A stretch of 64,000 nt of DNA from assembly GCF_022026155.1 (NCBI RefSeq), contig NZ_CP085041.1, positions 342,306 through 406,305 of the forward strand, given 5' to 3'. Under the pieces are notes generated by a model. It searched no databases, was not told the origin of the DNA, and saw only the letters and a program-made list of their open reading frames with translations. Positions 1 to 64,000 of this stretch are shown piece by piece. This stretch comes from Dissulfurimicrobium hydrothermale. Lineage in GTDB: Bacteria > Desulfobacterota > Dissulfuribacteria > Dissulfuribacterales > Sh68. Within the stretch, counting starts at the first letter, position 1. Each line of letters opens with the position of its first letter. A program made the position numbers and the translations under genes.

Positions 1-535
1 TAGCGTAGACCGTTTGATAGTCTTCCATATCAGACGGCACTTCGTCTCGTTTTATATACGGAGGAAGCGGCGTTTCGCCGCACAGGCTGAGCGCTGTCTT
101 GAGATCGCCCTGAAATGCGAGTTCTATCTCAACATGATTTTCCGGCAGTATATCCAATATAGATATGTCCAAAATACCACGGCAACTCACCTTTTGACCA
201 GACCTCAAGGGTTTTGACGAACGCGACAGCGCCGTAGCCCTTGCCCTGCCCTCGGTCTGCATGACAGGGAAGTGCAACAGGAGGAATTCGACCGCTCCTC
301 CTGTTGCCTTTCTAGCTTTGACCCGCGCCGGGAAGACGCGGGTGTTGTTTAATACCAGACAATCCCCCGGCCTTAGGTACTCCTCCAGCCTGCTGAATGA
401 GCTATGGGTTATCGAACGTCCTGCCCGATCGAGCACCATGAGTCTCGATGCATCTCGCTGCCTTGCCGGGTGTTTTGCTATCAAATGCCCAGGTAAATTG
501 TAGTCGTAATCTTCCAATTTAAAGCTGACTGGCAT
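1..535 (-). CDS. queA: S-adenosylmethionine:tRNA ribosyltransferase-isomerase QueA, N-terminal part (cut by window edge)
   Basis: QueA transfers and isomerises the ribosyl moiety of SAM onto preQ1 at tRNA position 34 to give epoxyqueuosine, in the cytoplasm. About 178 of the usual ~345 residues are visible. They include the family N-terminus (DYDYNLPGHLIAKHPARQRD, then SRLMVLDR), the LVLNNTRVFPARV block, the CGETPLPPYIKR motif and YQTVY running into the window edge. The start is the ATG whose first base is 535. No strong ribosome-binding site is visible before it. It follows the DUF2065 gene on the same strand after 13 bases, so the two may be co-transcribed. The frame is open throughout the visible part. 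The assignment rests on several family motifs in order. Confidence 0.92.
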   Translation of the reverse strand, partial: MPVSFKLEDYDYNLPGHLIAKHPARQRDASRLMVLDRAGRSITHSSFSRLEEYLRPGDCLVLNNTRVFPARVKARKATGGAVEFLLLHFPVMQTEGRARATALSRSSKPLRSGQKVSCRGILDISILDILPENHVEIELAFQGDLKTALSLCGETPLPPYIKRDEVPSDMEDYQTVYA

Positions 536-548
536 GTAAGGTGGGGAA

Positions 549-746
549 TTAAAAGGGATCTGTCTTTTGAACTAGATAGCAGATGCCGAGCCCGACGATC
601 ATGCTTGCGAACCCAAACCAGCGAAGCGTGGCCGGCGGCATCTTTTCTGCCTCGCGCATGATTTCCTGCATCTTTTCGGGGAAGGCAAAATACGGGATGC
701 CTTCCACTATAAGAAGGATCCCCAGGGCGTTAAAAAGAAGGTTCAT
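549..746 (-). CDS. DUF2065 family small membrane protein
   Basis: A 65-residue protein with two hydrophobic segments (about residues 3-20 and 43-59) separated by a charged, amphipathic stretch (PEKMQEIMREAEKMP). This is the size and pattern of the DUF2065/YjeT family of inner-membrane proteins, whose biochemical role is unknown. The segment RWFGFASMIVGLGICYLV matches the conserved second helix of that family. It lies between tRNA-Met and queA on the same strand. Nothing in the sequence indicates a specific function. The family assignment is by recognition and is fairly secure. Confidence 0.8.
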   Translation of the reverse strand: MNLLFNALGILLIVEGIPYFAFPEKMQEIMREAEKMPPATLRWFGFASMIVGLGICYLVQKTDPF

Positions 747-814
747 ATTTTTTAAAATTAGCGGCCTTGATATATAGGCTGCTCGTTTTTTTGGCCGGCA
801 GTTGATTTATTTTT

Positions 815-888
815 TGGCGGTGCAGGGACTTGAACCCCGGACACTGCGGATATGAGCCGCATGCTCTGACCAGCTGAGCTACACCGCC
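815..888 (-). tRNA. tRNA-Met (CAT), elongator type
   Basis: The minus strand folds into a complete cloverleaf: acceptor GGCGGTG/CACCGCC, D arm GCTC...GAGC, anticodon stem TGCGG/CCGCA with loop CTCATAT giving anticodon CAT, and T arm CGGGG-TTCAAGT-CCCTG. The G1-C72 pair argues against initiator tRNA, and the body resembles elongator tRNA-Met more than CAT-type tRNA-Ile2. The discriminator is A, and CCA is not encoded. Confidence 0.93.
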
Positions 889-916
889 TTTACGCTTAGA
901 ATATTTTTTGCCGGAA

Positions 917-944
917 TCATTATTGATTTTTATTGATCTGTCAA
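917..944 (-). promoter_or_regulatory. Predicted sigma-70 promoter of tRNA-Met
   Basis: On the minus strand TTGACA (939-944) is followed after 16 bases by TAATGA (917-922), about 30 bases upstream of the tRNA 5' end. The -35 hexamer is a perfect consensus and the -10 a reasonable one. Prediction by eye only. Confidence 0.5.
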
Positions 945-1079
945 GAAGAAATGAGGTCATGCAGCCTAGAAATAAAAATATAATGGAAAACACCTTGCAT
1001 TTCATACTGTTTTTCCGTAAAATTACTAAAACAACGGCATGAATTTAAGTTTTGTATTATAGGCCTGTCGAGGGGTCAC

Positions 1080-1382
1080 ATGGCAAAAGTAGTAAACATT
1101 AAAGATGTAAAACGCTCTTATATCGGGCGGACCCGTAGGCTTGAAAGCCTCAAAGAGGAGCTCCTCAGAGGCTATGGCATCGATCTTGACCAGTTGATGT
1201 CAAACGAGCCTGCGACAAACCTTACAGTTGAGCAATTCGAAGACCTTACAGAGCGCATACTATCGGTTGTCGATGATTTTTGTGAAGAAAACCCGCAAGT
1301 TACTATACATGATGTCCTCTATACGTTAGAAAACGTAAAAGATATCATAAAAGACAATTCAGGCATTGAAGACGACGGCTGA
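1080..1382 (+). CDS. Hypothetical protein, 100 aa
   Basis: An acidic, largely helical 100-residue protein starting MAKVVNIKDVKRSYIG, with an ATG preceded by GAGGGG at suitable spacing. I see no signal peptide, membrane segment, metal-binding cysteine pattern or known motif. The charged helices (ESLKEELLRGYGIDLDQL and VEQFEDLTERILSVVDDF) suggest a small soluble, perhaps oligomeric, protein. It stands alone on the plus strand between tRNA-Met and the DUF5714 gene. Codon use looks like the neighbouring genes, which supports a real gene. No function is proposed. Confidence 0.7.
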   Translation: MAKVVNIKDVKRSYIGRTRRLESLKEELLRGYGIDLDQLMSNEPATNLTVEQFEDLTERILSVVDDFCEENPQVTIHDVLYTLENVKDIIKDNSGIEDDG

Positions 1383-1608
1383 TTGGTCGTCTTGTCCGCC
1401 TTTTATAAATTGAAGCCAGGGCCGCATTACATCGCGGATGATTTTTATCTCCTACTAAGCCTGCGGCCTGTAGGCATTGGAAAGTCGAATTATGGACATA
1501 CTCGACAGAAATGCCCAAATCTGTTGATTGCCATCTGTCAACCAGCCTGGTCAGGCTACAGATAACGACACCTCTGCTGTCAAGTATGCCGCACAGGGAG
1601 AAAATTGC

Positions 1609-2307
1609 ATGTTGTGCGGTGCCCCACTTGAGTATCTGACAACCGGCAAGACGGTCGAATGCTCCTGCTGTGGGAAAGATTTTGTAACCCACGTTGTCTG
1701 CCCGAATAGGCATTATATATGCGATATATGCCACAATAATTACGCCGTAGGACTTATAAAGCAGGTTTGCTCCTCTACAGATTCAACGGATCCGATTGGG
1801 ATATTCGAAGAGATGCTCCGGTTTTCAGGCGTCCCCATGCTGGGGTGTCACCATGCCTTTATGGCCGCCGGGGCATTTATCGCCGCCGGGGCATTTATCG
1901 CCGCCATAAAAAATGAAGGGACGTTGAACGTGACGGACTCTACAATGGAAGAGGTCTTTTTGAGGACTGGGCGACAGGCTGTAGGGGGCTACTGCGGGCT
2001 GACTGGCGTCTGTGGGATCACCCCAGCGCTTGGGGCATGCTTTGCTGTTATCTTGGGTTCAAAATGCGGAACGGATCGGGAACAAAGGCTGACGATGGAT
2101 GCAGTCTGTGAGATTTCGGCCGCCATACGTGACCTGACGGGCCCGAGCTGCTGCAAGGCGTATGCAAGAAAGGCGCTTGAAACGGCACAACACGTACTGA
2201 AATGCGTATTAGGTATCACACTATCCGCCGCTGATACGCCGATCGCGTGTCATGATGCACCGAGGCACCCCCATGGATGTCGAAAAGGATGTCCTTATCT
2301 TATTTAA
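1609..2307 (+). CDS. DUF5714 domain protein with N-terminal Cys-rich zinc-finger-like region
   Basis: A 232-residue protein. Its first 50 residues carry paired cysteines (MLCG, ECSCCG, CPNRHYICDICH) likely to bind zinc. The rest contains PMLGCHH, GGYCGLTGVCGITPALG and a Cys pair near the end, the pattern of DUF5714 proteins of anaerobic bacteria and archaea, whose function is not established. The start chosen is ATG 1609, with AGGGAG eight bases upstream. The frame extends upstream through TTG 1528 to an in-frame TGA at 1525. An 18-bp tandem duplication inside the gene adds a repeated AAGAFI segment. The 3' end overlaps the next open frame. Confidence 0.72.
   Translation: MLCGAPLEYLTTGKTVECSCCGKDFVTHVVCPNRHYICDICHNNYAVGLIKQVCSSTDSTDPIGIFEEMLRFSGVPMLGCHHAFMAAGAFIAAGAFIAAIKNEGTLNVTDSTMEEVFLRTGRQAVGGYCGLTGVCGITPALGACFAVILGSKCGTDREQRLTMDAVCEISAAIRDLTGPSCCKAYARKALETAQHVLKCVLGITLSAADTPIACHDAPRHPHGCRKGCPYLI
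1864..1905 (+). repeat. 18-bp tandem duplication inside the DUF5714 gene
   Basis: The 18-bp unit GCCGCCGGGGCATTTATC occurs twice in direct succession (1864-1881 and 1882-1899), followed by the first six bases of a third copy. It keeps the reading frame and encodes AAGAFI twice. This looks like a recent replication-slippage duplication. Confidence 0.9.
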
Positions 2308-2507
2308 AGACTTCAAATCGTTATTTGGGTATGATGCTGCATCTTGCCAAGGGTATTGCGGGCGCGGTTATGATTGTGGGCGCTCCTTTCGTATGGACCT
2401 GTGCCGGCGGTGAGATCTCAGGTTTGGCGTCCTATTCGGTCAGATACTTCGGACTCCTCTTTTTTGTAAGCCCAATAGGTGTTATATATATCCAATTAAG
2501 ATCCTAA
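2277..2507 (+). CDS. Small putative membrane protein, 76 aa
   Basis: An open frame with two hydrophobic segments (about residues 27-45 and 56-74) and no recognised domain. It begins inside the end of the DUF5714 gene and ends 17 bases before gspG. The start is uncertain. An ATG at 2273 opens a different frame whose first 20 residues look more natural (MDVEKDVLILFKDF) but soon stops, so a frameshift between the two frames near 2320-2335 is possible. Later ATGs at about 2331 would give a shorter two-helix protein. It may be a small real gene or a decayed one; confidence is modest. Confidence 0.4.
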   Translation: MSKRMSLSYLKTSNRYLGMMLHLAKGIAGAVMIVGAPFVWTCAGGEISGLASYSVRYFGLLFFVSPIGVIYIQLRS

Positions 2508-2524
2508 ATTTTGGAGGTGTCTCC

Positions 2525-2962
2525 TTGTGGGGAGCGAAGTCTCGAATTCAAAAAAATAGGCAAACAGGTTTTACCCTGATAGAACTCCTGGTCGTCGTCA
2601 TTATTATAGGGCTTTTGGCCTCGCTCGTTGCGCCGAAATTTTTCGGTAAACTTGCAGCCAGTAAAGAGAAGACTGCAAAGGCCCAGATAGAGTTGTTCGG
2701 CGAGGCCCTTGACGCCTTCAGGCTCGACAACGGGCGTTATCCAACCACCGAAGAGGGCCTTAAGGCCTTGAGAGAAAAACCGCCCGGCCTTGATACATGG
2801 AATGGCCCTTATCTTCCCAAGCCGATACCAAAAGACCCGTGGGGCCATGACTATGTCTATCGCTGCCCCGGTGAGCATGGAGACTACGACATCATAAGCT
2901 ACGGCAGGGATGGGCAGCCAGGCGGTGAAGGGGAAGACGCCGACATCACAAGCTGGCAATAA
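2525..2962 (+). CDS. gspG: Type II secretion major pseudopilin GspG
   Basis: Forms the periplasmic pseudopilus that drives substrates through the secretin. The prepilin-peptidase site is clear: after a basic 15-residue leader comes GFTLIELLVVVIIIGLLAS, with the conserved Glu five residues after the cut and a single N-terminal helix. The C-terminal region has RYPTTEEGLKAL, DPWGHDYVYRCPGEHGDYD and a Gly/Asp-rich end, all standard for GspG. The length of 145 is normal. The start is TTG 2525 with GGAGGT six bases upstream; no ATG fits. It is the first gene of an eleven-gene gsp operon and gspE follows after two bases. No prepilin peptidase (gspO) is in the window. Confidence 0.96.
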   Translation: MWGAKSRIQKNRQTGFTLIELLVVVIIIGLLASLVAPKFFGKLAASKEKTAKAQIELFGEALDAFRLDNGRYPTTEEGLKALREKPPGLDTWNGPYLPKPIPKDPWGHDYVYRCPGEHGDYDIISYGRDGQPGGEGEDADITSWQ

Positions 2963-2964
2963 GT

Positions 2965-4644
2965 ATGGATATTAAATCCATTGCCGGTCAATTTAATACC
3001 TTTTTGAATGGCGGTAAAGAAAAGATAGAAAGGCTCTTGCAAAAGAGCGGCTTTATCCCCCATGGCGGAGACCTGTCTGTGGATGGGGCCGAAAGGGAAT
3101 CAGGGGGAGAGGGCGAACGCCCTTTACCTGAATTCCCGCGGGCTGGTCAGGGTGATTTTCCTGAGAGACCGCCGCTCGTAAACGGCCTGCCGCCTCGTCT
3201 CATGAAGCAGTGGCGCGTTGTCCCCCTTGCCATAGATGAAAATGAGGTAAGGCTTGCCATGGCGAGGCCTCATGACCTTTACCTCCGTGAGGTGCTTAAG
3301 GATATCTACCAAAGACCTATAAAGCCGCTTCTAGCCAGTGAAGAAGATATACTTGCCGCTGTTTACCGCTGGTATGAAGCAGAGGTGGATCTTGGCGGAG
3401 AGGACGATGACGACATCGAGTCAAGGATAGAAGAAGGTCTTTGGGACGATCCGGAACAGCTGCGAGACCTTGCTTCCGAGGCCCCTGTAATACGTCTTGT
3501 AAACCACGTGATCAGCCAGGCCCTTGAGGTGAAGGCCTCTGACATTCACTTTGAGCCATTCAGGGATCACTTGACGATCAGGTTCAGGATAGACGGCGTG
3601 CTGCACGACGTCGAAACCGTTTCAAAAAAACTCCAGCCTGCCATTACCTCTAGGATCAAGCTGATGGCCAAAATGAACATAGCCGAGATGCGCCTCCCCC
3701 AGGATGGGCGCATAAGGGTGCGCGAGGGTTCGAGGGATATAGATATCCGCGTCTCATCCCTGCCCACACTTTTTGGCGAGAGTATAGTCTTGAGGCTTTT
3801 AAACCGCGAAGAGGTCAAGCTAGATCTTACAGCCCTTGGTCTTTCTGAAGGGCTTTTAGGAGCCTTTGAGGGTGTCATAACTAGGCCCTACGGCATGATA
3901 CTCGTCACCGGGCCCACTGGCAGTGGCAAGACCACTACGCTTTATGCGGTAATGAACCGGATAAACTCCCCTGAAAAAAAGATAGTGACTGTAGAAGATC
4001 CGGTAGAGTATCAGCTCGACGGCATAAACCAGATTCATGTCCGCGCAAACATCGGGCTCACATTCAGCTCTGCCCTTCGCACCATCTTGAGGCAAGACCC
4101 CGACGTCATCCTGATAGGCGAGATCAGGGACTCCGAGACCGCGGAGATAGCGGTCCAATCGGCCCTAACAGGACACATGGTCTTTTCGACCCTGCATACA
4201 AACGACGCCGCCAGTGCTATCACCAGGCTTCAGGAGATGGGTATTGAGTCTTATCTCCTTTCCTCGTGCATCCTTGCCGTGATGGCACAGAGACTTGTGC
4301 GCAAGATCTGTCCGGAGTGTCGGGTGCCTTATGCACTGCCGCCCGGGTTTGTTGATGAGATAGCCCATGCCCTAGGTGTTGATCCCTCTAGATGTCCTAC
4401 GAACGTATGGCGCGGCACCGGCTGCGCTCACTGCGCTGGCACGGGTTATTCCGGGCGTACCGGCATATATGAGTTCTTGTTGGTGAATGATGAGATCAGG
4501 AGACTCATAATGCATGGGGACGACAGTTCAGCGATACTTGCCGCAGCTATAAAAAGGGGTATGCGCACATTGAGACAGGATGGCCTTCAAAAGGTTATAG
4601 ACGGCCAGACCACCATTGAAGAGGTAATGAGGGTTACGAACTGA
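2965..4644 (+). CDS. gspE: Type II secretion ATPase GspE
   Basis: The cytoplasmic ATPase that powers pseudopilus assembly. The 559 residues contain an N-terminal MshEN/GspE-N domain (to about residue 140) and the GspII_E core with Walker A GPTGSGKTTT at about 316. They also contain the Asp-box and Walker B DPDVILIGEIRDSET at about 378-392, and the HMVFSTLHTNDAAS His-box. A zinc-binding loop begins CPEC near 449 and closes with CAHCAGTGYSGRTGIYEF near 489. The CX2C...CX2C loop is typical of GspE rather than of PilT. The stop shares a base with the gspF start (TGATG), which implies translational coupling. No anomalies seen. Confidence 0.97.
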   Translation: MDIKSIAGQFNTFLNGGKEKIERLLQKSGFIPHGGDLSVDGAERESGGEGERPLPEFPRAGQGDFPERPPLVNGLPPRLMKQWRVVPLAIDENEVRLAMARPHDLYLREVLKDIYQRPIKPLLASEEDILAAVYRWYEAEVDLGGEDDDDIESRIEEGLWDDPEQLRDLASEAPVIRLVNHVISQALEVKASDIHFEPFRDHLTIRFRIDGVLHDVETVSKKLQPAITSRIKLMAKMNIAEMRLPQDGRIRVREGSRDIDIRVSSLPTLFGESIVLRLLNREEVKLDLTALGLSEGLLGAFEGVITRPYGMILVTGPTGSGKTTTLYAVMNRINSPEKKIVTVEDPVEYQLDGINQIHVRANIGLTFSSALRTILRQDPDVILIGEIRDSETAEIAVQSALTGHMVFSTLHTNDAASAITRLQEMGIESYLLSSCILAVMAQRLVRKICPECRVPYALPPGFVDEIAHALGVDPSRCPTNVWRGTGCAHCAGTGYSGRTGIYEFLLVNDEIRRLIMHGDDSSAILAAAIKRGMRTLRQDGLQKVIDGQTTIEEVMRVTN

Positions 4645-5849
4645 TGCCAAGCTTTGCCTATGAGGCCCTTGATCAGCGCGGGCAGAGAATAAAGGGGGTA
4701 GATGAGGCCGTAAGCCAGGAGGCTGTCTTGGCGCAGCTCCTGTCAAAAGGTCTGCAACCCATCAAGATAAGGCGCATAAGGCCGCTCCAGGCCGTCTTCG
4801 GCAGGCAGCGCCGCAGGTTCAGTCATGAGGACGTCCTTTTTTTCACCAAGGAGCTGGGCGATCTCCTTGAGGCTGGCGTCCCTCTAGAGAGGGCCTTGTC
4901 TATTATAGCCGATTCATCTGAACAAGCTGGCACGCGGGAACTCGTAGTTGCCATAAAGGAAGACGTCCAGGGTGGTAAAGGGCTCTCCGGCGCACTTTCC
5001 GCCTATCCTGATATATTCAACAAGCTCTATGTCAACATGGTTACAGTCGGTGAGATGGGTGGGGTGCTGCCTCAGGTCTTGAAGAGGCTCGGCGGTTTTC
5101 TGGAGCGCTCCAGGCAGATAAAGAGGTTTATTGTCACTTCATCCATATATCCCGGTGTACTGATGCTGGTCGGGATACTCTCGGTAGTGATACTCATAAC
5201 CTTTGTCGTGCCTAAGTTCGGACAGATATTCGACGACCTGGATCAGCCCATGCCGACTATGACCAGGATCATATTTCAAGCGAGTATTGTCATCAAGAAG
5301 TGGTGGTGGATTATTTTTTCAATAGCCGCCACTGGATTTTTTGGGTTCCGCCAGTATATAAAGACGCCCGACGGCAGGGCCTGGTGGGATGGATTTGTAT
5401 TGAGACTCCCACTTGCTGGCCCTATGCTTTTAAAGATTGAGCTGGCCCGCTTCTGCCGCACTCTAGGAACATTGATAGAGAGCGGCGTCCCTATTTTAAA
5501 GGGCATATCTCTTGCAGGTGATGTTGTGTCGAACAGCCTTTTAAGAGACGAGATAGGCGAGATATACAAAGGGGTACGTCAAGGCAGGAGCTTCAGTCAG
5601 CTAATGAAGAAGTCACGGTTCTTTCCAACCCTGATGGTCAATCTGGTCGGCATCGGAGAGGAGACCGGCGAACTGGGCGCCATGCTCCTGAAGGTGGCTG
5701 ATGACTTCGATGAAAAGATACAGCATGACACAAAGGTCTATCTCTCCCTGGTGGAGCCTATCACAATAGTGTTCATGGGCATCGTGATCGGCGGCATTAT
5801 CCTCTCTATGCTGCTCGCCATATTCGGCATAAACGATGTCGCGTTCTGA
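4644..5849 (+). CDS. gspF: Type II secretion inner-membrane platform protein GspF
   Basis: The polytopic inner-membrane platform protein that contacts GspE and the pseudopilus base. The 401 residues contain two T2SSF repeats (about 65-190 and 270-390), recognisable by KELGDLLEAGVPLERAL and the matching RTLGTLIESGVPILKGI. There are three long hydrophobic segments, near 165-195, 215-235 and 370-395. The N-terminus MPSFAYEALDQRGQ is characteristic. The start overlaps the gspE stop by one base, and gspH may start 14 bases before its end. Length and motif order are normal. Confidence 0.96.
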   Translation: MPSFAYEALDQRGQRIKGVDEAVSQEAVLAQLLSKGLQPIKIRRIRPLQAVFGRQRRRFSHEDVLFFTKELGDLLEAGVPLERALSIIADSSEQAGTRELVVAIKEDVQGGKGLSGALSAYPDIFNKLYVNMVTVGEMGGVLPQVLKRLGGFLERSRQIKRFIVTSSIYPGVLMLVGILSVVILITFVVPKFGQIFDDLDQPMPTMTRIIFQASIVIKKWWWIIFSIAATGFFGFRQYIKTPDGRAWWDGFVLRLPLAGPMLLKIELARFCRTLGTLIESGVPILKGISLAGDVVSNSLLRDEIGEIYKGVRQGRSFSQLMKKSRFFPTLMVNLVGIGEETGELGAMLLKVADDFDEKIQHDTKVYLSLVEPITIVFMGIVIGGIILSMLLAIFGINDVAF

Positions 5850-6456
5850 AAGACCGTTCAAGGACACCTGCTTGCTGCCTTTGCAGGTCGTTGTTTACGC
5901 AGCGGCCATCTCTCTATTCGACGATCCTGTTAATGGTGTTGCGGCACGGAAGGCGGTCATGGCCGGGCATGCCCCCGTCCGCCACGGAGTCGCCGATGTC
6001 CTCTCAGGACGTCGCCGTCTGTCCGGTAAGGGCTTCACCTTGGTAGAGCTCCTGATAGTCCTTGTATTGATAGGCATAGTAGGTGCGATGGTCTTTATCT
6101 CGGTCGGGAGCGGGATGCTGAAGTCTAACGAGAGCCGTTTCGTTGTAGATTTCACACAGGCGATCGCCAGTGCTAGGAGCGCAAGTCTTGTCAGGGGCGA
6201 GGTGGTGCGTTTTGTAATCTATGGGCCCGAGAGGGAATTTTTTGTGCAGGGCAGGAGCCCGGAACATGTCCCTGAGACCATCAAAGTGGAAGGCAAGGGG
6301 ATAAGCGAACCAAGGCCTGGCGTCTATATAGTCTATTTTTTCCCCGACGGCAGTTCGAGCGGCGGGGAGATCGATCTTAAACGGGCCGATGGCTCCGTCG
6401 ACAGGGTTACCATCGATCGATTTCTAGGCATAATACAGTCAAGACACATATCATGA
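5836..6456 (+). CDS. gspH: Type II secretion minor pseudopilin GspH
   Basis: A minor pseudopilin that sits at or near the pseudopilus tip. The class III signal (KGFTLVELLIVLVLIGIVGA) lies about 65 residues into the longest frame, which is far more leader than usual. An in-frame ATG at 5959 would give a 25-residue leader and is a good alternative start. The downstream region (FVVDFTQAIASARSASLVRGEVVRF) matches the GspH pattern of a helix followed by a beta domain. It overlaps the next gene, gspI, by four bases. The type is secure. The start, and so the first 41 residues, is not. Confidence 0.88.
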   Translation: MSRSERPFKDTCLLPLQVVVYAAAISLFDDPVNGVAARKAVMAGHAPVRHGVADVLSGRRRLSGKGFTLVELLIVLVLIGIVGAMVFISVGSGMLKSNESRFVVDFTQAIASARSASLVRGEVVRFVIYGPEREFFVQGRSPEHVPETIKVEGKGISEPRPGVYIVYFFPDGSSSGGEIDLKRADGSVDRVTIDRFLGIIQSRHIS

Positions 6457-6893
6457 AGCGCTCAAGCGGCTTTACCCTCATAGAGGTGCTCGTTGCAATC
6501 GCCATAGTCGGCATAGCGCTCGGCGTAATCCTTTCAAGTATAGCCATGGGCCATAGGGAGGCCTTCAGAGGAGATCAGGCGAGAGAGGCGGCAGAGATAG
6601 CAGGAGATATTCTTCGGGACCTTGGAGACGGAGGAGGGTCAATCACAGCCGGTTCCGGCAAGGTCGAGGGGCATCCGGGCTGGTCTTATAGTATTGTCGT
6701 AAGGGATGCGGCTGTCACGCTTCAGAATGAAGATATGGGCGAAAAGGATCTTGATACACCAGGGCTCGTGGAGGTCGTCTTAAAGATATTCCCGCCCGGA
6801 AACGGGGCGCCTTTTGTACTTGCAAGCCTCATGCAGTCTGCGGATCAGCCTTCTCCAGGCGCGCAGGCGCCCTTTGCCGGAGGTCTTAATTGA
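6453..6893 (+). CDS. gspI: Type II secretion minor pseudopilin GspI
   Basis: A 146-residue minor pseudopilin with a very short leader (MKRSSG) before FTLIEVLVAIAIVGIALGV. It has the conserved Glu at position +5 and one N-terminal helix. Its place between gspH and gspJ and the ATGA overlap with gspH support GspI. The C-terminal half (GWSYSIVVRDA, VEVVLKIFPP) is compatible with the small beta domain of GspI but is too divergent to prove it. The Pro/Gly-rich tail is unremarkable. Confidence 0.85.
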   Translation: MKRSSGFTLIEVLVAIAIVGIALGVILSSIAMGHREAFRGDQAREAAEIAGDILRDLGDGGGSITAGSGKVEGHPGWSYSIVVRDAAVTLQNEDMGEKDLDTPGLVEVVLKIFPPGNGAPFVLASLMQSADQPSPGAQAPFAGGLN

Positions 6894-7549
6894 CATCAAG
6901 ATGCAGCGGGAATGGCTTTACGCTCCTTGAACTCCTGATTTCCATAACCCTTATGGCAGTTATTACGGTCATACTCTCCATGGCGATCCATGCGGGTCTA
7001 ATGGCATGGGAAAGGGGCCACGAAGAGGACAGGGCCCTTATGATTGAGTCTTCCATAGAAAATCTCCTTGCGCGGCAGCTTAAGTGTGCGATCCGTACCT
7101 CGTCGCAGGATCTCGGGGAATTCGCTATGTTCAAGGGCGACAATGCCGAACTTTCTTTTGTGACCACTTATGTCCCCCTTGGTTCCCGAATGGGCGGTAT
7201 ATTCCATGTAATCTACAGATACGACGCCGACTCAGACGAACTGATATATGCTCAGAGACTTATAACGAGAAAGGATGAACTGAACGAATCACCGCCTGAG
7301 CAGTTCAACGAAGATAGTATCACCAAAGGTTGGGTATATTCCGAGGTCAGCGGTACAGGGCCCATTTCGTTCTTCTATTGCGCCGATCAAGACGAGGCTG
7401 CAAATCCGAAGGATTGGAGAGATAAATGGGATGAAGCCAGCGACGTCCCGCAGATAGTGGTCCTGGCCTGGGGGACCGCAAAGGACAAGGGCCTCTCTTA
7501 CCGGATGCTGTGCACCGATCCTTTTTGCGAGGGAGACAAAAAGAGGTGA
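6890..7549 (+). CDS. gspJ: Type II secretion minor pseudopilin GspJ
   Basis: A 219-residue minor pseudopilin with the signal NGFTLLELLISITLMAVITV after an eight-residue leader. GspJ caps the pseudopilus together with GspI and GspK. The start is a TTG overlapping the gspI stop (TTGA), which implies coupled translation; no ATG is available in a suitable place. The long beta-rich C-terminal region and the position between gspI and gspK fit GspJ. The sequence after the pilin helix is divergent, so the subunit name rests partly on gene order. Confidence 0.85.
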   Translation: MTSRCSGNGFTLLELLISITLMAVITVILSMAIHAGLMAWERGHEEDRALMIESSIENLLARQLKCAIRTSSQDLGEFAMFKGDNAELSFVTTYVPLGSRMGGIFHVIYRYDADSDELIYAQRLITRKDELNESPPEQFNEDSITKGWVYSEVSGTGPISFFYCADQDEAANPKDWRDKWDEASDVPQIVVLAWGTAKDKGLSYRMLCTDPFCEGDKKR

Positions 7550-8448
7550 AGGGGCAAAAGGGGTTCGTGATGATATTGGTCCTCTGGACACTGGCCTTTC
7601 TCACCATGATAGCCGGTTTCTATGCGGTCCAGTCCAGGGTCAGGCGCAATCTAGGCCAGGAAGTGTGGGACTCGCTTGATGCACAATATCTAACCCGTTC
7701 CCTTCTGCTCCTTGTCTCGACAAGGCTTGCACCTCCTGGTATGAAGCCTGACGAGGCTTGGGATAAAGGGTTGTTGATCCCGGATGGGACCATTTATATG
7801 GTAAATATCGGCGGAAAGGATGTGACCTTCTCCCTTGAGGACGAACATGGGAAGCTGGATCTGAATAATGCGACCGAGGAACAGCTCAAAGAGGCACTTG
7901 GAGGACTGTTGGGCAAGGGGACGACCGCGGACGAGATCGTGGATGGGATATTGGACTGGAGGGATCCCGACAATATACCAAGGGAAAACGGGGCCGAGGA
8001 TGAGGTCTATCTTGCGAAGACCCCGCCCTATCTCCCTGCCAACGGCCCGTTTCACACATTGGAAGAACTTTTGCTTGTAAATGGTGTTACGCAGGAGCTG
8101 TTTTATGGGCCCATCCCTTATGAATTCAAAGACTCAGGGATGGATCTGGAGTGGAAAGGCGGTTTGAGGGATATTTTTACAGTTTACAACAAGACCGGAA
8201 CTGTTATAAAAGAGTATGCGCCGCCGCCCTTGAGACACATAGCCGGTGCTGGCAACGCCCCATTCTCCCACGAGGTGGTTTGTCTTAAGACCAAGATCGG
8301 CGGCATGAGCTATTGGATATATTGGCAACCGGTTCAGGGCGGCACCAATTTCAAGCTAGTACACTGGACCGAGACCGCGAGCGCAGGCTCTGATCAAGAA
8401 GACGTCTTATATGGGGAGACGCCGGGTAAAGATGGCTTTTCACACTGA
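7546..8448 (+). CDS. gspK: Type II secretion minor pseudopilin GspK
   Basis: The largest minor pseudopilin, located at the pseudopilus tip. After the leader MKGQKG comes FVMILVLWTLAFLTMIAGFY, which lacks the Glu at +5, as GspK typically does. Two family signatures are present: GKLDLNNATEEQLKEAL (a helix-hairpin-helix-like part) and ILDWRDPDNIPRENGAEDEV. The start chosen is GTG 7546, which overlaps the gspJ stop as GTGA and has GAGGGAG upstream. An in-frame GTG at 7510 would add 12 residues. The length of about 300 is normal. Confidence 0.92.
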   Translation: MKGQKGFVMILVLWTLAFLTMIAGFYAVQSRVRRNLGQEVWDSLDAQYLTRSLLLLVSTRLAPPGMKPDEAWDKGLLIPDGTIYMVNIGGKDVTFSLEDEHGKLDLNNATEEQLKEALGGLLGKGTTADEIVDGILDWRDPDNIPRENGAEDEVYLAKTPPYLPANGPFHTLEELLLVNGVTQELFYGPIPYEFKDSGMDLEWKGGLRDIFTVYNKTGTVIKEYAPPPLRHIAGAGNAPFSHEVVCLKTKIGGMSYWIYWQPVQGGTNFKLVHWTETASAGSDQEDVLYGETPGKDGFSH

Positions 8449-9790
8449 GATAATAGGTATATATGCAGACGAAGATGATCCACAGGTCTTTGGCCTAAGG
8501 CTTGGACCAAAAGGTTGGGCGCCTTTTGACATACCGGAGTGGCCTGGTCGTCAACAAGGATCTTTTTATAATCAGCTCAAGGTCTTTCTGCAGGCGTTTA
8601 ACCCGTCACGAAGGCGAAGGTTCTGTCTAGCCCTGCCTCAGAGGTATTGTTTTTTTAGAGAGCTGGCCATGGCCCGGCTTATCCCGGCGGAGGCTGCGGA
8701 ATCGGTGAGACTGGGCATAGAGCTCCATTCCCACCTGGATAAGTCGGAGATATATTATGATCAATATGCCTTTGAAAGAAACGGCGAAACGATAGTCCTT
8801 CTTGCCTATATAAGACGTGCCGTTCTTGATCCACTTTTTAAGGTGTTTTCAGAGACAGGCCACAAGGTGTCTCTAGGTCCTGTGTCACCCGCTTTCGTCG
8901 GACTGGATATACTCATTAGACGAGGCAAGGCCGGTTTCCCGTGCGTCGTCCTTGGCAGGCAAGGCGGATTTTGGTATACTTCCCTGCACGGAGAAACAGT
9001 CTGCGAAGGGGTCTATACCCTGCCGATTGAGGGAGGCAGGGATGTTTCTCAGGCGCTTCTCGATCTCTCATCCTATGTGCCGGCCAAGTTCTTCAGGCTC
9101 ATACCCAGTCCTGCCTATATTGTAGATCCGAGTGGATCCAGCTCGATTTCGACGTCCTGCCAAGATCCATGCCACGCCCTACCAGGGATATCCAGGTTTT
9201 GCGGGAAAAAGGAGAGACTCAGCTGGGGGCTTTGCGCCGCAGTTCTCGGACTCAGTATGTACCCGGCGATATCCTTTCAAGAGACGCCCCGTCGTCCACC
9301 ACTTATCCTCCGCATCAATCCGTTCCAGGCGGCTGTATTAGCGATGGGGACCATCATACTGCTGAATACGTGCATCTTGGGGGTTAAATTTTATGGGCAT
9401 TCAATCGCCCTGAAGTCGCGAGAAGCCGAGCTTGCAGCTCTGGATAAGAAACTCAAGCCCCTTCTTGAGATCAAAAAAAAGGTCGATGGCATAAAGGGTG
9501 AGATGGCCTTGATGACACGATTTAAAGACGAATTTCCGCGTCCACTCGATGTTCTACGCCTGCTTACAGTAAATACGCCCCAGGATACCTGGATACAGAA
9601 CCTGACCATTAAAGATGACAAGCTCAGGATAACGGCAGAAGGAAATTCAGCCTCTCAGGTCACCACAGAATGGAGAAAGCTGCCGTTTTGTGCCGAACTC
9701 AAGTTCACATCCCCGGTTATGAAGGACAACAACCAGAAAGAACGCTTCTCTGTGGAGATAACCCTTACAAACCAAAAAGGGATAAGATAA
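8411..9790 (+). CDS. gspL: Type II secretion assembly protein GspL-like
   Basis: GspL links the cytoplasmic ATPase GspE to the inner-membrane platform. The 459 residues show an actin-like cytoplasmic region of about 290 residues with weak conservation. A single transmembrane helix near 300-325 (AAVLAMGTIILLNTCILGV) follows. The periplasmic tail has a short coiled coil (SREAELAALDKKLKPLLEIK) and a ferredoxin-like C-terminal region resembling PilN/GspL. It begins inside the end of gspK, and its stop shares a base with the gspM start (TAATG). An internal ATG at 8432 is an alternative start. The name is based on topology and operon position. Confidence 0.8.
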   Translation: MGRRRVKMAFHTEIIGIYADEDDPQVFGLRLGPKGWAPFDIPEWPGRQQGSFYNQLKVFLQAFNPSRRRRFCLALPQRYCFFRELAMARLIPAEAAESVRLGIELHSHLDKSEIYYDQYAFERNGETIVLLAYIRRAVLDPLFKVFSETGHKVSLGPVSPAFVGLDILIRRGKAGFPCVVLGRQGGFWYTSLHGETVCEGVYTLPIEGGRDVSQALLDLSSYVPAKFFRLIPSPAYIVDPSGSSSISTSCQDPCHALPGISRFCGKKERLSWGLCAAVLGLSMYPAISFQETPRRPPLILRINPFQAAVLAMGTIILLNTCILGVKFYGHSIALKSREAELAALDKKLKPLLEIKKKVDGIKGEMALMTRFKDEFPRPLDVLRLLTVNTPQDTWIQNLTIKDDKLRITAEGNSASQVTTEWRKLPFCAELKFTSPVMKDNNQKERFSVEITLTNQKGIR

Positions 9791-10428
9791 TGAAGGCCTC
9801 TGAATGGCAATTTGACTCAAAAAGTCCGGTTTTGCGCTATGGGATCTTGATAATAGCGATAATATTCTGGTATTCATTTTTGTTTGAACCAACGACCGGA
9901 AAGATCGACGAGATGACGACCCGGATTGCGGTTACGAAAAAAAAGATAGAGGGTACCAAGGCAGAGATCAAACGGCTGCGCAGCATAGACGAGGAACTAA
10001 AACGGGTCGAACAGGAGAGGGCCAGGTTTATGCAGTTGTTGATACCAGGGGAGAACCCGCAGGTGGTTGCCTCAAATCTTCAGGATGACTTACTAAAAAA
10101 GGCATCGGATGCCGGCATGGATGTCTTGAGTTATAGGGCGGCTGCCGGTGGCAAGTGGAATGAATATCCATTGGGTACTGTAAGTCTGATCACCAAGTCA
10201 GGCATGAAGGGGCTGGTGCAGTTTTTAATGAAGGTTGATTCCGAAGGCAAGATGGTCAGATTGAATAATCTCAATGTAATGGTAATACAGGGTCCGACTC
10301 CATATACCAGGATCAATATGGACTTTGACGCCCTTTGTGCCGTAAAGGCAAAGAATGAGGCCAAGCATGGCGTAAGAGCGGGTAAAAATGAAGATAATAG
10401 GATTGGAAATGAAAGTCGATATCATTAG
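9790..10428 (+). CDS. gspM: Type II secretion protein GspM/PilO-like
   Basis: A bitopic inner-membrane partner of GspL. From ATG 9790 the protein has 212 residues: a short cytoplasmic start, one transmembrane helix (about 14-32, YGILIIAIIFWYSFLFEP), a coiled coil (about 40-75, rich in Lys/Glu) and a small periplasmic alpha-beta domain. This is the GspM/PilO layout. The frame is open upstream to 9670, but that part lies inside gspL and is not expected to be translated. The start overlaps the gspL stop by one base. The gspD frame begins 41 bases before its end. Confidence 0.83.
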   Translation: MKASEWQFDSKSPVLRYGILIIAIIFWYSFLFEPTTGKIDEMTTRIAVTKKKIEGTKAEIKRLRSIDEELKRVEQERARFMQLLIPGENPQVVASNLQDDLLKKASDAGMDVLSYRAAAGGKWNEYPLGTVSLITKSGMKGLVQFLMKVDSEGKMVRLNNLNVMVIQGPTPYTRINMDFDALCAVKAKNEAKHGVRAGKNEDNRIGNESRYH

Positions 10429-12919
10429 GCTATTCAGCATTGTTTTGATAATTACACTGTTATCCAACGCAGGTTATTCGTTCGGCCAAGATAAAGGACA
10501 GACGCAGAAGGGTGCGCAGGGCGTCGACCAAAATTCGAGGCAGAGGTCCAAACATATAGACCGCCCATCCATTCCGGTAGCCGTTCCGGGGGTGGCGCCG
10601 GCACGGTCTGGGCCGCAACAACCTGCAGCCGCGCAGCCCCCTATGCCGATACAGCCTACTGCCTCGGCGCCTGCACAAAACCAGGCTGCACCGTCCGTAA
10701 ATCAGCCCCCTCCCGCCCAGGGGCAGGCAGCCGTTCCTCTTCCGCCCAACCCTGTACCTCTGCAGGCGCCCCAGGCCCAGCCACAGGCCTCGGTTTCTCC
10801 ATTTGCAGGCGCATCGCCTTTAGAGCGCAAGCCCATTGACATCACCCTTGACAATATGGATATCTATCCTGTGCTCGACCTGGTGTTGTCCCAGATATTG
10901 GGGCTTAATTACGTAGTTGATCCGGCAATAAAGGGTGTGGTGTCGCTCCACATACAGGGTTCATACACGAGGGATGAGCTTTTGAACCTATTTAATTCGG
11001 TGCTTCAGATACACGGCCTTGGCATAACAAAGGGGGAGCACGGCCTTTACAAGGTCGTAAGAAAACCCGACACCGCAAGGACCGGCCCTATCGTCATAAA
11101 CAGGAAAGATGCCTTGGCCAATCCGGGCGACGTAGTCCAGATATTTCAACTCAAATATCTGTCAGCCACGGCCGCAGCCTCAAATCTAAAGAACTTCCTG
11201 TCCCAAGGTGCCGTAATAGTGCCCGAGCCGAGCACAAATTCGCTCCTGATCTCTGATACCGCCGAAAATATAGACAAAATAGGCAGCATACTTACCTTTA
11301 TAGATACAGATATCTTCAAAGATTACCATTGGCGGCTCTTTACCCTTGAGAATGCAAGCGTCACCGATGTCTATGATGATATAGAAAAACTTATCCAGGG
11401 CAAAGTCATCTACGGCAGGGCAGGCCTTGATCAAAGCGCCTTTCAGATCCTGCCGCTCAAAACGATAAACAGCATCCTGGTCGTTACAAAATGGAAAGAT
11501 GTCCTAGATGTGGTAGGGAATTGGATCAAGGAATTTGATCAGAGACAGGCTGATAAGGGCAAGCAGGTATATGTCTATTTCGTGCAGAACGGCAAGGCCA
11601 AGGATATAGCAGATATGTTGAATGAACTCTATGGGATAAGGGGCGCATCAAGATCATCTGCTTCAAAAACTGACAAGAACAAAACCGTCATGGTCGAACG
11701 CACCAAGACGGAAAAACCGGCGGCTGTTGCTAAGCCGGAAGGTATAAGCGGTACCGGGGAGCTGGCGGGGGATGTAGAGATCATCCCTGATGAGACCAAC
11801 AATGCCATACTGGTAAGGGCCCGCCCAAGGGACTATAAGGTCATATCGGATGTCATCAAAAAGATAGATGTGGTGCCAAGGCAGGTCCTGATAGAGGTCC
11901 TCATAGTGGATGTGACGCTCAACGACAATTTCCAATACGGCGTTGAGTGGTTTCTTAAAAACAAGGGCTTAAATTTCGGTGGTACAACCTATAATGCAGA
12001 TGTAGCCTTAACGGACGGCACCACTATGAAACAGAATACGCCGCTTGGCACAGGCCCTACTGGTCTGACATATAGCCTTTTCGACAATGCAGGGGGCTTA
12101 AGGGCCTTGATCAGCGCCTTGGCACAGAAGACCACCGTCAACATACTGTCGAGCCCGACGATCCTTGCCGTTGACAACCAAGAGTCCAAGATAGAATCCG
12201 GTGACGAGGTGCCAACGCTTACAGGCACAACCACCACCGAAGGTGGTACGACCACACAGTCAGTGCAGTACAGAAACGCCGGTATAATACTTAAGGTAAA
12301 GCCATCGATAAATGACGGTGGCCTGGTGCGTATGGAGGTGACACAGGAGGTAAGCTCAGTCACCAGCATGCAGACCGGGGGGCTCAATTCCCCGAGCTTC
12401 AGGACCAGAAAGGCCACCACATATATGGTGGCCAAGGATGGCCAGACCATCATAATGGGGGGTCTCATACAGACACAGAAGACCAAGAGCAATTCAGGGA
12501 TTCCATATTTAAAAGATATACCTATTCTAGGTCATTTGTTCGGCGATCAAGGCGTAAAGACCAGCAAGACCGAGCTCATGTTCGCTATTACACCTTATCT
12601 TATCAAAACACGCGAGGACGCTGATGCGCTCACCTTGGATTTTTCCAAGAGGGTGAAAGAGCTGAAGGAGGCTTTGAAAAAAAAGAGCATCAGCGGATTG
12701 GGGACGAAGGCGACGGAAGCGGCTGATTCAGGCAAAGGGCTTGAAGCGCCGCTTGCGAAACCGAATGTCCAGACGACGCCTGAAAATGCGAATCTGCCGC
12801 CCAGCCCTGAGGCCGAGGTACCTGCAAAGGCTGAAGGACCTGCCGCAAGGCCGGATGCCAAAAAAAACCAGCCCATCCCCCCTGCGGGGGAGGCTAGTCC
12901 GGAGACAAAGAAGCAATGA
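10388..12919 (+). CDS. gspD: Type II secretion outer-membrane secretin GspD
   Basis: Forms the outer-membrane channel. The 843 residues begin with a signal peptide (most natural from ATG 10409, MKVDIIRLFSIVLIITLLSN). An unusually long Pro/Ala/Gln-rich region follows at about 60-145, then the N0 domain (ITLDNMDIYPVLDLVLSQIL) and N1-N3 repeats. The secretin core contains ALAQKTTVNILSSPTILAVD, SGDEVPTLTG and KTELMFAITPYLI. A charged, Pro-rich tail of about 110 residues follows the core and may bind a pilotin or peptidoglycan (inference). It overlaps gspM and gspC. Confidence 0.95.
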   Translation: MKIIGLEMKVDIIRLFSIVLIITLLSNAGYSFGQDKGQTQKGAQGVDQNSRQRSKHIDRPSIPVAVPGVAPARSGPQQPAAAQPPMPIQPTASAPAQNQAAPSVNQPPPAQGQAAVPLPPNPVPLQAPQAQPQASVSPFAGASPLERKPIDITLDNMDIYPVLDLVLSQILGLNYVVDPAIKGVVSLHIQGSYTRDELLNLFNSVLQIHGLGITKGEHGLYKVVRKPDTARTGPIVINRKDALANPGDVVQIFQLKYLSATAAASNLKNFLSQGAVIVPEPSTNSLLISDTAENIDKIGSILTFIDTDIFKDYHWRLFTLENASVTDVYDDIEKLIQGKVIYGRAGLDQSAFQILPLKTINSILVVTKWKDVLDVVGNWIKEFDQRQADKGKQVYVYFVQNGKAKDIADMLNELYGIRGASRSSASKTDKNKTVMVERTKTEKPAAVAKPEGISGTGELAGDVEIIPDETNNAILVRARPRDYKVISDVIKKIDVVPRQVLIEVLIVDVTLNDNFQYGVEWFLKNKGLNFGGTTYNADVALTDGTTMKQNTPLGTGPTGLTYSLFDNAGGLRALISALAQKTTVNILSSPTILAVDNQESKIESGDEVPTLTGTTTTEGGTTTQSVQYRNAGIILKVKPSINDGGLVRMEVTQEVSSVTSMQTGGLNSPSFRTRKATTYMVAKDGQTIIMGGLIQTQKTKSNSGIPYLKDIPILGHLFGDQGVKTSKTELMFAITPYLIKTREDADALTLDFSKRVKELKEALKKKSISGLGTKATEAADSGKGLEAPLAKPNVQTTPENANLPPSPEAEVPAKAEGPAARPDAKKNQPIPPAGEASPETKKQ

Positions 12920-13737
12920 TGTCCGGCCCTGCACACAGAGGCAGTCTATTTATATGCATTTTATCTCTTTTGGGGGCAATCACACCAGTTGCACTGTGCA
13001 TGGCTGGACCATCAAATACAAACGGTGCTAAGCCTGGTCTCGGCCTTTATGATGTCATAGTAAAGGAAAACCTCTTTGATCCATTACGCGGCCAAGGCGC
13101 ACAGAATGAGGCTGATGAAAAGGCCAGGTATGCCAGTGAACAGGAGCTGATCAATCGCTATCTGGTCTATGGAGTAAGTATAATCAACGGCAGACGTCAG
13201 GCCTTTATAAAGGCCGTGAACACCCCCCAGACAAGTCATCCTGTGTTCCCATTGGCCGGTCCACAGTTCCCCGCCATGAATCAGGCTGCCCAGGCAGAGA
13301 GGCCGCATCCTGTGAAAATAGGGGATTCCCTGGAAGGTTGGCGTATTACGGCCATAACGCCCCACGGGATAGATCTCGAGCTCAGGGGGAGGAGTGTCCA
13401 TCTCGCCATCTTCGGGCCTGAAAAAGACGAACGAAGGGCGACAGCTCCAGTCGGCCTGCAGACCCCTCAAATAAAACCTGAGGCCCCTTCACCACCTCAA
13501 CCAGGTGGCGAGCAGCCCAAGGAAGGCGGGGCGGCAGAAGGCCAATCCGTTCAATCGCAAGGTCCGCTGCAACAAGCCAGCCCTTCATCTCAGCAGCCGG
13601 TTCAGCCCGGGCAGCCCGTGCCCCCGCCGCAGGCACCATCATCTATTCAACACGGGCCAAAGGCCACTCTTCCACCCCAAACGCCCGCCCTGCCAGTGCC
13701 TGGTTCATCTCTTCGTGACCTGTTGCTCGGGCGGTGA
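12916..13737 (+). CDS. gspC: GspC-like inner-membrane component with Pro/Gln-rich tail
   Basis: The last gene of the gsp operon, overlapping gspD by four bases. The 273 residues start with a hydrophobic segment (about 10-32), followed by VIVKENLFDPLRG and a homology-region-like beta domain (YLVYGVSIINGRRQAFIKAV, then HPVKIGDSLEGWRITAITP). This is how GspC/PilP proteins contact the secretin N0 domain. The last ~100 residues are almost entirely Pro, Gln, Ser and Ala and replace the PDZ domain of classical GspC. The function is inferred from layout and position. PilP-like is an equivalent description. Confidence 0.72.
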   Translation: MMSGPAHRGSLFICILSLLGAITPVALCMAGPSNTNGAKPGLGLYDVIVKENLFDPLRGQGAQNEADEKARYASEQELINRYLVYGVSIINGRRQAFIKAVNTPQTSHPVFPLAGPQFPAMNQAAQAERPHPVKIGDSLEGWRITAITPHGIDLELRGRSVHLAIFGPEKDERRATAPVGLQTPQIKPEAPSPPQPGGEQPKEGGAAEGQSVQSQGPLQQASPSSQQPVQPGQPVPPPQAPSSIQHGPKATLPPQTPALPVPGSSLRDLLLGR

Positions 13738-13911
13738 TAGTTGTTCCCGTTTGCTCAATCATACCCCCTCCGATGGGGAGCAGGTTGTTTTATATAGGGA
13801 ACAGCTGGATGGAGTAAAGATGGAGTAAAGGCATAATAGCCGAAGGGTTTATATATACCCCAATTTGGAAGTTTCATGTAGAACCCCCCTGACTTGGATT
13901 CCGAGAGGATG

Positions 13912-14421
13912 TCAGTGATGAATAGTCAGCTCATGGCCAACGCTTTTAAGGATTTCTTTGGCCTTTGCCAGATCATCCCCGGAGCCATGGACTATCAGCA
14001 GGAATTTGTCAGATCTTATAACCGTCTCATAATTGATGATGCTGTCCTTTGGAATACCGATGCTGTAAAGGCCCGCGCCAAGGGCGCTCAACCCTCCGGC
14101 TGCCACTGCACCCTCCAGCCCGCCGACAATGGCGGAGACAAGCGGTCCGGCTACAACAACCGGACCAATTCCAGGGATCCAGAAAAATGCTGCGCCGAAT
14201 AGAATACCCCACAGTCCGCCCCAAAAGGCACCCATTTTGCCCCAGTACTTCATGCGGTCACCGGCATTGTAGTAGCCGACGACGTGCTCATCGGTGTGAT
14301 AGTCTTTGCCCACGATGGACAGCTTTTTCATATCAAAGCCGGCCTTCTGTAATTCCTTCACAGCCTCTTCTGCATCGACATGGGCATCAAAGACTGCAAC
14401 CGCTGCATTTTCATTTGACAT
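13912..14421 (-). CDS. General-stress-type protein with central glycine-rich hydrophobic region
   Basis: A 169-residue protein starting MSNENAAVAVFDAHVDAEEA. The start is ATG 14421, with AAGGAGAT just upstream; the frame extends further but without a ribosome-binding site. The N-terminal part (AVKELQKAGFDMKKLSIVG) and C-terminal part (DKFLLIVHGSGDDLAKAKEI) form a ferredoxin-like domain of the general-stress/YflT or DUF1269 type. The middle (about 55-115) is a Gly-rich membrane-inserting region with glycine-zipper character. It stands alone and convergent with the gsp operon. A role in envelope stress is inference from the family only. Confidence 0.75.
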   Translation of the reverse strand: MSNENAAVAVFDAHVDAEEAVKELQKAGFDMKKLSIVGKDYHTDEHVVGYYNAGDRMKYWGKMGAFWGGLWGILFGAAFFWIPGIGPVVVAGPLVSAIVGGLEGAVAAGGLSALGAGLYSIGIPKDSIINYETVIRSDKFLLIVHGSGDDLAKAKEILKSVGHELTIHH

Positions 14422-14698
14422 AATCGATCTCCTTTGCATGATTTTGGTTGGCACTTGACTCGGATTCTTTCAGCCGCCCCATCGCAGAGGCCTTTTTTTG
14501 TCAAGTTTCATGAATATCCGGCAAGTCTTGTTCCCCAAGGGGAGAGGGGCTGCTCTGAATCCACGTCTCCATGGAGCCGCTCTGGAAATTGCATATTCCT
14601 CCTTTGATAGGCCTCCTTTATTTTTCCCTCTCCCGACAGAAGGGGATCAAAGGGAGGATTAGTAGTGCCGTGCAGCCTCTGATCTGACAAAATATGGG
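14422..14698. other. Intergenic region, no gene seen
   Basis: This 277-base gap lies between two minus-strand genes. It contains GC-rich runs of the kind CCCTCTCCC/GGGGAGAGGG that can pair with each other, and a T7 run at about 14493-14499, but no open frame with coding character and no convincing promoter. A short 64-codon frame here has no conserved features. Confidence 0.5.
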
Positions 14699-15193
14699 TC
14701 AAAATGTTGCATTAATGACCCCGCCACCAGATAGCTGGCACTCGCCCTGCCCCCCGCCAGCCATGCCGCTTCGCGGATCGACAAGATTGAAGCGGCAGCG
14801 CATATGGCGTCCGCCGCTAGTTTCAAGATTAGCGATTACCTTTCCGCTATAGTACGTAATGAACTGTCTCACGCTATATCTATAAGGATAAGGCCCGCCC
14901 CAGTACGGTGGCCAGTCGCACCAGCCTTCGTTCCAACCGTCCCACATCGGAACAAGGGCCTCGCGCGTCGCCTGTCGGGTAATCTGAAAGAACCGGCCTG
15001 TATATATAGCATCAGGCAGTATGGCCGTCATCGTGCCGGACAGCCCACCGTCCATGCTTTTCCATTTAAACAAAACGGGCTCGGCGGATCCCCCCTTGGC
15101 AATCAGTTCTCCGCGCCCCATGCCGATAGTGGCGCAGCCAGCCAGAATCATTAGCGTCAGCAAGCCAGCCGCAATCAGTTGGTATAATTTCAT
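14699..15193 (-). CDS. Putative outer-membrane or periplasmic lipoprotein, 164 aa
   Basis: The start is ATG 15193 (MKLYQLIAAGLLTLMILAGC), with AAGGAG upstream. The lipobox L-A-G-C is at about residues 18-21, so the mature protein is lipid-anchored. The rest contains two related blocks, MDGGLSGTMTAILPDAIYTG and a C-terminal MRCRFNLVDPRSGMAGGG, which suggest a beta-rich domain. A Trp/Tyr/Pro-rich segment (WDGWNEGWCDWPPYWGGPY) lies between them. I do not recognise a named family. It lies between two other small envelope-type genes on the same strand, perhaps expressed with them under stress (inference). Confidence 0.75.
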   Translation of the reverse strand: MKLYQLIAAGLLTLMILAGCATIGMGRGELIAKGGSAEPVLFKWKSMDGGLSGTMTAILPDAIYTGRFFQITRQATREALVPMWDGWNEGWCDWPPYWGGPYPYRYSVRQFITYYSGKVIANLETSGGRHMRCRFNLVDPRSGMAGGGQGECQLSGGGVINATF

Positions 15194-15206
15194 TGGGTTC
15201 TCCTTG

Positions 15207-15230
15207 AGGGGACCTCTAAAAGAGGTTCCC
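15207..15230 (-). promoter_or_regulatory. Inverted repeat in the leader of the lipoprotein gene
   Basis: The arms GGGACCTCT and AGAGGTTCCC (one extra base in the second) surround a three-base spacer, directly upstream of the ribosome-binding site of the lipoprotein gene. It could be an operator or an mRNA hairpin that affects initiation. No T-run follows, so a terminator is less likely. Confidence 0.4.
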
Positions 15231-15262
15231 ATGATATGATGCACATCCAGGATATATGCACC

Positions 15263-15913
15263 TTATTTCTTTCCGGGCAGGATTTTTTTACCAAACCACG
15301 ATATGGCGTCACCCATATTTTTAAGGCCATTACCAACCTCTTCAGGTACGTAGCCCGTGCCTTCGACAAGTTTGCCAGAGATCTCGCGCCCCTCTTTAAT
15401 GGCCTTGGATGCGCCGCTTTTAAGTTTATGGCCTGACCAATCTGCAGCCTGTTCCATATGCTCTGCCGCTGAGTTAAGGGCCTCGCCGGTCTCTTTTGTC
15501 TCTTTTTTTGCCCAGGAATCGGTCGCCTTGACATAGTAATTACTGGCTACCGCGTGCTCAGCCCTTGAAAATGCACTTTTCAGCTCCTTGTCTGATTTTA
15601 CAGCCCCCTTTTCAACTGAATCTGCCAGCTTGTCCAGTTCCCGGGCAGAGGCCGTCAAGGTCTTTTTACCTTTATCACCGGCAGATTCCGCCTCCTTCTT
15701 TAAAAAATCCGCACCCTTTCGTATCTCCGCGGCGGATGCCTTGAAATCCTTTTTAATAAAGGACTCATGGGCCTTTTGAAAGTCAGCCCCTGGCTCCGCT
15801 GTCTGGCCTTGGGCCACCTGTGCAGTCTGGGAATACGCCACAGGGGTAAAGGCTGCCTGGTTAAAGGAAAGAAATGCAAATAAACCTGCCATCAAAAAGA
15901 TCCTGTGCCTCAT
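15263..15913 (-). CDS. Periplasmic helical protein of unknown function, 216 aa
   Basis: The N-terminus is a clear signal peptide (MRHRIFLMAGLFAFLSFNQA...AYSQ). The mature part is Lys/Glu/Ala-rich and almost entirely helical, with heptad-like repeats (FIKKDFKASAAEIRKGADFL, SARELDKLADSVEKGAVKSD). This suggests a helical bundle or coiled coil in the periplasm. The C-terminus is basic (KKILPGKK). The pattern is reminiscent of YfdX-like periplasmic proteins, but I cannot confirm that. GGAGG precedes the ATG. It is upstream of the lipoprotein gene on the same strand. Confidence 0.72.
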   Translation of the reverse strand: MRHRIFLMAGLFAFLSFNQAAFTPVAYSQTAQVAQGQTAEPGADFQKAHESFIKKDFKASAAEIRKGADFLKKEAESAGDKGKKTLTASARELDKLADSVEKGAVKSDKELKSAFSRAEHAVASNYYVKATDSWAKKETKETGEALNSAAEHMEQAADWSGHKLKSGASKAIKEGREISGKLVEGTGYVPEEVGNGLKNMGDAISWFGKKILPGKK

Positions 15914-16035
15914 GTTAATACCTCCTTATGTTTTTGGTTGTCTTTTAGTGTCAGCCCAACAAGCCAGGCCTTAAAATATACGAATTTTGATTGATCTTTT
16001 CCTGTTAAGTCCGATCACCTCCTCGATAGTTTATT

Positions 16036-17919
16036 TTAATGGTATCTACCCCCGCTCAATGCCCTTTCGTACCTGGCTTTTTCTTCAGCGTATGCCCTCT
16101 TATCTCTTATCTCGGGGATGGAAAAGTTTCCCATTAAACTCCACTTGCCTGACAGGGGCTTAAGTCCCTCAGGGATCGTTTTTCCATCGGCCCCTGAAAG
16201 GTTCTCGATCCTCAAACCCTTTTTGTCAGCCACAATCGTAAAACTGCCTGACAGGACATCTTTATAAGCGGTATCAGGTTTTCCCATCCATTTGTAATCC
16301 ACAACAACCCTTTGCGCCCCTCCTGGTCCGTGGCAGCTCCTACAGCTTCTGGCCTTTGTTGTCGCGTGAGCGACCTTGTCGATATTCAACCAGGCCATGA
16401 CCGTGCCTTCATCCTTGCTGCCTTCATAGGTTCCCGTGACAGCAAAGGCATCATCGGACGGATATTCCCTCTTTATGTTTACATCCGGCTTGTTCCTGAA
16501 GATGAGCTTCCCTGTCAGCTTTATCTCCTCCTTCTTAACATTGGTTGAGATGTGCGGGACTATGTGATAGGGGTTCCACTGGCCTTTCTTATCCTTAAGG
16601 ATGATGGGGGCCATTGCATTAACCGTATAAAATGGATGCCTGTCCAGTGGGGTCTCCAGCCCGAATTTTTTTCCAGGCGCCCAGAAGTTAAAGGCATAGC
16701 CTGCTACTAAGGGGGTATGGCAGGCCTCGCAGGAGAGATTCCTGTGAATTCCCTTCTTATGGCTGGATACCTCTTGCTTATGACATTTTGCACACTCCAT
16801 GGGCTCGGGACTCCTTATCTGATCCCCCATATTGTGGGTTTTGTGATTCTGATCATGACAGTCCACGCAGGTTATGCCTTTGGCAAAGTGTATGTCCGGG
16901 GTCTCAATATATTTTTTTGAGTTTTTGTTCCGCAAGTCAGCCACAGCCTTCCTGGCAAAATCCCCCTTTATAAATCCATCTCCCCTCCGTCTTTCCATGG
17001 GGCCTGCATGACATATCTGGGCCCTGCCATCGCCCATGCACGAAAGCACCGTAGGTTTAAAGGAAAAGGTATGAACGCCCACCTCTTTTGGGTTGCCTTT
17101 ACTGTCTCTGGCCTCTTTATTAAAAGGACTGTAGTGACAATCCAGGCAACCTGCATGGCAGGTATTGCAGTTTCTCTGGTTGGAGAACGCCTGTTCTTTG
17201 CCGAGATGGGCGGTGCTGACCGCATTGTATTTCTCCATATTTCCGGTAGTAAAGCTGTCATTGTCGGGCTTTGCAGTGGCCGCGGTCCAGAGGCCGCAGG
17301 ACTGAGGACCTGTGGGGCCGACCCAGGTCGCATACTGGCTCTGGGTCAAGGCCAGGCCCATTGCTGTCTTCATATAGCTTTTTACAGCCTCCGGGTGGCA
17401 GGTTCCGCAGGTCTTCTCAGCGATGCCCGGATTAAAGGCGATAGTATTGATATCCTTGTCATGCCATTGTATAATAAATACCCTTGGATTAAGCACAGAC
17501 CCTCCATTCCCAGCGGTTACCCTTGGAAAAAGGGCGTTGCCGACAAAGTCACCTTTCAGCTTCAAACCTTTGATGGATTCCCTGTCTTCTCCCTTGAGCT
17601 CTCCTCGGCACTGCAACAATCCCCTTTTTCATAACCACAGCTAATCCCAAGATGCCCTTATGTGCCCCCTCCATGGTATTGTCATTGGGATTCCCCTGAT
17701 GACACATCTCGCATGTTGCAGGCATGCCGGTCTGCTTTTCCACTGCCTCCTGGGTTATGGTGAAGTCCGGATAGCCCAACTCCTGCATCTTTTTTCCATT
17801 GCCATGGCACTGAAGACAGGTGCTGGTTTCTTGAGGCCCCTGTTGGGCAGTGGTCTTATGACTGATAATAAGCAATGCGCCTATATTAGCGCCAGCCCGA
17901 ATATTACTTGTTTCTTCAT
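16036..17919 (-). pseudogene. Nonahaem c-type cytochrome gene broken by two frameshifts
   Basis: Read across two frameshifts this is a secreted multihaem cytochrome with nine CXXCH sites: CLQCH, CEMCH, CGTCH, CNTCH, CLDCH, CVDCH, CAKCH, CEACH and CRSCH. The first break is in the signal peptide (MKKQVIFGLALI reaches TAG near 17882; the frame resumes at GALLIISHKTTAQ). The second is at AAAAAGGGGA near 17625, after GAHKGILGLAVVMKKG. The bulk (17619 down to 16036) is intact. A CX8CH element (CMGDGRAQICH) may be an odd tenth site or a damaged one. It is the last gene of the tsdA/cydA-like operon. The breaks could be sequencing errors in short repeats or real decay. The first two haem sites and the GAH-K/Q-G motif resemble the cytochrome at 28831. 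Confidence 0.8.
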
Positions 17920-17940
17920 CTCTTTCCCTTTTTTCTTGAA

Positions 17941-19506
17941 CTATTGAAAGCCTCTTTTCTTATTCACTATCTTCACCAGCCCCCATCTGACCTCTTCCGG
18001 AATATCCCCAAAGGCCGGCATCATGGTGCCGGGATAGCCGTTTGAGATTATGTCAAACGTCCTTTTGGGCGAAAGGCTGTAAGCCGTAAGGTCGGGGGGT
18101 TGGGGTTCGAGATTCTTGGAAGACTTTGCGCCCTTTCCATCCATGCCGTGACACCCGGCGCAGGTCTTGGCATAGGCGCCCTGCGCCTGCGCCATCGCCT
18201 GTTTTGAAACATTCGCCAAAACCGCCTCGGGCGGATCTAAGACCTTCCATCTTTTGTCCATGTAATCCATCAGTGAATCGAGCTTGTCCCTGTCAAAAAA
18301 GGTAAAATAGGGCATGGCTGAACCATGGACGCCATCCTTTAAAATGCCATAGAGATACCCGCGGGTTGTCCTTATGGCTGATATGTCTTCCGGAGGTATG
18401 GCAAGCCCCTTTGCCTCAACACCCTTTCCGTCCCCATTTTCCCCATGGCAAAAGGCGCAACTTCTGGCGTATATGGTCTTGCCATTGTCATAGACCACCT
18501 TGAGGACCGCCCCATATCCAGCCAATGCCTGTTGTTCAAAAGGCCTGAGCGCATTTCCGTATGCTACGGCGTTTGCCTCAAGCCTTTTCTGAAAGGGGAT
18601 AAGCGCCCTGTCCTGCAGAAACTGCCTGGTCAGGAGCATCGAGACCAGCACGAGCATCAAGACCGGAAGGATGATCTTGATATTCAGAAGCAGACCCCTT
18701 TCCGCCGCGAAAAAGACGAGCCACAGGAGGAAAGATGCGGCAGCAATGCCAGTAAACAGATAGATAATGACGGGATGACCTGGGTTTGACGGAAATACTC
18801 CATAGAGCATTATGCCAAGGATAAACTGGAGCAAAATCCCGGCTACAAGCCATCTCTGAAGGGCTTTTCTTTCTGTTTCGTCCTTTGCGGTAAAAAAGTA
18901 ATGGAATCCTGCCCCGAATACAACGCCCGCGCCAAGTACATGGAGATATCTGAACAGCCAGCGGATGGCCAGCGCTCCGGTCAGCCGGTAGCTGTCGCTC
19001 GTTATTTGTGGCCATTTATCAGGATTTTCAAACGCTGTAAGGATGGCGGAAAACAACCCGGGCACGGCAAGGAGAAATATAAGGGCGACCGTACCTAATG
19101 CCAGATGGATATATCTGTGCAAATATATTCTGTGCCCCAGGGCGTCAAAGGCAAGGAAGGCGACAATCAGAAACACGATCACCGACATCCAGTACGGGGC
19201 GAAGAGATTCACGGCGGTGAAGAAAGGGACCGTGTAGCCTACCTGGATGAGGAGCAGGGGCGCGACCCCCAGGACCACTGCCAGGCTCTTGTGCGCCATA
19301 AAGGTTTTAAGGATCCTTTTATCGAATCTGAGTTCCTTCGCGCGGCCGCCGCACTGGGAATCAATGAAATAGTAGATGGCGAGGATGGCCGTTCCCAGGG
19401 TCAGAAGGACAAATAGCATGTGAAGTGTAAATGATGCGAAAAGGAGCCCCCTGAGCAGGGTTTGAGAGATGGGCGCAACCAGAAGGAGATCGGATAATCT
19501 ATCCAT
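17941..19506 (-). CDS. CydA-like membrane protein with two C-terminal c-type haem domains
   Basis: A 521-residue protein. The first ~300 residues contain eight or more hydrophobic helices. The opening TLHMLFVLLTLGTAILA resembles the helix of cytochrome bd subunit I that carries the haem b His (YHFLFVPLTLG in the classical protein). Further His residues lie in HRIYLHRYIHLALG and RYLHVLGAG. The last ~170 residues hold two cytochrome c domains with CAFCHGENGDGKG and CAGCHGMDGKG, followed by candidate Met ligands in GSAMPYF and GTMMPAFG. It overlaps the preceding CydA-like gene by eight bases. The pair recalls two-CydA-type members of the bd superfamily. The role as second oxidoreductase subunit is inference. 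Confidence 0.82.
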   Translation of the reverse strand: MDRLSDLLLVAPISQTLLRGLLFASFTLHMLFVLLTLGTAILAIYYFIDSQCGGRAKELRFDKRILKTFMAHKSLAVVLGVAPLLLIQVGYTVPFFTAVNLFAPYWMSVIVFLIVAFLAFDALGHRIYLHRYIHLALGTVALIFLLAVPGLFSAILTAFENPDKWPQITSDSYRLTGALAIRWLFRYLHVLGAGVVFGAGFHYFFTAKDETERKALQRWLVAGILLQFILGIMLYGVFPSNPGHPVIIYLFTGIAAASFLLWLVFFAAERGLLLNIKIILPVLMLVLVSMLLTRQFLQDRALIPFQKRLEANAVAYGNALRPFEQQALAGYGAVLKVVYDNGKTIYARSCAFCHGENGDGKGVEAKGLAIPPEDISAIRTTRGYLYGILKDGVHGSAMPYFTFFDRDKLDSLMDYMDKRWKVLDPPEAVLANVSKQAMAQAQGAYAKTCAGCHGMDGKGAKSSKNLEPQPPDLTAYSLSPKRTFDIISNGYPGTMMPAFGDIPEEVRWGLVKIVNKKRGFQ

Positions 19507-20878
19507 GATTTTCGTCTCCGGTTAAAGGGACAAGACGGGACGGGTCGTGTAACTTGACCGTTCCTTTTGAGAGTTCATAGAGAAAGCCGGCCAATGTCCT
19601 TCGCTCATCCTCTGTCCCCGAAAAAGGTGGCATGAAGGGGACCATGTCGCTGGTATGGCCGAGGAGCACAAATATTCCGTCCTCTGTACGTCCTTTTACC
19701 CTCTCTGCGATGTCGTTTATCCCGCCGATGGTGTGGCAGGTCGAGCAATTGCGGGCGAAGAGATATGCGCCCTGAACCGCTGCCTCCTGATTGCCAGGCG
19801 CATGGCTGAACCAGAGGTCGTTTTTAAGCATCCCGACTTTTTTGAGAAGCGGGGTCTCGCTTATGAGCACCTGGTTTGCATACATATATCCAGGCATGAG
19901 ATACGGCCCCCTTATGAACTCCCTGATCCGTTCAAATTCCGTCACAAATGTCATCGCTGCCAGGAGCGCAGGGATGATCAGCACCTTCGCCAGGACTGCC
20001 GGACCTCTCCATGAACCCCCGAATGAGACCATGGCCGTTACAAACAACAGAAGTACGCCGCCGGCGTTTGCATACCAGAAGATCTGTGGCTCCTGCGAAA
20101 GGCGGGAGGTGAGGACTGCAAATATGGCATGGGTCTTAAACGCCGAAGGGATCACGGTAAAATACCACCAGGTGAACAGAATCGTGGCAGAAAATGAAAT
20201 AATCGCGGCCTTTGCGAAAAATCCAAGCGCCTCCTGTCTGAAGGCGCTATCTCTTCGAGTAAAGAGGAGAAACGCCGAAGAGAATAGCGCCCCGATCGAA
20301 AGACCGGCGCTGATTCTTAAAAAGAGCTGCGGCGTATAACTGGGATTTAAAAATGCCGACCAGAAACCCCTGTCCCACGGCCATCCATCTGATGTGAGCA
20401 TGAAGCCTAAAATGCCTGTAATGAGCGTGGCGGATATAAAGGCGAAAGAGAGATAGGCCACGCCGAGAAAGACATGCCTCCTCTTTTTCTCACCCTGCCA
20501 TTTTCCCCAGGTAAAATAATAGGCAAGGATGAATATCACCTCGCAGGTAAAGACCATCCATTCGATAAACCAGGGCCAGAAGAAGACCCTGAGCATTGAC
20601 CCTATGCCGCGAGGCGAAAGGGCGCTTGGGATAAACCATATCCCAACCCCTGTCACCGCCCCGATCCCTGTAGTGATGATGATTGTGAATTTTAGGAAAT
20701 CCCTTGAAAAATCTTCCCAATCCCTGGACGCCCTTTTAAGCCCGAGATATTCGCTTATGACGATGAACAAGACCGCGCCTATGGCAAGGCCATGGCTGAT
20801 GATTACATGGAGGACGGCATCCAGGGCTATAACCATGCCGGTTCCAAGGTATGGGAACTGAAAGATGGGGAATTCCAT
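19499..20878 (-). CDS. Cytochrome bd subunit I (CydA)-like protein fused to a c-type cytochrome domain
   Basis: A 459-residue protein with about nine hydrophobic helices. It keeps CydA features: a His in VIISHGLAIGAVLF and the conserved Glu pair in FIEWMVFTCEVIFILAYYF, which in bd oxidases sits by the active-site haems. I see no quinol-binding GRQPW-type Q-loop. Instead the C-terminus carries a cytochrome c domain (ARNCSTCHTIGG, with MVPFMPPF supplying a possible Met ligand). This points to c-type electron input or output rather than quinol oxidation (inference). It follows the tsdA-like gene after 12 bases and overlaps the next CydA-like gene, so the three are one operon. Confidence 0.85.
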   Translation of the reverse strand: MEFPIFQFPYLGTGMVIALDAVLHVIISHGLAIGAVLFIVISEYLGLKRASRDWEDFSRDFLKFTIIITTGIGAVTGVGIWFIPSALSPRGIGSMLRVFFWPWFIEWMVFTCEVIFILAYYFTWGKWQGEKKRRHVFLGVAYLSFAFISATLITGILGFMLTSDGWPWDRGFWSAFLNPSYTPQLFLRISAGLSIGALFSSAFLLFTRRDSAFRQEALGFFAKAAIISFSATILFTWWYFTVIPSAFKTHAIFAVLTSRLSQEPQIFWYANAGGVLLLFVTAMVSFGGSWRGPAVLAKVLIIPALLAAMTFVTEFERIREFIRGPYLMPGYMYANQVLISETPLLKKVGMLKNDLWFSHAPGNQEAAVQGAYLFARNCSTCHTIGGINDIAERVKGRTEDGIFVLLGHTSDMVPFMPPFSGTEDERRTLAGFLYELSKGTVKLHDPSRLVPLTGDENHG

Positions 20879-20890
20879 ATTTTAGCCCCC

Positions 20891-21766
20891 TTATTTTGCT
20901 TTTGCAGTGAAATGGAGTCTGGGTCTGGTTATGACAAACGCCGCCACATCCAGGGCGTCTTCGACTGAGAGGTCGGGGTTTCCCAACGGCATGTTGAAAT
21001 GGGCAAAGGCGGCGAGGTTGGCCAGTTTCGCCATTCCTGCGCCGTCATTAAAGGAATCATTGCCCCAAAGAGGCGGTGCAGCCGAAGACCCCTGGCCGCT
21101 TGTCCCATGGCATATGGCGCATTTTTGTGCAAAGACCTGTGTCCCCTTTGTCTCATCAGGCTTATGATTGCTCTTCAGGTGTTTCAGGCCCGGCCATGGG
21201 ATTTTTCCGTAGATGGGGAGCCCCTTTGATATCCACTGATAGTAGGTGACGATGGCCGTCATCTCCCTGCTGTCTGCCGGCAGGGGTCTGCCGTTCATGC
21301 TCCGCTGAAAACAGTCGTTTGTCCGGGTAATGAGGTGAACCGCGTAATTTTGTCTCTTTTTGTAGGCAGGGTAGGTGGCCCCTACCCCAACAAGCGAGAG
21401 GCCTCCGTTTTCCCCGCCCCGGGTTACGCCCCCCTTGAAGTGACAATTTGAGCAGGTGAGCTTGTTCCCAACGTAGCCGCCTGCATATTTTCTGGTATTT
21501 GTCAGGATATTGTGGCCGAGCATGACTGCATCTTTTATGTCTGCGGGCGCGGATTCAAGGGACGGAGGATTGAAGGCGGCGACACCTTCCACCTTTACCG
21601 CCGCCATGCCTGGCTGGACGGTTGTCCCAGTCTTTTGATGGGTGGCTAAGTCTCCGGACGTCTCGCTAAAGTCTATAAACCTGGTGAATATAACTGAAAG
21701 GGCGCCGCCTGCGATGGCGAAAATGATGATGATTCCAAGGGCGAATATGATCTTGTTCCTTTGCAT
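20891..21766 (-). CDS. tsdA: TsdA-like dihaem cytochrome c (thiosulfate dehydrogenase/tetrathionate reductase family)
   Basis: TsdA enzymes interconvert thiosulfate and tetrathionate in the periplasm. The 291 residues begin with an N-terminal signal or anchor helix, followed by haem site 1 CSNCHFKGG. Next is TRTNDCFQRSMNGRPLP, the TsdA/SoxA-like motif whose Cys is the unusual axial ligand of haem 1. Haem site 2 is CAICHGTSGQG, and FAHFNMPLG offers Met as a candidate distal ligand. The start is ATG 21766 with GGAGGAGG. It is the first gene of an operon with two c-haem CydA-like proteins and a nonahaem cytochrome, which would take up the released electrons. A TATAAT-like -10 (21816-21821, minus) lies upstream without a good -35. 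Confidence 0.8.
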   Translation of the reverse strand: MQRNKIIFALGIIIIFAIAGGALSVIFTRFIDFSETSGDLATHQKTGTTVQPGMAAVKVEGVAAFNPPSLESAPADIKDAVMLGHNILTNTRKYAGGYVGNKLTCSNCHFKGGVTRGGENGGLSLVGVGATYPAYKKRQNYAVHLITRTNDCFQRSMNGRPLPADSREMTAIVTYYQWISKGLPIYGKIPWPGLKHLKSNHKPDETKGTQVFAQKCAICHGTSGQGSSAAPPLWGNDSFNDGAGMAKLANLAAFAHFNMPLGNPDLSVEDALDVAAFVITRPRLHFTAKAK

Positions 21767-21845
21767 AAAATCCTCCTCCTTCCAATGATATGGAATGCAG
21801 GCGGCTTAAGCAAGGATTATAATCAAAAAAAACACCTGCGCCACT

Positions 21846-21961
21846 GGTATGGCTGGGTTCGGCATCCCTTTTCCCGGCAGTGGACATCCTGTCCACAAGC
21901 CAGGCGGAGGCCATCCATGGCCTCCTTGTCGGGATGCCGAACCCAGCCATACCATGCATGG
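21846..21961. repeat. 116-bp multi-hairpin inverted-repeat element
   Basis: Perfect 23-bp inverted arms (21846-21868 and 21931-21953; sequence starts GGTATGGCTGGGTTCGGCAT) enclose two internal hairpins. These are GTGGAC/GTCCAC around a five-base loop (21880-21896) and GGAGGCCAT/ATGGCCTCC around CC (21906-21925). The 10-bp palindrome CCATGCATGG (21952-21961) adjoins the right arm. The whole can form a cruciform or branched RNA. It lies between the end of fabD and the start of the tsdA-like operon. It may be an elaborate terminator or a small non-autonomous mobile or REP-like element; no T-run follows. Confidence 0.85.
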
Positions 21962-21989
21962 ATAGTTGTGCAAGGGTCTTACCAAGATA

Positions 21990-22922
21990 TTATCTTTGAG
22001 AGATGCAGGCCTTCAGTCCTTCAGGGTCATCTATCTGGAAGACCCTGACCTCACCCTGGGGCAGGCACTTCTTTACTAGATTTGAGAGGACGTTTTTGGG
22101 CCCGGGTTCGATAAATTCCTTGACGCCGTCCCTGACCATGTTTGTCACTATTTCATACCATCTGACAGGCTCGCACATCTGCCTTGCCATGAGGCCTTTT
22201 ATGACTTCCGGGTCGTTTTCAGGCCCTGCCGTGACATTGCTATAGAATGGTGTCTTTGGCGGCGAAAATCTCACCTCTTCAAGCAATCTGGCGAATTTAT
22301 CCGCCGCATTTTTCATGAGCTGGCTGTGATACGCCCCCCCCACCTTGAGAGGTACGGCCCTTGCCCCCCTTTCCTTTACAAGCCCCGCAAGGGCGTCAAC
22401 GAGCGCCTTTTCGCCGGTCACCACTATCTGTTCAGGGCTGTTGTGATTCGCGGCGGCTATGACCCCCTGCAAGGCAAGGGGCTGAATGAGCCCGTCCAGT
22501 TCAGCCTTCTTGAGCCCGATGATAGCAGCCATCGCCCCGGGCCTCCTGGCCCCGGCCTCTTCCATGAGACGCCCTCGCGCCTGGACAAGCCGGAACAGAT
22601 CTTCAAGCCCAATGACCCCCGCGGCCCAGAGTGCCGGGTATTCGCCAAGGCTGTGACCGGCAACCGCGCCTGGCATGAGGCCGCTGTCCATCGCTGCCGC
22701 GGCGCAGACGGTATCTATCACCGTCAAGGCAGGCTGGAGATTTGCGGTCTTTGTGAGCTCATCCATCGGGCCTTCGAGACACAGGGTCTTCAGCGGAATG
22801 CCGGTTACGGCCTCCCCGATCTCAAATATCTCCCGCGCACGGGGAAGCGTCTCAAGGAAGGCCTTGCCCATGCCGATATATTGCGAACCCTGCCCAGGGA
22901 AGACAAACGCGGTCTTTTCCAT
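21990..22922 (-). CDS. fabD: Malonyl-CoA:ACP transacylase FabD
   Basis: Transfers the malonyl group from CoA to acyl carrier protein for fatty-acid synthesis, in the cytoplasm. The 310-residue protein shows the N-terminal FVFPGQGSQYIGMGKAF, the nucleophile motif GHSLGEYPAL with the active Ser, the catalytic His in AAANHNSPEQIVVTG, and VKVGGAYHSQLM in the region with the second His. The length is normal. Its start lies only three bases after the moaA stop on the same strand, so the two are co-transcribed. Other fab genes are not nearby. The start is ATG 22922, as in other FabD proteins. Confidence 0.95.
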   Translation of the reverse strand: MEKTAFVFPGQGSQYIGMGKAFLETLPRAREIFEIGEAVTGIPLKTLCLEGPMDELTKTANLQPALTVIDTVCAAAAMDSGLMPGAVAGHSLGEYPALWAAGVIGLEDLFRLVQARGRLMEEAGARRPGAMAAIIGLKKAELDGLIQPLALQGVIAAANHNSPEQIVVTGEKALVDALAGLVKERGARAVPLKVGGAYHSQLMKNAADKFARLLEEVRFSPPKTPFYSNVTAGPENDPEVIKGLMARQMCEPVRWYEIVTNMVRDGVKEFIEPGPKNVLSNLVKKCLPQGEVRVFQIDDPEGLKACISQR

Positions 22923-22925
22923 CGG

Positions 22926-23933
22926 TTATCCTCCTATCCTGGACATCGCCCGTGTGCAATGTGGGGTTTCGTCCTTAAGAGATATGATCCCCTTGGGTTT
23001 TTGGGCTATGGCCTCTTTCAGAAATATTTTGAGTTCATCATTCGAAATCCCGGCCCTGAGCCATCCCTTCAAATCTATCTCATTGTCTGAAAAGAGACAG
23101 AGCCTCAAACGGCCATCGGGCGTGATCCTGACCCGGTTACATGTGCCGCAGAAGTGGCGGCTTAAAGGGCTTATGAATCCTACGCTCCCCTTTGCGCCTT
23201 TAAGGCGGTAGATCATGGCCGGGCCCGAGTCTTTGCCCTGTGAGACAGGGATTAGATCACCAAGCGACCTCTCGACCATCTCTTTTATTGCGTCACAGTT
23301 CAGATGCCTTGATTTTTCCCAGGTGGTGGCGCTTCCTACCGGCATGAATTCAATAAATCTCACCTCAAGCGGAAGTTCGAGGCTCAGCCTTGCGAGGTCC
23401 ACTATTTCGTCATCGTTTACGCCCTTCATGGCCACGGCGTTCAGCTTGATCTTTGTAAAGCGGGTCTCTATGGCCTTTTCTATGCCCTGCCATACATTTT
23501 GAAAGAGATCTTTTCCGGTGATCTTCAGGAAGCGTTCGGGCTTAAGGGTATCGAGGCTTATGTTTATGTGTCTTACGCCCGCATCGAACAAGGGGGTCGC
23601 CATATCTCCAAGAAGGATGCCGTTTGTGGTAAGACAGACCTCTTTTATTCCAGGGATTTTGATCAGGCGGCCCGCCAGACCCTCCACCCCCTTTCGCACC
23701 AGGGGTTCGCCGCCGGTCAGACGTATCTTTCTCACGCCAAGCCCTGAAAAGGCATTGGCAAGCCTCTCTATCTCTTCATAGCTGAGGATGTCTTCATGGG
23801 AAAGCCAATTGACCTGACCGTCCCTCGGCGTGCAGTAACTGCACCGCAGATTGCATCTGTCTGTTATGGATATCCTCAAATAGGTGATTTCTCTCCCGTG
23901 TTTGTCCGAAAGCGCGGCGCTGGAGTCATTCAT
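22926..23933 (-). CDS. moaA: GTP 3',8-cyclase MoaA
   Basis: A radical-SAM enzyme that begins molybdenum-cofactor synthesis from GTP. The N-terminal cluster motif is CNLRCSYC within RISITDRCNLRCSYC, followed by KIRLTGGEPLVRKG. The C-terminal second [4Fe-4S] site reads FCGTCNRVRITPDGRLRLCL. The protein ends in Gly-Gly, which MoaA needs for activity. The 335-residue length is normal. It precedes fabD closely. The cofactor is required by the molybdopterin-dependent formate dehydrogenase at 47.5-51.6 kb. The start ATG 23933 has AGGG upstream. No other moa genes are in the window. Confidence 0.95.
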   Translation of the reverse strand: MNDSSAALSDKHGREITYLRISITDRCNLRCSYCTPRDGQVNWLSHEDILSYEEIERLANAFSGLGVRKIRLTGGEPLVRKGVEGLAGRLIKIPGIKEVCLTTNGILLGDMATPLFDAGVRHINISLDTLKPERFLKITGKDLFQNVWQGIEKAIETRFTKIKLNAVAMKGVNDDEIVDLARLSLELPLEVRFIEFMPVGSATTWEKSRHLNCDAIKEMVERSLGDLIPVSQGKDSGPAMIYRLKGAKGSVGFISPLSRHFCGTCNRVRITPDGRLRLCLFSDNEIDLKGWLRAGISNDELKIFLKEAIAQKPKGIISLKDETPHCTRAMSRIGG

Positions 23934-24561
23934 ACAGCTATCCCTATAGGAAGTCTAATTTATGTTTATGATGGTTTTGTAAAAAGTATCTACAGATTTA
24001 ACTTATTCAAATTATTCACAAAAGCATAAAATAACGTCGTTTTTGAATGCACAGTATGGTATATATCTGACTAAATATCAAGCTGTTAGAAATATGTCAT
24101 GCTCAACATAAAAGACCACAAAAAACCCCTTTACTGGACAGGATTCCTCAGGCATCATATTCGCCAGGCGCTTCCTGTTCTATTGCAGGTTCTGAAAAAG
24201 CAATGTCGGTGGAAAGGATGTCCCCTCAAATTCTTTGCAAAATCCGTCTGATCCTGATTCCGGCTATGATGGTCATTCATAAAGGCAAGGGCTGTCAGGC
24301 GCAGATTGCAGGGACTTACTCAAGGCAGGGGTATGGAGAATCCGGCCTTTCCCTGATAACTCATGTTGAGGTAGAGTTGGCTCATGTCAGCGACGCCGAT
24401 GCCCTTTATAAGGCCATTAAAGATGAACACGGCTTGTCATTTCATACCTCCTAAGATAAAAAATTAACAGCAACATGTACAGAAAGATACAGAGATACGC
24501 CTGTCTTTTTTATTTTTCTTTTTGGATCTCGACTTAGCACTCTTAATATATTATTTTTAGA
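23934..24561. other. AT-rich intergenic region with decayed, unidentified sequence
   Basis: About 630 bases without a gene I can support. The composition is AT-richer than the flanks. An 83-codon plus-strand frame (24203-24454) has no recognisable domain. On the minus strand a perfect AGGAGG stands before ATG codons near 24440, but the frame stops after seven codons, which suggests a decayed gene. It precedes clear pseudogene remnants, so it is probably part of the same eroded accessory segment. Confidence 0.5.
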
Positions 24562-24827
24562 TATATATTAAACGATATTGGCCTGTCTGCAATTGTGCTT
24601 CATGAGCTCTACTTCGGTGCATACAAGGGCATGCGGCGCGAACATAATTTGGCCGCCGTTGATGCGCTTCGCTTTGAAGTCATTCCGTTTGATTGAGAAG
24701 ATGTAATGGATCTGGCGAAATACGGGCGGCACTTGCTTTACAAGGTGTACCCATCAGCAGCTACGACATAACTATCGCAGGGCAAGCGTGTTCCCGTTCA
24801 CTCACCCTCGTGATTGAAGAAAAATGA
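24562..24827 (+). pseudogene. Remnant of a VapC-type PIN-domain toxin gene
   Basis: Read in frame, the segment gives LSAIVLHELYFGAYKGMR and NLAAVDALRFEVIPFD, the typical middle of a VapC PIN nuclease. A TGA stop at 24694-24696 interrupts it. It continues as EDVMDLAKYGRHL, shifts frame near 24745, and resumes as PISSYDITIAGQACSRSLTL before TGA at 24825-24827. The conserved acidic residues of the missing N-terminus are not found. No intact VapB antitoxin is visible. The toxin cannot be active in this form. Family recognition rests on several consecutive conserved blocks. Confidence 0.75.
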
Positions 24828-25037
24828 TGGAAATCAAGTGGCTCACAGCCATTGAAGCAACATAACACCTGAAGACAGACAGATCGACCACCTATAAACT
24901 GGCCCAAGAAGGTAGTGCCCAACTACAGAATGGGGCGGCAATAACGCTTCGATGCAAAGAAACTGGATAATATACACACCCATATCCTTAACCAACCGCG
25001 GGCCATCCGGAGTCCGGCGGACGGACTTAAATGGTAA
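24827..25037 (+). pseudogene. Remnant of an excisionase-type helix-turn-helix (HTH_17) protein
   Basis: The start ATG overlaps the vapC remnant stop. The frame reads MEIKWLTAIEAT, a stop, HLKTDRSTTYKLAQEG, a one-base shift, VPNYRMGRQ, a stop, and RFDAKKLDN. Joined together, this follows the winged-HTH pattern of excisionase/MerR-like DNA-binding domains (WLT-EEAA-YLK-S-STIYKLAQEGKVPAY-IGRQWRF). Two stops and a frameshift make it non-functional. The recognisable domain ends near 24970. Such proteins often regulate toxin-antitoxin pairs or mobile elements, which fits its place here (inference). Confidence 0.7.
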
Positions 25038-25057
25038 TCAGTAGCCAGTGGAAGAAT

Positions 25058-25867
25058 ATGAGAGAAGATCCATATCAGGATAAATATGAATGGGATGCGG
25101 AGGACTATGCAATGCATTCTGTTTCACAACAATTATGGGCAAGAGAATTAATAGAGAAAATCCAGTTAGAAGGACATGAATATGTACTTGATATTGGCTG
25201 TGGCGATGGAAAAGTTACGGCTGAAATCGCAAAATATGTCCCTAAGGGTCAGGTGGTTGGGATTGATAATTCAGAAAAAATGATAACTCTTGCCTCCAAT
25301 AAATTCCCAATTTCACAATATCCTAATCTATTTTTTCAGCAAATGGATGCTTGTGCATTATCCTTCCGAGAAGAATTTGATATTGTCTTTTCAAGCGCAG
25401 CGCTTCACTGGATTATCAATCATAAACCTGTACTAAAGGGGATATATCAAGCATTAAAACCGAAAGGGAAAGCTATTATTCAAATGGGTGGCAAGGGTAA
25501 TGCTGCAAATATTGTAGAGATTTTAGATGAAATAATGTACGAAAGTCCATGGAATGAATATTTTAAAGATTTTTCCTTTCCTTATGGATTCTATTCGCCA
25601 AAAGAATATTAACCTTGGCTTAAAGAAGTAGGATTTAAAATTCAACATCTTGAATTAAAACCAAAAACTATGGTTCACGGAGATATTGAAAAGTTTAGGG
25701 GTTGGATACGGACTACTTGGTTGCCGTATCTTTATCGGGTACCAGAGAATTTAAAAAATTGTTTTATTGAGTTGATCGCTACAAGGTACATTGCAAAGCA
25801 TGCACCAGATAGTGATGGTAAAATTAAAACGGCAATGCAACGATTGGAATTTATAGTAAGTAAATAA
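25058..25867 (+). pseudogene. SAM-dependent methyltransferase (trans-aconitate methyltransferase-like) with premature stop; integron cassette gene
   Basis: A class I methyltransferase with motif I YVLDIGCGDGKVTAEIAKY, motif II VVGIDNSEKM, DACALSFREEFDIVFSSAALHW and LKPKGKAIIQMGG. The order matches trans-aconitate methyltransferase-like proteins. An in-frame TAA at 25610-25612 interrupts it (KEY-stop-PWLKEVGFKIQHLELK). The same frame continues to a natural stop at 25865-25867, about 269 codons in all. The likely start is ATG 25058 with GGAAG upstream; ATG 25031 is in frame. The gene is strikingly AT-rich compared with its neighbours and ends in an attC site, so it is a captured gene cassette. 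A two-part or read-through protein is unlikely but possible. Confidence 0.82.
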
Positions 25868-26007
25868 CAATAAAGCGCACAACAATCGGCTGCAAGGGAC
25901 AGCAAACAACGCAGCGTTTTTTCCAAGGCCGTGCCCCACATAAGATTCAGTGGTGATTCCAGGTCGGTTGCTTCACATGTGTGCCGCCCCTAAGCCGTAC
26001 GTTAGAC
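25862..26007 (+). other. Integron attC recombination site
   Basis: The stop codon of the methyltransferase begins the left end (TAACAA) and the right end is a perfect GTTAGAC (26001-26007) fitting the core-site consensus GTTRRRY. The inner arms are imperfectly complementary: CGGCTGCAAGGGACAGCAAA on the left against the reverse complement of TGCCGCCCCTAAGCCG on the right. This is the diagnostic single-strand fold of attC sites. The length of about 146 bases is within the range of long, VCR-like sites. No integron integrase is in the window and no second attC is certain. Confidence 0.78.
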
Positions 26008-26165
26008 AACAGGGAGGCTCTCAAGCCGTCAGGTAAACTCGGTGCCCGTAAACTGAGACCCTGGTCGCTGTTGAATATCTCAGGCTGGGGGATCGGCGAG
26101 TAAAAAGAATAGGCATTTTTAATTGCTAGCTAATGTAGCAACAGGGGTCTGCGAGGGAGAATATT
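26008..26165. other. Intergenic stretch after attC with a short coding-like fragment
   Basis: Plus-strand bases from about 26010 to 26102 translate without interruption as REALKPSGKLGARKLRPWSL followed by LNISGWGIGE and a stop. No start codon or ribosome-binding site is evident. It may be the 3' end of a lost gene or of another cassette. I do not recognise a family. Confidence 0.35.
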
Positions 26166-27482
26166 TCAGCCGAACCAAAGATGGCATATCGCAACCGAGG
26201 CGATGACACCAGCGGCGTCTGCACAGAGCGCGGCAGGGAGGGCGTGCCTGGTCCTTCTGACGCCGACCGCTCCGAAATATACGGCCAGTACATAAAAGGT
26301 GGTTTCTGTGGAACCCTGGATCACCGAGACCAGGGCGGCGAGGAAGCTATCCGGCGATTGCTTCACGATCTCGCTCATCATGGCGAAAGAGCCGCTTCCG
26401 GAAAGGGGCCGCATAAGGGCCACGGCCAAGGCCTCGGGCGGCATTCCAACCGCCGATGTAAAAGGCGACAAGATACCGATCATGATGTCCATGGCCCCGC
26501 TGGCCCTGAACATGCCGATGGCTACGAAAATAGCCACCATAAATGGGATGATGCGGATGACGGTTGTAAAACCATCCCTTGCGCCATCGGTCAGGGCCTC
26601 ATAGACCTTGACCCCACGCAGATAGCCGAAGATCAAAAGGCCGGAAAACAGCATTGGTATCAACCAGTTGGAAATGCTGTTAAGTACGACGGATGAAAGG
26701 ACAAAGGGGGCAGCGGCCCTGCTCATCTGATAGCCAACACCTCCAATAAAGGCGGCAACAATAAGCCATGCAAATATTCTACCGCCAAGACCTGGCGGAT
26801 CCAATGCAGGCATGGAGGTGGCATTGAAACAGGTCTCTTCATCTTTATTCGGCTTTGGTGTTTCAAGACCGCCAGCCAATTCCGGCCCGCGCCCTCTGCC
26901 TGCCATAAATTTAGCCGCCAAAACGGCAACAACAGTGGAACAGCAGGTCGCAATCAAGGTCGGTATAAAAATGGAAGCAGGGTTTTTGGCGTTGGCCGCT
27001 GCCCGGATAGTGATCACCCCTAGAGGCAGCAAGGTTACGCTGGATGTGTTGATCGCCAAAAATAGACACATGGCGTCCGTTGCCGTGCCCTTTTCCGGCG
27101 CCAATTTCTCCAGCTCCTGCATGGCCTTGATCCCCATGGGGGTCGCCGCGTTACCCAAGCCCATGGCATTGGCCGCCATATTCATAATCATGGCGCTCAT
27201 GGCAGGATGATCGCCCGGCACCTCTGGAAACAGACGAACCATTACAGGCCGCATCCATCTGGCAATGGTCTGCATGAGTCCGCCAACCTCAGCCACTTTC
27301 ATGATCCCAAGCCAGAGCGCCATTGGTCCGATGAGACTTATAGACAGCTCAACCGCATCCTTGGCCGACTCGAACAAGGCCCTGGTAAGCGCGTCCATGC
27401 GGTCTGTGTAGGAGGCGGTAATTGTGGCCAAAACAACCATAGCCAGCCAGACTATATTGATGGAGGATGGTTTCTGTTTCAT
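26166..27482 (-). CDS. SpmA-SpmB fusion, nucleoside-recognition (Gate) domain membrane protein
   Basis: A 438-residue polytopic membrane protein combining both spore-maturation-type proteins in one chain. The SpmA-like half (to about 200) contains PMALWLGIMKVAEVGGLMQ and MNMAANAMGLGNAATPMGIK. The SpmB-like half (about 225-438) has VKVYEALTDGARDGFTTVIR and IQGSTETTFYVLAVYFG. Both are Gate domains found in transporters and spore proteins. Outside spore formers the substrate is unknown. It is transcribed after folC with a 16-base gap. The name reflects homology only; the window shows no other sporulation genes. Confidence 0.85.
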   Translation of the reverse strand: MKQKPSSINIVWLAMVVLATITASYTDRMDALTRALFESAKDAVELSISLIGPMALWLGIMKVAEVGGLMQTIARWMRPVMVRLFPEVPGDHPAMSAMIMNMAANAMGLGNAATPMGIKAMQELEKLAPEKGTATDAMCLFLAINTSSVTLLPLGVITIRAAANAKNPASIFIPTLIATCCSTVVAVLAAKFMAGRGRGPELAGGLETPKPNKDEETCFNATSMPALDPPGLGGRIFAWLIVAAFIGGVGYQMSRAAAPFVLSSVVLNSISNWLIPMLFSGLLIFGYLRGVKVYEALTDGARDGFTTVIRIIPFMVAIFVAIGMFRASGAMDIMIGILSPFTSAVGMPPEALAVALMRPLSGSGSFAMMSEIVKQSPDSFLAALVSVIQGSTETTFYVLAVYFGAVGVRRTRHALPAALCADAAGVIASVAICHLWFG

Positions 27483-27498
27483 TGGTCCTGCGCACTGA

Positions 27499-28827
27499 TT
27501 ATGAGGGTGTAAAACCAGACTGTATGAGCCTCTCCCTTACTGCACCGGCAAGATAAAGCGAGCCGGCCACACACATGAGGCCCCTCCGCCCGCCCACGCT
27601 GGCTATTGACAAGGCCGCTTCCAAGGCCCTTTGCCAGTCCTTCTCAAGGGCCGCGGCGTCAGAAAGCCCGCCTCTCGCCCGCCACTCCTCCACGGTCACA
27701 GGGTGCCTCGGCCCAGGCGGCTCTGTTACAATCACATCTTCAAAAAATGGGGCGATATCAGAAAGCATCGATACAAAGTCCTTGTCTTTCCCCTCGTTTG
27801 AGCATGCCCAAAGGAGCACCCTTGGGTGATATTCTGCGCCCTCATTTTGGACAAAATCCGCAAGCAGCGCATTAAGGGCCTGGACGCCTGCCGGGTTGTG
27901 CGCCCCGTCTATCAGGGCAAGGCATGGGCCATGCAAAAACTCGGCCCTGCATGGCCAAAAGACCTTGCTTATGCCGTCTTTAATGGCCGTCATAGGAAGA
28001 CTAACACCCCTCTCCATGAGCCTTTCACAGGCCGCAAGGGACAGGGCAAGGTTCAATGCCTGGTGCGCACCGGCAAGCCTCAGTCTTATGTCGCAGACCT
28101 CCATGTCATGGCCCTTGTAATCCAAAAGCCCATCTGACTTCACCTCTACGTCAAAATCCCTCCTAAGCTCCCACAAAGGGGCGTTCATCTCTCTGCACCT
28201 TGCCCTTATCACCTCGCGGGGAGGGTCATCCATCACCCCTGAGACCACGGGCGCTCCCGTTTTTATAATGCCGGCCTTTTCATGGGCAATCCCTGAAAGT
28301 GTCGTCCCCAGATAGGCCATATGATCAAACGAGACATTGGTTATCACAGAGACAAGCGGCGTAAGCACGTTCGTCGCATCGAGCCTTCCGCCGAGACCGG
28401 TCTCAAACACCGCCATATCCACCCCCTCCTGTCTGAACCACTCCATGGCGATGGCCGTGGTGTATTCAAAATAACTGAGCTCATAGCCGCGGTCCACAAG
28501 GGACTTGATCTTGAATATAAGCCTGCCAAGCGCCTCTTCGCCTATCTCTTCACCGTCTATCCTGAAGCGCTCCCGAAGAGAGACGAGATGCGGCGAGGTG
28601 TATAGCCCGGTCTTGAAGCCTGCCTTTGTAAGGATGCTTGCGACCGTTGCGCAGACAGAGCCCTTGCCGTTTGTCCCTGCCACATGGATGCACGGGTAAG
28701 AAAGATGCGGGTTCCCCATGGTCGAAAGGACGGCCGTGATCCTCTCGAGCCCGAGCCTGAAGCCGTGAAACTGGAAACTGCTTAAATATGTTATGGCAAA
28801 ATCAAAGGAATTGTTTTTTAATGTCAT
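27499..28827 (-). CDS. folC: Folylpolyglutamate synthase/dihydrofolate synthase FolC
   Basis: Adds glutamates to folates (and may convert dihydropteroate to dihydrofolate). The tetrahydrofolate produced is the C1 carrier of the acetyl-CoA pathway encoded later in the window. The 442 residues contain the N-terminal FRLGLERITAVLSTMGNP, the P-loop HVAGTNGKGSVCATVASIL, TSPHLVSLRERFRIDGEEI, FETGLGGRLDATNVL and LIDGAHNPAGVQAL. The start ATG 28827 gives the normal N-terminus. The frame stays open upstream, but there it runs antisense to the cytochrome gene. The start lies only three bases from the divergent start at 28831. Confidence 0.93.
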   Translation of the reverse strand: MTLKNNSFDFAITYLSSFQFHGFRLGLERITAVLSTMGNPHLSYPCIHVAGTNGKGSVCATVASILTKAGFKTGLYTSPHLVSLRERFRIDGEEIGEEALGRLIFKIKSLVDRGYELSYFEYTTAIAMEWFRQEGVDMAVFETGLGGRLDATNVLTPLVSVITNVSFDHMAYLGTTLSGIAHEKAGIIKTGAPVVSGVMDDPPREVIRARCREMNAPLWELRRDFDVEVKSDGLLDYKGHDMEVCDIRLRLAGAHQALNLALSLAACERLMERGVSLPMTAIKDGISKVFWPCRAEFLHGPCLALIDGAHNPAGVQALNALLADFVQNEGAEYHPRVLLWACSNEGKDKDFVSMLSDIAPFFEDVIVTEPPGPRHPVTVEEWRARGGLSDAAALEKDWQRALEAALSIASVGGRRGLMCVAGSLYLAGAVRERLIQSGFTPS

Positions 28828-28830
28828 ATC

Positions 28831-30270
28831 ATGTCCCGAAAGAGAACGATAAAATTTTACCTCATAACCATCTTGTCCGCACTTGCATTGGGTCTTGTCT
28901 CGGCCTGCAGCAACCCTGAGGTCCGATCTCCCCTGGCCAGGACTGGCTGTCGAGTCTGCCATAAGGTGGATATTGACCCTCCCCACGATATCGGCTGCAC
29001 AACCTGTCACAGGGGGAATGAGGCTGCAAAGACCATAAAGGGGGCGCATCAAGGGTTGATAGCACGGCCCTCCGGTCCAGGTCGCATGGCTGAGGTCTGC
29101 GGCAGGTGCCACAAAGACGAAGTCGCCTCGGCAGAGGCCTCCGCCCATTTTACTCTAAGAGATGAGATAGGCGCGCTGTGGGGTGCGTTTTTCCCGGAAG
29201 ATCGGACGCCATCTATAAAAGACTTTGCAAACATGGGGCCACCCGGCACGGAAAGAGGGATTGTGGCGGACCTCTTAAGAAGACGCTGTCTCCTCTGCCA
29301 TGTGTATTATGAAGGTGATGACTACGCCGGTGTAAGACGCGGGACAGGCTGCGCAGCGTGCCACCTTCCAATAAAGGCCAGGGCGTGTCTGAAGGACCGT
29401 ATCGACCACAGGTTTAAAAGGCAGGTCAGCGATGAAAACTGCCTCGCCTGCCACTATGGAAATTTTGTGGGCTGGGACTACTACGGCAGGTTCGAAAAGG
29501 ACTTTGAGGATGACTTCCGCGCCCCGCTTGTAAAGGGTCGGCACATTCCAAGGCCTTACGGCGTTGAATGGCACGACATGACACCGGACGTCCATAAAAG
29601 ATACGGGATGCCCTGCACCGCCTGCCACATCAAAGGTCCATGCCAAAAAGGTACCCATGATAAAGAAGAAGGTACCCATGATAAAGAAGGGGGAACAAAG
29701 ACCATCTCCTGTATCGAGTGCCACAGTACCGGTGGGGAAGGAAAAGGGATGCCGATGGACCCCGGCATAATCGGCCACAGGAAAGGAGACCTGGGCCGGG
29801 TGAGCTGCGACGCCTGCCATGCGCTATGGGGTTTTTATGACAAGGGGCGCTCCCTGGTCCTCCAGGAGAGCCCCATCTTCGATGACTGGACCTATCTGGC
29901 CGTTCAGGGCTCAAGCGAGATCGAAAAGGCGGTCACGGATCACAACTCAGGCAAGACCGACACGATAACCATGACCGACAAGTTCACAGGCCAGGCCAGA
30001 CTCGGTCTGTGGTTCCAAGTCTTTTCAGAGAGGCGCTGGTGGCCCGTCGTGCTCGGGGAAGACCGGGACGGCAGGCTAAGGGTCATGAGACCCCTCCTTG
30101 ACATCTCCATAAGCTATGTTAACGCCAGAGGTGACGTCGTATTCGACAATTTGAGGCCAAAGGGCCAACCGCTCATCCCTTATACCCCGCATACCATCGG
30201 AAGGGCGGATCTGCAAAGGACGATATTTGTGGGAAAATGGCTTGAAGAGGACAGGGCCGATAAAAAATAA
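28831..30270 (+). CDS. Nonahaem c-type cytochrome lipoprotein
   Basis: A 479-residue exported cytochrome with nine CXXCH sites (CRVCH, CTTCH, CGRCH, CLLCH, CAACH, CLACH, CTACH, CIECH, CDACH). The N-terminus is a lipoprotein signal ending LGLVSAC, so it is probably anchored to the membrane facing the periplasm or the cell surface. The last ~130 residues have no haem and form a beta-rich domain. The first two haem sites followed by GAHQG resemble the broken cytochrome at 16-17.9 kb. A 21-bp in-frame tandem repeat adds GTHDKE twice between haems 7 and 8. No strong ribosome-binding site precedes the ATG. Role: extracytoplasmic electron transfer, partner unknown. Confidence 0.88.
   Translation: MSRKRTIKFYLITILSALALGLVSACSNPEVRSPLARTGCRVCHKVDIDPPHDIGCTTCHRGNEAAKTIKGAHQGLIARPSGPGRMAEVCGRCHKDEVASAEASAHFTLRDEIGALWGAFFPEDRTPSIKDFANMGPPGTERGIVADLLRRRCLLCHVYYEGDDYAGVRRGTGCAACHLPIKARACLKDRIDHRFKRQVSDENCLACHYGNFVGWDYYGRFEKDFEDDFRAPLVKGRHIPRPYGVEWHDMTPDVHKRYGMPCTACHIKGPCQKGTHDKEEGTHDKEGGTKTISCIECHSTGGEGKGMPMDPGIIGHRKGDLGRVSCDACHALWGFYDKGRSLVLQESPIFDDWTYLAVQGSSEIEKAVTDHNSGKTDTITMTDKFTGQARLGLWFQVFSERRWWPVVLGEDRDGRLRVMRPLLDISISYVNARGDVVFDNLRPKGQPLIPYTPHTIGRADLQRTIFVGKWLEEDRADKK
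29650..29691 (+). repeat. 21-bp tandem duplication in the nonahaem cytochrome gene
   Basis: Two adjacent 21-bp copies (29650-29670 and 29671-29691) begin GGTACCCATGATAAAGAAG and differ only at the last bases. They encode GTHDKE followed by E or G and lie in a loop between haem motifs, keeping the frame. Confidence 0.88.
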
Positions 30271-30425
30271 ACTTGCATTACAGACATATTGGGTTAACAA
30301 ATTATCCTTGCAGACTAAAAGGTGCCTTTAAAAATCAAAAAATTTTATTCGATGGCAAGGCCGTCGGACAAACGGGCGTTTTTTAGAGATGCCTTAAAAA
30401 ATAATCGGGAAAGGAAAGATGCAAA

Positions 30426-31493
30426 GTGGATATCAAGACACTCTTGCTGGACGATTCAAGGCGGAAGAGGCTCCCACCACAAGACAACCTCAAGTTCGGT
30501 GTCTATTTTACAGACCACATGTTCCTCATGGACTACGAGGAAGAGCTGAGCTGGCACAATCCAAGGGTGGTGCCATATGGGAATTTTTCCATGGACCCGG
30601 CCTCGGTGTGTTTCCACTATGGCCAAGAGATATTTGAAGGGTTGAAGGCCTACAGATGCAGTGACGGGAAGATTCGTCTGTTCAGACCTAGGGACAACGT
30701 CAAGAGGCTCAATCGTTCTGCATGGCGCATGTGCATGCCGCAAGTCGATGAAGACCTGGCAGTCACGGCCATAAAACAACTGGTCAAGATAGACGAAAGG
30801 TGGGTGCCATCGGCCCGCGGGACATCGCTTTACATACGCCCTTTCATGATCGCTACAGAGGCGTTTTTAGGCGTACGCCCATCGAAAAAATACCTCTTCG
30901 CCGTCATCCTGAGCCCGGTCGGGGCTTACTATTCGGAAGGCTTCAACCCTGTCAAAATATTCGTGACGGATAAATATGCAAGGGCTGTGAGGGGTGGGGT
31001 TGGTGAATCCAAAAACGCAGGGAATTATGCCGCAAGCCTCATGGCCTCTGAAGAGGCAAAGAAGCTCGGCTTTACCCAGGTCTTGTGGTTGGACGCCGTC
31101 GAACGCCGCTATGTGGAAGAGGTGGGCACTATGAACATCTTTTTCCTATTTGAAGACGTCCTAGCGACACCAGCCCTATCCGGGAGCATCCTGCCTGGCA
31201 TAACAAGGGACTCTGTTATTAGGATCGCAAAGACACAAGGCCTAAAGGTCGAGGAAAGGGCCATACCCATCGACGAAGTGATTGAAAAGGCGAAGGACGG
31301 CAGACTCAAGGAGTGTTTCGGCACAGGGACAGCAGCCGTGATCTCGCCAGTCGGGTCCCTTTTTTACAAGGGCGAAAGCTACCGCATAAACGGTGGGAAT
31401 ACCGGTCCTTATGCCCAGGCCCTCTTTGACGAGATTACAGGCATCCAATACGGCGAGCTGGAAGACAGGTATGGATGGGTGGAAATACTATAG
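30426..31493 (+). CDS. ilvE: Branched-chain amino-acid aminotransferase IlvE (BCAT type II)
   Basis: A PLP enzyme for the last step of valine, leucine and isoleucine synthesis. The 355 residues show the type II pattern: KFGVYFTDHMFLMDYEEELS, FHYGQEIFEGLKAYR, TSLYIRPFMIATE, the PLP-lysine region GESKNAGNYAASLMASEEAK, VEEVGTMNIFFLFED and ECFGTGTAAVISPVGS. The start is GTG 30426 with AAAGGAAAG upstream; the frame has no ATG at a suitable place. It stands alone on the plus strand, convergent with the next gene. A 16-bp sequence repeats on both sides of the gene. Confidence 0.94.
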   Translation: MDIKTLLLDDSRRKRLPPQDNLKFGVYFTDHMFLMDYEEELSWHNPRVVPYGNFSMDPASVCFHYGQEIFEGLKAYRCSDGKIRLFRPRDNVKRLNRSAWRMCMPQVDEDLAVTAIKQLVKIDERWVPSARGTSLYIRPFMIATEAFLGVRPSKKYLFAVILSPVGAYYSEGFNPVKIFVTDKYARAVRGGVGESKNAGNYAASLMASEEAKKLGFTQVLWLDAVERRYVEEVGTMNIFFLFEDVLATPALSGSILPGITRDSVIRIAKTQGLKVEERAIPIDEVIEKAKDGRLKECFGTGTAAVISPVGSLFYKGESYRINGGNTGPYAQALFDEITGIQYGELEDRYGWVEIL

Positions 31494-31520
31494 AGTACAC
31501 GCAACACAAACGGGCGTTTT

Positions 31521-32630
31521 TCAACGGTTTGACAGTCGGGCGGCAGCCCGATAACCCTCTACAAGTTCATCCATGAGTTCCTGAACGGAGACAATCTTGT
31601 CCACACGCCATACATTGGCGCCACAGAAGACAAAACCCGCATCCAAATTGCCCCTCTGGGCGTTTATAAGGGCCATACTTATGCAATAGGGTGTCTCTTT
31701 AAAATTGCAGGTCTTGATGCACTTGTTGACGCAGATACGGGGCCTTTTTTCGCCTCTCTTTGCCTTTTCAATAAACGGACTCCTTAATGCCCGCCCAGGA
31801 AGCCCCACCGGGCTGACTATGATCTCGATATCTTCTTTTTTGGCCTGGATATAGGCCTGTTTAAACCTGTCAGAGGCATCGCACTCGTAGGTAGCCACAA
31901 ATCTGGTACCCATCTGGACACCGGCTGCACCCATTTTTATAAATTTATAGATGTCTTCACCGGTATATATGCCGCCTGCTGCAATAACCGGTATCCTGCG
32001 GCCTGCCATGACCTCAAACGGCCTGACAGCCTCTATGACCTCAAGGGTCAATGTCTCAATCGCATTTTTAGGGTCATCCAGCTCTTCACGCTTAAAACCC
32101 AGGTGTCCCCCGGCCATCGGACCCTCTACAACTATGGCATCCGGCAGACGCCTGAAGTGTTCGTTCCATCTGCGACAAATGATCTGAGCCGCACGCCCTG
32201 AAGAGACGATGGGGACCAACTTTATATCGCAGCCATCTGGAATTAGGCCTGGGAGTCTTAAAGGGAGACCAGCGCCGCTTATTATCAGATCGGCCCCTGA
32301 AACGGCGGCGATCCTTGCCAGCTCATCGTAGTCCTGTAAGGCCACCATGATGTTTACGCCTATAATCCCGCCGGGTGCAGCCTCTTTCGCCGCCTTGATC
32401 TGTTTCTCAAGGGCGCGGAACGTGCTGCCCTTCTGGTCATTGTGGAAATCCAGCTCAGTAATGCCTATCATGACCGCCGCAATGACCCCTATGCCGCCTG
32501 CCCGCGCAACTGCAGAGGCAAGGCCCGACATTGAGATACCTATGCCCATCCCCCCTTGAATTATGGGCAAAGGGGCTACCAAATTACCTATGGAAAGAGG
32601 GGGCGGATCGTAAATTTTCTCTGAAAACAT
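31521..32630 (-). CDS. Nitronate monooxygenase / FabK-like flavin oxidoreductase
   Basis: A 369-residue FMN-binding TIM-barrel protein. It starts with PLPIIQGGMGIGISMSGLAS (the family's N-terminal FMN loop) and contains AIVVEGPMAGGHLG with the catalytic-type His, then IPVIAAGGIYTGEDIYKF and GAAGVQMGTRFVATYECDAS. The C-terminal part holds extra cysteines (CVNKCIKTCNFKETPYCIS), as in the subgroup from anaerobes, which might bind a cluster (inference). Family members are nitronate monooxygenases or enoyl-ACP reductases (FabK). The sequence alone does not settle which. It is convergent with ilvE. Confidence 0.88.
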   Translation of the reverse strand: MFSEKIYDPPPLSIGNLVAPLPIIQGGMGIGISMSGLASAVARAGGIGVIAAVMIGITELDFHNDQKGSTFRALEKQIKAAKEAAPGGIIGVNIMVALQDYDELARIAAVSGADLIISGAGLPLRLPGLIPDGCDIKLVPIVSSGRAAQIICRRWNEHFRRLPDAIVVEGPMAGGHLGFKREELDDPKNAIETLTLEVIEAVRPFEVMAGRRIPVIAAGGIYTGEDIYKFIKMGAAGVQMGTRFVATYECDASDRFKQAYIQAKKEDIEIIVSPVGLPGRALRSPFIEKAKRGEKRPRICVNKCIKTCNFKETPYCISMALINAQRGNLDAGFVFCGANVWRVDKIVSVQELMDELVEGYRAAARLSNR

Positions 32631-32680
32631 GGAGACCTTTTAGTGCGATTTAGTCTTACAGTCAATATACAATCGCTTCC

Positions 32681-33943
32681 CTAGATCAACCCGGCGCATC
32701 TATGGACCTCCGCGTCTGAAACAGGACCAAGACAGACCAACGAGGCATCGCCGCTGAGGCATGCATCCGCAAAGGCAATTATGTCTTCACTGGAAACCGC
32801 CTCTATATTGTCCACCACCTCATCGTAAGACACCTGCCTTCCATATGCTATCTCATTTTTTGCAAGCCTGGCCATCCTTACGTCTGTACTCTCCGACAAA
32901 AGGAGCAATTCACTCTTCAGATGATCCCTGGCTGCATCCAATTCCTCAATCAACAAAGGACACGTGGCCAATTTCATTATCTCGCCACGTATAATCTCAG
33001 CCACCGCCGAGACATTGTCAGGGGCCACAGCTGCATAGGTACCAAGAAGGCCTGCATCTTCATATGACGAGAGAAAGGAATAGACCGAATATGCAAGCCC
33101 TCTCTTCTCTCTCACCTCCTGAAATAGCCTTGAGCCCATTGAGCCGCCTGGTATTACATTAAAAAGCATCGCGGTAAAACGCCACTTATCTGTAACAGAT
33201 GGCCCTTTGAAGCCGAAAAGTATATGCGCCTGCTCCAATTCCTTCCTGACAAAACGGATACCGGCCTTCGGGAGTGGGGCCGATCTGGCGACAACGCCGT
33301 TTCCATCGGCAAGAACGTCAAAGAGCCCGTTTATCCTATCGCGAAAAGCCTCATGGTCCACATCCCCTGCAGCGGCCACAATGACCTTTGACCCCTTGTA
33401 TACCTTGCTCATATACCGCCTTATGGAATCGGAATCAAACGCCGAAACCGTCTCCCTGGTCCCAAGGATCGAGCGACCGAGACCGTGATCAGGCCAATAG
33501 GCCTCACAAAACAGGTCGTGGATCAGGTCATCCGGCGAGTCTTCAACCATGCCAATCTCCTGGAGTACCACCTGACACTCCTTTTCTATCTCAACAGGAT
33601 CAAAGACCGAATGAAGAAACATATCGGACAGGAGGCCGACGGCCTTATCCATGTGGTTCTTCAGGACCTTAACATGAAAACAGGTGATCTCTTTTGAGGT
33701 AAAAGCATTAGATATGCCGCCCATCTGATCGAATATCTTCGCGATATCAAGAGAAGAATACCGCTCAGTCCCCTTGAAAACCATATGTTCGATAAAATGC
33801 GATATCCCAGCCTCATCTCGGTCCTCGTCCCTCGATCCAGCAGCTACCCATATCCCCACAGATACGGAACGGACATCGGGTATCTTCTCCGTAATGACCC
33901 TCACCCCGTTTTGAAGGACTGATTTTGAATATACGCCTTCCAT
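32681..33943 (-). CDS. M16 family zinc metallopeptidase
   Basis: A 420-residue insulinase/processing-peptidase-like protein. The inverted zinc motif HFIEH is at about residues 50-54 (AGISHFIEHMVFKGTERYSS). The distal Glu lies about 77 residues on, in VVLQEIGMVEDSPDD. The second-half motif PGGSMGSRLFQEVREKRGLAYSVYS is complete. It starts directly after the pnp stop (shared base at 33943), an arrangement common in bacteria, so it belongs to the pnp operon. Cytoplasmic; the natural substrates of these proteins are poorly known. Confidence 0.93.
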   Translation of the reverse strand: MEGVYSKSVLQNGVRVITEKIPDVRSVSVGIWVAAGSRDEDRDEAGISHFIEHMVFKGTERYSSLDIAKIFDQMGGISNAFTSKEITCFHVKVLKNHMDKAVGLLSDMFLHSVFDPVEIEKECQVVLQEIGMVEDSPDDLIHDLFCEAYWPDHGLGRSILGTRETVSAFDSDSIRRYMSKVYKGSKVIVAAAGDVDHEAFRDRINGLFDVLADGNGVVARSAPLPKAGIRFVRKELEQAHILFGFKGPSVTDKWRFTAMLFNVIPGGSMGSRLFQEVREKRGLAYSVYSFLSSYEDAGLLGTYAAVAPDNVSAVAEIIRGEIMKLATCPLLIEELDAARDHLKSELLLLSESTDVRMARLAKNEIAYGRQVSYDEVVDNIEAVSSEDIIAFADACLSGDASLVCLGPVSDAEVHRCAGLI

Positions 33944-36048
33944 TACTTAATCGCGCCGGCCCTCTCTTGCCCATTGTTTAAAACGGCCTTGCGGCTGAGT
34001 CTTATCTTGCCCTGCTTGTCGATTTCAAGCACCTTTACAAGGACCCTGTCGCCTTCATTCAACACCTCGTGGACATCATTTATCCGCCTGTTTTCTATCT
34101 GTGAAATATGAAGCAACCCATCGGTGCCAGGGAATATCTCTACAAATGCCCCAAATTCTACGATCTTTTTGACCGTACCCTCGTAAATCTCGCCCACCTC
34201 AGCCTCTCTAGTAAGTCCTTTTATCATGCTTACAGCCTTCTCGGCCGCATCCCCGGACGAAGCGAATATGTTTACGCGGCCGGAGTCATCCACGTCTATC
34301 TTGACCCCGCAGGCAGATGTGATCCCCCTGATATTCTTCCCGCCGGGCCCTATCAGATCTTTAATCCTGTCAGGATTGATCTGCAAAGTGGTTATTCTGG
34401 GTGCATAAAAACAGAGCTCCTCCCTCGGTCTGTCCATCACCTTTCTCATCTCACCGAGTATAAAACCCCTTGACTCCTTGGCCTGATCCAGCGCCTTTTC
34501 GAGCACCTCTTTGGTGATCCCAGATATCTTGATGTCCATCTGAAGGGCTGTAACCCCGTCTTTTGTACCAACCACTTTAAAGTCCATGTCGCCGAGATGG
34601 TCTTCATCACCAAGTATATCGGAAAGGATTATGAAGTCATCCCCTTCTTTTATAAGACCCATGGCCACACCGGCCACCATTTCCTTTATCGGTATGCCTG
34701 CATCCATCATAGCCAGAGTGGCGCCGCAGACGGTGGCCATAGATGAGGAGCCGTTAGACTCCAACACGTTTGAAACCACACGGATGGTATAAGGAAAAAC
34801 GTCAGGCGAAGGCATTACGCTCAAAAGCCCGCGTTCCGCCAATGCCCCATGACCTATGTCGCGCCTTGCAGGGCCTCTCAGCGGCCTAACCTCTCCAACG
34901 CAGTATGGCGGGAAGTTGTAGTGGAGCATGAAGTTTTTGAGTATCTCGCCGCCCAGCGACTCTATTCGCTGCTCATCTTCGGAACTGCCCAATGTCGCCA
35001 CCACGAGCGCCTGGGTCTCGCCCCTGGTAAAGACGGCTGAGCCGTGCGTCCTTGGCAAGTCTCCTACAGAACATGTTATGGGACGGACCTCATCAAAGGC
35101 CCTGCCGTCTATGCGACGCCTTCCATCCACAATCATTCCCCTCATGATCTCCTTTTCAAGCTCTTTCAATACCTCGGACGCCTCCTGCTCACTACCCGGC
35201 CGCTCCATAGTCACCGCTTCCAAGGCAGCCTTCACTACGCCCCTGACGGCCTCGGATCTCTCGACCTTGGCCACCTTGGAGAGGGCAGCCCTGAGGCCGT
35301 CTGTGGCAAGCTCGCGCACCCTCTTCGCAAGAAGCGGGTCTATATCCACCGATGTAATAGCCCTCTTCGGTCTTCCTGCAAGCCGCATCAGTTCTTCCTG
35401 TTGTTCAATAAGGGGCTGGAGTGCCGCATGGCCAAAAAAAATGGCGTCCAAGACGACTTGTTCCGGCAGTATATTGGCACCGCCTTCGACCATGACAACT
35501 GCATCTTTTGAGCCAGCCACTATAAGATTAAGGTCAGAGGCGGCAAGCTGGGTCTTGGTTGGGTTGACCACAAAAGAACCATTCACCCTGCCCACCCTGA
35601 CCCCCGCTATCGGGCCGTCGAATGGCACATCAGAGACACAGAGTGCAGCCGAAGCGCCGGTTATGGCGATAACATCCGGATCAACCTCAGGATCGGCAGA
35701 CAAGACCGTAGCGATAATCTGGGTGTCATAACGATACCCCTTGGGGAACCTGGGCCTGAGGGGTCTGTCTATGAGCCTTGAAGTCAGCGTCTCCTTCTCG
35801 CTTGGCCTACCGACCTCCCTCCGGAAATAGCCCCCAGGGATACGACCAGCGGCATAGAACATCTCCTGATAATCCACAAGGAGCGGTAAAAAATCTACCC
35901 CCTCCTTTATATCCGGCGAGCTTACGACCGTCACCAGGACCACAGTCTCCCCAACACTTGCCAGTACCGATCCGCTTGCCTGTCTTGCCAGGCGACCGGT
36001 CTCGAGGCTAAAGGTCATGCCGTTTATCTGTGTTTCCACCTTGTTCAT
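33943..36048 (-). CDS. pnp: Polyribonucleotide nucleotidyltransferase (PNPase)
   Basis: A phosphorolytic 3'-5' exoribonuclease of the RNA degradosome. The 701 residues contain two RNase PH domains (N-terminal with DFLPLLVDYQEMFYAAGRIP; second with THGSAVFTRGETQALV and GHGALAERGLLSV) joined by a helical linker. The KH domain (IGPGGKNIRGITSACG) and S1 domain (EGTVKKIVEFGAFVEIFPG) follow near the C-terminus. Length and order are normal. It follows rpsO, as in many bacteria, where the two mRNAs are co-regulated. No anomaly seen. Confidence 0.97.
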   Translation of the reverse strand: MNKVETQINGMTFSLETGRLARQASGSVLASVGETVVLVTVVSSPDIKEGVDFLPLLVDYQEMFYAAGRIPGGYFRREVGRPSEKETLTSRLIDRPLRPRFPKGYRYDTQIIATVLSADPEVDPDVIAITGASAALCVSDVPFDGPIAGVRVGRVNGSFVVNPTKTQLAASDLNLIVAGSKDAVVMVEGGANILPEQVVLDAIFFGHAALQPLIEQQEELMRLAGRPKRAITSVDIDPLLAKRVRELATDGLRAALSKVAKVERSEAVRGVVKAALEAVTMERPGSEQEASEVLKELEKEIMRGMIVDGRRRIDGRAFDEVRPITCSVGDLPRTHGSAVFTRGETQALVVATLGSSEDEQRIESLGGEILKNFMLHYNFPPYCVGEVRPLRGPARRDIGHGALAERGLLSVMPSPDVFPYTIRVVSNVLESNGSSSMATVCGATLAMMDAGIPIKEMVAGVAMGLIKEGDDFIILSDILGDEDHLGDMDFKVVGTKDGVTALQMDIKISGITKEVLEKALDQAKESRGFILGEMRKVMDRPREELCFYAPRITTLQINPDRIKDLIGPGGKNIRGITSACGVKIDVDDSGRVNIFASSGDAAEKAVSMIKGLTREAEVGEIYEGTVKKIVEFGAFVEIFPGTDGLLHISQIENRRINDVHEVLNEGDRVLVKVLEIDKQGKIRLSRKAVLNNGQERAGAIK

Positions 36049-36066
36049 CTATTCACATCCTTTATC

Positions 36067-36336
36067 TTACTTCCTGATATTGAGCTCCCTTATGATATTT
36101 CTGTATCTTTCGATGTCTTTGTTCTTGAGATAATCAAGCAGGCGTCTCCTGCGGCTGACTAACCTTAAAAGCCCTTGTCTTGAACTGTGGTCTTTTTGGT
36201 GCCCCTTAAAATGTTCTGTTAGATACCCTATCCTTGCGCTCAAAAGGGCGATCTGAACCTCCGGCGAACCGGTATCGGTCATATGGAGCTTATATTTCTC
36301 TATCAAATCCTTTTTAAGTTCTGGCGTGAGAACCAC
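36067..36336 (-). CDS. rpsO: 30S ribosomal protein S15
   Basis: The 89-residue S15 binds 16S rRNA early in 30S assembly. The signature [22 protein letters not shown] followed by [16 protein letters not shown] and [12 protein letters not shown] is complete. AGGAGG lies upstream of the ATG. It sits between truB and pnp on the same strand, the classical arrangement. Confidence 0.97.
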
Positions 36337-36419
36337 CGTCTGTTTCCTCCTTATTTATTAAATTTATAAAAATAGTTAAGTCCAATCGAATCCTTCTGCC
36401 GAAAGGCAAGGCCCTGCAA

Positions 36420-37157
36420 CTAGATCGTCTCTGCCTTTACGCACACTACATCTATAGGCGTTATAATCTCGGAAAGCCTGCCCGCTGACACTATCTCATC
36501 AAACCTGCCCAGATCTACGGCCTGCTCAATGCCGAACAGACCGCTCTGCACCCTTCTAAGGGCGGCAAGATGACCTCCCGTCCCCAGATATTCACCCAGT
36601 TCATGCGCTATAGATCTTATATATGTCCCCTTCGTACAACAGATTCTGAAGTTTATATCAGGAAGGGTGATCTCCGGCAATTCAAAGGAAAAGACCTCGA
36701 TAGTGCGGGGTGCCTTCTCTACAAAAATCCCCTTACGGGCAAGTTTGTACAGTGGTTGTCCGTTGTGCTTGACCGCGGAAAAGGGCGGTGGCATCTGGAG
36801 CAGGCGCCCTGTAAACCTCTGCACCGCTTTTATGATCACCTCAGGATCGAGATCGGGTACAGGATGTATGGCCGTGACCTTGCCATCCGCATCATAGGTA
36901 TCCGTGCTTATACCGAGGCGGATCCTTCCTTCATAGACCTTTCGACCCTCCATAATAAGGCCAGCGAGCTTGGTAGCCCTTCCAAGACATATGGGCAACA
37001 CCCCTGTGGCCATAGGATCAAGGGAACCTGTATGCCCGGCCTTTTTCACAGAAAGGCGCCTGCGAACCGCATTCACGACCCTGAACGAGGTCATCCCTGC
37101 AGGCTTGTCTATTACAACCACCCCATCAATCACCGACATCGGTACCACCAAGCGCAT
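36420..37157 (-). CDS. truB: tRNA pseudouridine(55) synthase TruB
   Basis: Makes pseudouridine 55 in the T loop of tRNAs. The catalytic-Asp motif GHTGSLDPMATGVLPICLGR is at about residues 40-60 and GVVVIDKPAGMTSFRVVN at the N-terminus. KGTYIRSIAHELGEYLGTGG supplies the third conserved block. The chosen start ATG 37157 has AGGA upstream and overlaps the end of nrnA by 32 bases; ATG 37139 would remove six residues. The length of about 245 is on the short side but lacks only the variable C-terminal PUA-type extension. Confidence 0.95.
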   Translation of the reverse strand: MRLVVPMSVIDGVVVIDKPAGMTSFRVVNAVRRRLSVKKAGHTGSLDPMATGVLPICLGRATKLAGLIMEGRKVYEGRIRLGISTDTYDADGKVTAIHPVPDLDPEVIIKAVQRFTGRLLQMPPPFSAVKHNGQPLYKLARKGIFVEKAPRTIEVFSFELPEITLPDINFRICCTKGTYIRSIAHELGEYLGTGGHLAALRRVQSGLFGIEQAVDLGRFDEIVSAGRLSEIITPIDVVCVKAETI

Positions 37158-38184
37158 CAAAATCCTGAATGAGCCTGTTCAGCAACAGCCCTCTCACCTC
37201 AGAGGCCGAAGCCGCCATCCGGAAGCCAGCGGCCCTGACATGACCTCCACCCCCAAACTCCTGCGCAAGCTCGGACACATTATAGAAAGATTTGGACCTT
37301 AAGCTGACATAGGTCTGACCTTCATGTACCTCTTTTATAAATACAGCTACCTCTACAGAGCGAAGTGCACGGACATAACCTACAAAATCGTCGGTGTCGG
37401 ATTCACTTGCACCACATATCTTAAACATATCCGGCGTAACCTGCATAAGACCTATCCTGTCGCGCCCCTTCAGCTCCAAAGTCTTCAATGCAAGGGCTAG
37501 GAGCCGTTGTCTGGCTACAGAATAATTTTGATAAAGGCCATTTGCTATCGCATACGGATCCGCCCCATGGCCAACCATCTTGGCAGCCATCAAAAACGCC
37601 GCCTCGTTTGTATTGCTGTGACAAAAACAACCAGTATCAGATAGTATGGCCGCATATATATTCGAGGCGACAGTGTCTGATATAGGCCAACCAAGCTCCT
37701 CAATCACCAGGTAAACAATGGCGCCAGTCGCAAAGACACCGGGTTCTATATATGAGACCGAGATCTTTCCACCCCAACTATCAAGGATCTTGGCTAGATG
37801 GTGATCGAGGACTACCACCCCCGAGGCCTTCTCAACCAACTCCGCAAAACGCGCACCAATCCTCACCGGCTCGTTGCAATCAAGTACGACAAGGATGAAT
37901 CTTTCCGGCATCGGCGCCGCACCGCTTACGACAAACTCCGAACCGGGCAGAAAGGCGAGACGCTCAGGGATAGGCTCCTCGGTATAGATCACAGCGCCCC
38001 TCCCGGCATCTTTAAGTGCAAGCCCAAGGCCCAAGATCGAACCGACGGCGTCTCCGTCAGGCCTCACGTGACATGTAACGACAAAGGAATCCGACGAATT
38101 GAGTACTTCCGCGACCTTCTTGATGGCCGCTTCGTCTAGCTTGAGACAACTGCGAAAGGCTTCAATCATTTTCGCAAACAACAT
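37126..38184 (-). CDS. nrnA: DHH/DHHA1 phosphoesterase NrnA-like
   Basis: Degrades short oligoribonucleotides and often also phosphoadenosine phosphate in the cytoplasm. The 352 residues show the DHH active-site motifs: CHVRPDGDAVGSILGLG, VVLDCNEP, VVLDHHLAK and AILSDTGCF. The C-terminal DHHA1 motif is GGGGHVRAAGFRM. It starts five bases after the rbfA stop (ATG 38184 with AAAAGG), a gene order common in bacteria. The short overlap with truB implies coupled translation. Confidence 0.93.
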   Translation of the reverse strand: MLFAKMIEAFRSCLKLDEAAIKKVAEVLNSSDSFVVTCHVRPDGDAVGSILGLGLALKDAGRGAVIYTEEPIPERLAFLPGSEFVVSGAAPMPERFILVVLDCNEPVRIGARFAELVEKASGVVVLDHHLAKILDSWGGKISVSYIEPGVFATGAIVYLVIEELGWPISDTVASNIYAAILSDTGCFCHSNTNEAAFLMAAKMVGHGADPYAIANGLYQNYSVARQRLLALALKTLELKGRDRIGLMQVTPDMFKICGASESDTDDFVGYVRALRSVEVAVFIKEVHEGQTYVSLRSKSFYNVSELAQEFGGGGHVRAAGFRMAASASEVRGLLLNRLIQDFDALGGTDVGD

Positions 38185-38189
38185 CCTTT

Positions 38190-38552
38190 TTAGGCCTTCT
38201 CTCTTTCCTTGGCCCTGTTGATCAACATCTCTATTCTGGCCCTATCTTCAAGGCTGTGATCGATCAAAAACTGAAGTTCGGGCACACGCCTTATGTCAAT
38301 TCGAGAGGCAAGGGCAGACCTGATAAAACCCCCGGCGCTCCTAAGACCAGCCAGGACCTCGGACTGTTCCTTGGGGCCGCCCATGACCGACACAAACACC
38401 TTTGCGTAACGCAGGTCTTCACTCACATCCACATGCATAACAGCCATAACGGCAGCTATCCTCGGGTCTTTGATCTCACCCATAAACATGGCAGCCAGAT
38501 CCCTCTTGATCTGATCAGCAACCCGCTTCGAACGTGAAAACCTGTGAGGCAT
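38190..38552 (-). CDS. rbfA: 30S ribosome-binding factor RbfA
   Basis: A late 30S maturation factor. The 120 residues contain RSKRVADQIKRDLAAMFMGE, IKDPRIAAVMAVMHVDVSED and LRYAKVFVSVMG, followed by RRVPELQFLIDHSLEDRARI. This is a full KH-like RbfA fold. It follows the DUF503 gene after two bases and precedes nrnA by five. Normal length. Confidence 0.96.
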   Translation of the reverse strand: MPHRFSRSKRVADQIKRDLAAMFMGEIKDPRIAAVMAVMHVDVSEDLRYAKVFVSVMGGPKEQSEVLAGLRSAGGFIRSALASRIDIRRVPELQFLIDHSLEDRARIEMLINRAKEREKA

Positions 38553-38554
38553 AC

Positions 38555-38911
38555 TTAAAGACCTTGTCTGTTAAAATGTATTATCTCTATATCCGTCTCG
38601 ATCACCTCTACAAGACGGATACCTTCTATAAAATCCAATATCTTGTTCAATGCCGCGTCTATTACTGGCTGGCGGTTGCCTATGGTGGTTATCCCAATCT
38701 CAGCCAGCTGCCAGAGGTCATGATAGGCCGTCTCAGAGACCGCCACATTAAACCTACTCCTGATGCGACCTATCAGACTACTTATCACCTGCCTCTTGCC
38801 TTTAAGCGAATGATTATCAGGCAACCTCACACTGAGTCTTACCACGCCTACAACCATTGTATATGCTGTATCTGCATCAACCATTTCGCATCCAAGTTCC
38901 GCTCTTTCCAC
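38555..38911 (-). CDS. DUF503 (YlxP-like) protein
   Basis: A small cytoplasmic protein of unknown function, very often found between infB and rbfA as here. The family core is VVGVVRLSVRLPDNHSLKGKRQVISSLIGR, with NVAVSETAYHDLWQLAEIGI downstream. The longest frame starts at GTG 38911. The family's usual start would be closer to the later in-frame ATG codons (the tenth codon, with GGA upstream, is a good candidate), so the first 9-18 residues may not be translated. Length after trimming is about 100. Confidence 0.88.
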   Translation of the reverse strand: MERAELGCEMVDADTAYTMVVGVVRLSVRLPDNHSLKGKRQVISSLIGRIRSRFNVAVSETAYHDLWQLAEIGITTIGNRQPVIDAALNKILDFIEGIRLVEVIETDIEIIHFNRQGL

Positions 38912-38940
38912 TCGAGGGGATTAATGGAGGAAAGAGGGAT

Positions 38941-41706
38941 TTATTGCAGAGCATCCCCCTCTGAAACGACATCGCCCAAGACCGCAGCCTTCTCTTCCAG
39001 CTTATAGGTTTCTATTATGTCACCGGCCTTGATGTCGTTGAACTTTTCAAGACCTACACCGCATTCGTAACCCGCATGCACCTCTCTTACGTCTTCTTTA
39101 AAGCGACGCAGGGATATAATCTTGCCTGTATATACTACCACATTGTCTCTGAGCAGCCGCGCCTTAGAATTCCTCTGCATAATGCCCTCGAGCACATAAC
39201 AGCCTGCAACGACCCCAACCTTTGGGATATGAAACGCCTGGCGCACCTCAGCCCTCCCTGTAATCTTTTCTTCATATACGGGCTCCAAAAGGCCCGTCAT
39301 TGCACTTTTTACCTCTTCGATGGCATTGTATATGACATCATAAAAACGGATATCGACCCTCTCTTGCTCTGCCAGGGCCCTTGCCTGCGGGCTCGGTCTC
39401 ACATTAAAACCGATTATGATGGCATTCGAAGCCGAGGCAAGCAGAACGTCTGATTCGGTAACAGCGCCGATGCCGCTTCCGACTACATTTACCTTTATCT
39501 CATTTGTACTAAGCTTGCGAAGCGCATTGGCAAGGGCCTCCAGCGAACCCTGAACATCCACCTTCAGGACTATATTGAGCTCTTTGATCTCATCTTCTTT
39601 AAGCCTATCAAACACACTCTCGAGGCTCATCTTTCTCACCTTAGCGAATTCAGCCTCCCTGGCCTTTCTCTGGCGGTATTCGGCCACCTCCCTTGCCTTT
39701 TTCTCGTCCGGCAAGACTATAAATTCATTGCCTGCCTCCGGCACGCCGGAGAGACCTTGAATCTCAACAGGCATTGATGGACCGGCCGATTCTATCTGCC
39801 CGCCTTTGTCGTTTATCATGGCCCTTACCTTGCCGTAATATAGCGAACACACTATGGCGTCACCCACATGAAGGGTACCGTCGGATATAAGGAGCGTCGC
39901 CACAGGACCGCGGCCCTTATCAAGCTTGGCCTCGATTACATGCCCCTTGGCCGGCCTCTTCGGATCAGCCTTAAGCTCAAGTACTTCTGACTGCAATGCA
40001 AGCATCTCAAGGAGTTCTTCTATGCCGATCTTTTTCTTGGCCGAGATGTTTACAAATATGGTGTCTCCACCCCATTCCTCCGGCACAAGACCCAGCTCAG
40101 CAAGCTCACTCTTTACCTTGTCAGGGTTAGCGCCTGGCTTGTCGATCTTGTTCACGGCAACTATAATAGGCACCCCGGCCGCCTTGGCATGATCTATCGC
40201 CTCCTTCGTCTGGGCCATTACACCGTCGTCCGCTGCCACAACAAGTATTACGATATCAGTGACCTTAGCACCCCTTGCGCGCATGGCGGTAAACGCCTCA
40301 TGGCCAGGCGTATCGAGAAATACCACTTCATGGCCGGAAGGCAGCGTAACGTGATATGCGCCTATGTGCTGCGTGATCCCGCCAGCCTCTCCTGAGGCGA
40401 CATCTGCATGGCGTATCGCATCTAAAAGTGAGGTCTTTCCGTGATCCACATGACCCATGACGGTCACGACCGGCGGGCGCAATCTCAGATCTCCGCCGCC
40501 GATCTGGGCCTCTTCCATCTGGATCATGTCTTCGGCAACGGCTTTTTTTTCGACCTCATAATCAAAATCAGCCGCGACCAGCATGGCCGTCTCATAATCA
40601 ATGGCCTGGTTTGCAGTAACCATGACACCCAAACGTATGAGCCTTGCAATTACATCACCGACCTTGATCCCCATGCGCTTGGCAAGCTCTCCGACCTGGA
40701 TGGTCTCATATATGACCAGCTTTCGCTTACCTGGCCTTAGAGGGGACGGCGCAGCGGCCTCACCAGACTTTTTGGCCTTGGAGGCCTTTTTCTTCAAAGG
40801 GGCCGAGGGTTTTGGAATAGACGGCAACATCTCAGGCTCAGCCTGTATGGGAGCCTCAATAAGACCCAATTCTTCAACCAGGAGCTTTGTGATGGGCTTC
40901 GGTTTCTCTTGTTTTTTCGGCTGCGCCTTGCGCCTCTTTGCGGTTTCTTCCATCTCCGACATCTGCACGACGCGTTTCAGCTGTTTCTTTTTTGCAGCCT
41001 TTTCGACAGGCGGGATAATGACAGGTGGTACCTCAACTTGAGGACCTATTTTCAGAGGTCCACCAGACCTTTCGGCCAATTGCTCCTTTGACGGCCTCGG
41101 GCCAAGAGGCCTTTGCTGAGCCTGCCTCGGCGGCGCCTGGCGTTGGGCTGGCTTGGTGATCACGACCTTGGGTCTATCAAGTATCTTTACAAAACTCTTC
41201 GGCCCTGCCGGCCTTTCATCCTCTCTTTTCCCAGCCTCTATTCGACCGCCTTCAGGTTGCTCAACCAGTCCGACATCTTCATGCTCGCCTTCCCTGACAA
41301 TCGGCTCGCCGCCAGCCTGAGCCGCACCGGAAGCAGCCTCTACCAAAGCCGATCCAGACTCAACCTCACCGTGCATCTCTTCAGAAACAGAAACCTCCTG
41401 GGCCTGAACCTGGGCAGGACCTTCTTCCGTCTTGGTTGACTCTTCGGAAAGACCGGATGGGACTAATTTTTTTATGCGGATCACTGCATGTCTGCGCCTG
41501 ACCACAGGGGTGGATTCCTTTTTTTGAAAGGCTGCAACCCCTTCTTTTTCGGCCAAGATCTTCCGCCTGATCTCCTGGGCCTCATAGTCCTCAAGGGTAC
41601 TCATGTAGCTTTTGATCCTGTAGCCTAGCTCTTTGAGCCTCAACTCCATCTCTTTGTTGGCTATGCCAAGCTCCTTAGCCAGTTCGTGGACTCTTATCTT
41701 TGCCAT
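38941..41706 (-). CDS. infB: Translation initiation factor IF-2
   Basis: A GTPase that places initiator tRNA on the 30S subunit. The 921 residues begin with the IF2-N domain ([20 protein letters not shown]). A long, low-complexity, charged region (about 65-330) and a second IF2-N domain ([19 protein letters not shown]) follow. The G domain carries G1 [19 protein letters not shown]3 [15 protein letters not shown] and G4 AVNKIDKP. Domains II-IV complete the protein to [14 protein letters not shown]. Order and length are normal. It follows nusA by 21 bases in the same operon. Confidence 0.97.
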
Positions 41707-41727
41707 CTTTACCCTCTAACTCTTCCA

Positions 41728-43008
41728 TTAGGCCGCCGGCTCATCACCTGCAGCGGCCTGACCCTCACCCTGTGCCGCCAGAGGCATCTTCGCCGCCTCT
41801 TTGATCAGCGAAGCGGCCGCCTCTCTTTTGATGCGCGCCCCACGGGCCAATTCAACCGGATCCATGCCAGCCAGCTGTTCAGGCGTCTTTATGCCCTGCT
41901 CATATATCTTGTCAGCTATAGCCTCCGTCATACCAGGCACCTTCAACAATTCAAGATATGCCGGGTCTTCAAGGTGTGCATAGCGAAGCTCGCTCTTGAC
42001 ATCTATCTTCCAACCCATAAGCTTTGCAGCAAGACGCACGTTTTGCCCCTGACGTCCTATGGCCAACGACAGCTGATCGTCAGGGACAATAGCCTCAAGG
42101 CTATGGTTGTTTTCGTCAACTATGACCTTGGAACACTCGGCCGGGGCGAGGGCATTATACAGATATCTGGCCGGATCAGGGCTCCATGGGACGATATCTA
42201 TCTTTTCGCCCCTGAGTTCCTGCACAACCGCCTGCACCCGCGAACCTCTCATACCCACACATGCCCCCACAGGGTCGACATCAGATGCACTGGAACTCAC
42301 GGCGATCTTGGCCCTGCTGCCTGGCTCCCTGGCGACACCCATGATCTTTACGGTGCCATCGGCGATCTCGGGCACCTCAAGGCTAAAGAGCTTTACAAGA
42401 AAATCGGGATGGGTCCTGGAGAGCACAACCTGCGAGTCTTTTGCATCCCTCTTGACCTCGAGAATATATGCCCTCACCCTGTCACCGCGTCGATAATTTT
42501 CTGTAGGTATCTGTTCTGACACTGGCAAGACTGCCTCGGTACGCCCAAGGTTTACAATGGCATTGCCACGCTCAAACCTCTGAATCGTACCGTTTACTAT
42601 ATCGCCGACCCTGTCCTTGAACTCTTCGTAGATCAGATCCTTTTCAGCCGTCTTCATCTTCTGCATTATCACCTGCCTGGCAGACTGAGCGGCAATCCTG
42701 CCAAGAGAGGACACATCCATCTTTACGCCGATGCTATCTCCCAATTGGCTCTCGGGGTCGAGCTCCCTCGCCTCCTCAAGCGATATTTCGATGTCTTTGT
42801 TGGATGCATTTTCCACCACGACCCTGTATTGAAAGACCTCAATCTCTCCAAGCTCGGGATTGTAATTGACCTCTAGCTCAAGATCGGCACCGTAACGCCT
42901 CTTGATCGCAGATTTTATGGCCTCTTCAAGGGCGGATATCAGGATTTCCCGGTCCAGACCCTTTTCCTTACTTACCTGATCTATAATCTTTTTAAGCTCT
43001 GAAGACAT
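41728..43008 (-). CDS. nusA: Transcription termination/antitermination factor NusA
   Basis: Binds RNA polymerase and nascent RNA. The 426 residues contain the N-terminal domain (LISALEEAIKSAIKRRYGAD), the S1 domain (GRTEAVLPVSEQIPTENYRR) and two KH domains (PVGACVGMRGSRVQAVVQEL and LAIGRQGQNVRLAAKLMGWK). A C-terminal helix-hairpin-helix segment (LKVPGMTEAIADKIYEQGIK) follows. It lies between rimP and infB as in most bacteria. Normal. Confidence 0.97.
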   Translation of the reverse strand: MSSELKKIIDQVSKEKGLDREILISALEEAIKSAIKRRYGADLELEVNYNPELGEIEVFQYRVVVENASNKDIEISLEEARELDPESQLGDSIGVKMDVSSLGRIAAQSARQVIMQKMKTAEKDLIYEEFKDRVGDIVNGTIQRFERGNAIVNLGRTEAVLPVSEQIPTENYRRGDRVRAYILEVKRDAKDSQVVLSRTHPDFLVKLFSLEVPEIADGTVKIMGVAREPGSRAKIAVSSSASDVDPVGACVGMRGSRVQAVVQELRGEKIDIVPWSPDPARYLYNALAPAECSKVIVDENNHSLEAIVPDDQLSLAIGRQGQNVRLAAKLMGWKIDVKSELRYAHLEDPAYLELLKVPGMTEAIADKIYEQGIKTPEQLAGMDPVELARGARIKREAAASLIKEAAKMPLAAQGEGQAAAGDEPAA

Positions 43009-43028
43009 GATTTAGTGTCCTTTAGCGT

Positions 43029-43490
43029 TTAAATAATATCAAGCCTGGCCTTTGATATCTTCTCAAATGGGATCTCAAAGGCAATCTTGTCCGCAAACAC
43101 CGCCACAATCCCATTGCTCACACCCTCCAAAAGGCCCCTGAAACGCCTACGCCCGTTTATGAGTTCACTGGTCTCAATAAATACATTTTGACCCCTGAAT
43201 CTCTCAAAGTCCTCCATCTTTTTAAGCGGCCTGTTTATCCCAGGCGAAGAGACCTCAAGTGTGTACGGACCTTCAATAGGGTCGTGCACATCAAGTATAT
43301 CCCCGGCCAGACGGCTGATCTCGGCGCAATCGTCTATGTCGACACCCCCTGCCTTGTCCAAGACAAGCCTTAAGACCATTCCGCGAGGATCACGGCCGCA
43401 ATGCACATCCACAAGCTCCATTCCATACGATGCAATGACCGGCTCAAGAAGCGCCCTCACTACGTCTTCCGTCTTTTTTTCTTTTGCCAT
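43029..43490 (-). CDS. rimP: Ribosome maturation factor RimP
   Basis: Needed for 30S maturation. The 153 residues contain EPVIASYGMELVDVHCG, GVDIDDCAEISRLAGDILD, PYTLEVSSPGINRPL and the C-terminal SH3-like region. It is the first protein gene of the nusA-infB operon. The ATG at 43490 has no ribosome-binding site, because a terminator hairpin with its T-run directly adjoins it. A GTG eleven codons in (43457), with GGAAG upstream, is a plausible alternative start and would leave the hairpin in an untranslated leader. Confidence 0.92.
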   Translation of the reverse strand: MAKEKKTEDVVRALLEPVIASYGMELVDVHCGRDPRGMVLRLVLDKAGGVDIDDCAEISRLAGDILDVHDPIEGPYTLEVSSPGINRPLKKMEDFERFRGQNVFIETSELINGRRRFRGLLEGVSNGIVAVFADKIAFEIPFEKISKARLDII

Positions 43491-43491
43491 A

Positions 43492-43518
43492 AATAAAAAA
43501 CGGGCCTAAAGCCCGCTT
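43492..43518 (-). terminator. Intrinsic terminator between tRNA-Gly and rimP
   Basis: On the minus strand AAGCGGGC-TTTAG-GCCCGTTT forms a hairpin with a five-pair GC core extended by A-T and G-T pairs, followed by TTTTTTATTT directly in front of the rimP ATG. It either ends the tRNA transcript or acts as an attenuator for the rimP-nusA-infB operon. Confidence 0.75.
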
Positions 43519-43643
43519 CAATAAGTAGGGTTTATGATATTTTAAAATCATCCCCAAAAAGGACAAATCCACATAAACTCCACTAATTGAAGTAAGGCCG
43601 CGGCTGCCTTGCGGCAGCCAGTTGCGCAAACCTCAAAAAGGGA

Positions 43644-43719
43644 TGGAGCGGGCGACGGGCCTCGAACCCGCGACCCCAAGCTTGGGAAGCTTGTACTCTA
43701 CCAACTGAGCTACGCCCGC
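43644..43719 (-). tRNA. tRNA-Gly (CCC)
   Basis: A complete cloverleaf on the minus strand: acceptor GCGGGCG/CGCCCGC, anticodon stem CAAGC/GCTTG with loop TTCCCAA (anticodon CCC), T arm GCGGG-TTCGAGG-CCCGT, discriminator T and encoded CCA (43644-43646). It stands directly upstream of rimP, the place taken by a tRNA-fMet gene (metY) in the E. coli nusA operon. Confidence 0.93.
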
Positions 43720-43734
43720 CTTACTTTGAACGCA

Positions 43735-43763
43735 ATATTAAGGATTATAAAGTGATATGTCAA
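43735..43763 (-). promoter_or_regulatory. Predicted sigma-70 promoter of tRNA-Gly/rimP operon
   Basis: On the minus strand a perfect TTGACA (43758-43763) is followed after 17 bases by TAATAT (43735-43740), placed about 15 bases before the tRNA. The near-consensus sequence and exact spacing suggest a strong promoter. Confidence 0.75.
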
Positions 43764-43799
43764 GGAATATATTGCTGACAGAAATATGTTGCTAACCGC

Positions 43800-43828
43800 T
43801 TGCTTTTCAGCATCATTATTGATAGAAT
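43800..43828 (+). promoter_or_regulatory. Predicted sigma-70 promoter of the fluoride-riboswitch operon
   Basis: TTGCTT (43800-43805), a 17-base spacer and TAGAAT (43823-43828) precede the riboswitch by about 12 bases, which fits transcription starting just before the aptamer. Confidence 0.65.
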
Positions 43829-43838
43829 AAAATTCATA

Positions 43839-43900
43839 CAGGCGATGGGGTTCGCCGTTAACCGCACCTGATTTCATAAGCAGAGGCTAATGACTCCTAT
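43839..43900 (+). promoter_or_regulatory. Fluoride riboswitch aptamer (crcB motif)
   Basis: The sequence AGGCGATGGGGTTCGCC followed by AACCGC, a variable stem, and CTAATGACTCCTA at the 3' end matches the conserved core of the fluoride riboswitch: GGCGAUGG-UUCGCC hairpin, pseudoknot loop and terminal GAUGACUCCUA-type segment. The last bases, CTCCTAT, are also the left arm of the following terminator, so ligand binding would compete with termination. It sits between a promoter and a cation/proton antiporter gene, one of the gene classes known to lie under this riboswitch. Confidence 0.9.
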
Positions 43901-43938
43901 CCTTAAAATTCAAATTTTTTAAGGATAGGAGTTTTTTT
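43894..43938 (+). terminator. Expression-platform terminator of the fluoride riboswitch
   Basis: CTCCTATCCTTAAAA (43894-43908) pairs with TTTTAAGGATAGGAG ending at 43931, followed by seven T. The left arm overlaps the 3' end of the fluoride aptamer. This is the standard transcription-control arrangement: fluoride stabilises the aptamer and prevents the terminator. Confidence 0.9.
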
Positions 43939-43963
43939 ATACCTATCCGAAAGGAGAAGGCTC

Positions 43964-45133
43964 ATGCATGAGGTCTGGGGTATAGCGGCGCTATGGTTGG
44001 GTCTTGCCTTGATCGCCACCCTTCTTTCCATCTGGTTTCGTATCGCCACCGCCCTTTCCGAAATTGTGGTGGGTACGGTGGCGCAGCTCTTGATCGGCGC
44101 CTTTATCGGGCGGTCTTTGGGTGCTGGTGAGCCGTGGATCGTGTTTTTGTCAGGCGCAGGGGCCATAGTGCTCACATTTCTGGCAGGGGCGGAGCTTGAT
44201 CCGGATGTCTTCAAAATCAAGTGGAAAGAGGCCACGGTCATCGGCATCATCGCCTTCTTTGCGCCCTTTTTGGGGTGCGCAGCCCTGGCCTATTATCTCC
44301 TTGGCTGGTCGAGCCAGGCAAGCTGGCTTGCGGGGGTCGCGCTTTCAACCACCTCTGTCGCGGTCGTCTATGCGGTCATGCTTGAACTTGGATTTAATAA
44401 GACTGAATTTGGAAAGGCCGTTCTGGCCGCATGTTTTGTGAATGACCTCGGGACGGTCGTTGCGCTCGGCATGATCTTTGCGCCATTTACCATCAAAACA
44501 GTTATCTTTATTGTATCCGGCATCGCGGTATTTATCATCCTCCCCTATCTTACCCCGAGATTTTTCAAAAAATACGGCGACCGCCCGTCTGAGCTTGAGG
44601 CCAAATTTCTGCTTCTTGTCCTCTTCGGCCTCGGCTCCCTGGCTGCCTGGTCTGGAAGCGAGGCGGTCCTGCCGGCATATCTCGTGGGCATGGTGCTTGC
44701 CGGAACGGTCGGTAAAGACCATGTGCTTATCAGGAGGCTGAGGACCCTGACCTTCGGCCTCCTCACCCCTTTCTATTTTATAAGGGCAGGCTCTTACGTG
44801 TCCGTCTCGGCCCTTTTCGCCGCGCCCTTTGCCCTCCTCGTCCTCTTTATGGGCAAGATGATCACCAAGATAATAGGTGTCTATCCAGCCACGAAGCTCT
44901 ATAGGTACGCCCAAAAGGAGGCGGTTTACACCACCCTTCTCATGTCAACAGGTCTGACCTTCGGCTCCATATCGGCCCTCTTCGGCCTGACCCATGGTAT
45001 AATTACTAAAGGGCAGTACTCGCTTTTGATAGCAACGGTGATCGGAAGCGCAGTGGTCCCGACGCTCATTGCCAACGCCTTTTTCCTCCCTCACTATCTA
45101 TTGCCTGAGAGAAAAGATGTGGACAAAAAATAA
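43964..45133 (+). CDS. Cation:proton antiporter (CPA family) under a fluoride riboswitch
   Basis: A 389-residue inner-membrane transporter with about twelve hydrophobic helices. It contains FLAGAELDPDVFKIKWKEA, STTSVAVVYAVMLELG and ACFVNDLGTVVALGMIF. The Asn-Asp pair marks the ion-binding site of Na+/H+ antiporters of the electroneutral type. AAGGAG lies before the ATG. Transcription starts behind a fluoride riboswitch, so the protein is expected to be made under fluoride stress, perhaps to adjust pH or sodium when HF enters and dissociates (inference). UspA and MFS genes follow in the same direction. CrcB/Fluc or CLC-F exporters are not in the window. Confidence 0.9.
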   Translation: MHEVWGIAALWLGLALIATLLSIWFRIATALSEIVVGTVAQLLIGAFIGRSLGAGEPWIVFLSGAGAIVLTFLAGAELDPDVFKIKWKEATVIGIIAFFAPFLGCAALAYYLLGWSSQASWLAGVALSTTSVAVVYAVMLELGFNKTEFGKAVLAACFVNDLGTVVALGMIFAPFTIKTVIFIVSGIAVFIILPYLTPRFFKKYGDRPSELEAKFLLLVLFGLGSLAAWSGSEAVLPAYLVGMVLAGTVGKDHVLIRRLRTLTFGLLTPFYFIRAGSYVSVSALFAAPFALLVLFMGKMITKIIGVYPATKLYRYAQKEAVYTTLLMSTGLTFGSISALFGLTHGIITKGQYSLLIATVIGSAVVPTLIANAFFLPHYLLPERKDVDKK

Positions 45134-45168
45134 AGGGGACTTGAAGGGACGATTTTTAAAGGTCCCCT
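45134..45168 (+). other. Intercistronic hairpin between the antiporter and uspA-like genes
   Basis: AGGGGAC (45134-45140) and GTCCCCT (45162-45168) form a seven-pair stem with a 21-base loop, followed by AAAAAC rather than a T-run. It may stabilise or process the mRNA rather than terminate it. Confidence 0.45.
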
Positions 45169-45188
45169 AAAAACAAAAGGAGGCAGAT

Positions 45189-45620
45189 ATGCTTAAAAAA
45201 ATCATCGTCGCATTTGACGGCTCGCCCCAGTCCTACAAGGCCTTTGACTTCGCCCTCGAACTGGCCAGGTTCTGTCCGGGCGCAGGAGAAGGGCCTGAGG
45301 TCACAGTCATTTCTGTGGCCCAGCCGCCTGAACTAAGTGAAATTGTGGAGATGGATGCGGTTATCGACAATGCAACCAGGCATTATAAGGGACTTCACTC
45401 GGAGCTTGAGAAAAAGGCAGAAGAAAAGGGTATTCAAATAGAAACAGACATACTTGTAGGCCACCCTGCCGAACAGATCATCAGATGCGCCAGTGAAAAG
45501 AAGGCCGATATGCTCATTATGGGTCAGAGGGGAAGGTCTGGCATCTCTGGCTGGCTCATGGGCTCTGTGTCAAAGAGGGTGACCACCTATGCGCCCTGCA
45601 CCGTCACTGTGGTGAAATAA
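45189..45620 (+). CDS. Universal stress protein, UspA family
   Basis: A 143-residue cytoplasmic protein with the nucleotide-binding-type pattern: MLKKIIVAFDGSPQSYKAFD at the start and GQRGRSGISGWLMGSVSKRV near the end, which carries the G-X2-G-X9-G-S/T ATP-binding signature. AGGAGG precedes the ATG. It is the second gene of the fluoride-riboswitch operon. USP genes are among those reported near fluoride riboswitches, so a role in fluoride tolerance is reasonable (inference from context). Confidence 0.93.
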   Translation: MLKKIIVAFDGSPQSYKAFDFALELARFCPGAGEGPEVTVISVAQPPELSEIVEMDAVIDNATRHYKGLHSELEKKAEEKGIQIETDILVGHPAEQIIRCASEKKADMLIMGQRGRSGISGWLMGSVSKRVTTYAPCTVTVVK

Positions 45621-45632
45621 AAGAGGGGATAA

Positions 45633-46859
45633 ATGCAAGAAAAAAGGGGGCTCTTTGGATTCACCAGGGGATTCAATAAAAATGTAGTCATCACGGGCCT
45701 TGTGAGTTTCTTCATGGATGCAAGTTCAGAGATGGTCTATCCGCTTGCGCCCCTGTTTCTGGCCAATGTCCTTGGCGCGGACAAGGCGATTATAGGTCTC
45801 ATCGAGGGCATTGCAGAGTCCACAGCAAGTATTCTAAAGGTCTTCTCCGGATGGCTCTCAGACAGGATCGGGAGCAGGAAGTGGCTTATGGCCACCGGAT
45901 ATAGTCTGGCGGTCTTGAGCAGACCCATCATGGCCATATCTGGATCATGGCATGAGGTCCTGGCCTCAAGGTTCATAGATCGCCTTGGCAAAGGGGTGCG
46001 AACCGCCCCGCGGGATGCAATCCTGGCCGAGTCCACAGAGGCGGCCTATCTTGCCAGGGCATTCAGCCTTCACCGCTCCATGGACACCATGGGCGCAGTG
46101 GCGGGGCCGCTTGCGGCCTTTTCAATTCTCGGACTTTTCCAGAACAATTACAGGCTTGTCTTCTGGATCTCGATAATCCCAGGGGTTATAGCGGTGCTCC
46201 TCATCGTCTTTTTTATCACGGAAAAGAAGAAGGCGAAGACGCCTGCCGCCGAAAGGCCCTGTCTCACCTTGAGGCATTTCAACTGGAGATTCAGGCTCTT
46301 CATAGTAATCGCCGTCATATTCGCCTTTGGCAATTCAAGCGACGCATTCCTGATACTCAAGGCGCAACAAGCGGGCATCAAACCCACGCTCATCCCGATA
46401 GTCTATCTAATATTCAACCTGATCTATGCCTTCTCAGCCATCCCTGCGGGTATGGCCGCTGACAGATTCGGGAAAAAACGGATAATCCTTCTTGGACTTA
46501 TCCTGTTTGCGTTCGTCTATTACGGCTTTGCAGTTACGGGAGATGCCCGCGTGGTCTGGCTCCTGTTTGCCCTGTACGGTATATTCATGGGGCTTACCGA
46601 AGGGATCCAGAAGGCATACCTTGCAACCATTATACCCCAGGACTTCAAGGCCACTGCATTCGGCGTGTACAATACCGTTGTGGGACTCGCCACGCTCCCT
46701 GCAAGCATCATCGGGGGCTGGCTCTGGGATCACGTCTCTTCATCCGCGACCTTCTATTTCGGTTCGGCCATGGCGGCTGTCTCGGCGGCGCTCTTTGTGG
46801 CGTTTATCCTGACGGAAAAAGGACATCCTGTAACTGAATCTTCGGCTTCAAAAATATAA
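45633..46859 (+). CDS. Major facilitator superfamily transporter
   Basis: A 408-residue inner-membrane protein with twelve hydrophobic helices. It carries MFS motif A after helix 2 (SGWLSDRIGSRKWLMATGYS) and its repeat in the second half (GMAADRFGKKRIILLGLILF). GKGVRTAPRDAILAESTE is conserved in a subgroup of MFS exporters with unknown substrate. It follows the uspA-like gene by 12 bases, so it belongs to the same operon and probably the same fluoride response. The substrate cannot be read from the sequence. Confidence 0.9.
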   Translation: MQEKRGLFGFTRGFNKNVVITGLVSFFMDASSEMVYPLAPLFLANVLGADKAIIGLIEGIAESTASILKVFSGWLSDRIGSRKWLMATGYSLAVLSRPIMAISGSWHEVLASRFIDRLGKGVRTAPRDAILAESTEAAYLARAFSLHRSMDTMGAVAGPLAAFSILGLFQNNYRLVFWISIIPGVIAVLLIVFFITEKKKAKTPAAERPCLTLRHFNWRFRLFIVIAVIFAFGNSSDAFLILKAQQAGIKPTLIPIVYLIFNLIYAFSAIPAGMAADRFGKKRIILLGLILFAFVYYGFAVTGDARVVWLLFALYGIFMGLTEGIQKAYLATIIPQDFKATAFGVYNTVVGLATLPASIIGGWLWDHVSSSATFYFGSAMAAVSAALFVAFILTEKGHPVTESSASKI

Positions 46860-46955
46860 ACAATAATTTTTTAAACTATTTTCTTGACAGCACTGTTCAT
46901 TTTTGCTACCCAAATTTATATGGGTAAACAGAATTTTAAAAAAGGAGGCAACAAA

Positions 46956-47420
46956 ATGAAAAGATTTGTGACATTAATTGCTGTGATGGCGGTATTTGGT
47001 CTATTTTTTGCTACTCAAGCACTGGCGCAGCGGGGAATGATGATGCCGAAAGGCGGGGGCGGCTGGTGCTCCACCGGGACACCTTACGCCAGCATGTATA
47101 ACCCGCAGACTGTTGAGACTATCAGCGGAGAGGTCGTGGCGGTCGATAAAATTATGCCGCAAAAGGGCATGTCTTACGGCATCCAGCTCATAGTCAAAAC
47201 CAACAAGGAAACGATACCGGTCCACCTTGGCCCCGGTTGGTTTATTGAAAATCAGAGCATAAAGATTGCGCCAAAGGACAAGGTCGAGGTTAAGGGTTCG
47301 AGAGTGACATTTGAAGGCAAACCCACCATTATTGCCTCAGAGGTAAAAAGAGGGGATGATGTATTGACGCTCCGCGACACAAACGGCTTTCCAGTCTGGA
47401 ACGGCTGGAGGCGCAGATAA
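46956..47420 (+). CDS. Small exported protein with OB-like domain, 154 aa
   Basis: The start ATG 46956 has AAAGGAGG upstream; the frame extends 24 codons further without a ribosome-binding site. A clear signal peptide (MKRFVTLIAVMAVFGLFFAT, cut after ALA) is followed by a Met/Gly-rich segment and a beta-rich domain (TVETISGEVVAVDKIMPQKG, PVHLGPGWFIENQSIKI, DKVEVKGSRVTFEGKPTIIA). The layout resembles small OB-fold periplasmic proteins, sometimes annotated as DNA-binding or MamS-like. Function unknown. A TTGACA at 46884 may be part of its own promoter, but the -10 is poor. A terminator follows. Confidence 0.75.
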   Translation: MKRFVTLIAVMAVFGLFFATQALAQRGMMMPKGGGGWCSTGTPYASMYNPQTVETISGEVVAVDKIMPQKGMSYGIQLIVKTNKETIPVHLGPGWFIENQSIKIAPKDKVEVKGSRVTFEGKPTIIASEVKRGDDVLTLRDTNGFPVWNGWRRR

Positions 47421-47463
47421 CGCTCTATCAGTCTAAATACAGCAACCAGTTGAAACTATCCCC

Positions 47464-47496
47464 AAACAAGCGTCAAAACGGCGCTTGTTTTATTTT
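47464..47496. terminator. Intrinsic terminator between convergent genes
   Basis: AAACAAGCG (47464-47472) and CGCTTGTTT (47482-47490) form a nine-pair hairpin with a nine-base loop, followed by TATTTT on the plus strand. The stem is symmetrical, so it may also serve the formate dehydrogenase gene ending at 47517 on the other strand. Confidence 0.75.
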
Positions 47497-47516
47497 AAGA
47501 CATACGGCTTCTGAGA

Positions 47517-50500
47517 TCAAGCAACGGGCTCAATTCTCACTGCACAGACCTTGTATTCCGGTGTCAGGGTCTTCAAATCGAGACCCGGACTCGTCAGGAG
47601 GTTTACAAGGGCCTCTTGAAAATGGAACGAAAGAAACACCGTACCCTGCCTGCTCCTATCCGTTACGGCGGCCTTCACTTTTATCCTGCCGCGTCTGGAA
47701 ACGACATATACATCCGCCCCATCTTTCACCCCGATACGTCTTGCATCCACCGGATTGATCTCTACGACCTCGCGGTCCGAAATGGCCTCGAAGCCCTCGG
47801 AGCGCCTGGTCATCGAACCATTATTGTAGTGCACAAGCCTTCTTCCTGTTATAAGGACAAACGGATAGTCCTTGTCCGCATCCTCCTCTGGAAGTACATA
47901 GGATACAGGCACAAAGCGCCCCCTACCTATTGGAAAGCGATCGACATGAAGTAACGGCGTACCCGGGTGCCCAGGTGACGGACAAGGCCAGACCTGCCCC
48001 TCACCTTCTAATCTTCCATATGATATCCCTGCATATTGCGGAACTACCCTTGCAATCTCCTCCATTATATCCTTAGGATGTCTGTAAACAAACGGGTGCC
48101 CCATCGCCCTGGCTATAAGGCAGATGATCTCCCAATCGGCCCTTGACCCGCCGAAAGGCTCGACCGCCTTATGAACAAGCCTCACACGACGCTCGCCGCT
48201 TGTAAATGTACCGTCCTTTTCATAAAAACATGCCGCTGGCAGGAAGATATGGGCAAAACGGGCCGTCTCCGTCAAAAAAAGGTCCTGCACAACTACAAAA
48301 TCAAGCCTTGATAAGGCCTTCTGCACGTGGCCGACATTTGCCTGTGTCTGGGCCGGATCATAGCCGACTATATACATCGCCTTGAGCCAACCAGACAAGG
48401 CGGCGTCATACATCTGGGGCTCAAGAAGTCCATCAGTACAGGGCAGTTCCTTCACCCCCCAGACGCTGGCGAAATGGGCCAGGGCATTCGGGTCATCCGT
48501 CGGGGAATACCCCGGATATGAATAAGGCAGGGTGCCCATATCGCAGGCGCCCTGTACGTTGTTCTGGCCTCGAAGTGGGTTTATCCCGTTGAAAGGCCTG
48601 CCGACGTGCCCAGTCGCTAGCACGAGATTCGCCAATGCCATTACCCCTGCGGTTCCACCTTTGTGCTCCGCAACTCCAAGACCATACAGTATCAAGGCAT
48701 TTTCCGCCTTAGCATACGCCCTCGCCGCCTCACGGATAAGTCTTGCCTCGACGCCGGTTATCTCTTCAACCTTTTCGGGTGGATATTCTGCAACATGGGC
48801 CCTGACGGCATCCATGTTCTCAGTCCGACCCTCAATAAAGGTCTTATTTTCGAGACCCTCTTCAAAGATGACGTAGAGCATCCCATTCAGAAGCGGTATG
48901 TTAGTACCAGGTCTAAGCTGAAGGAAAAGACCGCCCGTCTGCGCCTCGGCCATGACCGCCACCTCTGTCCGCCTTGGGTCGATCACGACCAATCTTGTCC
49001 CATGCCTCGCCGCCTCCTTCACCTTCAATCCAACGATCGGATGGGCCTCTGTGGTGTTGGAGCCACATATCAAGAGCAGATCCGTACCGATTATCTGCTC
49101 AAATGGCGTCGTCGCAGCCCCGCTTCCAAGTGTGGCCAGCAGACCGCTGACCGTCGGGGCGTGTCAGACCCGCGCGCAGTTATCGACATTGTTCGTGCCG
49201 ATCACCGCACGCGCCAACTTCTGAATGAGATAGTTTTCTTCGTTCGTGCACCTCGAGGAAGAGATAAGCCCTATACTGTCAGCGCCTGAACGATCTTTTA
49301 TCATTGAAAGTCGTCCGGCTATGAGGGTTACGGCCTCATCCCATGAGACCTCCCTGAAAGGCTCATCTATGCTCTCCCTCGCCAGGGGGGTAGATACGCG
49401 TTCTTGATTATGATAAAACGTATAACCAAATCGGCCTTTTACACATAGATCGCCGAAATTGGGTGGATCAGCCCTGTTGGCCCTTATCTCAAGTATGGCC
49501 CCGTGTTTCCTGATAATGCTGACACTGCAGCCTGTCCCGCAATATGTGCAGACGCTCTTTATCTCCTCGACTTGATCAGGCATCAGCGGCACCACAGAGG
49601 TCTTTTTTATAAGCGCCCCTGTAGGACATGCATCAACACAAGCCCCGCACGAAACGCAATTTTCGTTCAGCTTGATCGATGCACCAAGGAAGGTGGTCGT
49701 AACGCCGTCTTCCTGGATAGAGAGCTCAAGTGCACCATATTTACAACTCCTTTCGCATCTTGTACAGCCAATACACTTGTCGGCATCGACTACAATAAAC
49801 GGGTGGGAGGCGTCTATACCGGTCTTAAGTCTTTGAAGCGCACCAGCTGCATTTACCTTATACGATGCAGAGAGCTCACGATATTCGCACTTTGAAAGAC
49901 CTAGACAGCCGCACTTTAGACATCGCCCAGCCTCTCTCTTGGCCATCTCTTCCGTAAAACCGAGCTCCACCTCGTCAAAGTCCCTATTCCTGCGGTCGGC
50001 AGGCCTGGCCGGCATGGTCTCGCTCAGCTTGATGGAATAGCCGTCAAAATTGTGCATATCCACATCTTCAAAGCGTTTTCCTTTTGAAAAATTAAATCTG
50101 GTCTCTGCAGGGGCCCTTTCGCCTGATAGAAACTCGTTTATGGCCTCAGCCGCCCTGCGTCCTGAGGCTACGGCCTGTATCACGGTACGCGGCCCGCTTA
50201 CCGCATCTCCTCCAGCATAAACGCCTTCAACGCCTGTAGCCATGGTAGTCGGATTGGCCTTTATCGTACCGCGTTGATTCAGCTTAAGCTGCGACTCGAG
50301 CTCCCCATAAGTCGATATGTTCGGATCGCCTTCCTGGCCAAGGGCGGCTATCACGACATCTCCTTCCCAAAACAACCTTGAACCCGGCATTGGAATGGGA
50401 TGCCTCAGGCCCCTTTCGTCAGGTTCGTCAAGCACGGTCCTTGCCATCTCCACCCTCAACTGACCGTCTTCTCTAACTATCTTGAGGGGCATGGCCATCA

Positions 50501-51632
50501 AGAAGAACTGGACACCTTCCTTCTCGGCCTCCTGGACGTCGCGCTGTTGTGCAGTGAGCTCCATTCTCGACCTCGGATATATGACAGTCACATCGCCCGC
50601 CCCGAGTCTTACCGCAGATCTTGCGGAGTCAATAGCCACGTCACCGCCGCCTATAACAAGCACCTTATTGCCTATTTTAGGTGTACGGCCGATATTTATA
50701 TTCCTCAAAAAGCTAAGGCCGTCCATGGTCAATTCGCTTCCTTGGATATCAAGGGCCCTTTGCTTGTTGAGACCGACCGCAATGAATACGGCCTCAAAAC
50801 CCTGGTCCTGGAGATCCTTCAGGGTAAAATCCTCTCCCCATCTCCTCCCTGTCTTGACATGGACACCCATGTTCAAGATCGCCTTTATCTCTGCATCCAA
50901 AGGCCTTTTAGGGAGCTTATAGCCGGGCAACCAGTACCTCAAGGCCCCGCCGAGTCCTTCCTCAGCCTCGAATATGGTAGTCTCGTGCCCATACTTCCTG
51001 AGATAGTAAGCAGCGGAAAGGCCAGCCGGCCCTCCGCCTATGATCGCAACCCTACGACCCGTAGGCGATCCAGTCTCATCTCTATAAAGACCGTGTTCAA
51101 GGGCATGGTCAGCCACAAAACGCTTGAGATGATTTATGGCTATGGGCTCATCTATAAGCACCCTGCGGCATCTGGTCTCACAGAACCTAGGACAAACCCT
51201 CCCTACTGATACAGGAAGAGGATTTCTTTCTTTTATAAGTCTGAGGGCCGCTTCAAACTCGCCGCGGGCTATCAGATTTACATAGCCCTGGACGTTTATA
51301 CCGCCTGGACAGGTCAGATTACACGGGGCCCGACAGTCTCCGTAATGCACCTCAGCAAGGGCCTGAAGACGCTTGGCCCTTAACTCTTCGATCTCCTTCG
51401 AATGCGTGATGACGATCATACCGTCTTCTATCTGGGTCGAGCACGCCCTAACTCGGCCCCTCCCTTCCACATCAACGAGACACATCATGCAAGGTCTCCT
51501 GGATACCTCCAAACCTTCAAGGAAACACAGGGTCGGGATAAAAACCCCAATGTCTCTTGCTGCCTCAAGTATGGTAAGCCCTGGCTTGAACCTCGCCGTC
51601 TGGCCGTTGATCTTGACGGTTATGCCGTCCAT
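47517..51632 (-). CDS. fdhA: Selenocysteine-containing formate dehydrogenase catalytic subunit fused to ferredoxin and FAD/NAD(P) oxidoreductase domains
   Basis: One 1371-residue polypeptide if the in-frame TGA at 49164-49166 is read as selenocysteine (DNCARV-Sec-HAPTVSGLLATLGSG, the formate dehydrogenase active site). Domains in order: [2Fe-2S] ferredoxin (about 1-80, Cys in PTLCFLEG and RRPCMMC); GltD/NfnB-like module with FAD motif AIIGGGPAGLSAAYYLR near 195 and NAD(P) motif VIGGGDVAIDSARSAVRLG near 330; two [4Fe-4S] clusters (CIGCTRCERSC, CVSCGACVDACP); and the molybdopterin subunit with its own cluster (CTYCGTGCSVS). A SECIS hairpin follows the TGA. It starts one base after the acsE stop. 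Likely reaction: formate/CO2 coupled to a pyridine nucleotide or ferredoxin, feeding the acetyl-CoA pathway. Confidence 0.93.
49134..49166 (-). promoter_or_regulatory. UGA-Sec codon and bacterial SECIS hairpin of fdhA
   Basis: After TGA (49164-49166) come 11 bases, then GGTCAGC-GGTCT-GCTGGCC (49134-49152), a seven-pair stem with the apical loop GGTCT. Loop sequence and distance are the same as in the E. coli fdhF SECIS element bound by SelB. Confidence 0.9.
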
Positions 51633-51633
51633 A

Positions 51634-52524
51634 TTAAAGCTCCAACCAAGATTCTGAAAATATGGTCTTTCCCATCAGAACACGCGTAGTCTTATAGTAT
51701 TCGAGCTCCTTCGGGGAAAGGGTCTTTGGATCAGGATCGTTGTCGTCCATGACGTCATGAACGACCTTTACCAGCTCCGGCCTCTCACCATGGGCCAAGG
51801 CCATCAGCTCCTCGTCGTAGGCGTCGACGATCGCCGACCAGATACCGACCTTCATCAACATGGCAAGATACGCCCGGTTGAGATAATGCCGCTTCTCCGC
51901 CGAGACGCCATTTGAAACATTTGAAAGCCCGACCGTGGACTTGACACCAGGGGCTATCTCAGAGAGCATCTCCATGAAACCGATGCCGCTCATTACCTGA
52001 TCTGAACCAAGGGTGATTGGCGTTGCAATAGGATCTATAAGTATCCGCTCGTTTGGTATGCCGGCTTCGTTCATGGCCATCGTCAGGTCCACGGTCATCG
52101 CGGCCCGTTCGTTTGAATCACGCGGCATACCGTCCACGCCCCAGAGCAGCCCAACGACATAGCAACCCATCTCCGCTGCCACAGGGATAAGCTTTTTCAT
52201 ACGCTCAGGCTGAAGCGATATGGAATTCATTATATGTCGGCTCGGATGCCTTGCGGCCTTGATTCCTGCTATAAGCGCATCTGCATTTGTGGTGTCGAGC
52301 GAGAGGGGGCAGTCCGTAACCTCCTCAACCACCCTGACTATCCATGGCATGAGCTCCTGGCCGTCTTTTCTGGCCGGACCTATGTTCATATCCAGGAAAT
52401 CCGCGCCGTTCGCCACCTCTTCGTTGGCCATAAGCTCGATAGGCGCAGGGTCTCTGGCCTTCATGGCGGCGCCAGTCCGCTTGCCCATTATGTTGATACT
52501 CTCAGCTATACACTGGACGTACAT
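51634..52524 (-). CDS. acsE: Methyltetrahydrofolate:corrinoid iron-sulfur protein methyltransferase AcsE
   Basis: Transfers the methyl group of methyl-THF to the cobalt of the corrinoid iron-sulfur protein. The 296 residues form a pterin-binding TIM barrel: ANEEVANGADFLDMNIGPAR (the folate-binding Asp-X-Asn), CPLSLDTTNADALIAGI, RHIMNSISLQPERM, RILIDPIATPITLG and STVGLSNVSNGVS. It lies between acsC and fdhA. The start is ATG 52524, 47 bases after acsC. Length is slightly above the ~262 residues of the Moorella enzyme because of the C-terminal tail. Confidence 0.93.
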   Translation of the reverse strand: MYVQCIAESINIMGKRTGAAMKARDPAPIELMANEEVANGADFLDMNIGPARKDGQELMPWIVRVVEEVTDCPLSLDTTNADALIAGIKAARHPSRHIMNSISLQPERMKKLIPVAAEMGCYVVGLLWGVDGMPRDSNERAAMTVDLTMAMNEAGIPNERILIDPIATPITLGSDQVMSGIGFMEMLSEIAPGVKSTVGLSNVSNGVSAEKRHYLNRAYLAMLMKVGIWSAIVDAYDEELMALAHGERPELVKVVHDVMDDNDPDPKTLSPKELEYYKTTRVLMGKTIFSESWLEL

Positions 52525-52571
52525 CGTTCAATCCTCCGAGATCCATAGATTCGCGCAAGGCGCTTGACGAC

Positions 52572-53930
52572 TCAGACCGCAACCGCCCGCCAATCCCGCA
52601 AAAAGGCTGGCAGATGACTCGCCTCTCTGGGCCCTATCTGGATATTCCAGCCCTGGAGCTCCTCTTCGAGCTCGCCTTTGATGGAAGCAAGATAACCAGG
52701 GATAATAAGGTTTCTGTGTCTCACCCTGTCTGCAATGCCGCTCTTTTTAACAAATCCGGCTATCAGATCCGCACTGAACTTACCGGCGGCCCATGCGGTA
52801 AGAACAGATAGACCCTCTGTATCTTTTATCAGAAGCCATGACGGTATTTTACTCCCCTCGACCTCGCCAGAGACTATGAAATAGGTAAGCGAGAAATTGC
52901 AGGTTATGAGCACCGGCGAGTCCTCTCCAGGACCGTTTATCGGATAGATATCCTCCTGCACCACCATAGGCCGCTGAGGATCGGTATATATATTGAGGCG
53001 TTCGAGCAAAAGAGGAAACAGCGACTCCCCCCTCAAATCAGAGAGCACTACTATGCCGGCGTATTTTGCAATCAGGACCGAGGCCACAAGAGTTTCAAGC
53101 ATGAGGTCTTCAGTGATCTCACATGGAAACGTGATGGTCGGAAACCCTAATGGTTTGAATTTATGTCTGATACTGGCCCTCCTTATGGCGACTTGGTCTT
53201 CAAACACGGCCTTCATCGTCCTCGCCCCGGTATCGATGACAAGGTCTTTGAGGCCTGCGCTCAGGAGCCTTTCCGTTAAAGAGGCAACCTCCCCGATGGT
53301 CTCGCCCTTTACAGCAAGCGGCGCGCCCGTCTCCTTGGCTACACCGGCCATGGCGTCCAAATTTCCAGCTGTGGCGCAATATAAAAGGGACCTTGAAGCA
53401 CCGGATGCCTTAGCGGCCGCGGTCAGCGCTGAAGGATCGCTGCTCATAAGCACAAGCGCGGCGTTGGGACATTGACTTCTCACCCTCTCCACTAGCGAAA
53501 CAAATGCGGCTTCCCCCTGGCCGGCGTCTTTTACAGCGACAATGTCCGCCTTGAGCTCAAGACCGACCCGCTCATATTTCAAGGCATTGAACCTCTCGAG
53601 ACGGCCCTGGATCTCGGCGTCGGACATATCGGTTTTTATGAGAACGGCTATGCCAGTCGGATTTTCAAAGCGTTTTTCATGTCTGTAGATACAGGTCTCT
53701 CCGCCCATCTTAAATACAGCGTCTCCGCCGCCGAGGGTTATGGTACGTATAGGCGGGGCCGACGCCTCGCCTATCTGCTGTTTCGCCTCTTCAGAGACAT
53801 AAGGACAGCCACCGATCTCAGCCTGCCCAGCCGCCACCTTCATGGCAAAGGCCAGACATGTAGGCACGCCGCACTCCCCACAGTTTGTCTTCGGGAGCAT
53901 CTTTAATATCTGAATCCCTGTAAGCGCCAT
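52572..53930 (-). CDS. acsC: Corrinoid iron-sulfur protein large subunit AcsC
   Basis: Together with AcsD carries the methyl-cobalamin between AcsE and acetyl-CoA synthase. The 452 residues start with the [4Fe-4S] domain KMLPKTNCGECGVPTCLAFA (four cysteines with the later GGCPYV). A TIM-barrel domain (SAGLKDLVIDTGARTMKAVF) and the C-terminal cobalamin-binding region (FIVSGEVEGSKIPSWLLIKD) follow. Length matches known AcsC proteins. It lies downstream of acsB and upstream of acsE. The small partner AcsD is found only as the C-terminal part of the fusion at 56-59 kb. Confidence 0.94.
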   Translation of the reverse strand: MALTGIQILKMLPKTNCGECGVPTCLAFAMKVAAGQAEIGGCPYVSEEAKQQIGEASAPPIRTITLGGGDAVFKMGGETCIYRHEKRFENPTGIAVLIKTDMSDAEIQGRLERFNALKYERVGLELKADIVAVKDAGQGEAAFVSLVERVRSQCPNAALVLMSSDPSALTAAAKASGASRSLLYCATAGNLDAMAGVAKETGAPLAVKGETIGEVASLTERLLSAGLKDLVIDTGARTMKAVFEDQVAIRRASIRHKFKPLGFPTITFPCEITEDLMLETLVASVLIAKYAGIVVLSDLRGESLFPLLLERLNIYTDPQRPMVVQEDIYPINGPGEDSPVLITCNFSLTYFIVSGEVEGSKIPSWLLIKDTEGLSVLTAWAAGKFSADLIAGFVKKSGIADRVRHRNLIIPGYLASIKGELEEELQGWNIQIGPREASHLPAFLRDWRAVAV

Positions 53931-53955
53931 GTCTTATCCTCACTTTCTCTCTTGT

Positions 53956-56160
53956 CTAAACCGCACTCTCCATTGAAAGCGCAGGATGACCCTTTGCCTG
54001 CAGGAAGGCAAGGACCGCATCTTCCGTGACACCCACCTCTTCGTCTGCAATCATATCAAGGAGATCGGGCACGCCTTCCTCTTGCGCCCTTATCAGCAGC
54101 CGATCCTTGAGCTCCTCCTTGAGCATCTTAGGCATCCAGACCACCCGCTTCAATCCCCCCTCGGCCTTCATGAATTTGCGGCTGCACATATAGTGCTTGG
54201 ATACGCCCAAGAAACCTGGGGTTACGGCCCCACCGCCGACCATACCGGCAAGGGTGGTGAACTTCATCCCGCTCGGCGTCATGCCTAAATAATCGCGGTT
54301 TACCAGCATTATGCCGTTGCACATGGGCAACATAGTCGCTATGGCCTCAAAACACCCACAAGCGGTCATAGGATCGACCATAAGGCTATAGGCGCTTACG
54401 CGCTCCACCTTGCCCCTAGAGGCCTTCTTCACAAACTCATTGACCCCGACCCATTGACCAAGCAATGGGTCTATAAGCTCACCTTTTACTATAGGCTGAT
54501 TTGGACCTGTCGGGTTGATCTCATAAGACGCCTTTCCATCAAGCCAGTTATAGGCCCCGCACATCCCGATCCTTTCAGGCGTAATCACGCATACATGACT
54601 CGGGGCGAACGACTGACAGAGGGTACACGAATAAAATATCTCTTCGGTTTCATCTGTCATCGAACCCAGGCGCTCATCCCGGGCGGCATAGACCTGTCTT
54701 GCGAGCTCCAGGATCTCTTTTACCTTTTCCTCCTCTGTGTATATCTTGACCTGTACCTTATCCACAATGGCCCCAAACTCCTGGTGAAGCTTGCCGTGAA
54801 GTATGCGGCCTATATGTTCGAACTTGAAGCCCTTTTCTATGGCCTGCTTGCCGACCCTTAGCCACATGATGTTCCGCTGTCCTACATGCATTATGCCTTG
54901 GGCGTAGTTTATAAGGTGGTGAAACTGACGCTCAAGGATCGGCTCGAAGTCTGACTGCATCTGGCGGCCGGCCACCTCGACAAGTATCGCGAGCGGCAAC
55001 TTTGCGCCCAGCTGCATATCCGTCATCTCAGGCCCTTCTACGGTCACAAGGCCATCCTGAACCTCTTCCATATCCTTTGAGACCAGGAGCTCTACACCAA
55101 GCGTCCTGCCACCGCCACACTCCAGAAAGAGGTCGTCTTTCCTGACCCGCTCGCCCTCAAAGGCAGGACCGTAAGAAACCGGTATGTCTATCTTTGTAAC
55201 GGAGACCTTGAGCCCTCTCACCTCTATTGACTTCTGGACGATCTCTTCGTGCGGCACCTTGCTCACGACATGCTCATAGGTACATATGCCGGTCGGGAGC
55301 ACCTGAGGGATATCCCAGTCAGATATGGTTGGGAAACCCCAATTGATGGCGCCTGCCGCATTTGCATACCACTCGTCTGATACAGGGCCGAAGGCCATCA
55401 CAAAGGCGAACGTCCTGTCTTTGTTATATATAAGATTGCCCTTGTAATCACCAGGCTTAATGCCGCCGAAGGCCAAGGCGACACGACAGGCGAAGCCTAT
55501 GGCAAAAACAGCCGAGGTATATGTGGGTCCGAACGGCACAAGGCGGGTCGACCAACCGATCTGCACCTTCTGTTTCTTAAGCTGATCAGGCATGGTTATG
55601 CCTTCCGTCTGGTCGTGCATAAAGATATAGAGATTTTTTTCCTGGAGCTCGGTTGCTATTTTGCTGGCCATCTCAGGGTCGGATGGCGTGCCTAGTATGG
55701 CGGCGAAACCAGGAGCGGTGCCGTCGACAAACTCCACGCCGCGCTTCCTGAATATCACATCATCCGCTGCACCGAGCCATACCCTGCCCTCTGGCGGATC
55801 CTCAGTCTTTGCATAAAAATCAGGGTCGTCTATATATCTTATGGCCTCATACATCTCTTCGGCGAAAAAGGTGGCCATCCCTGCATCAAGGGCCGGAGCG
55901 AGATAGGGAAGCCAAACCCCTTCGCTTACAGGTGGCGGAAGGAGCTTGCGACACTCCTTGAATATGTCTTTCATGTCACCCAGTCTCGAGACAGGGGCGC
56001 CGAGTATGCTGTATATGATCGGCAAGTAATAAGCTGTATTCGGAAAGGCCACCTCGCGCTCAGGCCCATATTTTTTAAGTGCCTCCTCATATTTTTCTTC
56101 AGCCATATCCACTATCTTGTGAGCGCCGCGGATTGCTGATGAACAGATGATCTTAGACAT
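53956..56160 (-). CDS. acsB: Acetyl-CoA synthase AcsB (CODH/ACS beta subunit)
   Basis: Assembles acetyl-CoA from CO, the corrinoid-bound methyl group and CoA at the Ni-Ni-[4Fe-4S] A-cluster. The 734 residues are full bacterial length. The A-cluster ligands appear in FYSCTLCQSFAPSHVCVI and RIGMCGAYNW. MTACGCFEA carries the Cys-Gly-Cys that binds the distal nickel. The N-terminal domain that forms the CO channel with CODH (MSKIICSSAIRGAHKIVD) is present. The ATG has GGAGGAG. The usual partner gene acsA (CO dehydrogenase) is not in the window, so it must lie elsewhere if the pathway is complete. Confidence 0.96.
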   Translation of the reverse strand: MSKIICSSAIRGAHKIVDMAEEKYEEALKKYGPEREVAFPNTAYYLPIIYSILGAPVSRLGDMKDIFKECRKLLPPPVSEGVWLPYLAPALDAGMATFFAEEMYEAIRYIDDPDFYAKTEDPPEGRVWLGAADDVIFRKRGVEFVDGTAPGFAAILGTPSDPEMASKIATELQEKNLYIFMHDQTEGITMPDQLKKQKVQIGWSTRLVPFGPTYTSAVFAIGFACRVALAFGGIKPGDYKGNLIYNKDRTFAFVMAFGPVSDEWYANAAGAINWGFPTISDWDIPQVLPTGICTYEHVVSKVPHEEIVQKSIEVRGLKVSVTKIDIPVSYGPAFEGERVRKDDLFLECGGGRTLGVELLVSKDMEEVQDGLVTVEGPEMTDMQLGAKLPLAILVEVAGRQMQSDFEPILERQFHHLINYAQGIMHVGQRNIMWLRVGKQAIEKGFKFEHIGRILHGKLHQEFGAIVDKVQVKIYTEEEKVKEILELARQVYAARDERLGSMTDETEEIFYSCTLCQSFAPSHVCVITPERIGMCGAYNWLDGKASYEINPTGPNQPIVKGELIDPLLGQWVGVNEFVKKASRGKVERVSAYSLMVDPMTACGCFEAIATMLPMCNGIMLVNRDYLGMTPSGMKFTTLAGMVGGGAVTPGFLGVSKHYMCSRKFMKAEGGLKRVVWMPKMLKEELKDRLLIRAQEEGVPDLLDMIADEEVGVTEDAVLAFLQAKGHPALSMESAV

Positions 56161-56183
56161 AATCTCCTCCAGTCATTATTGTA

Positions 56184-59105
56184 TTACATCATCCCCTGGA
56201 CCAGCGTATCCACCAAAGATGCCGCATGGGGATGCCTCATAACCATGAGCTCGCCACCTGCCAGCATGAGGACCGACGCGGTTACAGCCTCCATAAGCAC
56301 CCCCCTTTTCTCCTGGTCTCCGTAATAAGGATCGGTGGGCAACTTTGTCTCCTTGGCCTTCCATACCTCCCTGCCAAGCTGACAGATAAAAGGCGCCTGC
56401 AGCTTGTCGTCCTGCTGAGTAAGGGCTGCAAGGCGGATACGCTCCATGACCGAGTATGTATACTCGAGTCCATAGCCCACCGCGCCTATGGATGGATCCA
56501 TTAGTATCTGATTTAGGGACACCCCGAGGTTCTCAAAGAGGATATTCAACTGTTTGGCAAGATTCACGTCGATCGGGGTTGAGGCCACAACCGGCAATCC
56601 AAATGCCATAGCCGTTGCCCCGAGGTTTCGATAATTCGCATCAGTAAGCGGCGCTATACATACCTTCTTAGAACCAATAAGACCCGTGACCTCCCTTAAG
56701 GTCTCCGTGTCCTTTTCGGCATTGCCGCAGCCCCACAAGATGACCGGCGCATTGATCTCGTCTATGACGGCCTTTGCGGTCTTTGCCGCATCGGATGACG
56801 GTCGGTTGAGGCCATTCGGATCCGTACTGACAAGCGACAGACATACCGCTCTTGCACCGAATTCATTCACGCATTTCCTCGCCCAGGCAACAGGGTCGCC
56901 TATTACGTCTTTATAGTAGACGGAGAGACATTCAGGCCAATCCTCTGGCGGGACATCCAGCACCTCAAGCGCCACCCTGGGTGGATTGGGCATGTCGCCC
57001 TCAAAGAGATGAAACGGCAAGGCGCTCTCACCGCCCACCGTTATCGCCCTTTCGTCGTCTCCTATGGTCACCTCGCGGATGAAGGAGTCCACCCTTTCTA
57101 TAAACAAGTCCTGCGGTATCCCAGCGCTTCTTTCTATAAGGGACTTGGCCTCTTTTTTGAGACTGGAGACCGTGGCCTTGGCCGCTGCAACAGTCGGCAC
57201 TTCCCTCTCTTCTTTCTTCTTCGACGCCTGTTTGACTTTTTCCCTAGGCGCCTGCTTGGGCTCAGGCATCTGTATCTCGTGGGGGATCGGCGCCGCAGCC
57301 TCTCCAGCCTTTTCTTCGGGCCTTGGTTCGAGAGGTCTTGGTACCTCTGAAGGCATAGGCCGAATCGGTGCAGTCTGCACCACCACCCCGCCCGCCTCCA
57401 CGGCCTTCATGCCGCGGGCAGCCTTTTCGTCGCCAGGTTTGAGATCAAGCGCCTTTTTGAAACAATCCCTTGCGCCGTCGACATCCCCCTTGGCCAGACA
57501 AACATTGCCCTTACCGACAAGACGAATGACGAGCTTCTGTATCCACTCTTCTTCAGTAAATCCCTCGGGGCAGGGGGGCAAACCCATATCTTTGACAGGC
57601 ATTTGGGCCACGACTTGGGGCGGCGCTTCTATCTTGGCATCAATCCTGTCTGTCTCTTGAGGGGCCGCATGAAGGACCTGTGCTGGCTCAATGACCGTCG
57701 CTGGCTCCATCCCACCCCCATGGAGCATGAATTCAGCCTCAAGAAAGTGTCTGATCGCCTCAAATTGCTCTTCAGTGAGGCCCAGCGCCTTTCTGAGCGC
57801 CCCAAGACCTAGATTCAAAGATCTGAGTATAACCTGCTCCCTTGGAGAAAGCGGTGTGCCATGGCAGACAGACCCACCGGTCTGCACCATATCAGCCATG
57901 GGCACTTGTCCAGGTGATCGTCTATTCTCCTCAAGCTCAAGCCTTGCGGCCCTTGCTTCCATATCTTGCTGACTAGCCATCGCCTTTGCTGCCTCCAGTT
58001 CCTTCTTAAGACCCATCAATTCGACGTCGATCCTTTCCCTTTCCCTCGCTGCCGATTCCCTTGACGCCAAGGCCTCGGCCCTGGCCTTTTCAAGCTTGGA
58101 CTTCAGTTCAGCCTCTGCCTCAGACCTTCCTCTCTCAAACGATACATCCAAGGCCTCCTGCCCGACGAGCACCGGCTCTACACCCCTTACCTCCGGCCTC
58201 GGCCCAAGCCCGGCCCTCTTTACAATCTCGGGTGCAGCCTCTTCCCACTCGATCGCCATTATATGACAACCTGCAACGCCAGGGATCTCGCGCACCTGGT
58301 TGATAATATCGACAGCTATATCGATCCCTTCCTCCCTCTGATCCTTTGAATCCCTTAATCGCTTGAGCACCTCGTCCGTAACCTCAAGCCCTGGGACATT
58401 GTTTTTCATGTATTTAGCCATGCCGAAAGACTTGGGCGGGGTGACGCCAGCAAGGATATAGACCTTCTCATGGAGACCGAGGTCGCGAACCATTTCCATG
58501 AACCTTGCAAACTTCTTGACATTGTAGATGATCTGAGTCTGTATGAAATTAGCCCCAGCCTCGACCTTTTTAGCAAGCCTCTTTGGCCTGAACTCAAACG
58601 GGTCTGCAAACGGATTGGCGGCGGCTCCAAGAAAGAACCTAGGCGCCGCGCCCTTTATCTCCTCTCCACATTGAAACCGCGCATCGTCCCGCATACCTCT
58701 GACCATACCAAGGAGCTGTATAGAGTCCATGTCAAAGACACCCTTGGATTGGGGGTGATTGCCAAAACGCTGATGGTCTCCGGTAAGACACAAGAGATTC
58801 TTGATCCCGAGGGCTGATGCACCTAGTATGTCTGCCTGCATACCTATACGGTTTCTGTCCCTGCAGGTCATCTGCATGACCGGTTCAAGCCCCTCGGAAA
58901 GGGCGATAAGTCCGGCTGTCAGGCTTGACATGCGCACGATCGCAGTCTGACAGTCTGTTATATTTACAGCGTCCACATGCCCTTTGAGTATACGCGCCTT
59001 CCTGCGCACTACATCCGGATCCCCATTCTTCGGCGGACCAAGTTCCCCTGTGACTGCAAATTGGCCTGATGTCAATATATGTTCCAGATTGCTTCCTGCT
59101 ATCAC
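56184..59105 (-). CDS. Fusion: methylenetetrahydrofolate reductase (MetF) - coiled coil/TPR linker - corrinoid iron-sulfur protein small subunit (AcsD)
   Basis: A 973-residue protein joining two acetyl-CoA-pathway steps. About 1-305 is MetF (FAVTGELGPPKNGDPDVVRR, VNITDCQTAIVRMSSL, LLCLTGDHQRFGNHP, AGANFIQTQIIYNV). About 320-395 is a charged coiled coil, 400-470 a helical segment and 527-573 a TPR-like repeat (CLAKGDVDGARDCFKKALDL). A Pro/Lys-rich stretch follows. From about 668 to the end is AcsD (AITVGGESALPFHLFEGDMP, LSVYYKDVIGDPVAWARKCV, CIAPLTDANYRNLGATAMAF). The start GTG 59105 overlaps the metV stop as GTGA, with GGGAGG upstream. No break in frame is seen. acsB follows after 23 bases. 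No separate metF or acsD is in the window. Confidence 0.93.
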   Translation of the reverse strand: MIAGSNLEHILTSGQFAVTGELGPPKNGDPDVVRRKARILKGHVDAVNITDCQTAIVRMSSLTAGLIALSEGLEPVMQMTCRDRNRIGMQADILGASALGIKNLLCLTGDHQRFGNHPQSKGVFDMDSIQLLGMVRGMRDDARFQCGEEIKGAAPRFFLGAAANPFADPFEFRPKRLAKKVEAGANFIQTQIIYNVKKFARFMEMVRDLGLHEKVYILAGVTPPKSFGMAKYMKNNVPGLEVTDEVLKRLRDSKDQREEGIDIAVDIINQVREIPGVAGCHIMAIEWEEAAPEIVKRAGLGPRPEVRGVEPVLVGQEALDVSFERGRSEAEAELKSKLEKARAEALASRESAARERERIDVELMGLKKELEAAKAMASQQDMEARAARLELEENRRSPGQVPMADMVQTGGSVCHGTPLSPREQVILRSLNLGLGALRKALGLTEEQFEAIRHFLEAEFMLHGGGMEPATVIEPAQVLHAAPQETDRIDAKIEAPPQVVAQMPVKDMGLPPCPEGFTEEEWIQKLVIRLVGKGNVCLAKGDVDGARDCFKKALDLKPGDEKAARGMKAVEAGGVVVQTAPIRPMPSEVPRPLEPRPEEKAGEAAAPIPHEIQMPEPKQAPREKVKQASKKKEEREVPTVAAAKATVSSLKKEAKSLIERSAGIPQDLFIERVDSFIREVTIGDDERAITVGGESALPFHLFEGDMPNPPRVALEVLDVPPEDWPECLSVYYKDVIGDPVAWARKCVNEFGARAVCLSLVSTDPNGLNRPSSDAAKTAKAVIDEINAPVILWGCGNAEKDTETLREVTGLIGSKKVCIAPLTDANYRNLGATAMAFGLPVVASTPIDVNLAKQLNILFENLGVSLNQILMDPSIGAVGYGLEYTYSVMERIRLAALTQQDDKLQAPFICQLGREVWKAKETKLPTDPYYGDQEKRGVLMEAVTASVLMLAGGELMVMRHPHAASLVDTLVQGMM

Positions 59106-59770
59106 GGCAACAGATCCTCCCTGACCCTGCGACGCGGTCCGCCGTGTCCTGCAGCGGTCCAATCGCGAATGGGCATTATTTCTGTCAGTCTTTCGGCCTC
59201 ACCCTGCGCGGAAAGTCTATCGTAAATCCTGTGCCAGATGCATGGGGTGTCAGGATCGATCTCGCACCTGCCGCCCTGGGAGCCGCCGCACGGCCCGTTT
59301 GAAAGCCCCTTGGCGCACCTTGCTACAGGACAAAGCCCGCCTGTCAAGTGCAACACACAGGCCCCGCAGCCTGCACACATCTCCTTCCACTCGCCGCTCG
59401 AGAGATTCGCCCCATAAAACGAGGTATTAAGCGCAGGGAAAACCCTGACGCCAGGACATAGATCGGCTATAAAATTCACACCTACGCCACAGGCCGTTGA
59501 TAGAACCGCATCATAGCCCTTGCCGCGTTCCTTCAATGGCTCAAGGTATTCTGGATCACACTGTCTTACATAGGTATCCGTGTCTATCTCGATAGACGCC
59601 CCAAGATTCCTGCGCCCAAGCCTTATGGCCGAGGCCAGGATCGCGACCTCCTTATCCCCGCCTGCCGAACATACCGCAACACAGCCCCGACATCCGAGGA
59701 TCAGGAGCCTCGAGACCCCTTCAAGCATCTTCAATATCTCTTTCAACGGCTTTCTCTCAGCTATTATCAT
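59102..59770 (-). CDS. metV: MetV-like methylenetetrahydrofolate reductase partner (cysteine-rich)
   Basis: The second subunit of the MetFV-type methylene-THF reductase of acetogens; it transfers electrons to MetF. The 222 residues contain GCRGCVAVCSAGGDKEVAIL, STACGVGVNFIADLCPG and a cysteine-dense C-terminal block, CAGCGACVLHLTGGLCPVAR followed by CAKGLSNGPCGG, able to hold Fe-S clusters and zinc. It overlaps the MetF-AcsD fusion by four bases and the upstream MvhD gene by four bases, so all three should be made together. The grouping with hdr and mvhD genes is that of the bifurcation-type MetFV-HdrABC-MvhD complex described in Moorella. Confidence 0.88.
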   Translation of the reverse strand: MIIAERKPLKEILKMLEGVSRLLILGCRGCVAVCSAGGDKEVAILASAIRLGRRNLGASIEIDTDTYVRQCDPEYLEPLKERGKGYDAVLSTACGVGVNFIADLCPGVRVFPALNTSFYGANLSSGEWKEMCAGCGACVLHLTGGLCPVARCAKGLSNGPCGGSQGGRCEIDPDTPCIWHRIYDRLSAQGEAERLTEIMPIRDWTAAGHGGPRRRVREDLLP

Positions 59771-60159
59771 TTCTTTTCACCCCTCACACGGCCTATCATC
59801 TCGCGGGCCGCATCCACAACAGGGCCTGATTCGCCGCGCGGGACAAAGAACATCCCGACAAGCTCTGGGTTCATATCGAGCTCTTTCAATATCTCGCCCG
59901 CCTTCTTTACCCTCTTGGCGGCCATCCGACTCCCATTCAGATTGTGACAGCCGTCGACCGGACATCCGGCTACAAAGACTGCATCGGCACCCGCACTGAA
60001 GGCATCCAGAATAGATGTGAGCTCAAGCCTACCAGTACAAGGAACCCTCTCGATCTGGACGCCATCCGGCAGGAGCCCAGTCTCTTTTATGGCCTCTGCA
60101 GATACAGAAATAGTATAATTGCAACAAAAGCCCACGATTTTGGGATTGCTATCGGACAT
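59767..60159 (-). CDS. MvhD-like hydrogenase/heterodisulfide reductase iron-sulfur subunit (second, cysteine form)
   Basis: A 130-residue [2Fe-2S] protein that passes electrons to HdrA. The visible pattern is IVGFCCNYTISVSAEAI, VPCTGRLELTSILDAFSAGA and VFVAGCPVDGCHNLNGSRMA. It differs from classical MvhD in CCNY and in Asn after the CH, so it is a diverged paralogue of the Sec-containing MvhD at 60.7-61.5 kb. It starts 11 bases inside the end of the hdrC-like gene and overlaps metV by four. It may be the subunit dedicated to MetV/MetF (inference). Confidence 0.85.
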   Translation of the reverse strand: MSDSNPKIVGFCCNYTISVSAEAIKETGLLPDGVQIERVPCTGRLELTSILDAFSAGADAVFVAGCPVDGCHNLNGSRMAAKRVKKAGEILKELDMNPELVGMFFVPRGESGPVVDAAREMIGRVRGEKK

Positions 60160-60733
60160 CTCTTCCCTCCACCATACCCCTATATTCCTGTGAAGGCGAA
60201 AGCGCTATAGCCTTAGCCGGGCATTCTAGGACGCATATGCCACAGGCCTTACACTTATCTGGATCGATAAAGGCATAGCCCTCGGAGACAATCCCGGGCG
60301 CACCGAATGGACAGAGCCTTACACAAGTAAGACAGGCCACGCACTTGCCAGGGTCGACCTCTGCAAAGAGCCCGAGCCTTTTAAGCCTCTCTCTGTCCGC
60401 CAGCCCTCGCCTCACCGCCTCTGTCCTCAGGGCCTTGATTACATCGCTACAACGCACCCCTTGTGGACACACTGGCACACAGCTCTGACACTGAGAGCAC
60501 GCCCAGATGATGTCGGAAGTCATGAGCTCGTCTTCCATCCCAAGGATTACCATGTGCACAATCTTCCTAGGGTCGAACGCCGAGACCACCTTCTCGACAG
60601 GACATGCGCCACTGCATGCGCCGCAGGTAAAGCATTGAGCCAAGGTTAAACAGCCGTCATAAACGGCGATTCCGGTTTCAAACGATTCGTTCAGAGATGC
60701 CGCCTGTATGGTCATAGCAAGCCCCGCCTTCAC
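60149..60733 (-). CDS. HdrC-like protein with additional ferredoxin domain
   Basis: A 194-residue iron-sulfur protein. The N-terminal part is HdrC-like, with CFTCGACSGACPVEKVV and CSQCQSCVPVCPQGVRCSD as its two cluster motifs. The C-terminal ~70 residues form a two-cluster ferredoxin (KCVACLTCVRLCPFG and KCKACGICVLECPAKAI). Classical HdrC has only the first pair, so this is an extended form. GTG at 60733 overlaps the mvhD stop; ATG 60715 is an alternative start. HdrB, the usual partner, is not in the window. Confidence 0.87.
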   Translation of the reverse strand: MKAGLAMTIQAASLNESFETGIAVYDGCLTLAQCFTCGACSGACPVEKVVSAFDPRKIVHMVILGMEDELMTSDIIWACSQCQSCVPVCPQGVRCSDVIKALRTEAVRRGLADRERLKRLGLFAEVDPGKCVACLTCVRLCPFGAPGIVSEGYAFIDPDKCKACGICVLECPAKAIALSPSQEYRGMVEGRDVR

Positions 60734-61515
60734 TCATTCCTGACCAGGACGAGACCCTGGCCATCTTCTTTTACAACGCCCTTTTTCACAAGGCCCTGGA
60801 TGACCTTATCAATTAAATCATCAGGGGCGCTGCTCAGGCCCCTCAACGATGAAATGTCGTGATGGACGCCATCGGCCATGACCGACAAAAGGTCTTCCCT
60901 CAGCGCCTCTTCGCGAAAGACCGGCAGGACCTTCTCCGCCACATCCCTCGAGATGGCGTCTGGCGTATAGATTGAATAATCGCCTTGTTCATGCATCTTC
61001 TTTGCAAGATTCCCAATAGCGGTACGCACCTTTGGGACCTGAGCGGCCCTGCATGCGGCCCCAAGCCGCCTTTTCAATGTAGTCGGATCGACCTCGCCAT
61101 CTCCTTGCCCAAAAGGCCCCATCGTCCTGATTTTCGCGACATATCTGGTTACAAGCTCTACAAACCTTGGACCTTCCGCAGCCGACGCCCATTCAAGGGT
61201 AAAACGGTCGGGATTCATGCCGGCGGCCCTTAATACCTGCCGCGCAGTCTCGGCCATTATCAACGCCTCGTAATTACCAGACTGGTAATGACACTCGCCC
61301 AGGTGTCACCCGCCTGTAAACACACCATCCGCCCCGCATCTAAAGGCCTCCAGGATAAACCTCGCATCGATCCGCCCCGTGCACATCACCCTTATTACCC
61401 TGATATTTGGCGGATACTGATACCGTCCGACGCCGGCAGAATCTGCGGCGGCATAACAGCACCAGTGACAGAAAAAGCCCAATATGCGGGGATCAAAGCC
61501 CTCTGTCTGGGTCAT
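60730..61515 (-). CDS. mvhD: Selenocysteine-containing MvhD (HdrA-associated [2Fe-2S] subunit)
   Basis: One 261-residue protein if TGA 61306-61308 is read as selenocysteine. Before it stand [40 protein letters not shown] and GVFTGG. After it [16 protein letters not shown] restores the canonical MvhD motif GG-C-HLG-CHY with Sec for Cys. The remainder ([32 protein letters not shown]) is normal MvhD, with an extra ~100-residue C-terminal helical extension. A SECIS-like hairpin follows the TGA. Sec forms of this subunit (VhuD) are known in methanogens. It lies between hdrA and hdrC-like genes. AGGAGA precedes ATG 61515. Confidence 0.9.
61273..61308 (-). promoter_or_regulatory. UGA-Sec codon and SECIS-like hairpin of mvhD
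   Basis: Sixteen bases after the TGA (61306-61308) the minus strand reads ATTACC-AGTCT-GGTAAT (61273-61289). This is a six-pair stem, extendable past one mismatch, with apical loop AGTCT, one base different from the GGTCT of fdhF-type SECIS elements. Confidence 0.8.
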
Positions 61516-61530
61516 AATATATCTCCTTTA

Positions 61531-61550
61531 GGCAGGCATGTGGGCCTGCC
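61531..61550 (-). other. Intercistronic hairpin between hdrA and mvhD
   Basis: GGCAGGC (61531-61537) and GCCTGCC (61544-61550) form a perfect seven-pair stem with a six-base loop in the 79-base gap, just before the mvhD ribosome-binding site. No T-run follows on the minus strand, so it may stabilise or process the transcript rather than end it. Confidence 0.5.
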
Positions 61551-61594
61551 ACTGCTTTTTGCTGCGCAATCATTCATATTGATACTTCATAAAA

Positions 61595-64000
61595 TCAATC
61601 CATTGTGCTGCCTTTACAGAACTCCCCGGCAAAGGCATGTATCTGGGCCATTATCTCGTCATCGGTAAAGCCGCCCATGCTTATAGCCAAAGTCGGGCAG
61701 TGCGATGCACATATGCCGCAGCCTTTACAGGATGCAGTAATAGTCTCGGCCTTGCGGCGCTTATCCACCCTTTGAAGACGTATGGCGCTGAACGGACAGA
61801 GGCTCTCGCATATGCCACAGCCTATACACTTCGCCTGATCTACCCTTGATACAATGGGCGCCACCGCCACCCTTCCTTTTGCAAGCGGGATCACGGCCTT
61901 GGCAGCCGCTGCCTTTGCCTGCGATATCGATTCATCAAGTGACTTCGGCCCGTGGGCAAGACCACACAAAAACACCCCATCTACAGCCACCTCTACAGGC
62001 CTCAACTTTGCATGGGCCTCGAGAAAAAAACCATCCCCAGTAAGCGGGGCCTTTAAAAGTCTCGCCAGGGCCTCGTTGTCCCCTGGGGCTATGCCGGCTG
62101 AAAGCACCACCAACCCAGCCGGGACCTCTATCTCCTCACCAAGAAGCCTATCAAAGACACGGACGCTAACCCAGCCCCTCGTCTTTATAACCTCTGGTCT
62201 TCTGTCAGGCTCATATCTCAAAAATATGACGCCCTTTTTGCGGGCCTCTCGGTACAGGTCTTCTGAAAATCCGTATGTGCGGATGTCCCTGTAAAGTATC
62301 ATTATCCTCAGTCCGGGCTTAAGCTCCTTGAGCTTCAAGGCATTTTTCACCGCCTGGCCGCAACAGATCCGGCTGCAATAGGAGAGATCCTCTCCCCGAC
62401 TTCCGACGCACTGAATCATGACCACGGAATTCACATTCTTCAGCACGGCCTTGCCTTTTTTGAGCCGTTCTTCAAGCTCAAGCTGGGTCATAACCTTATT
62501 GCTTTCGCCGTAGAGATAGGATTTAGGCGTATACTGTCTTGCACCGGTTGCTACAACGAGCACGCCATGGTTTATTAGCTCAGCCTGTCCGCCGTGTCTG
62601 ATAGTCGAGGTGAAATTGCCTATATATCCGGAAATGCCTTCGAGCTCGGCATCAAAAAGCACGCGTATCCTTGGGTGGAAATTGACCTTTTCTATGAGAC
62701 CGCCGACTATCTTTGCCGCATCCTGGCCATCGACAGTCCAAGTCACGCGGCGCAGGTTTCCGCCGAGCTGATCAGTCTTTTCCACCAACAGGCACTCATA
62801 GCCCTGATCGGCTATACTAAGGGCTGCTGACATGCCCGCAGCCCCGCCGCCGAGCACTACGGCGCTCGGCGTGACTGATACGGTCTGCTGAGGAAGGGGC
62901 TCAAGGAGCCTCGCCTTAGCGACAGCCATCCTCACCAAATCCTTTGCCTTCTGTGTTGCTGCCTCAGGCTCATGGGCATGAACCCATGAACACTGATCCC
63001 TGATATTCGCCATCTCGAAGAACGCAGGATTGACGCCCGCGGTCCTCAATGTCTCCTGGAAGAGCGGCTCATGGGTCCTCGGAGAACAGGCCGAGATGAC
63101 CACTCGATTGAGTCTGTTATTTTTTATCTTTTGAACGAGCAGCTTCAAGGCATCCTGGGAACAGGAATACATAGTATCTTCATATAGGACGACGTTTGGC
63201 AATGTCCCGGCATAGTCCTTAACTGCCTTGACATCCACCACCCCTGCGATGTTTGTCCCACAGTGACAGACAAAGACGCCGATCCTCGGCTCTTCTCTGG
63301 CCAAAGATTCATCTTCATCCGGATATGTCAGGGTTACACTCTGTGTGCCGCGGCCTTCAGCCAGCATCTCTGACACTGCTGCAGCCGCACCTGAGGCCTG
63401 CGTAACGCTTTCAGGTACATCTTTCGGCCCCTGAAACGCACCTGCAACAAAGACTCCGGGGCGGCTCGAAGACAGCGGCGCACCTATATCCGTCTTGCAA
63501 AAATCATAGTGGTTCAGCTCTATCCCCGCAGTCTTCGCTATCTCTTCCGCATCCTCCGGGGCCTCGAGCCCGACGGAAAGCACCACCATGTCAAAGACCT
63601 CCGAATGGTGCTCGCCATCATCCGTAACCCAAGTGAGCACAAGCCGCCCGTCAACCTGATCAACCCTTGGCACCTTGGCCCTAATAATCCTGAGCCCATA
63701 ATTCCTTTCCGCCCTCTCCCTGGAGGCGTCAAAACCCTTTCCCTGGGTCCTTATATCAATAAAAAACAAGGCAATATCCAGATCGGGCTCGTGCTCCTTG
63801 ATGACTGAGGCTTCTTTTATGGCATACATACAGCACACGGATGAGCAATAACCGTTTCCACATGTCTCATCTCTTGAACCAATACACTGCAAGAAGGCGA
63901 TCTTTTTCGGCGCCCGTCCATCTGAAAGTCTAACTATATGACCTTCGGACGGACCTGAAGCGCACATAATCCTCTCCATCTCAAGGCTCGTCACAACATC
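61595..64000 (-). CDS. hdrA: HdrA-like FAD/iron-sulfur protein, at least double (cut by window edge)
   Basis: The flavin-containing electron-bifurcating core of Hdr complexes. The first ~230 visible residues are the C-terminal part of one HdrA-like unit (KIAFLQCIGSRDETCGNGYC, then GVFVAGAFQGPKDVPESVTQ). A complete second unit follows: IGVFVCHCGTNIAGVVDV, VISACSPRTHEPLFQETLRT, the FAD motif VVLGGGAAGMSAALSIADQG, VMIQCVGSRGEDLSYCSRIC and CGLAHGPKSLDESISQAKAA. It ends with two [4Fe-4S] sites (KCIGCGICESLCPFSA, CKGCGICASHCPTLA). The open frame runs to base 64000 without a start, so the protein is a large tandem HdrA whose N-terminus lies outside the window. It is the most upstream visible gene of the carbon-fixation cluster. 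Confidence 0.9.
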   Translation of the reverse strand, partial: DVVTSLEMERIMCASGPSEGHIVRLSDGRAPKKIAFLQCIGSRDETCGNGYCSSVCCMYAIKEASVIKEHEPDLDIALFFIDIRTQGKGFDASRERAERNYGLRIIRAKVPRVDQVDGRLVLTWVTDDGEHHSEVFDMVVLSVGLEAPEDAEEIAKTAGIELNHYDFCKTDIGAPLSSSRPGVFVAGAFQGPKDVPESVTQASGAAAAVSEMLAEGRGTQSVTLTYPDEDESLAREEPRIGVFVCHCGTNIAGVVDVKAVKDYAGTLPNVVLYEDTMYSCSQDALKLLVQKIKNNRLNRVVISACSPRTHEPLFQETLRTAGVNPAFFEMANIRDQCSWVHAHEPEAATQKAKDLVRMAVAKARLLEPLPQQTVSVTPSAVVLGGGAAGMSAALSIADQGYECLLVEKTDQLGGNLRRVTWTVDGQDAAKIVGGLIEKVNFHPRIRVLFDAELEGISGYIGNFTSTIRHGGQAELINHGVLVVATGARQYTPKSYLYGESNKVMTQLELEERLKKGKAVLKNVNSVVMIQCVGSRGEDLSYCSRICCGQAVKNALKLKELKPGLRIMILYRDIRTYGFSEDLYREARKKGVIFLRYEPDRRPEVIKTRGWVSVRVFDRLLGEEIEVPAGLVVLSAGIAPGDNEALARLLKAPLTGDGFFLEAHAKLRPVEVAVDGVFLCGLAHGPKSLDESISQAKAAAAKAVIPLAKGRVAVAPIVSRVDQAKCIGCGICESLCPFSAIRLQRVDKRRKAETITASCKGCGICASHCPTLAISMGGFTDDEIMAQIHAFAGEFCKGSTMD

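Follow-up and report, generated by a model that had tools for sequence, protein, structure and literature searches.

What is a TsdA-like cytochrome doing beside two CydA-like proteins that carry c-type haems of their own? TsdA couples two thiosulfate molecules into tetrathionate at a Cys-ligated haem, and in Dissulfurimicrobium hydrothermale its putative gene lies directly upstream of two genes for proteins resembling subunit I of bd oxidases. The window analysed here is a 64,000-nucleotide stretch of this genome. Its first-pass annotation proposed a single operon of four genes, separated by 12, -8 and 21 bases, in which electrons from thiosulfate pass through c-haems into a bd-like complex or are returned to the quinone pool. 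The features concerned are the following.

20891-21766, minus strand: tsdA, 291 aa, predicted membrane-anchored TsdA-type dihaem thiosulfate dehydrogenase / tetrathionate reductase
19499-20878, minus strand: cydA1, 459 aa, bd-oxidase subunit-I-like protein with 8 TM helices and a C-terminal mono-haem c domain
17941-19506, minus strand: cydA2, 521 aa, second CydA-like protein with 8 TM helices and two C-terminal c-haem domains
16036-17919, minus strand: multihaem cytochrome c gene with a broken reading frame, 9 CxxCH motifs altogether, probably outside the module
21831-21954, minus strand: strong hairpin and genome repeat located between tsdA and fabD; its perfect arms are 24 bp long and a T8 follows

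The open reading frames of tsdA, cydA1 and cydA2 are all intact, with a gap of 12 bp between the first two and an overlap of 8 bp between the last two. The proposed operon therefore holds for these three genes, whereas its fourth member is frame-broken. This member had been described as a nonahaem cytochrome, but the ATG at 17919, 21 bases after cydA2, is followed 12 codons later by a TAG, and what remains of the coding sequence lies in one frame at 17549-17875 and in another at 16036-17619, which amounts to two frame switches. The gene is thus either a pseudogene or the bearer of assembly indels. A homologue in the sister genus (L117:1495-3291) is intact and encodes 598 aa with 9 CxxCH motifs; it sits on a different contig from the TsdA and CydA genes of that genome. 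Because the nonahaem cytochrome is broken here and unlinked in this relative, it is not a conserved partner and was discarded as a member of the module. No Rfam family matched the region 13500-23000 of the window, and promoter-like sites at the locus were no more frequent than in shuffled sequences.

The annotation of the first gene as a dihaem TsdA-like protein with a characteristic motif is borne out: in the protein encoded at 20891-21766, C152 lies within RTNDCFQRSMNG. The protein matches the SoxA/TsdA domain of Pfam (PF21342, 8e-12) and carries a cytochrome c domain, and its profile matches TsdA of A. vinosum (4WQC/4WQ7) over the full length, at profile positions 70-276 of 280, with an E-value of 1e-53, whereas SoxA-type dihaem cytochromes are matched at about 1e-6. 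A SoxA identity was rejected: the NCBIfam SoxA match falls well short of its cut-off, and the structure search favours TsdA. As reference residues we used the Cys ligand of haem 1 together with Arg109, Arg119 and Ser127 (A. vinosum precursor numbering), the thiosulfate-binding Arg and Ser residues being those named in PMC4423706. Equivalents of all tested catalytic residues are kept in the window protein (C152, R138, R148, S156 and M259); the haem-1 ligand C152 is found in 29 of 29 aligned TsdAs, as is the haem-2 ligand M259. The residue preceding M259 is Asn258, not Lys, and other members of the clade described below have Phe at this place. C. jejuni TsdA, which shares the Asn-Met surroundings of haem 2, is biased towards tetrathionate reduction (PMC5146829), and the sequence therefore leaves the direction of the window TsdA unsettled. 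Its N-terminus contains a hydrophobic helix (residues about 6-26). A hydrophobic stretch at this position is common to the aligned relatives and, by inspection, has no obvious cleavage site, which suggests that it is a membrane anchor.

Some of these relatives depart from the reference enzyme. Desulfovibrio-type TsdAs adjoining the trio in L005, L062 and L063 have Asn in place of the catalytic Ser, and those of L062 and L063 also have Lys in place of a catalytic Arg; the substrate may therefore not be thiosulfate everywhere. Fusions occur as well. In L034 (868-2226), tsdA is fused to an extra cytochrome c domain, giving a protein of 452 aa with three CxxCH motifs directly before cydA1. Proteins of 636-653 aa with four CxxCH motifs and a TsdA-like part are encoded near the trio in three loci (L053:11579-13510, L054:11618-13528 and L038:4563-6524), the one in L053 combining a MauG-type dihaem peroxidase with a TsdA-like dihaem part.

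Pfam recognises the membrane parts of neither CydA-like protein of the window. CydA1 has no match to PF01654 at E<=0.1, and a sibling from L004, 48% identical to it, matches at 2.3e-18. Profile comparison nevertheless links CydA1 with 5doq_A (E 1.6e-19), and Foldseek searches with its AlphaFold2 model (pLDDT 76.7) returned ten matches at E<=0.001, all of them bd subunit I (best 7oy2_C, E 7.6e-7). In the profile alignment H24 corresponds to His19, E106 to Glu99 and E113 to Glu107, while by motif E320-x-x-R-x-P-Y corresponds to E445-x-x-R-x-P-W of the canonical GRQPW region; this pattern was found in 74 of 77 CydA1s and in 21 of 21 canonical CydAs. Residues H24, E106, E113, R188, E316, E320 and R323 are invariant wherever the homologue sequence is present. 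The Glu pair noticed in the first pass is thus E106 and E113, invariant in 54 homologues, and the haem ligands, whose absence from an alignment would have counted against the proposal made there, are conserved (H24 and E320, along with E106 and E113). The c domain announced for this protein is represented by a single C-terminal motif, CSTCH at 378-382. The suspected lack of a quinol site agrees with the motif counts: a QPxKxAAxE-like motif is present in 21 of 21 canonical CydAs but in 0 of 77 CydA1s and 0 of 18 CydA2s, and the CydA1 model has just about 22 residues at the place expected for the Q-loop. An equivalent of the b558 ligand His186 is also absent from CydA1, Leu187 and Arg188 occupying its place. 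Judged from these alignments, CydA1 is a bd-type subunit with its predicted oxygen site kept and its quinol side gone. Since the b558 His is missing, electrons must reach the oxygen site by a path other than the one in known enzymes. Homologues of CydA1 in L006, L007, L008, L011 and L013 are single open reading frames of about 850-890 aa, and the one in L006 has additional c-haem motifs in its extra C-terminal part.

CydA2 has the two c-haem domains attributed to it earlier (motifs at 350-354 and 449-453) and is more divergent. Profile-profile comparison connects it to CydA1 with a probability of 93.9% (E 1.6e-7); directly against canonical CydA the match is weak (probability 8.4%, E 0.004). 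In Foldseek searches with the CydA2 model bd subunits again come on top, less strongly than for CydA1 (best 8b4o_A, E 7.9e-4). These comparisons identify CydA2 as a divergent homologue of CydA1. H29, H189, M290 and R294 are invariant, even among relatives that have no c-haems; H29 aligns to His19 and H189 to His186, and M290 is located in the helix that matches, by order, the helix of Glu445. The Glu99/Glu107 pair is absent, and of the oxygen-site ligands only the His19 equivalent is kept. CydA2 differs from CydA1 in its ligand set and probably holds a relay haem through His29, His189 and/or Met290.

We scanned 84,980 species genomes with a profile of the CydA1 alignment. Fifty-three loci were obtained, 35 belonging to the clade of the window and 18 more distant. 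A TsdA gene lies directly upstream of cydA1 in 32 of the 35 clade loci, at -4 to 40 bp (the exceptions are L048, L050 and L059), and in 0 of the 18 distant ones; cydA2 follows cydA1 in the clade loci on every contig that extends far enough. A maximum-likelihood tree built from 77 CydA1 proteins sets the clade apart by a branch of length 1.13 with a support of 100/100 (UFBoot/SH-aLRT), and TsdA is present for 33 of the clade's 36 rows, compared with 0 of the other 41. Linkage of TsdA, CydA1 and CydA2 far beyond chance is thereby confirmed. Pairwise identities of the three proteins correlate across 27 loci (r 0.91-0.95). This co-divergence shows that the three share a history, but joint transfer would have this effect just as selection for joint function would. 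Clade records are labelled Nitrospirae, Deltaproteobacteria, Desulfarculaceae, Desulfovibrio, Bilophila, Planctomycetota and others; the taxonomic spread is only approximate because labels of MAGs are unreliable. The clade has one cultured member, Desulfogranum japonicum DSM 18378 (L058). Outside it, CydA1 always has a c-haem and is usually followed by a CydA2-like protein with none or one; plasmid-borne relatives in Agrobacterium, Thermus and Methylosinus comprise CydA1 and a second protein and lack TsdA.

Six loci have a SoxB-like gene close to the trio, which in L035 overlaps cydA2 by 4 bp. SorA is found close by in four loci, accompanied in three of them by SorB (SorAB is a sulfite dehydrogenase). 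These neighbours give the module a link to sulfur oxyanions that does not depend on TsdA homology. The window genome itself encodes DsrA and one canonical CydAB; neither a haem-copper oxidase nor SorA was found in it, nor was a SoxB-like gene, in a search run without a positive control. The thiosulfate/tetrathionate couple (+180 to +198 mV) is unable to reduce menaquinone (-70 mV) (PMC9751629; a further potential is given in PMC9562282). The return of electrons to the quinone pool, one of the two routes initially suggested, is therefore disfavoured, and was set aside on the strength of the missing quinol motif and these potentials. By comparison with the O2 potential of +818 mV quoted in PMC9040806, transfer from thiosulfate to O2 would be strongly downhill.

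From the parts, the ligands and the linkage we infer that the module is a membrane-bound, quinone-independent thiosulfate:O2 oxidoreductase, a reading to which we assign a probability of about one half; direction, acceptor and complex formation, like the haem types and the physiological role, belong to this interpretation. In outline, the anchored periplasmic TsdA would join two thiosulfates to tetrathionate at Cys-ligated haem 1 and pass the electrons to the His/Met-ligated haem 2. From there they would move to the fused c-haems, one on CydA1 and two on CydA2, which would take over the role of the quinol site and of a free cytochrome c; as there is no quinol site, this is the simplest path from haem 2 of TsdA to the oxygen site of CydA1. 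The latter, a putative two-haem site with the His19 and Glu445 equivalents and the Glu99/Glu107 pair, would reduce O2 to water with cytoplasmic protons. CydA2 would replace CydB as the partner subunit, probably with a haem of its own. In hosts that carry DsrAB, the likely use would be microaerobic thiosulfate oxidation or oxygen scavenging beside the ordinary quinol-linked CydAB. More tentatively, all three proteins may form a single complex that couples the conversion of thiosulfate to tetrathionate directly to O2, involving neither quinone nor soluble cytochrome, with the ligands divided between an oxygen site in CydA1 and a relay haem in CydA2. The c-haem wiring of a TsdA/bd-like module, as first envisaged, thus gains from gene order across phyla, catalytic residues and oxygen-site ligands, and loses its nonahaem member.

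Several observations count against thiosulfate:O2 oxidoreduction, namely the C. jejuni-like Asn258-Met259, the Arg and Ser changes in L062 and L063, the many anaerobic hosts, the missing b558 His and the failure to find SorA or a SoxB-like gene in the window genome. The substituted TsdAs (Arg to Lys, Ser to Asn) would fit an O2 reductase that is indeed c-linked but whose TsdA-like subunit acts on another sulfur compound, such as a persulfide, a mixed sulfur oxyanion or a protein-bound thiol, and serves mainly as the electron-entry cytochrome; the SoxB-like and SorAB neighbours in some relatives likewise point to a wider sulfur-oxyanion chemistry. We regard this as unlikely, since the window protein and most TsdAs of the clade keep the Cys ligand and all tested thiosulfate-binding residues, and the preference for TsdA over SoxA-type structures spans 1e-53 against about 1e-6. 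Alternatively, the module might run in reverse, as a tetrathionate reductase to which the CydA-like proteins supply electrons from quinol. Such a reaction would be downhill, and both the haem-2 Asn-Met pair and the anaerobic life of the hosts are compatible with it. However, neither CydA has a quinol-binding motif, CydA1 leaves some 22 residues for a Q-loop and lacks the b558 His, and the invariance of oxygen-site ligands would be pointless, which makes tetrathionate reduction rather improbable.

We attach a similarly low probability to the proposal that the bd-like part reduces an acceptor other than O2, for instance NO, or merely relays electrons to other periplasmic cytochromes. Canonical bd oxidases handle NO as well, according to the account in PMC10839748, and papers on cable bacteria differ over a CydA homologue, some assigning it to electron transfer and others to O2 reduction; yet the full set of oxygen-site ligands (His19, Glu99, Glu107 and Glu445 equivalents) is invariant in CydA1. 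That the genes are merely neighbouring cytochrome genes with no functional coupling is hardly credible. The broken fourth gene, unlinked in a relative, would agree with it, but 32 of 35 loci show the same gene order, spaced by -4 to 40 bp, the three proteins diverge together, and such chance proximity is contradicted by a fully supported (100/100) clade with TsdA in 33 of 36 rows and in 0 of 41 outside.

Among known systems, the c-linked bd-like families OR-C and OR-N (Murali, Gennis and Hemp 2021), as described in PMC10839748, come closest: they have a CydA-like core with no quinol site, are thought to use cytochrome c and pair CydA with CydA'. The module would probably belong to this part of the bd superfamily, which it resembles by description in the missing quinol motif and the putative c-type donor. 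As far as that account goes, the module differs in that both subunits have fused c-haems and TsdA is a fixed upstream partner. TsdA and TsdBA (A. vinosum 4WQ7, C. jejuni, 5LO9) share with the module protein the dihaem organization, the Cys-ligated haem 1, the Arg/Arg/Ser set and the haem-2 Met; the module TsdA has an N-terminal anchor, Asn in place of the haem-2 Lys, and as partner a bd-like membrane complex rather than TsdB or a soluble cytochrome c. CydAh of cable bacteria is likewise a CydA-like protein bearing a periplasmic cytochrome c domain and has been proposed to reduce O2; unlike CydA1, it is reported alone, the passages of PMC13047784 devoted to it mentioning neither TsdA nor a second c-haem CydA. 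Canonical CydAB (qOR), encoded elsewhere in the window genome, has the same subunit I fold and active-site ligands, whereas the module lacks the quinol motif, Q-loop, b558 His and CydB. No pairing of TsdA with CydA or bd was found in the literature at the level of titles and abstracts, an absence that is not proof. TsdA and c-linked bd-like families are known; the fixed TsdA-CydA1-CydA2 combination, with c-haems on both CydAs and the ligand sets split between them, did not turn up in the literature found and is apparently new. The donors of bd-like families that lack a quinol site are uncharacterised, and a fixed partner of known chemistry would name one of them. With Desulfogranum japonicum DSM 18378 there would also be a culture in which to test the idea of a c-linked bd oxidase. 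If the reading as a thiosulfate:O2 oxidoreductase is true, relatives of sulfate reducers would be able to pass electrons from thiosulfate straight to oxygen, which matters for sulfur cycling where oxic and anoxic zones meet.

Finally, two further genes of the window recur near the trio in relatives. The YflT/ActD-like protein encoded at 13912-14454 has counterparts there in L035 and L033, and the small lipoprotein-like protein encoded at 14699-15244 has one in L035, the identities being about 67-69%. The hairpin at 21831-21954 consists of a 24-bp perfect inverted repeat with inner hairpins (dG -104 kcal/mol, z -10); it corresponds to no Rfam family, and its inner part recurs at several places in the genome with 73-88% identity.
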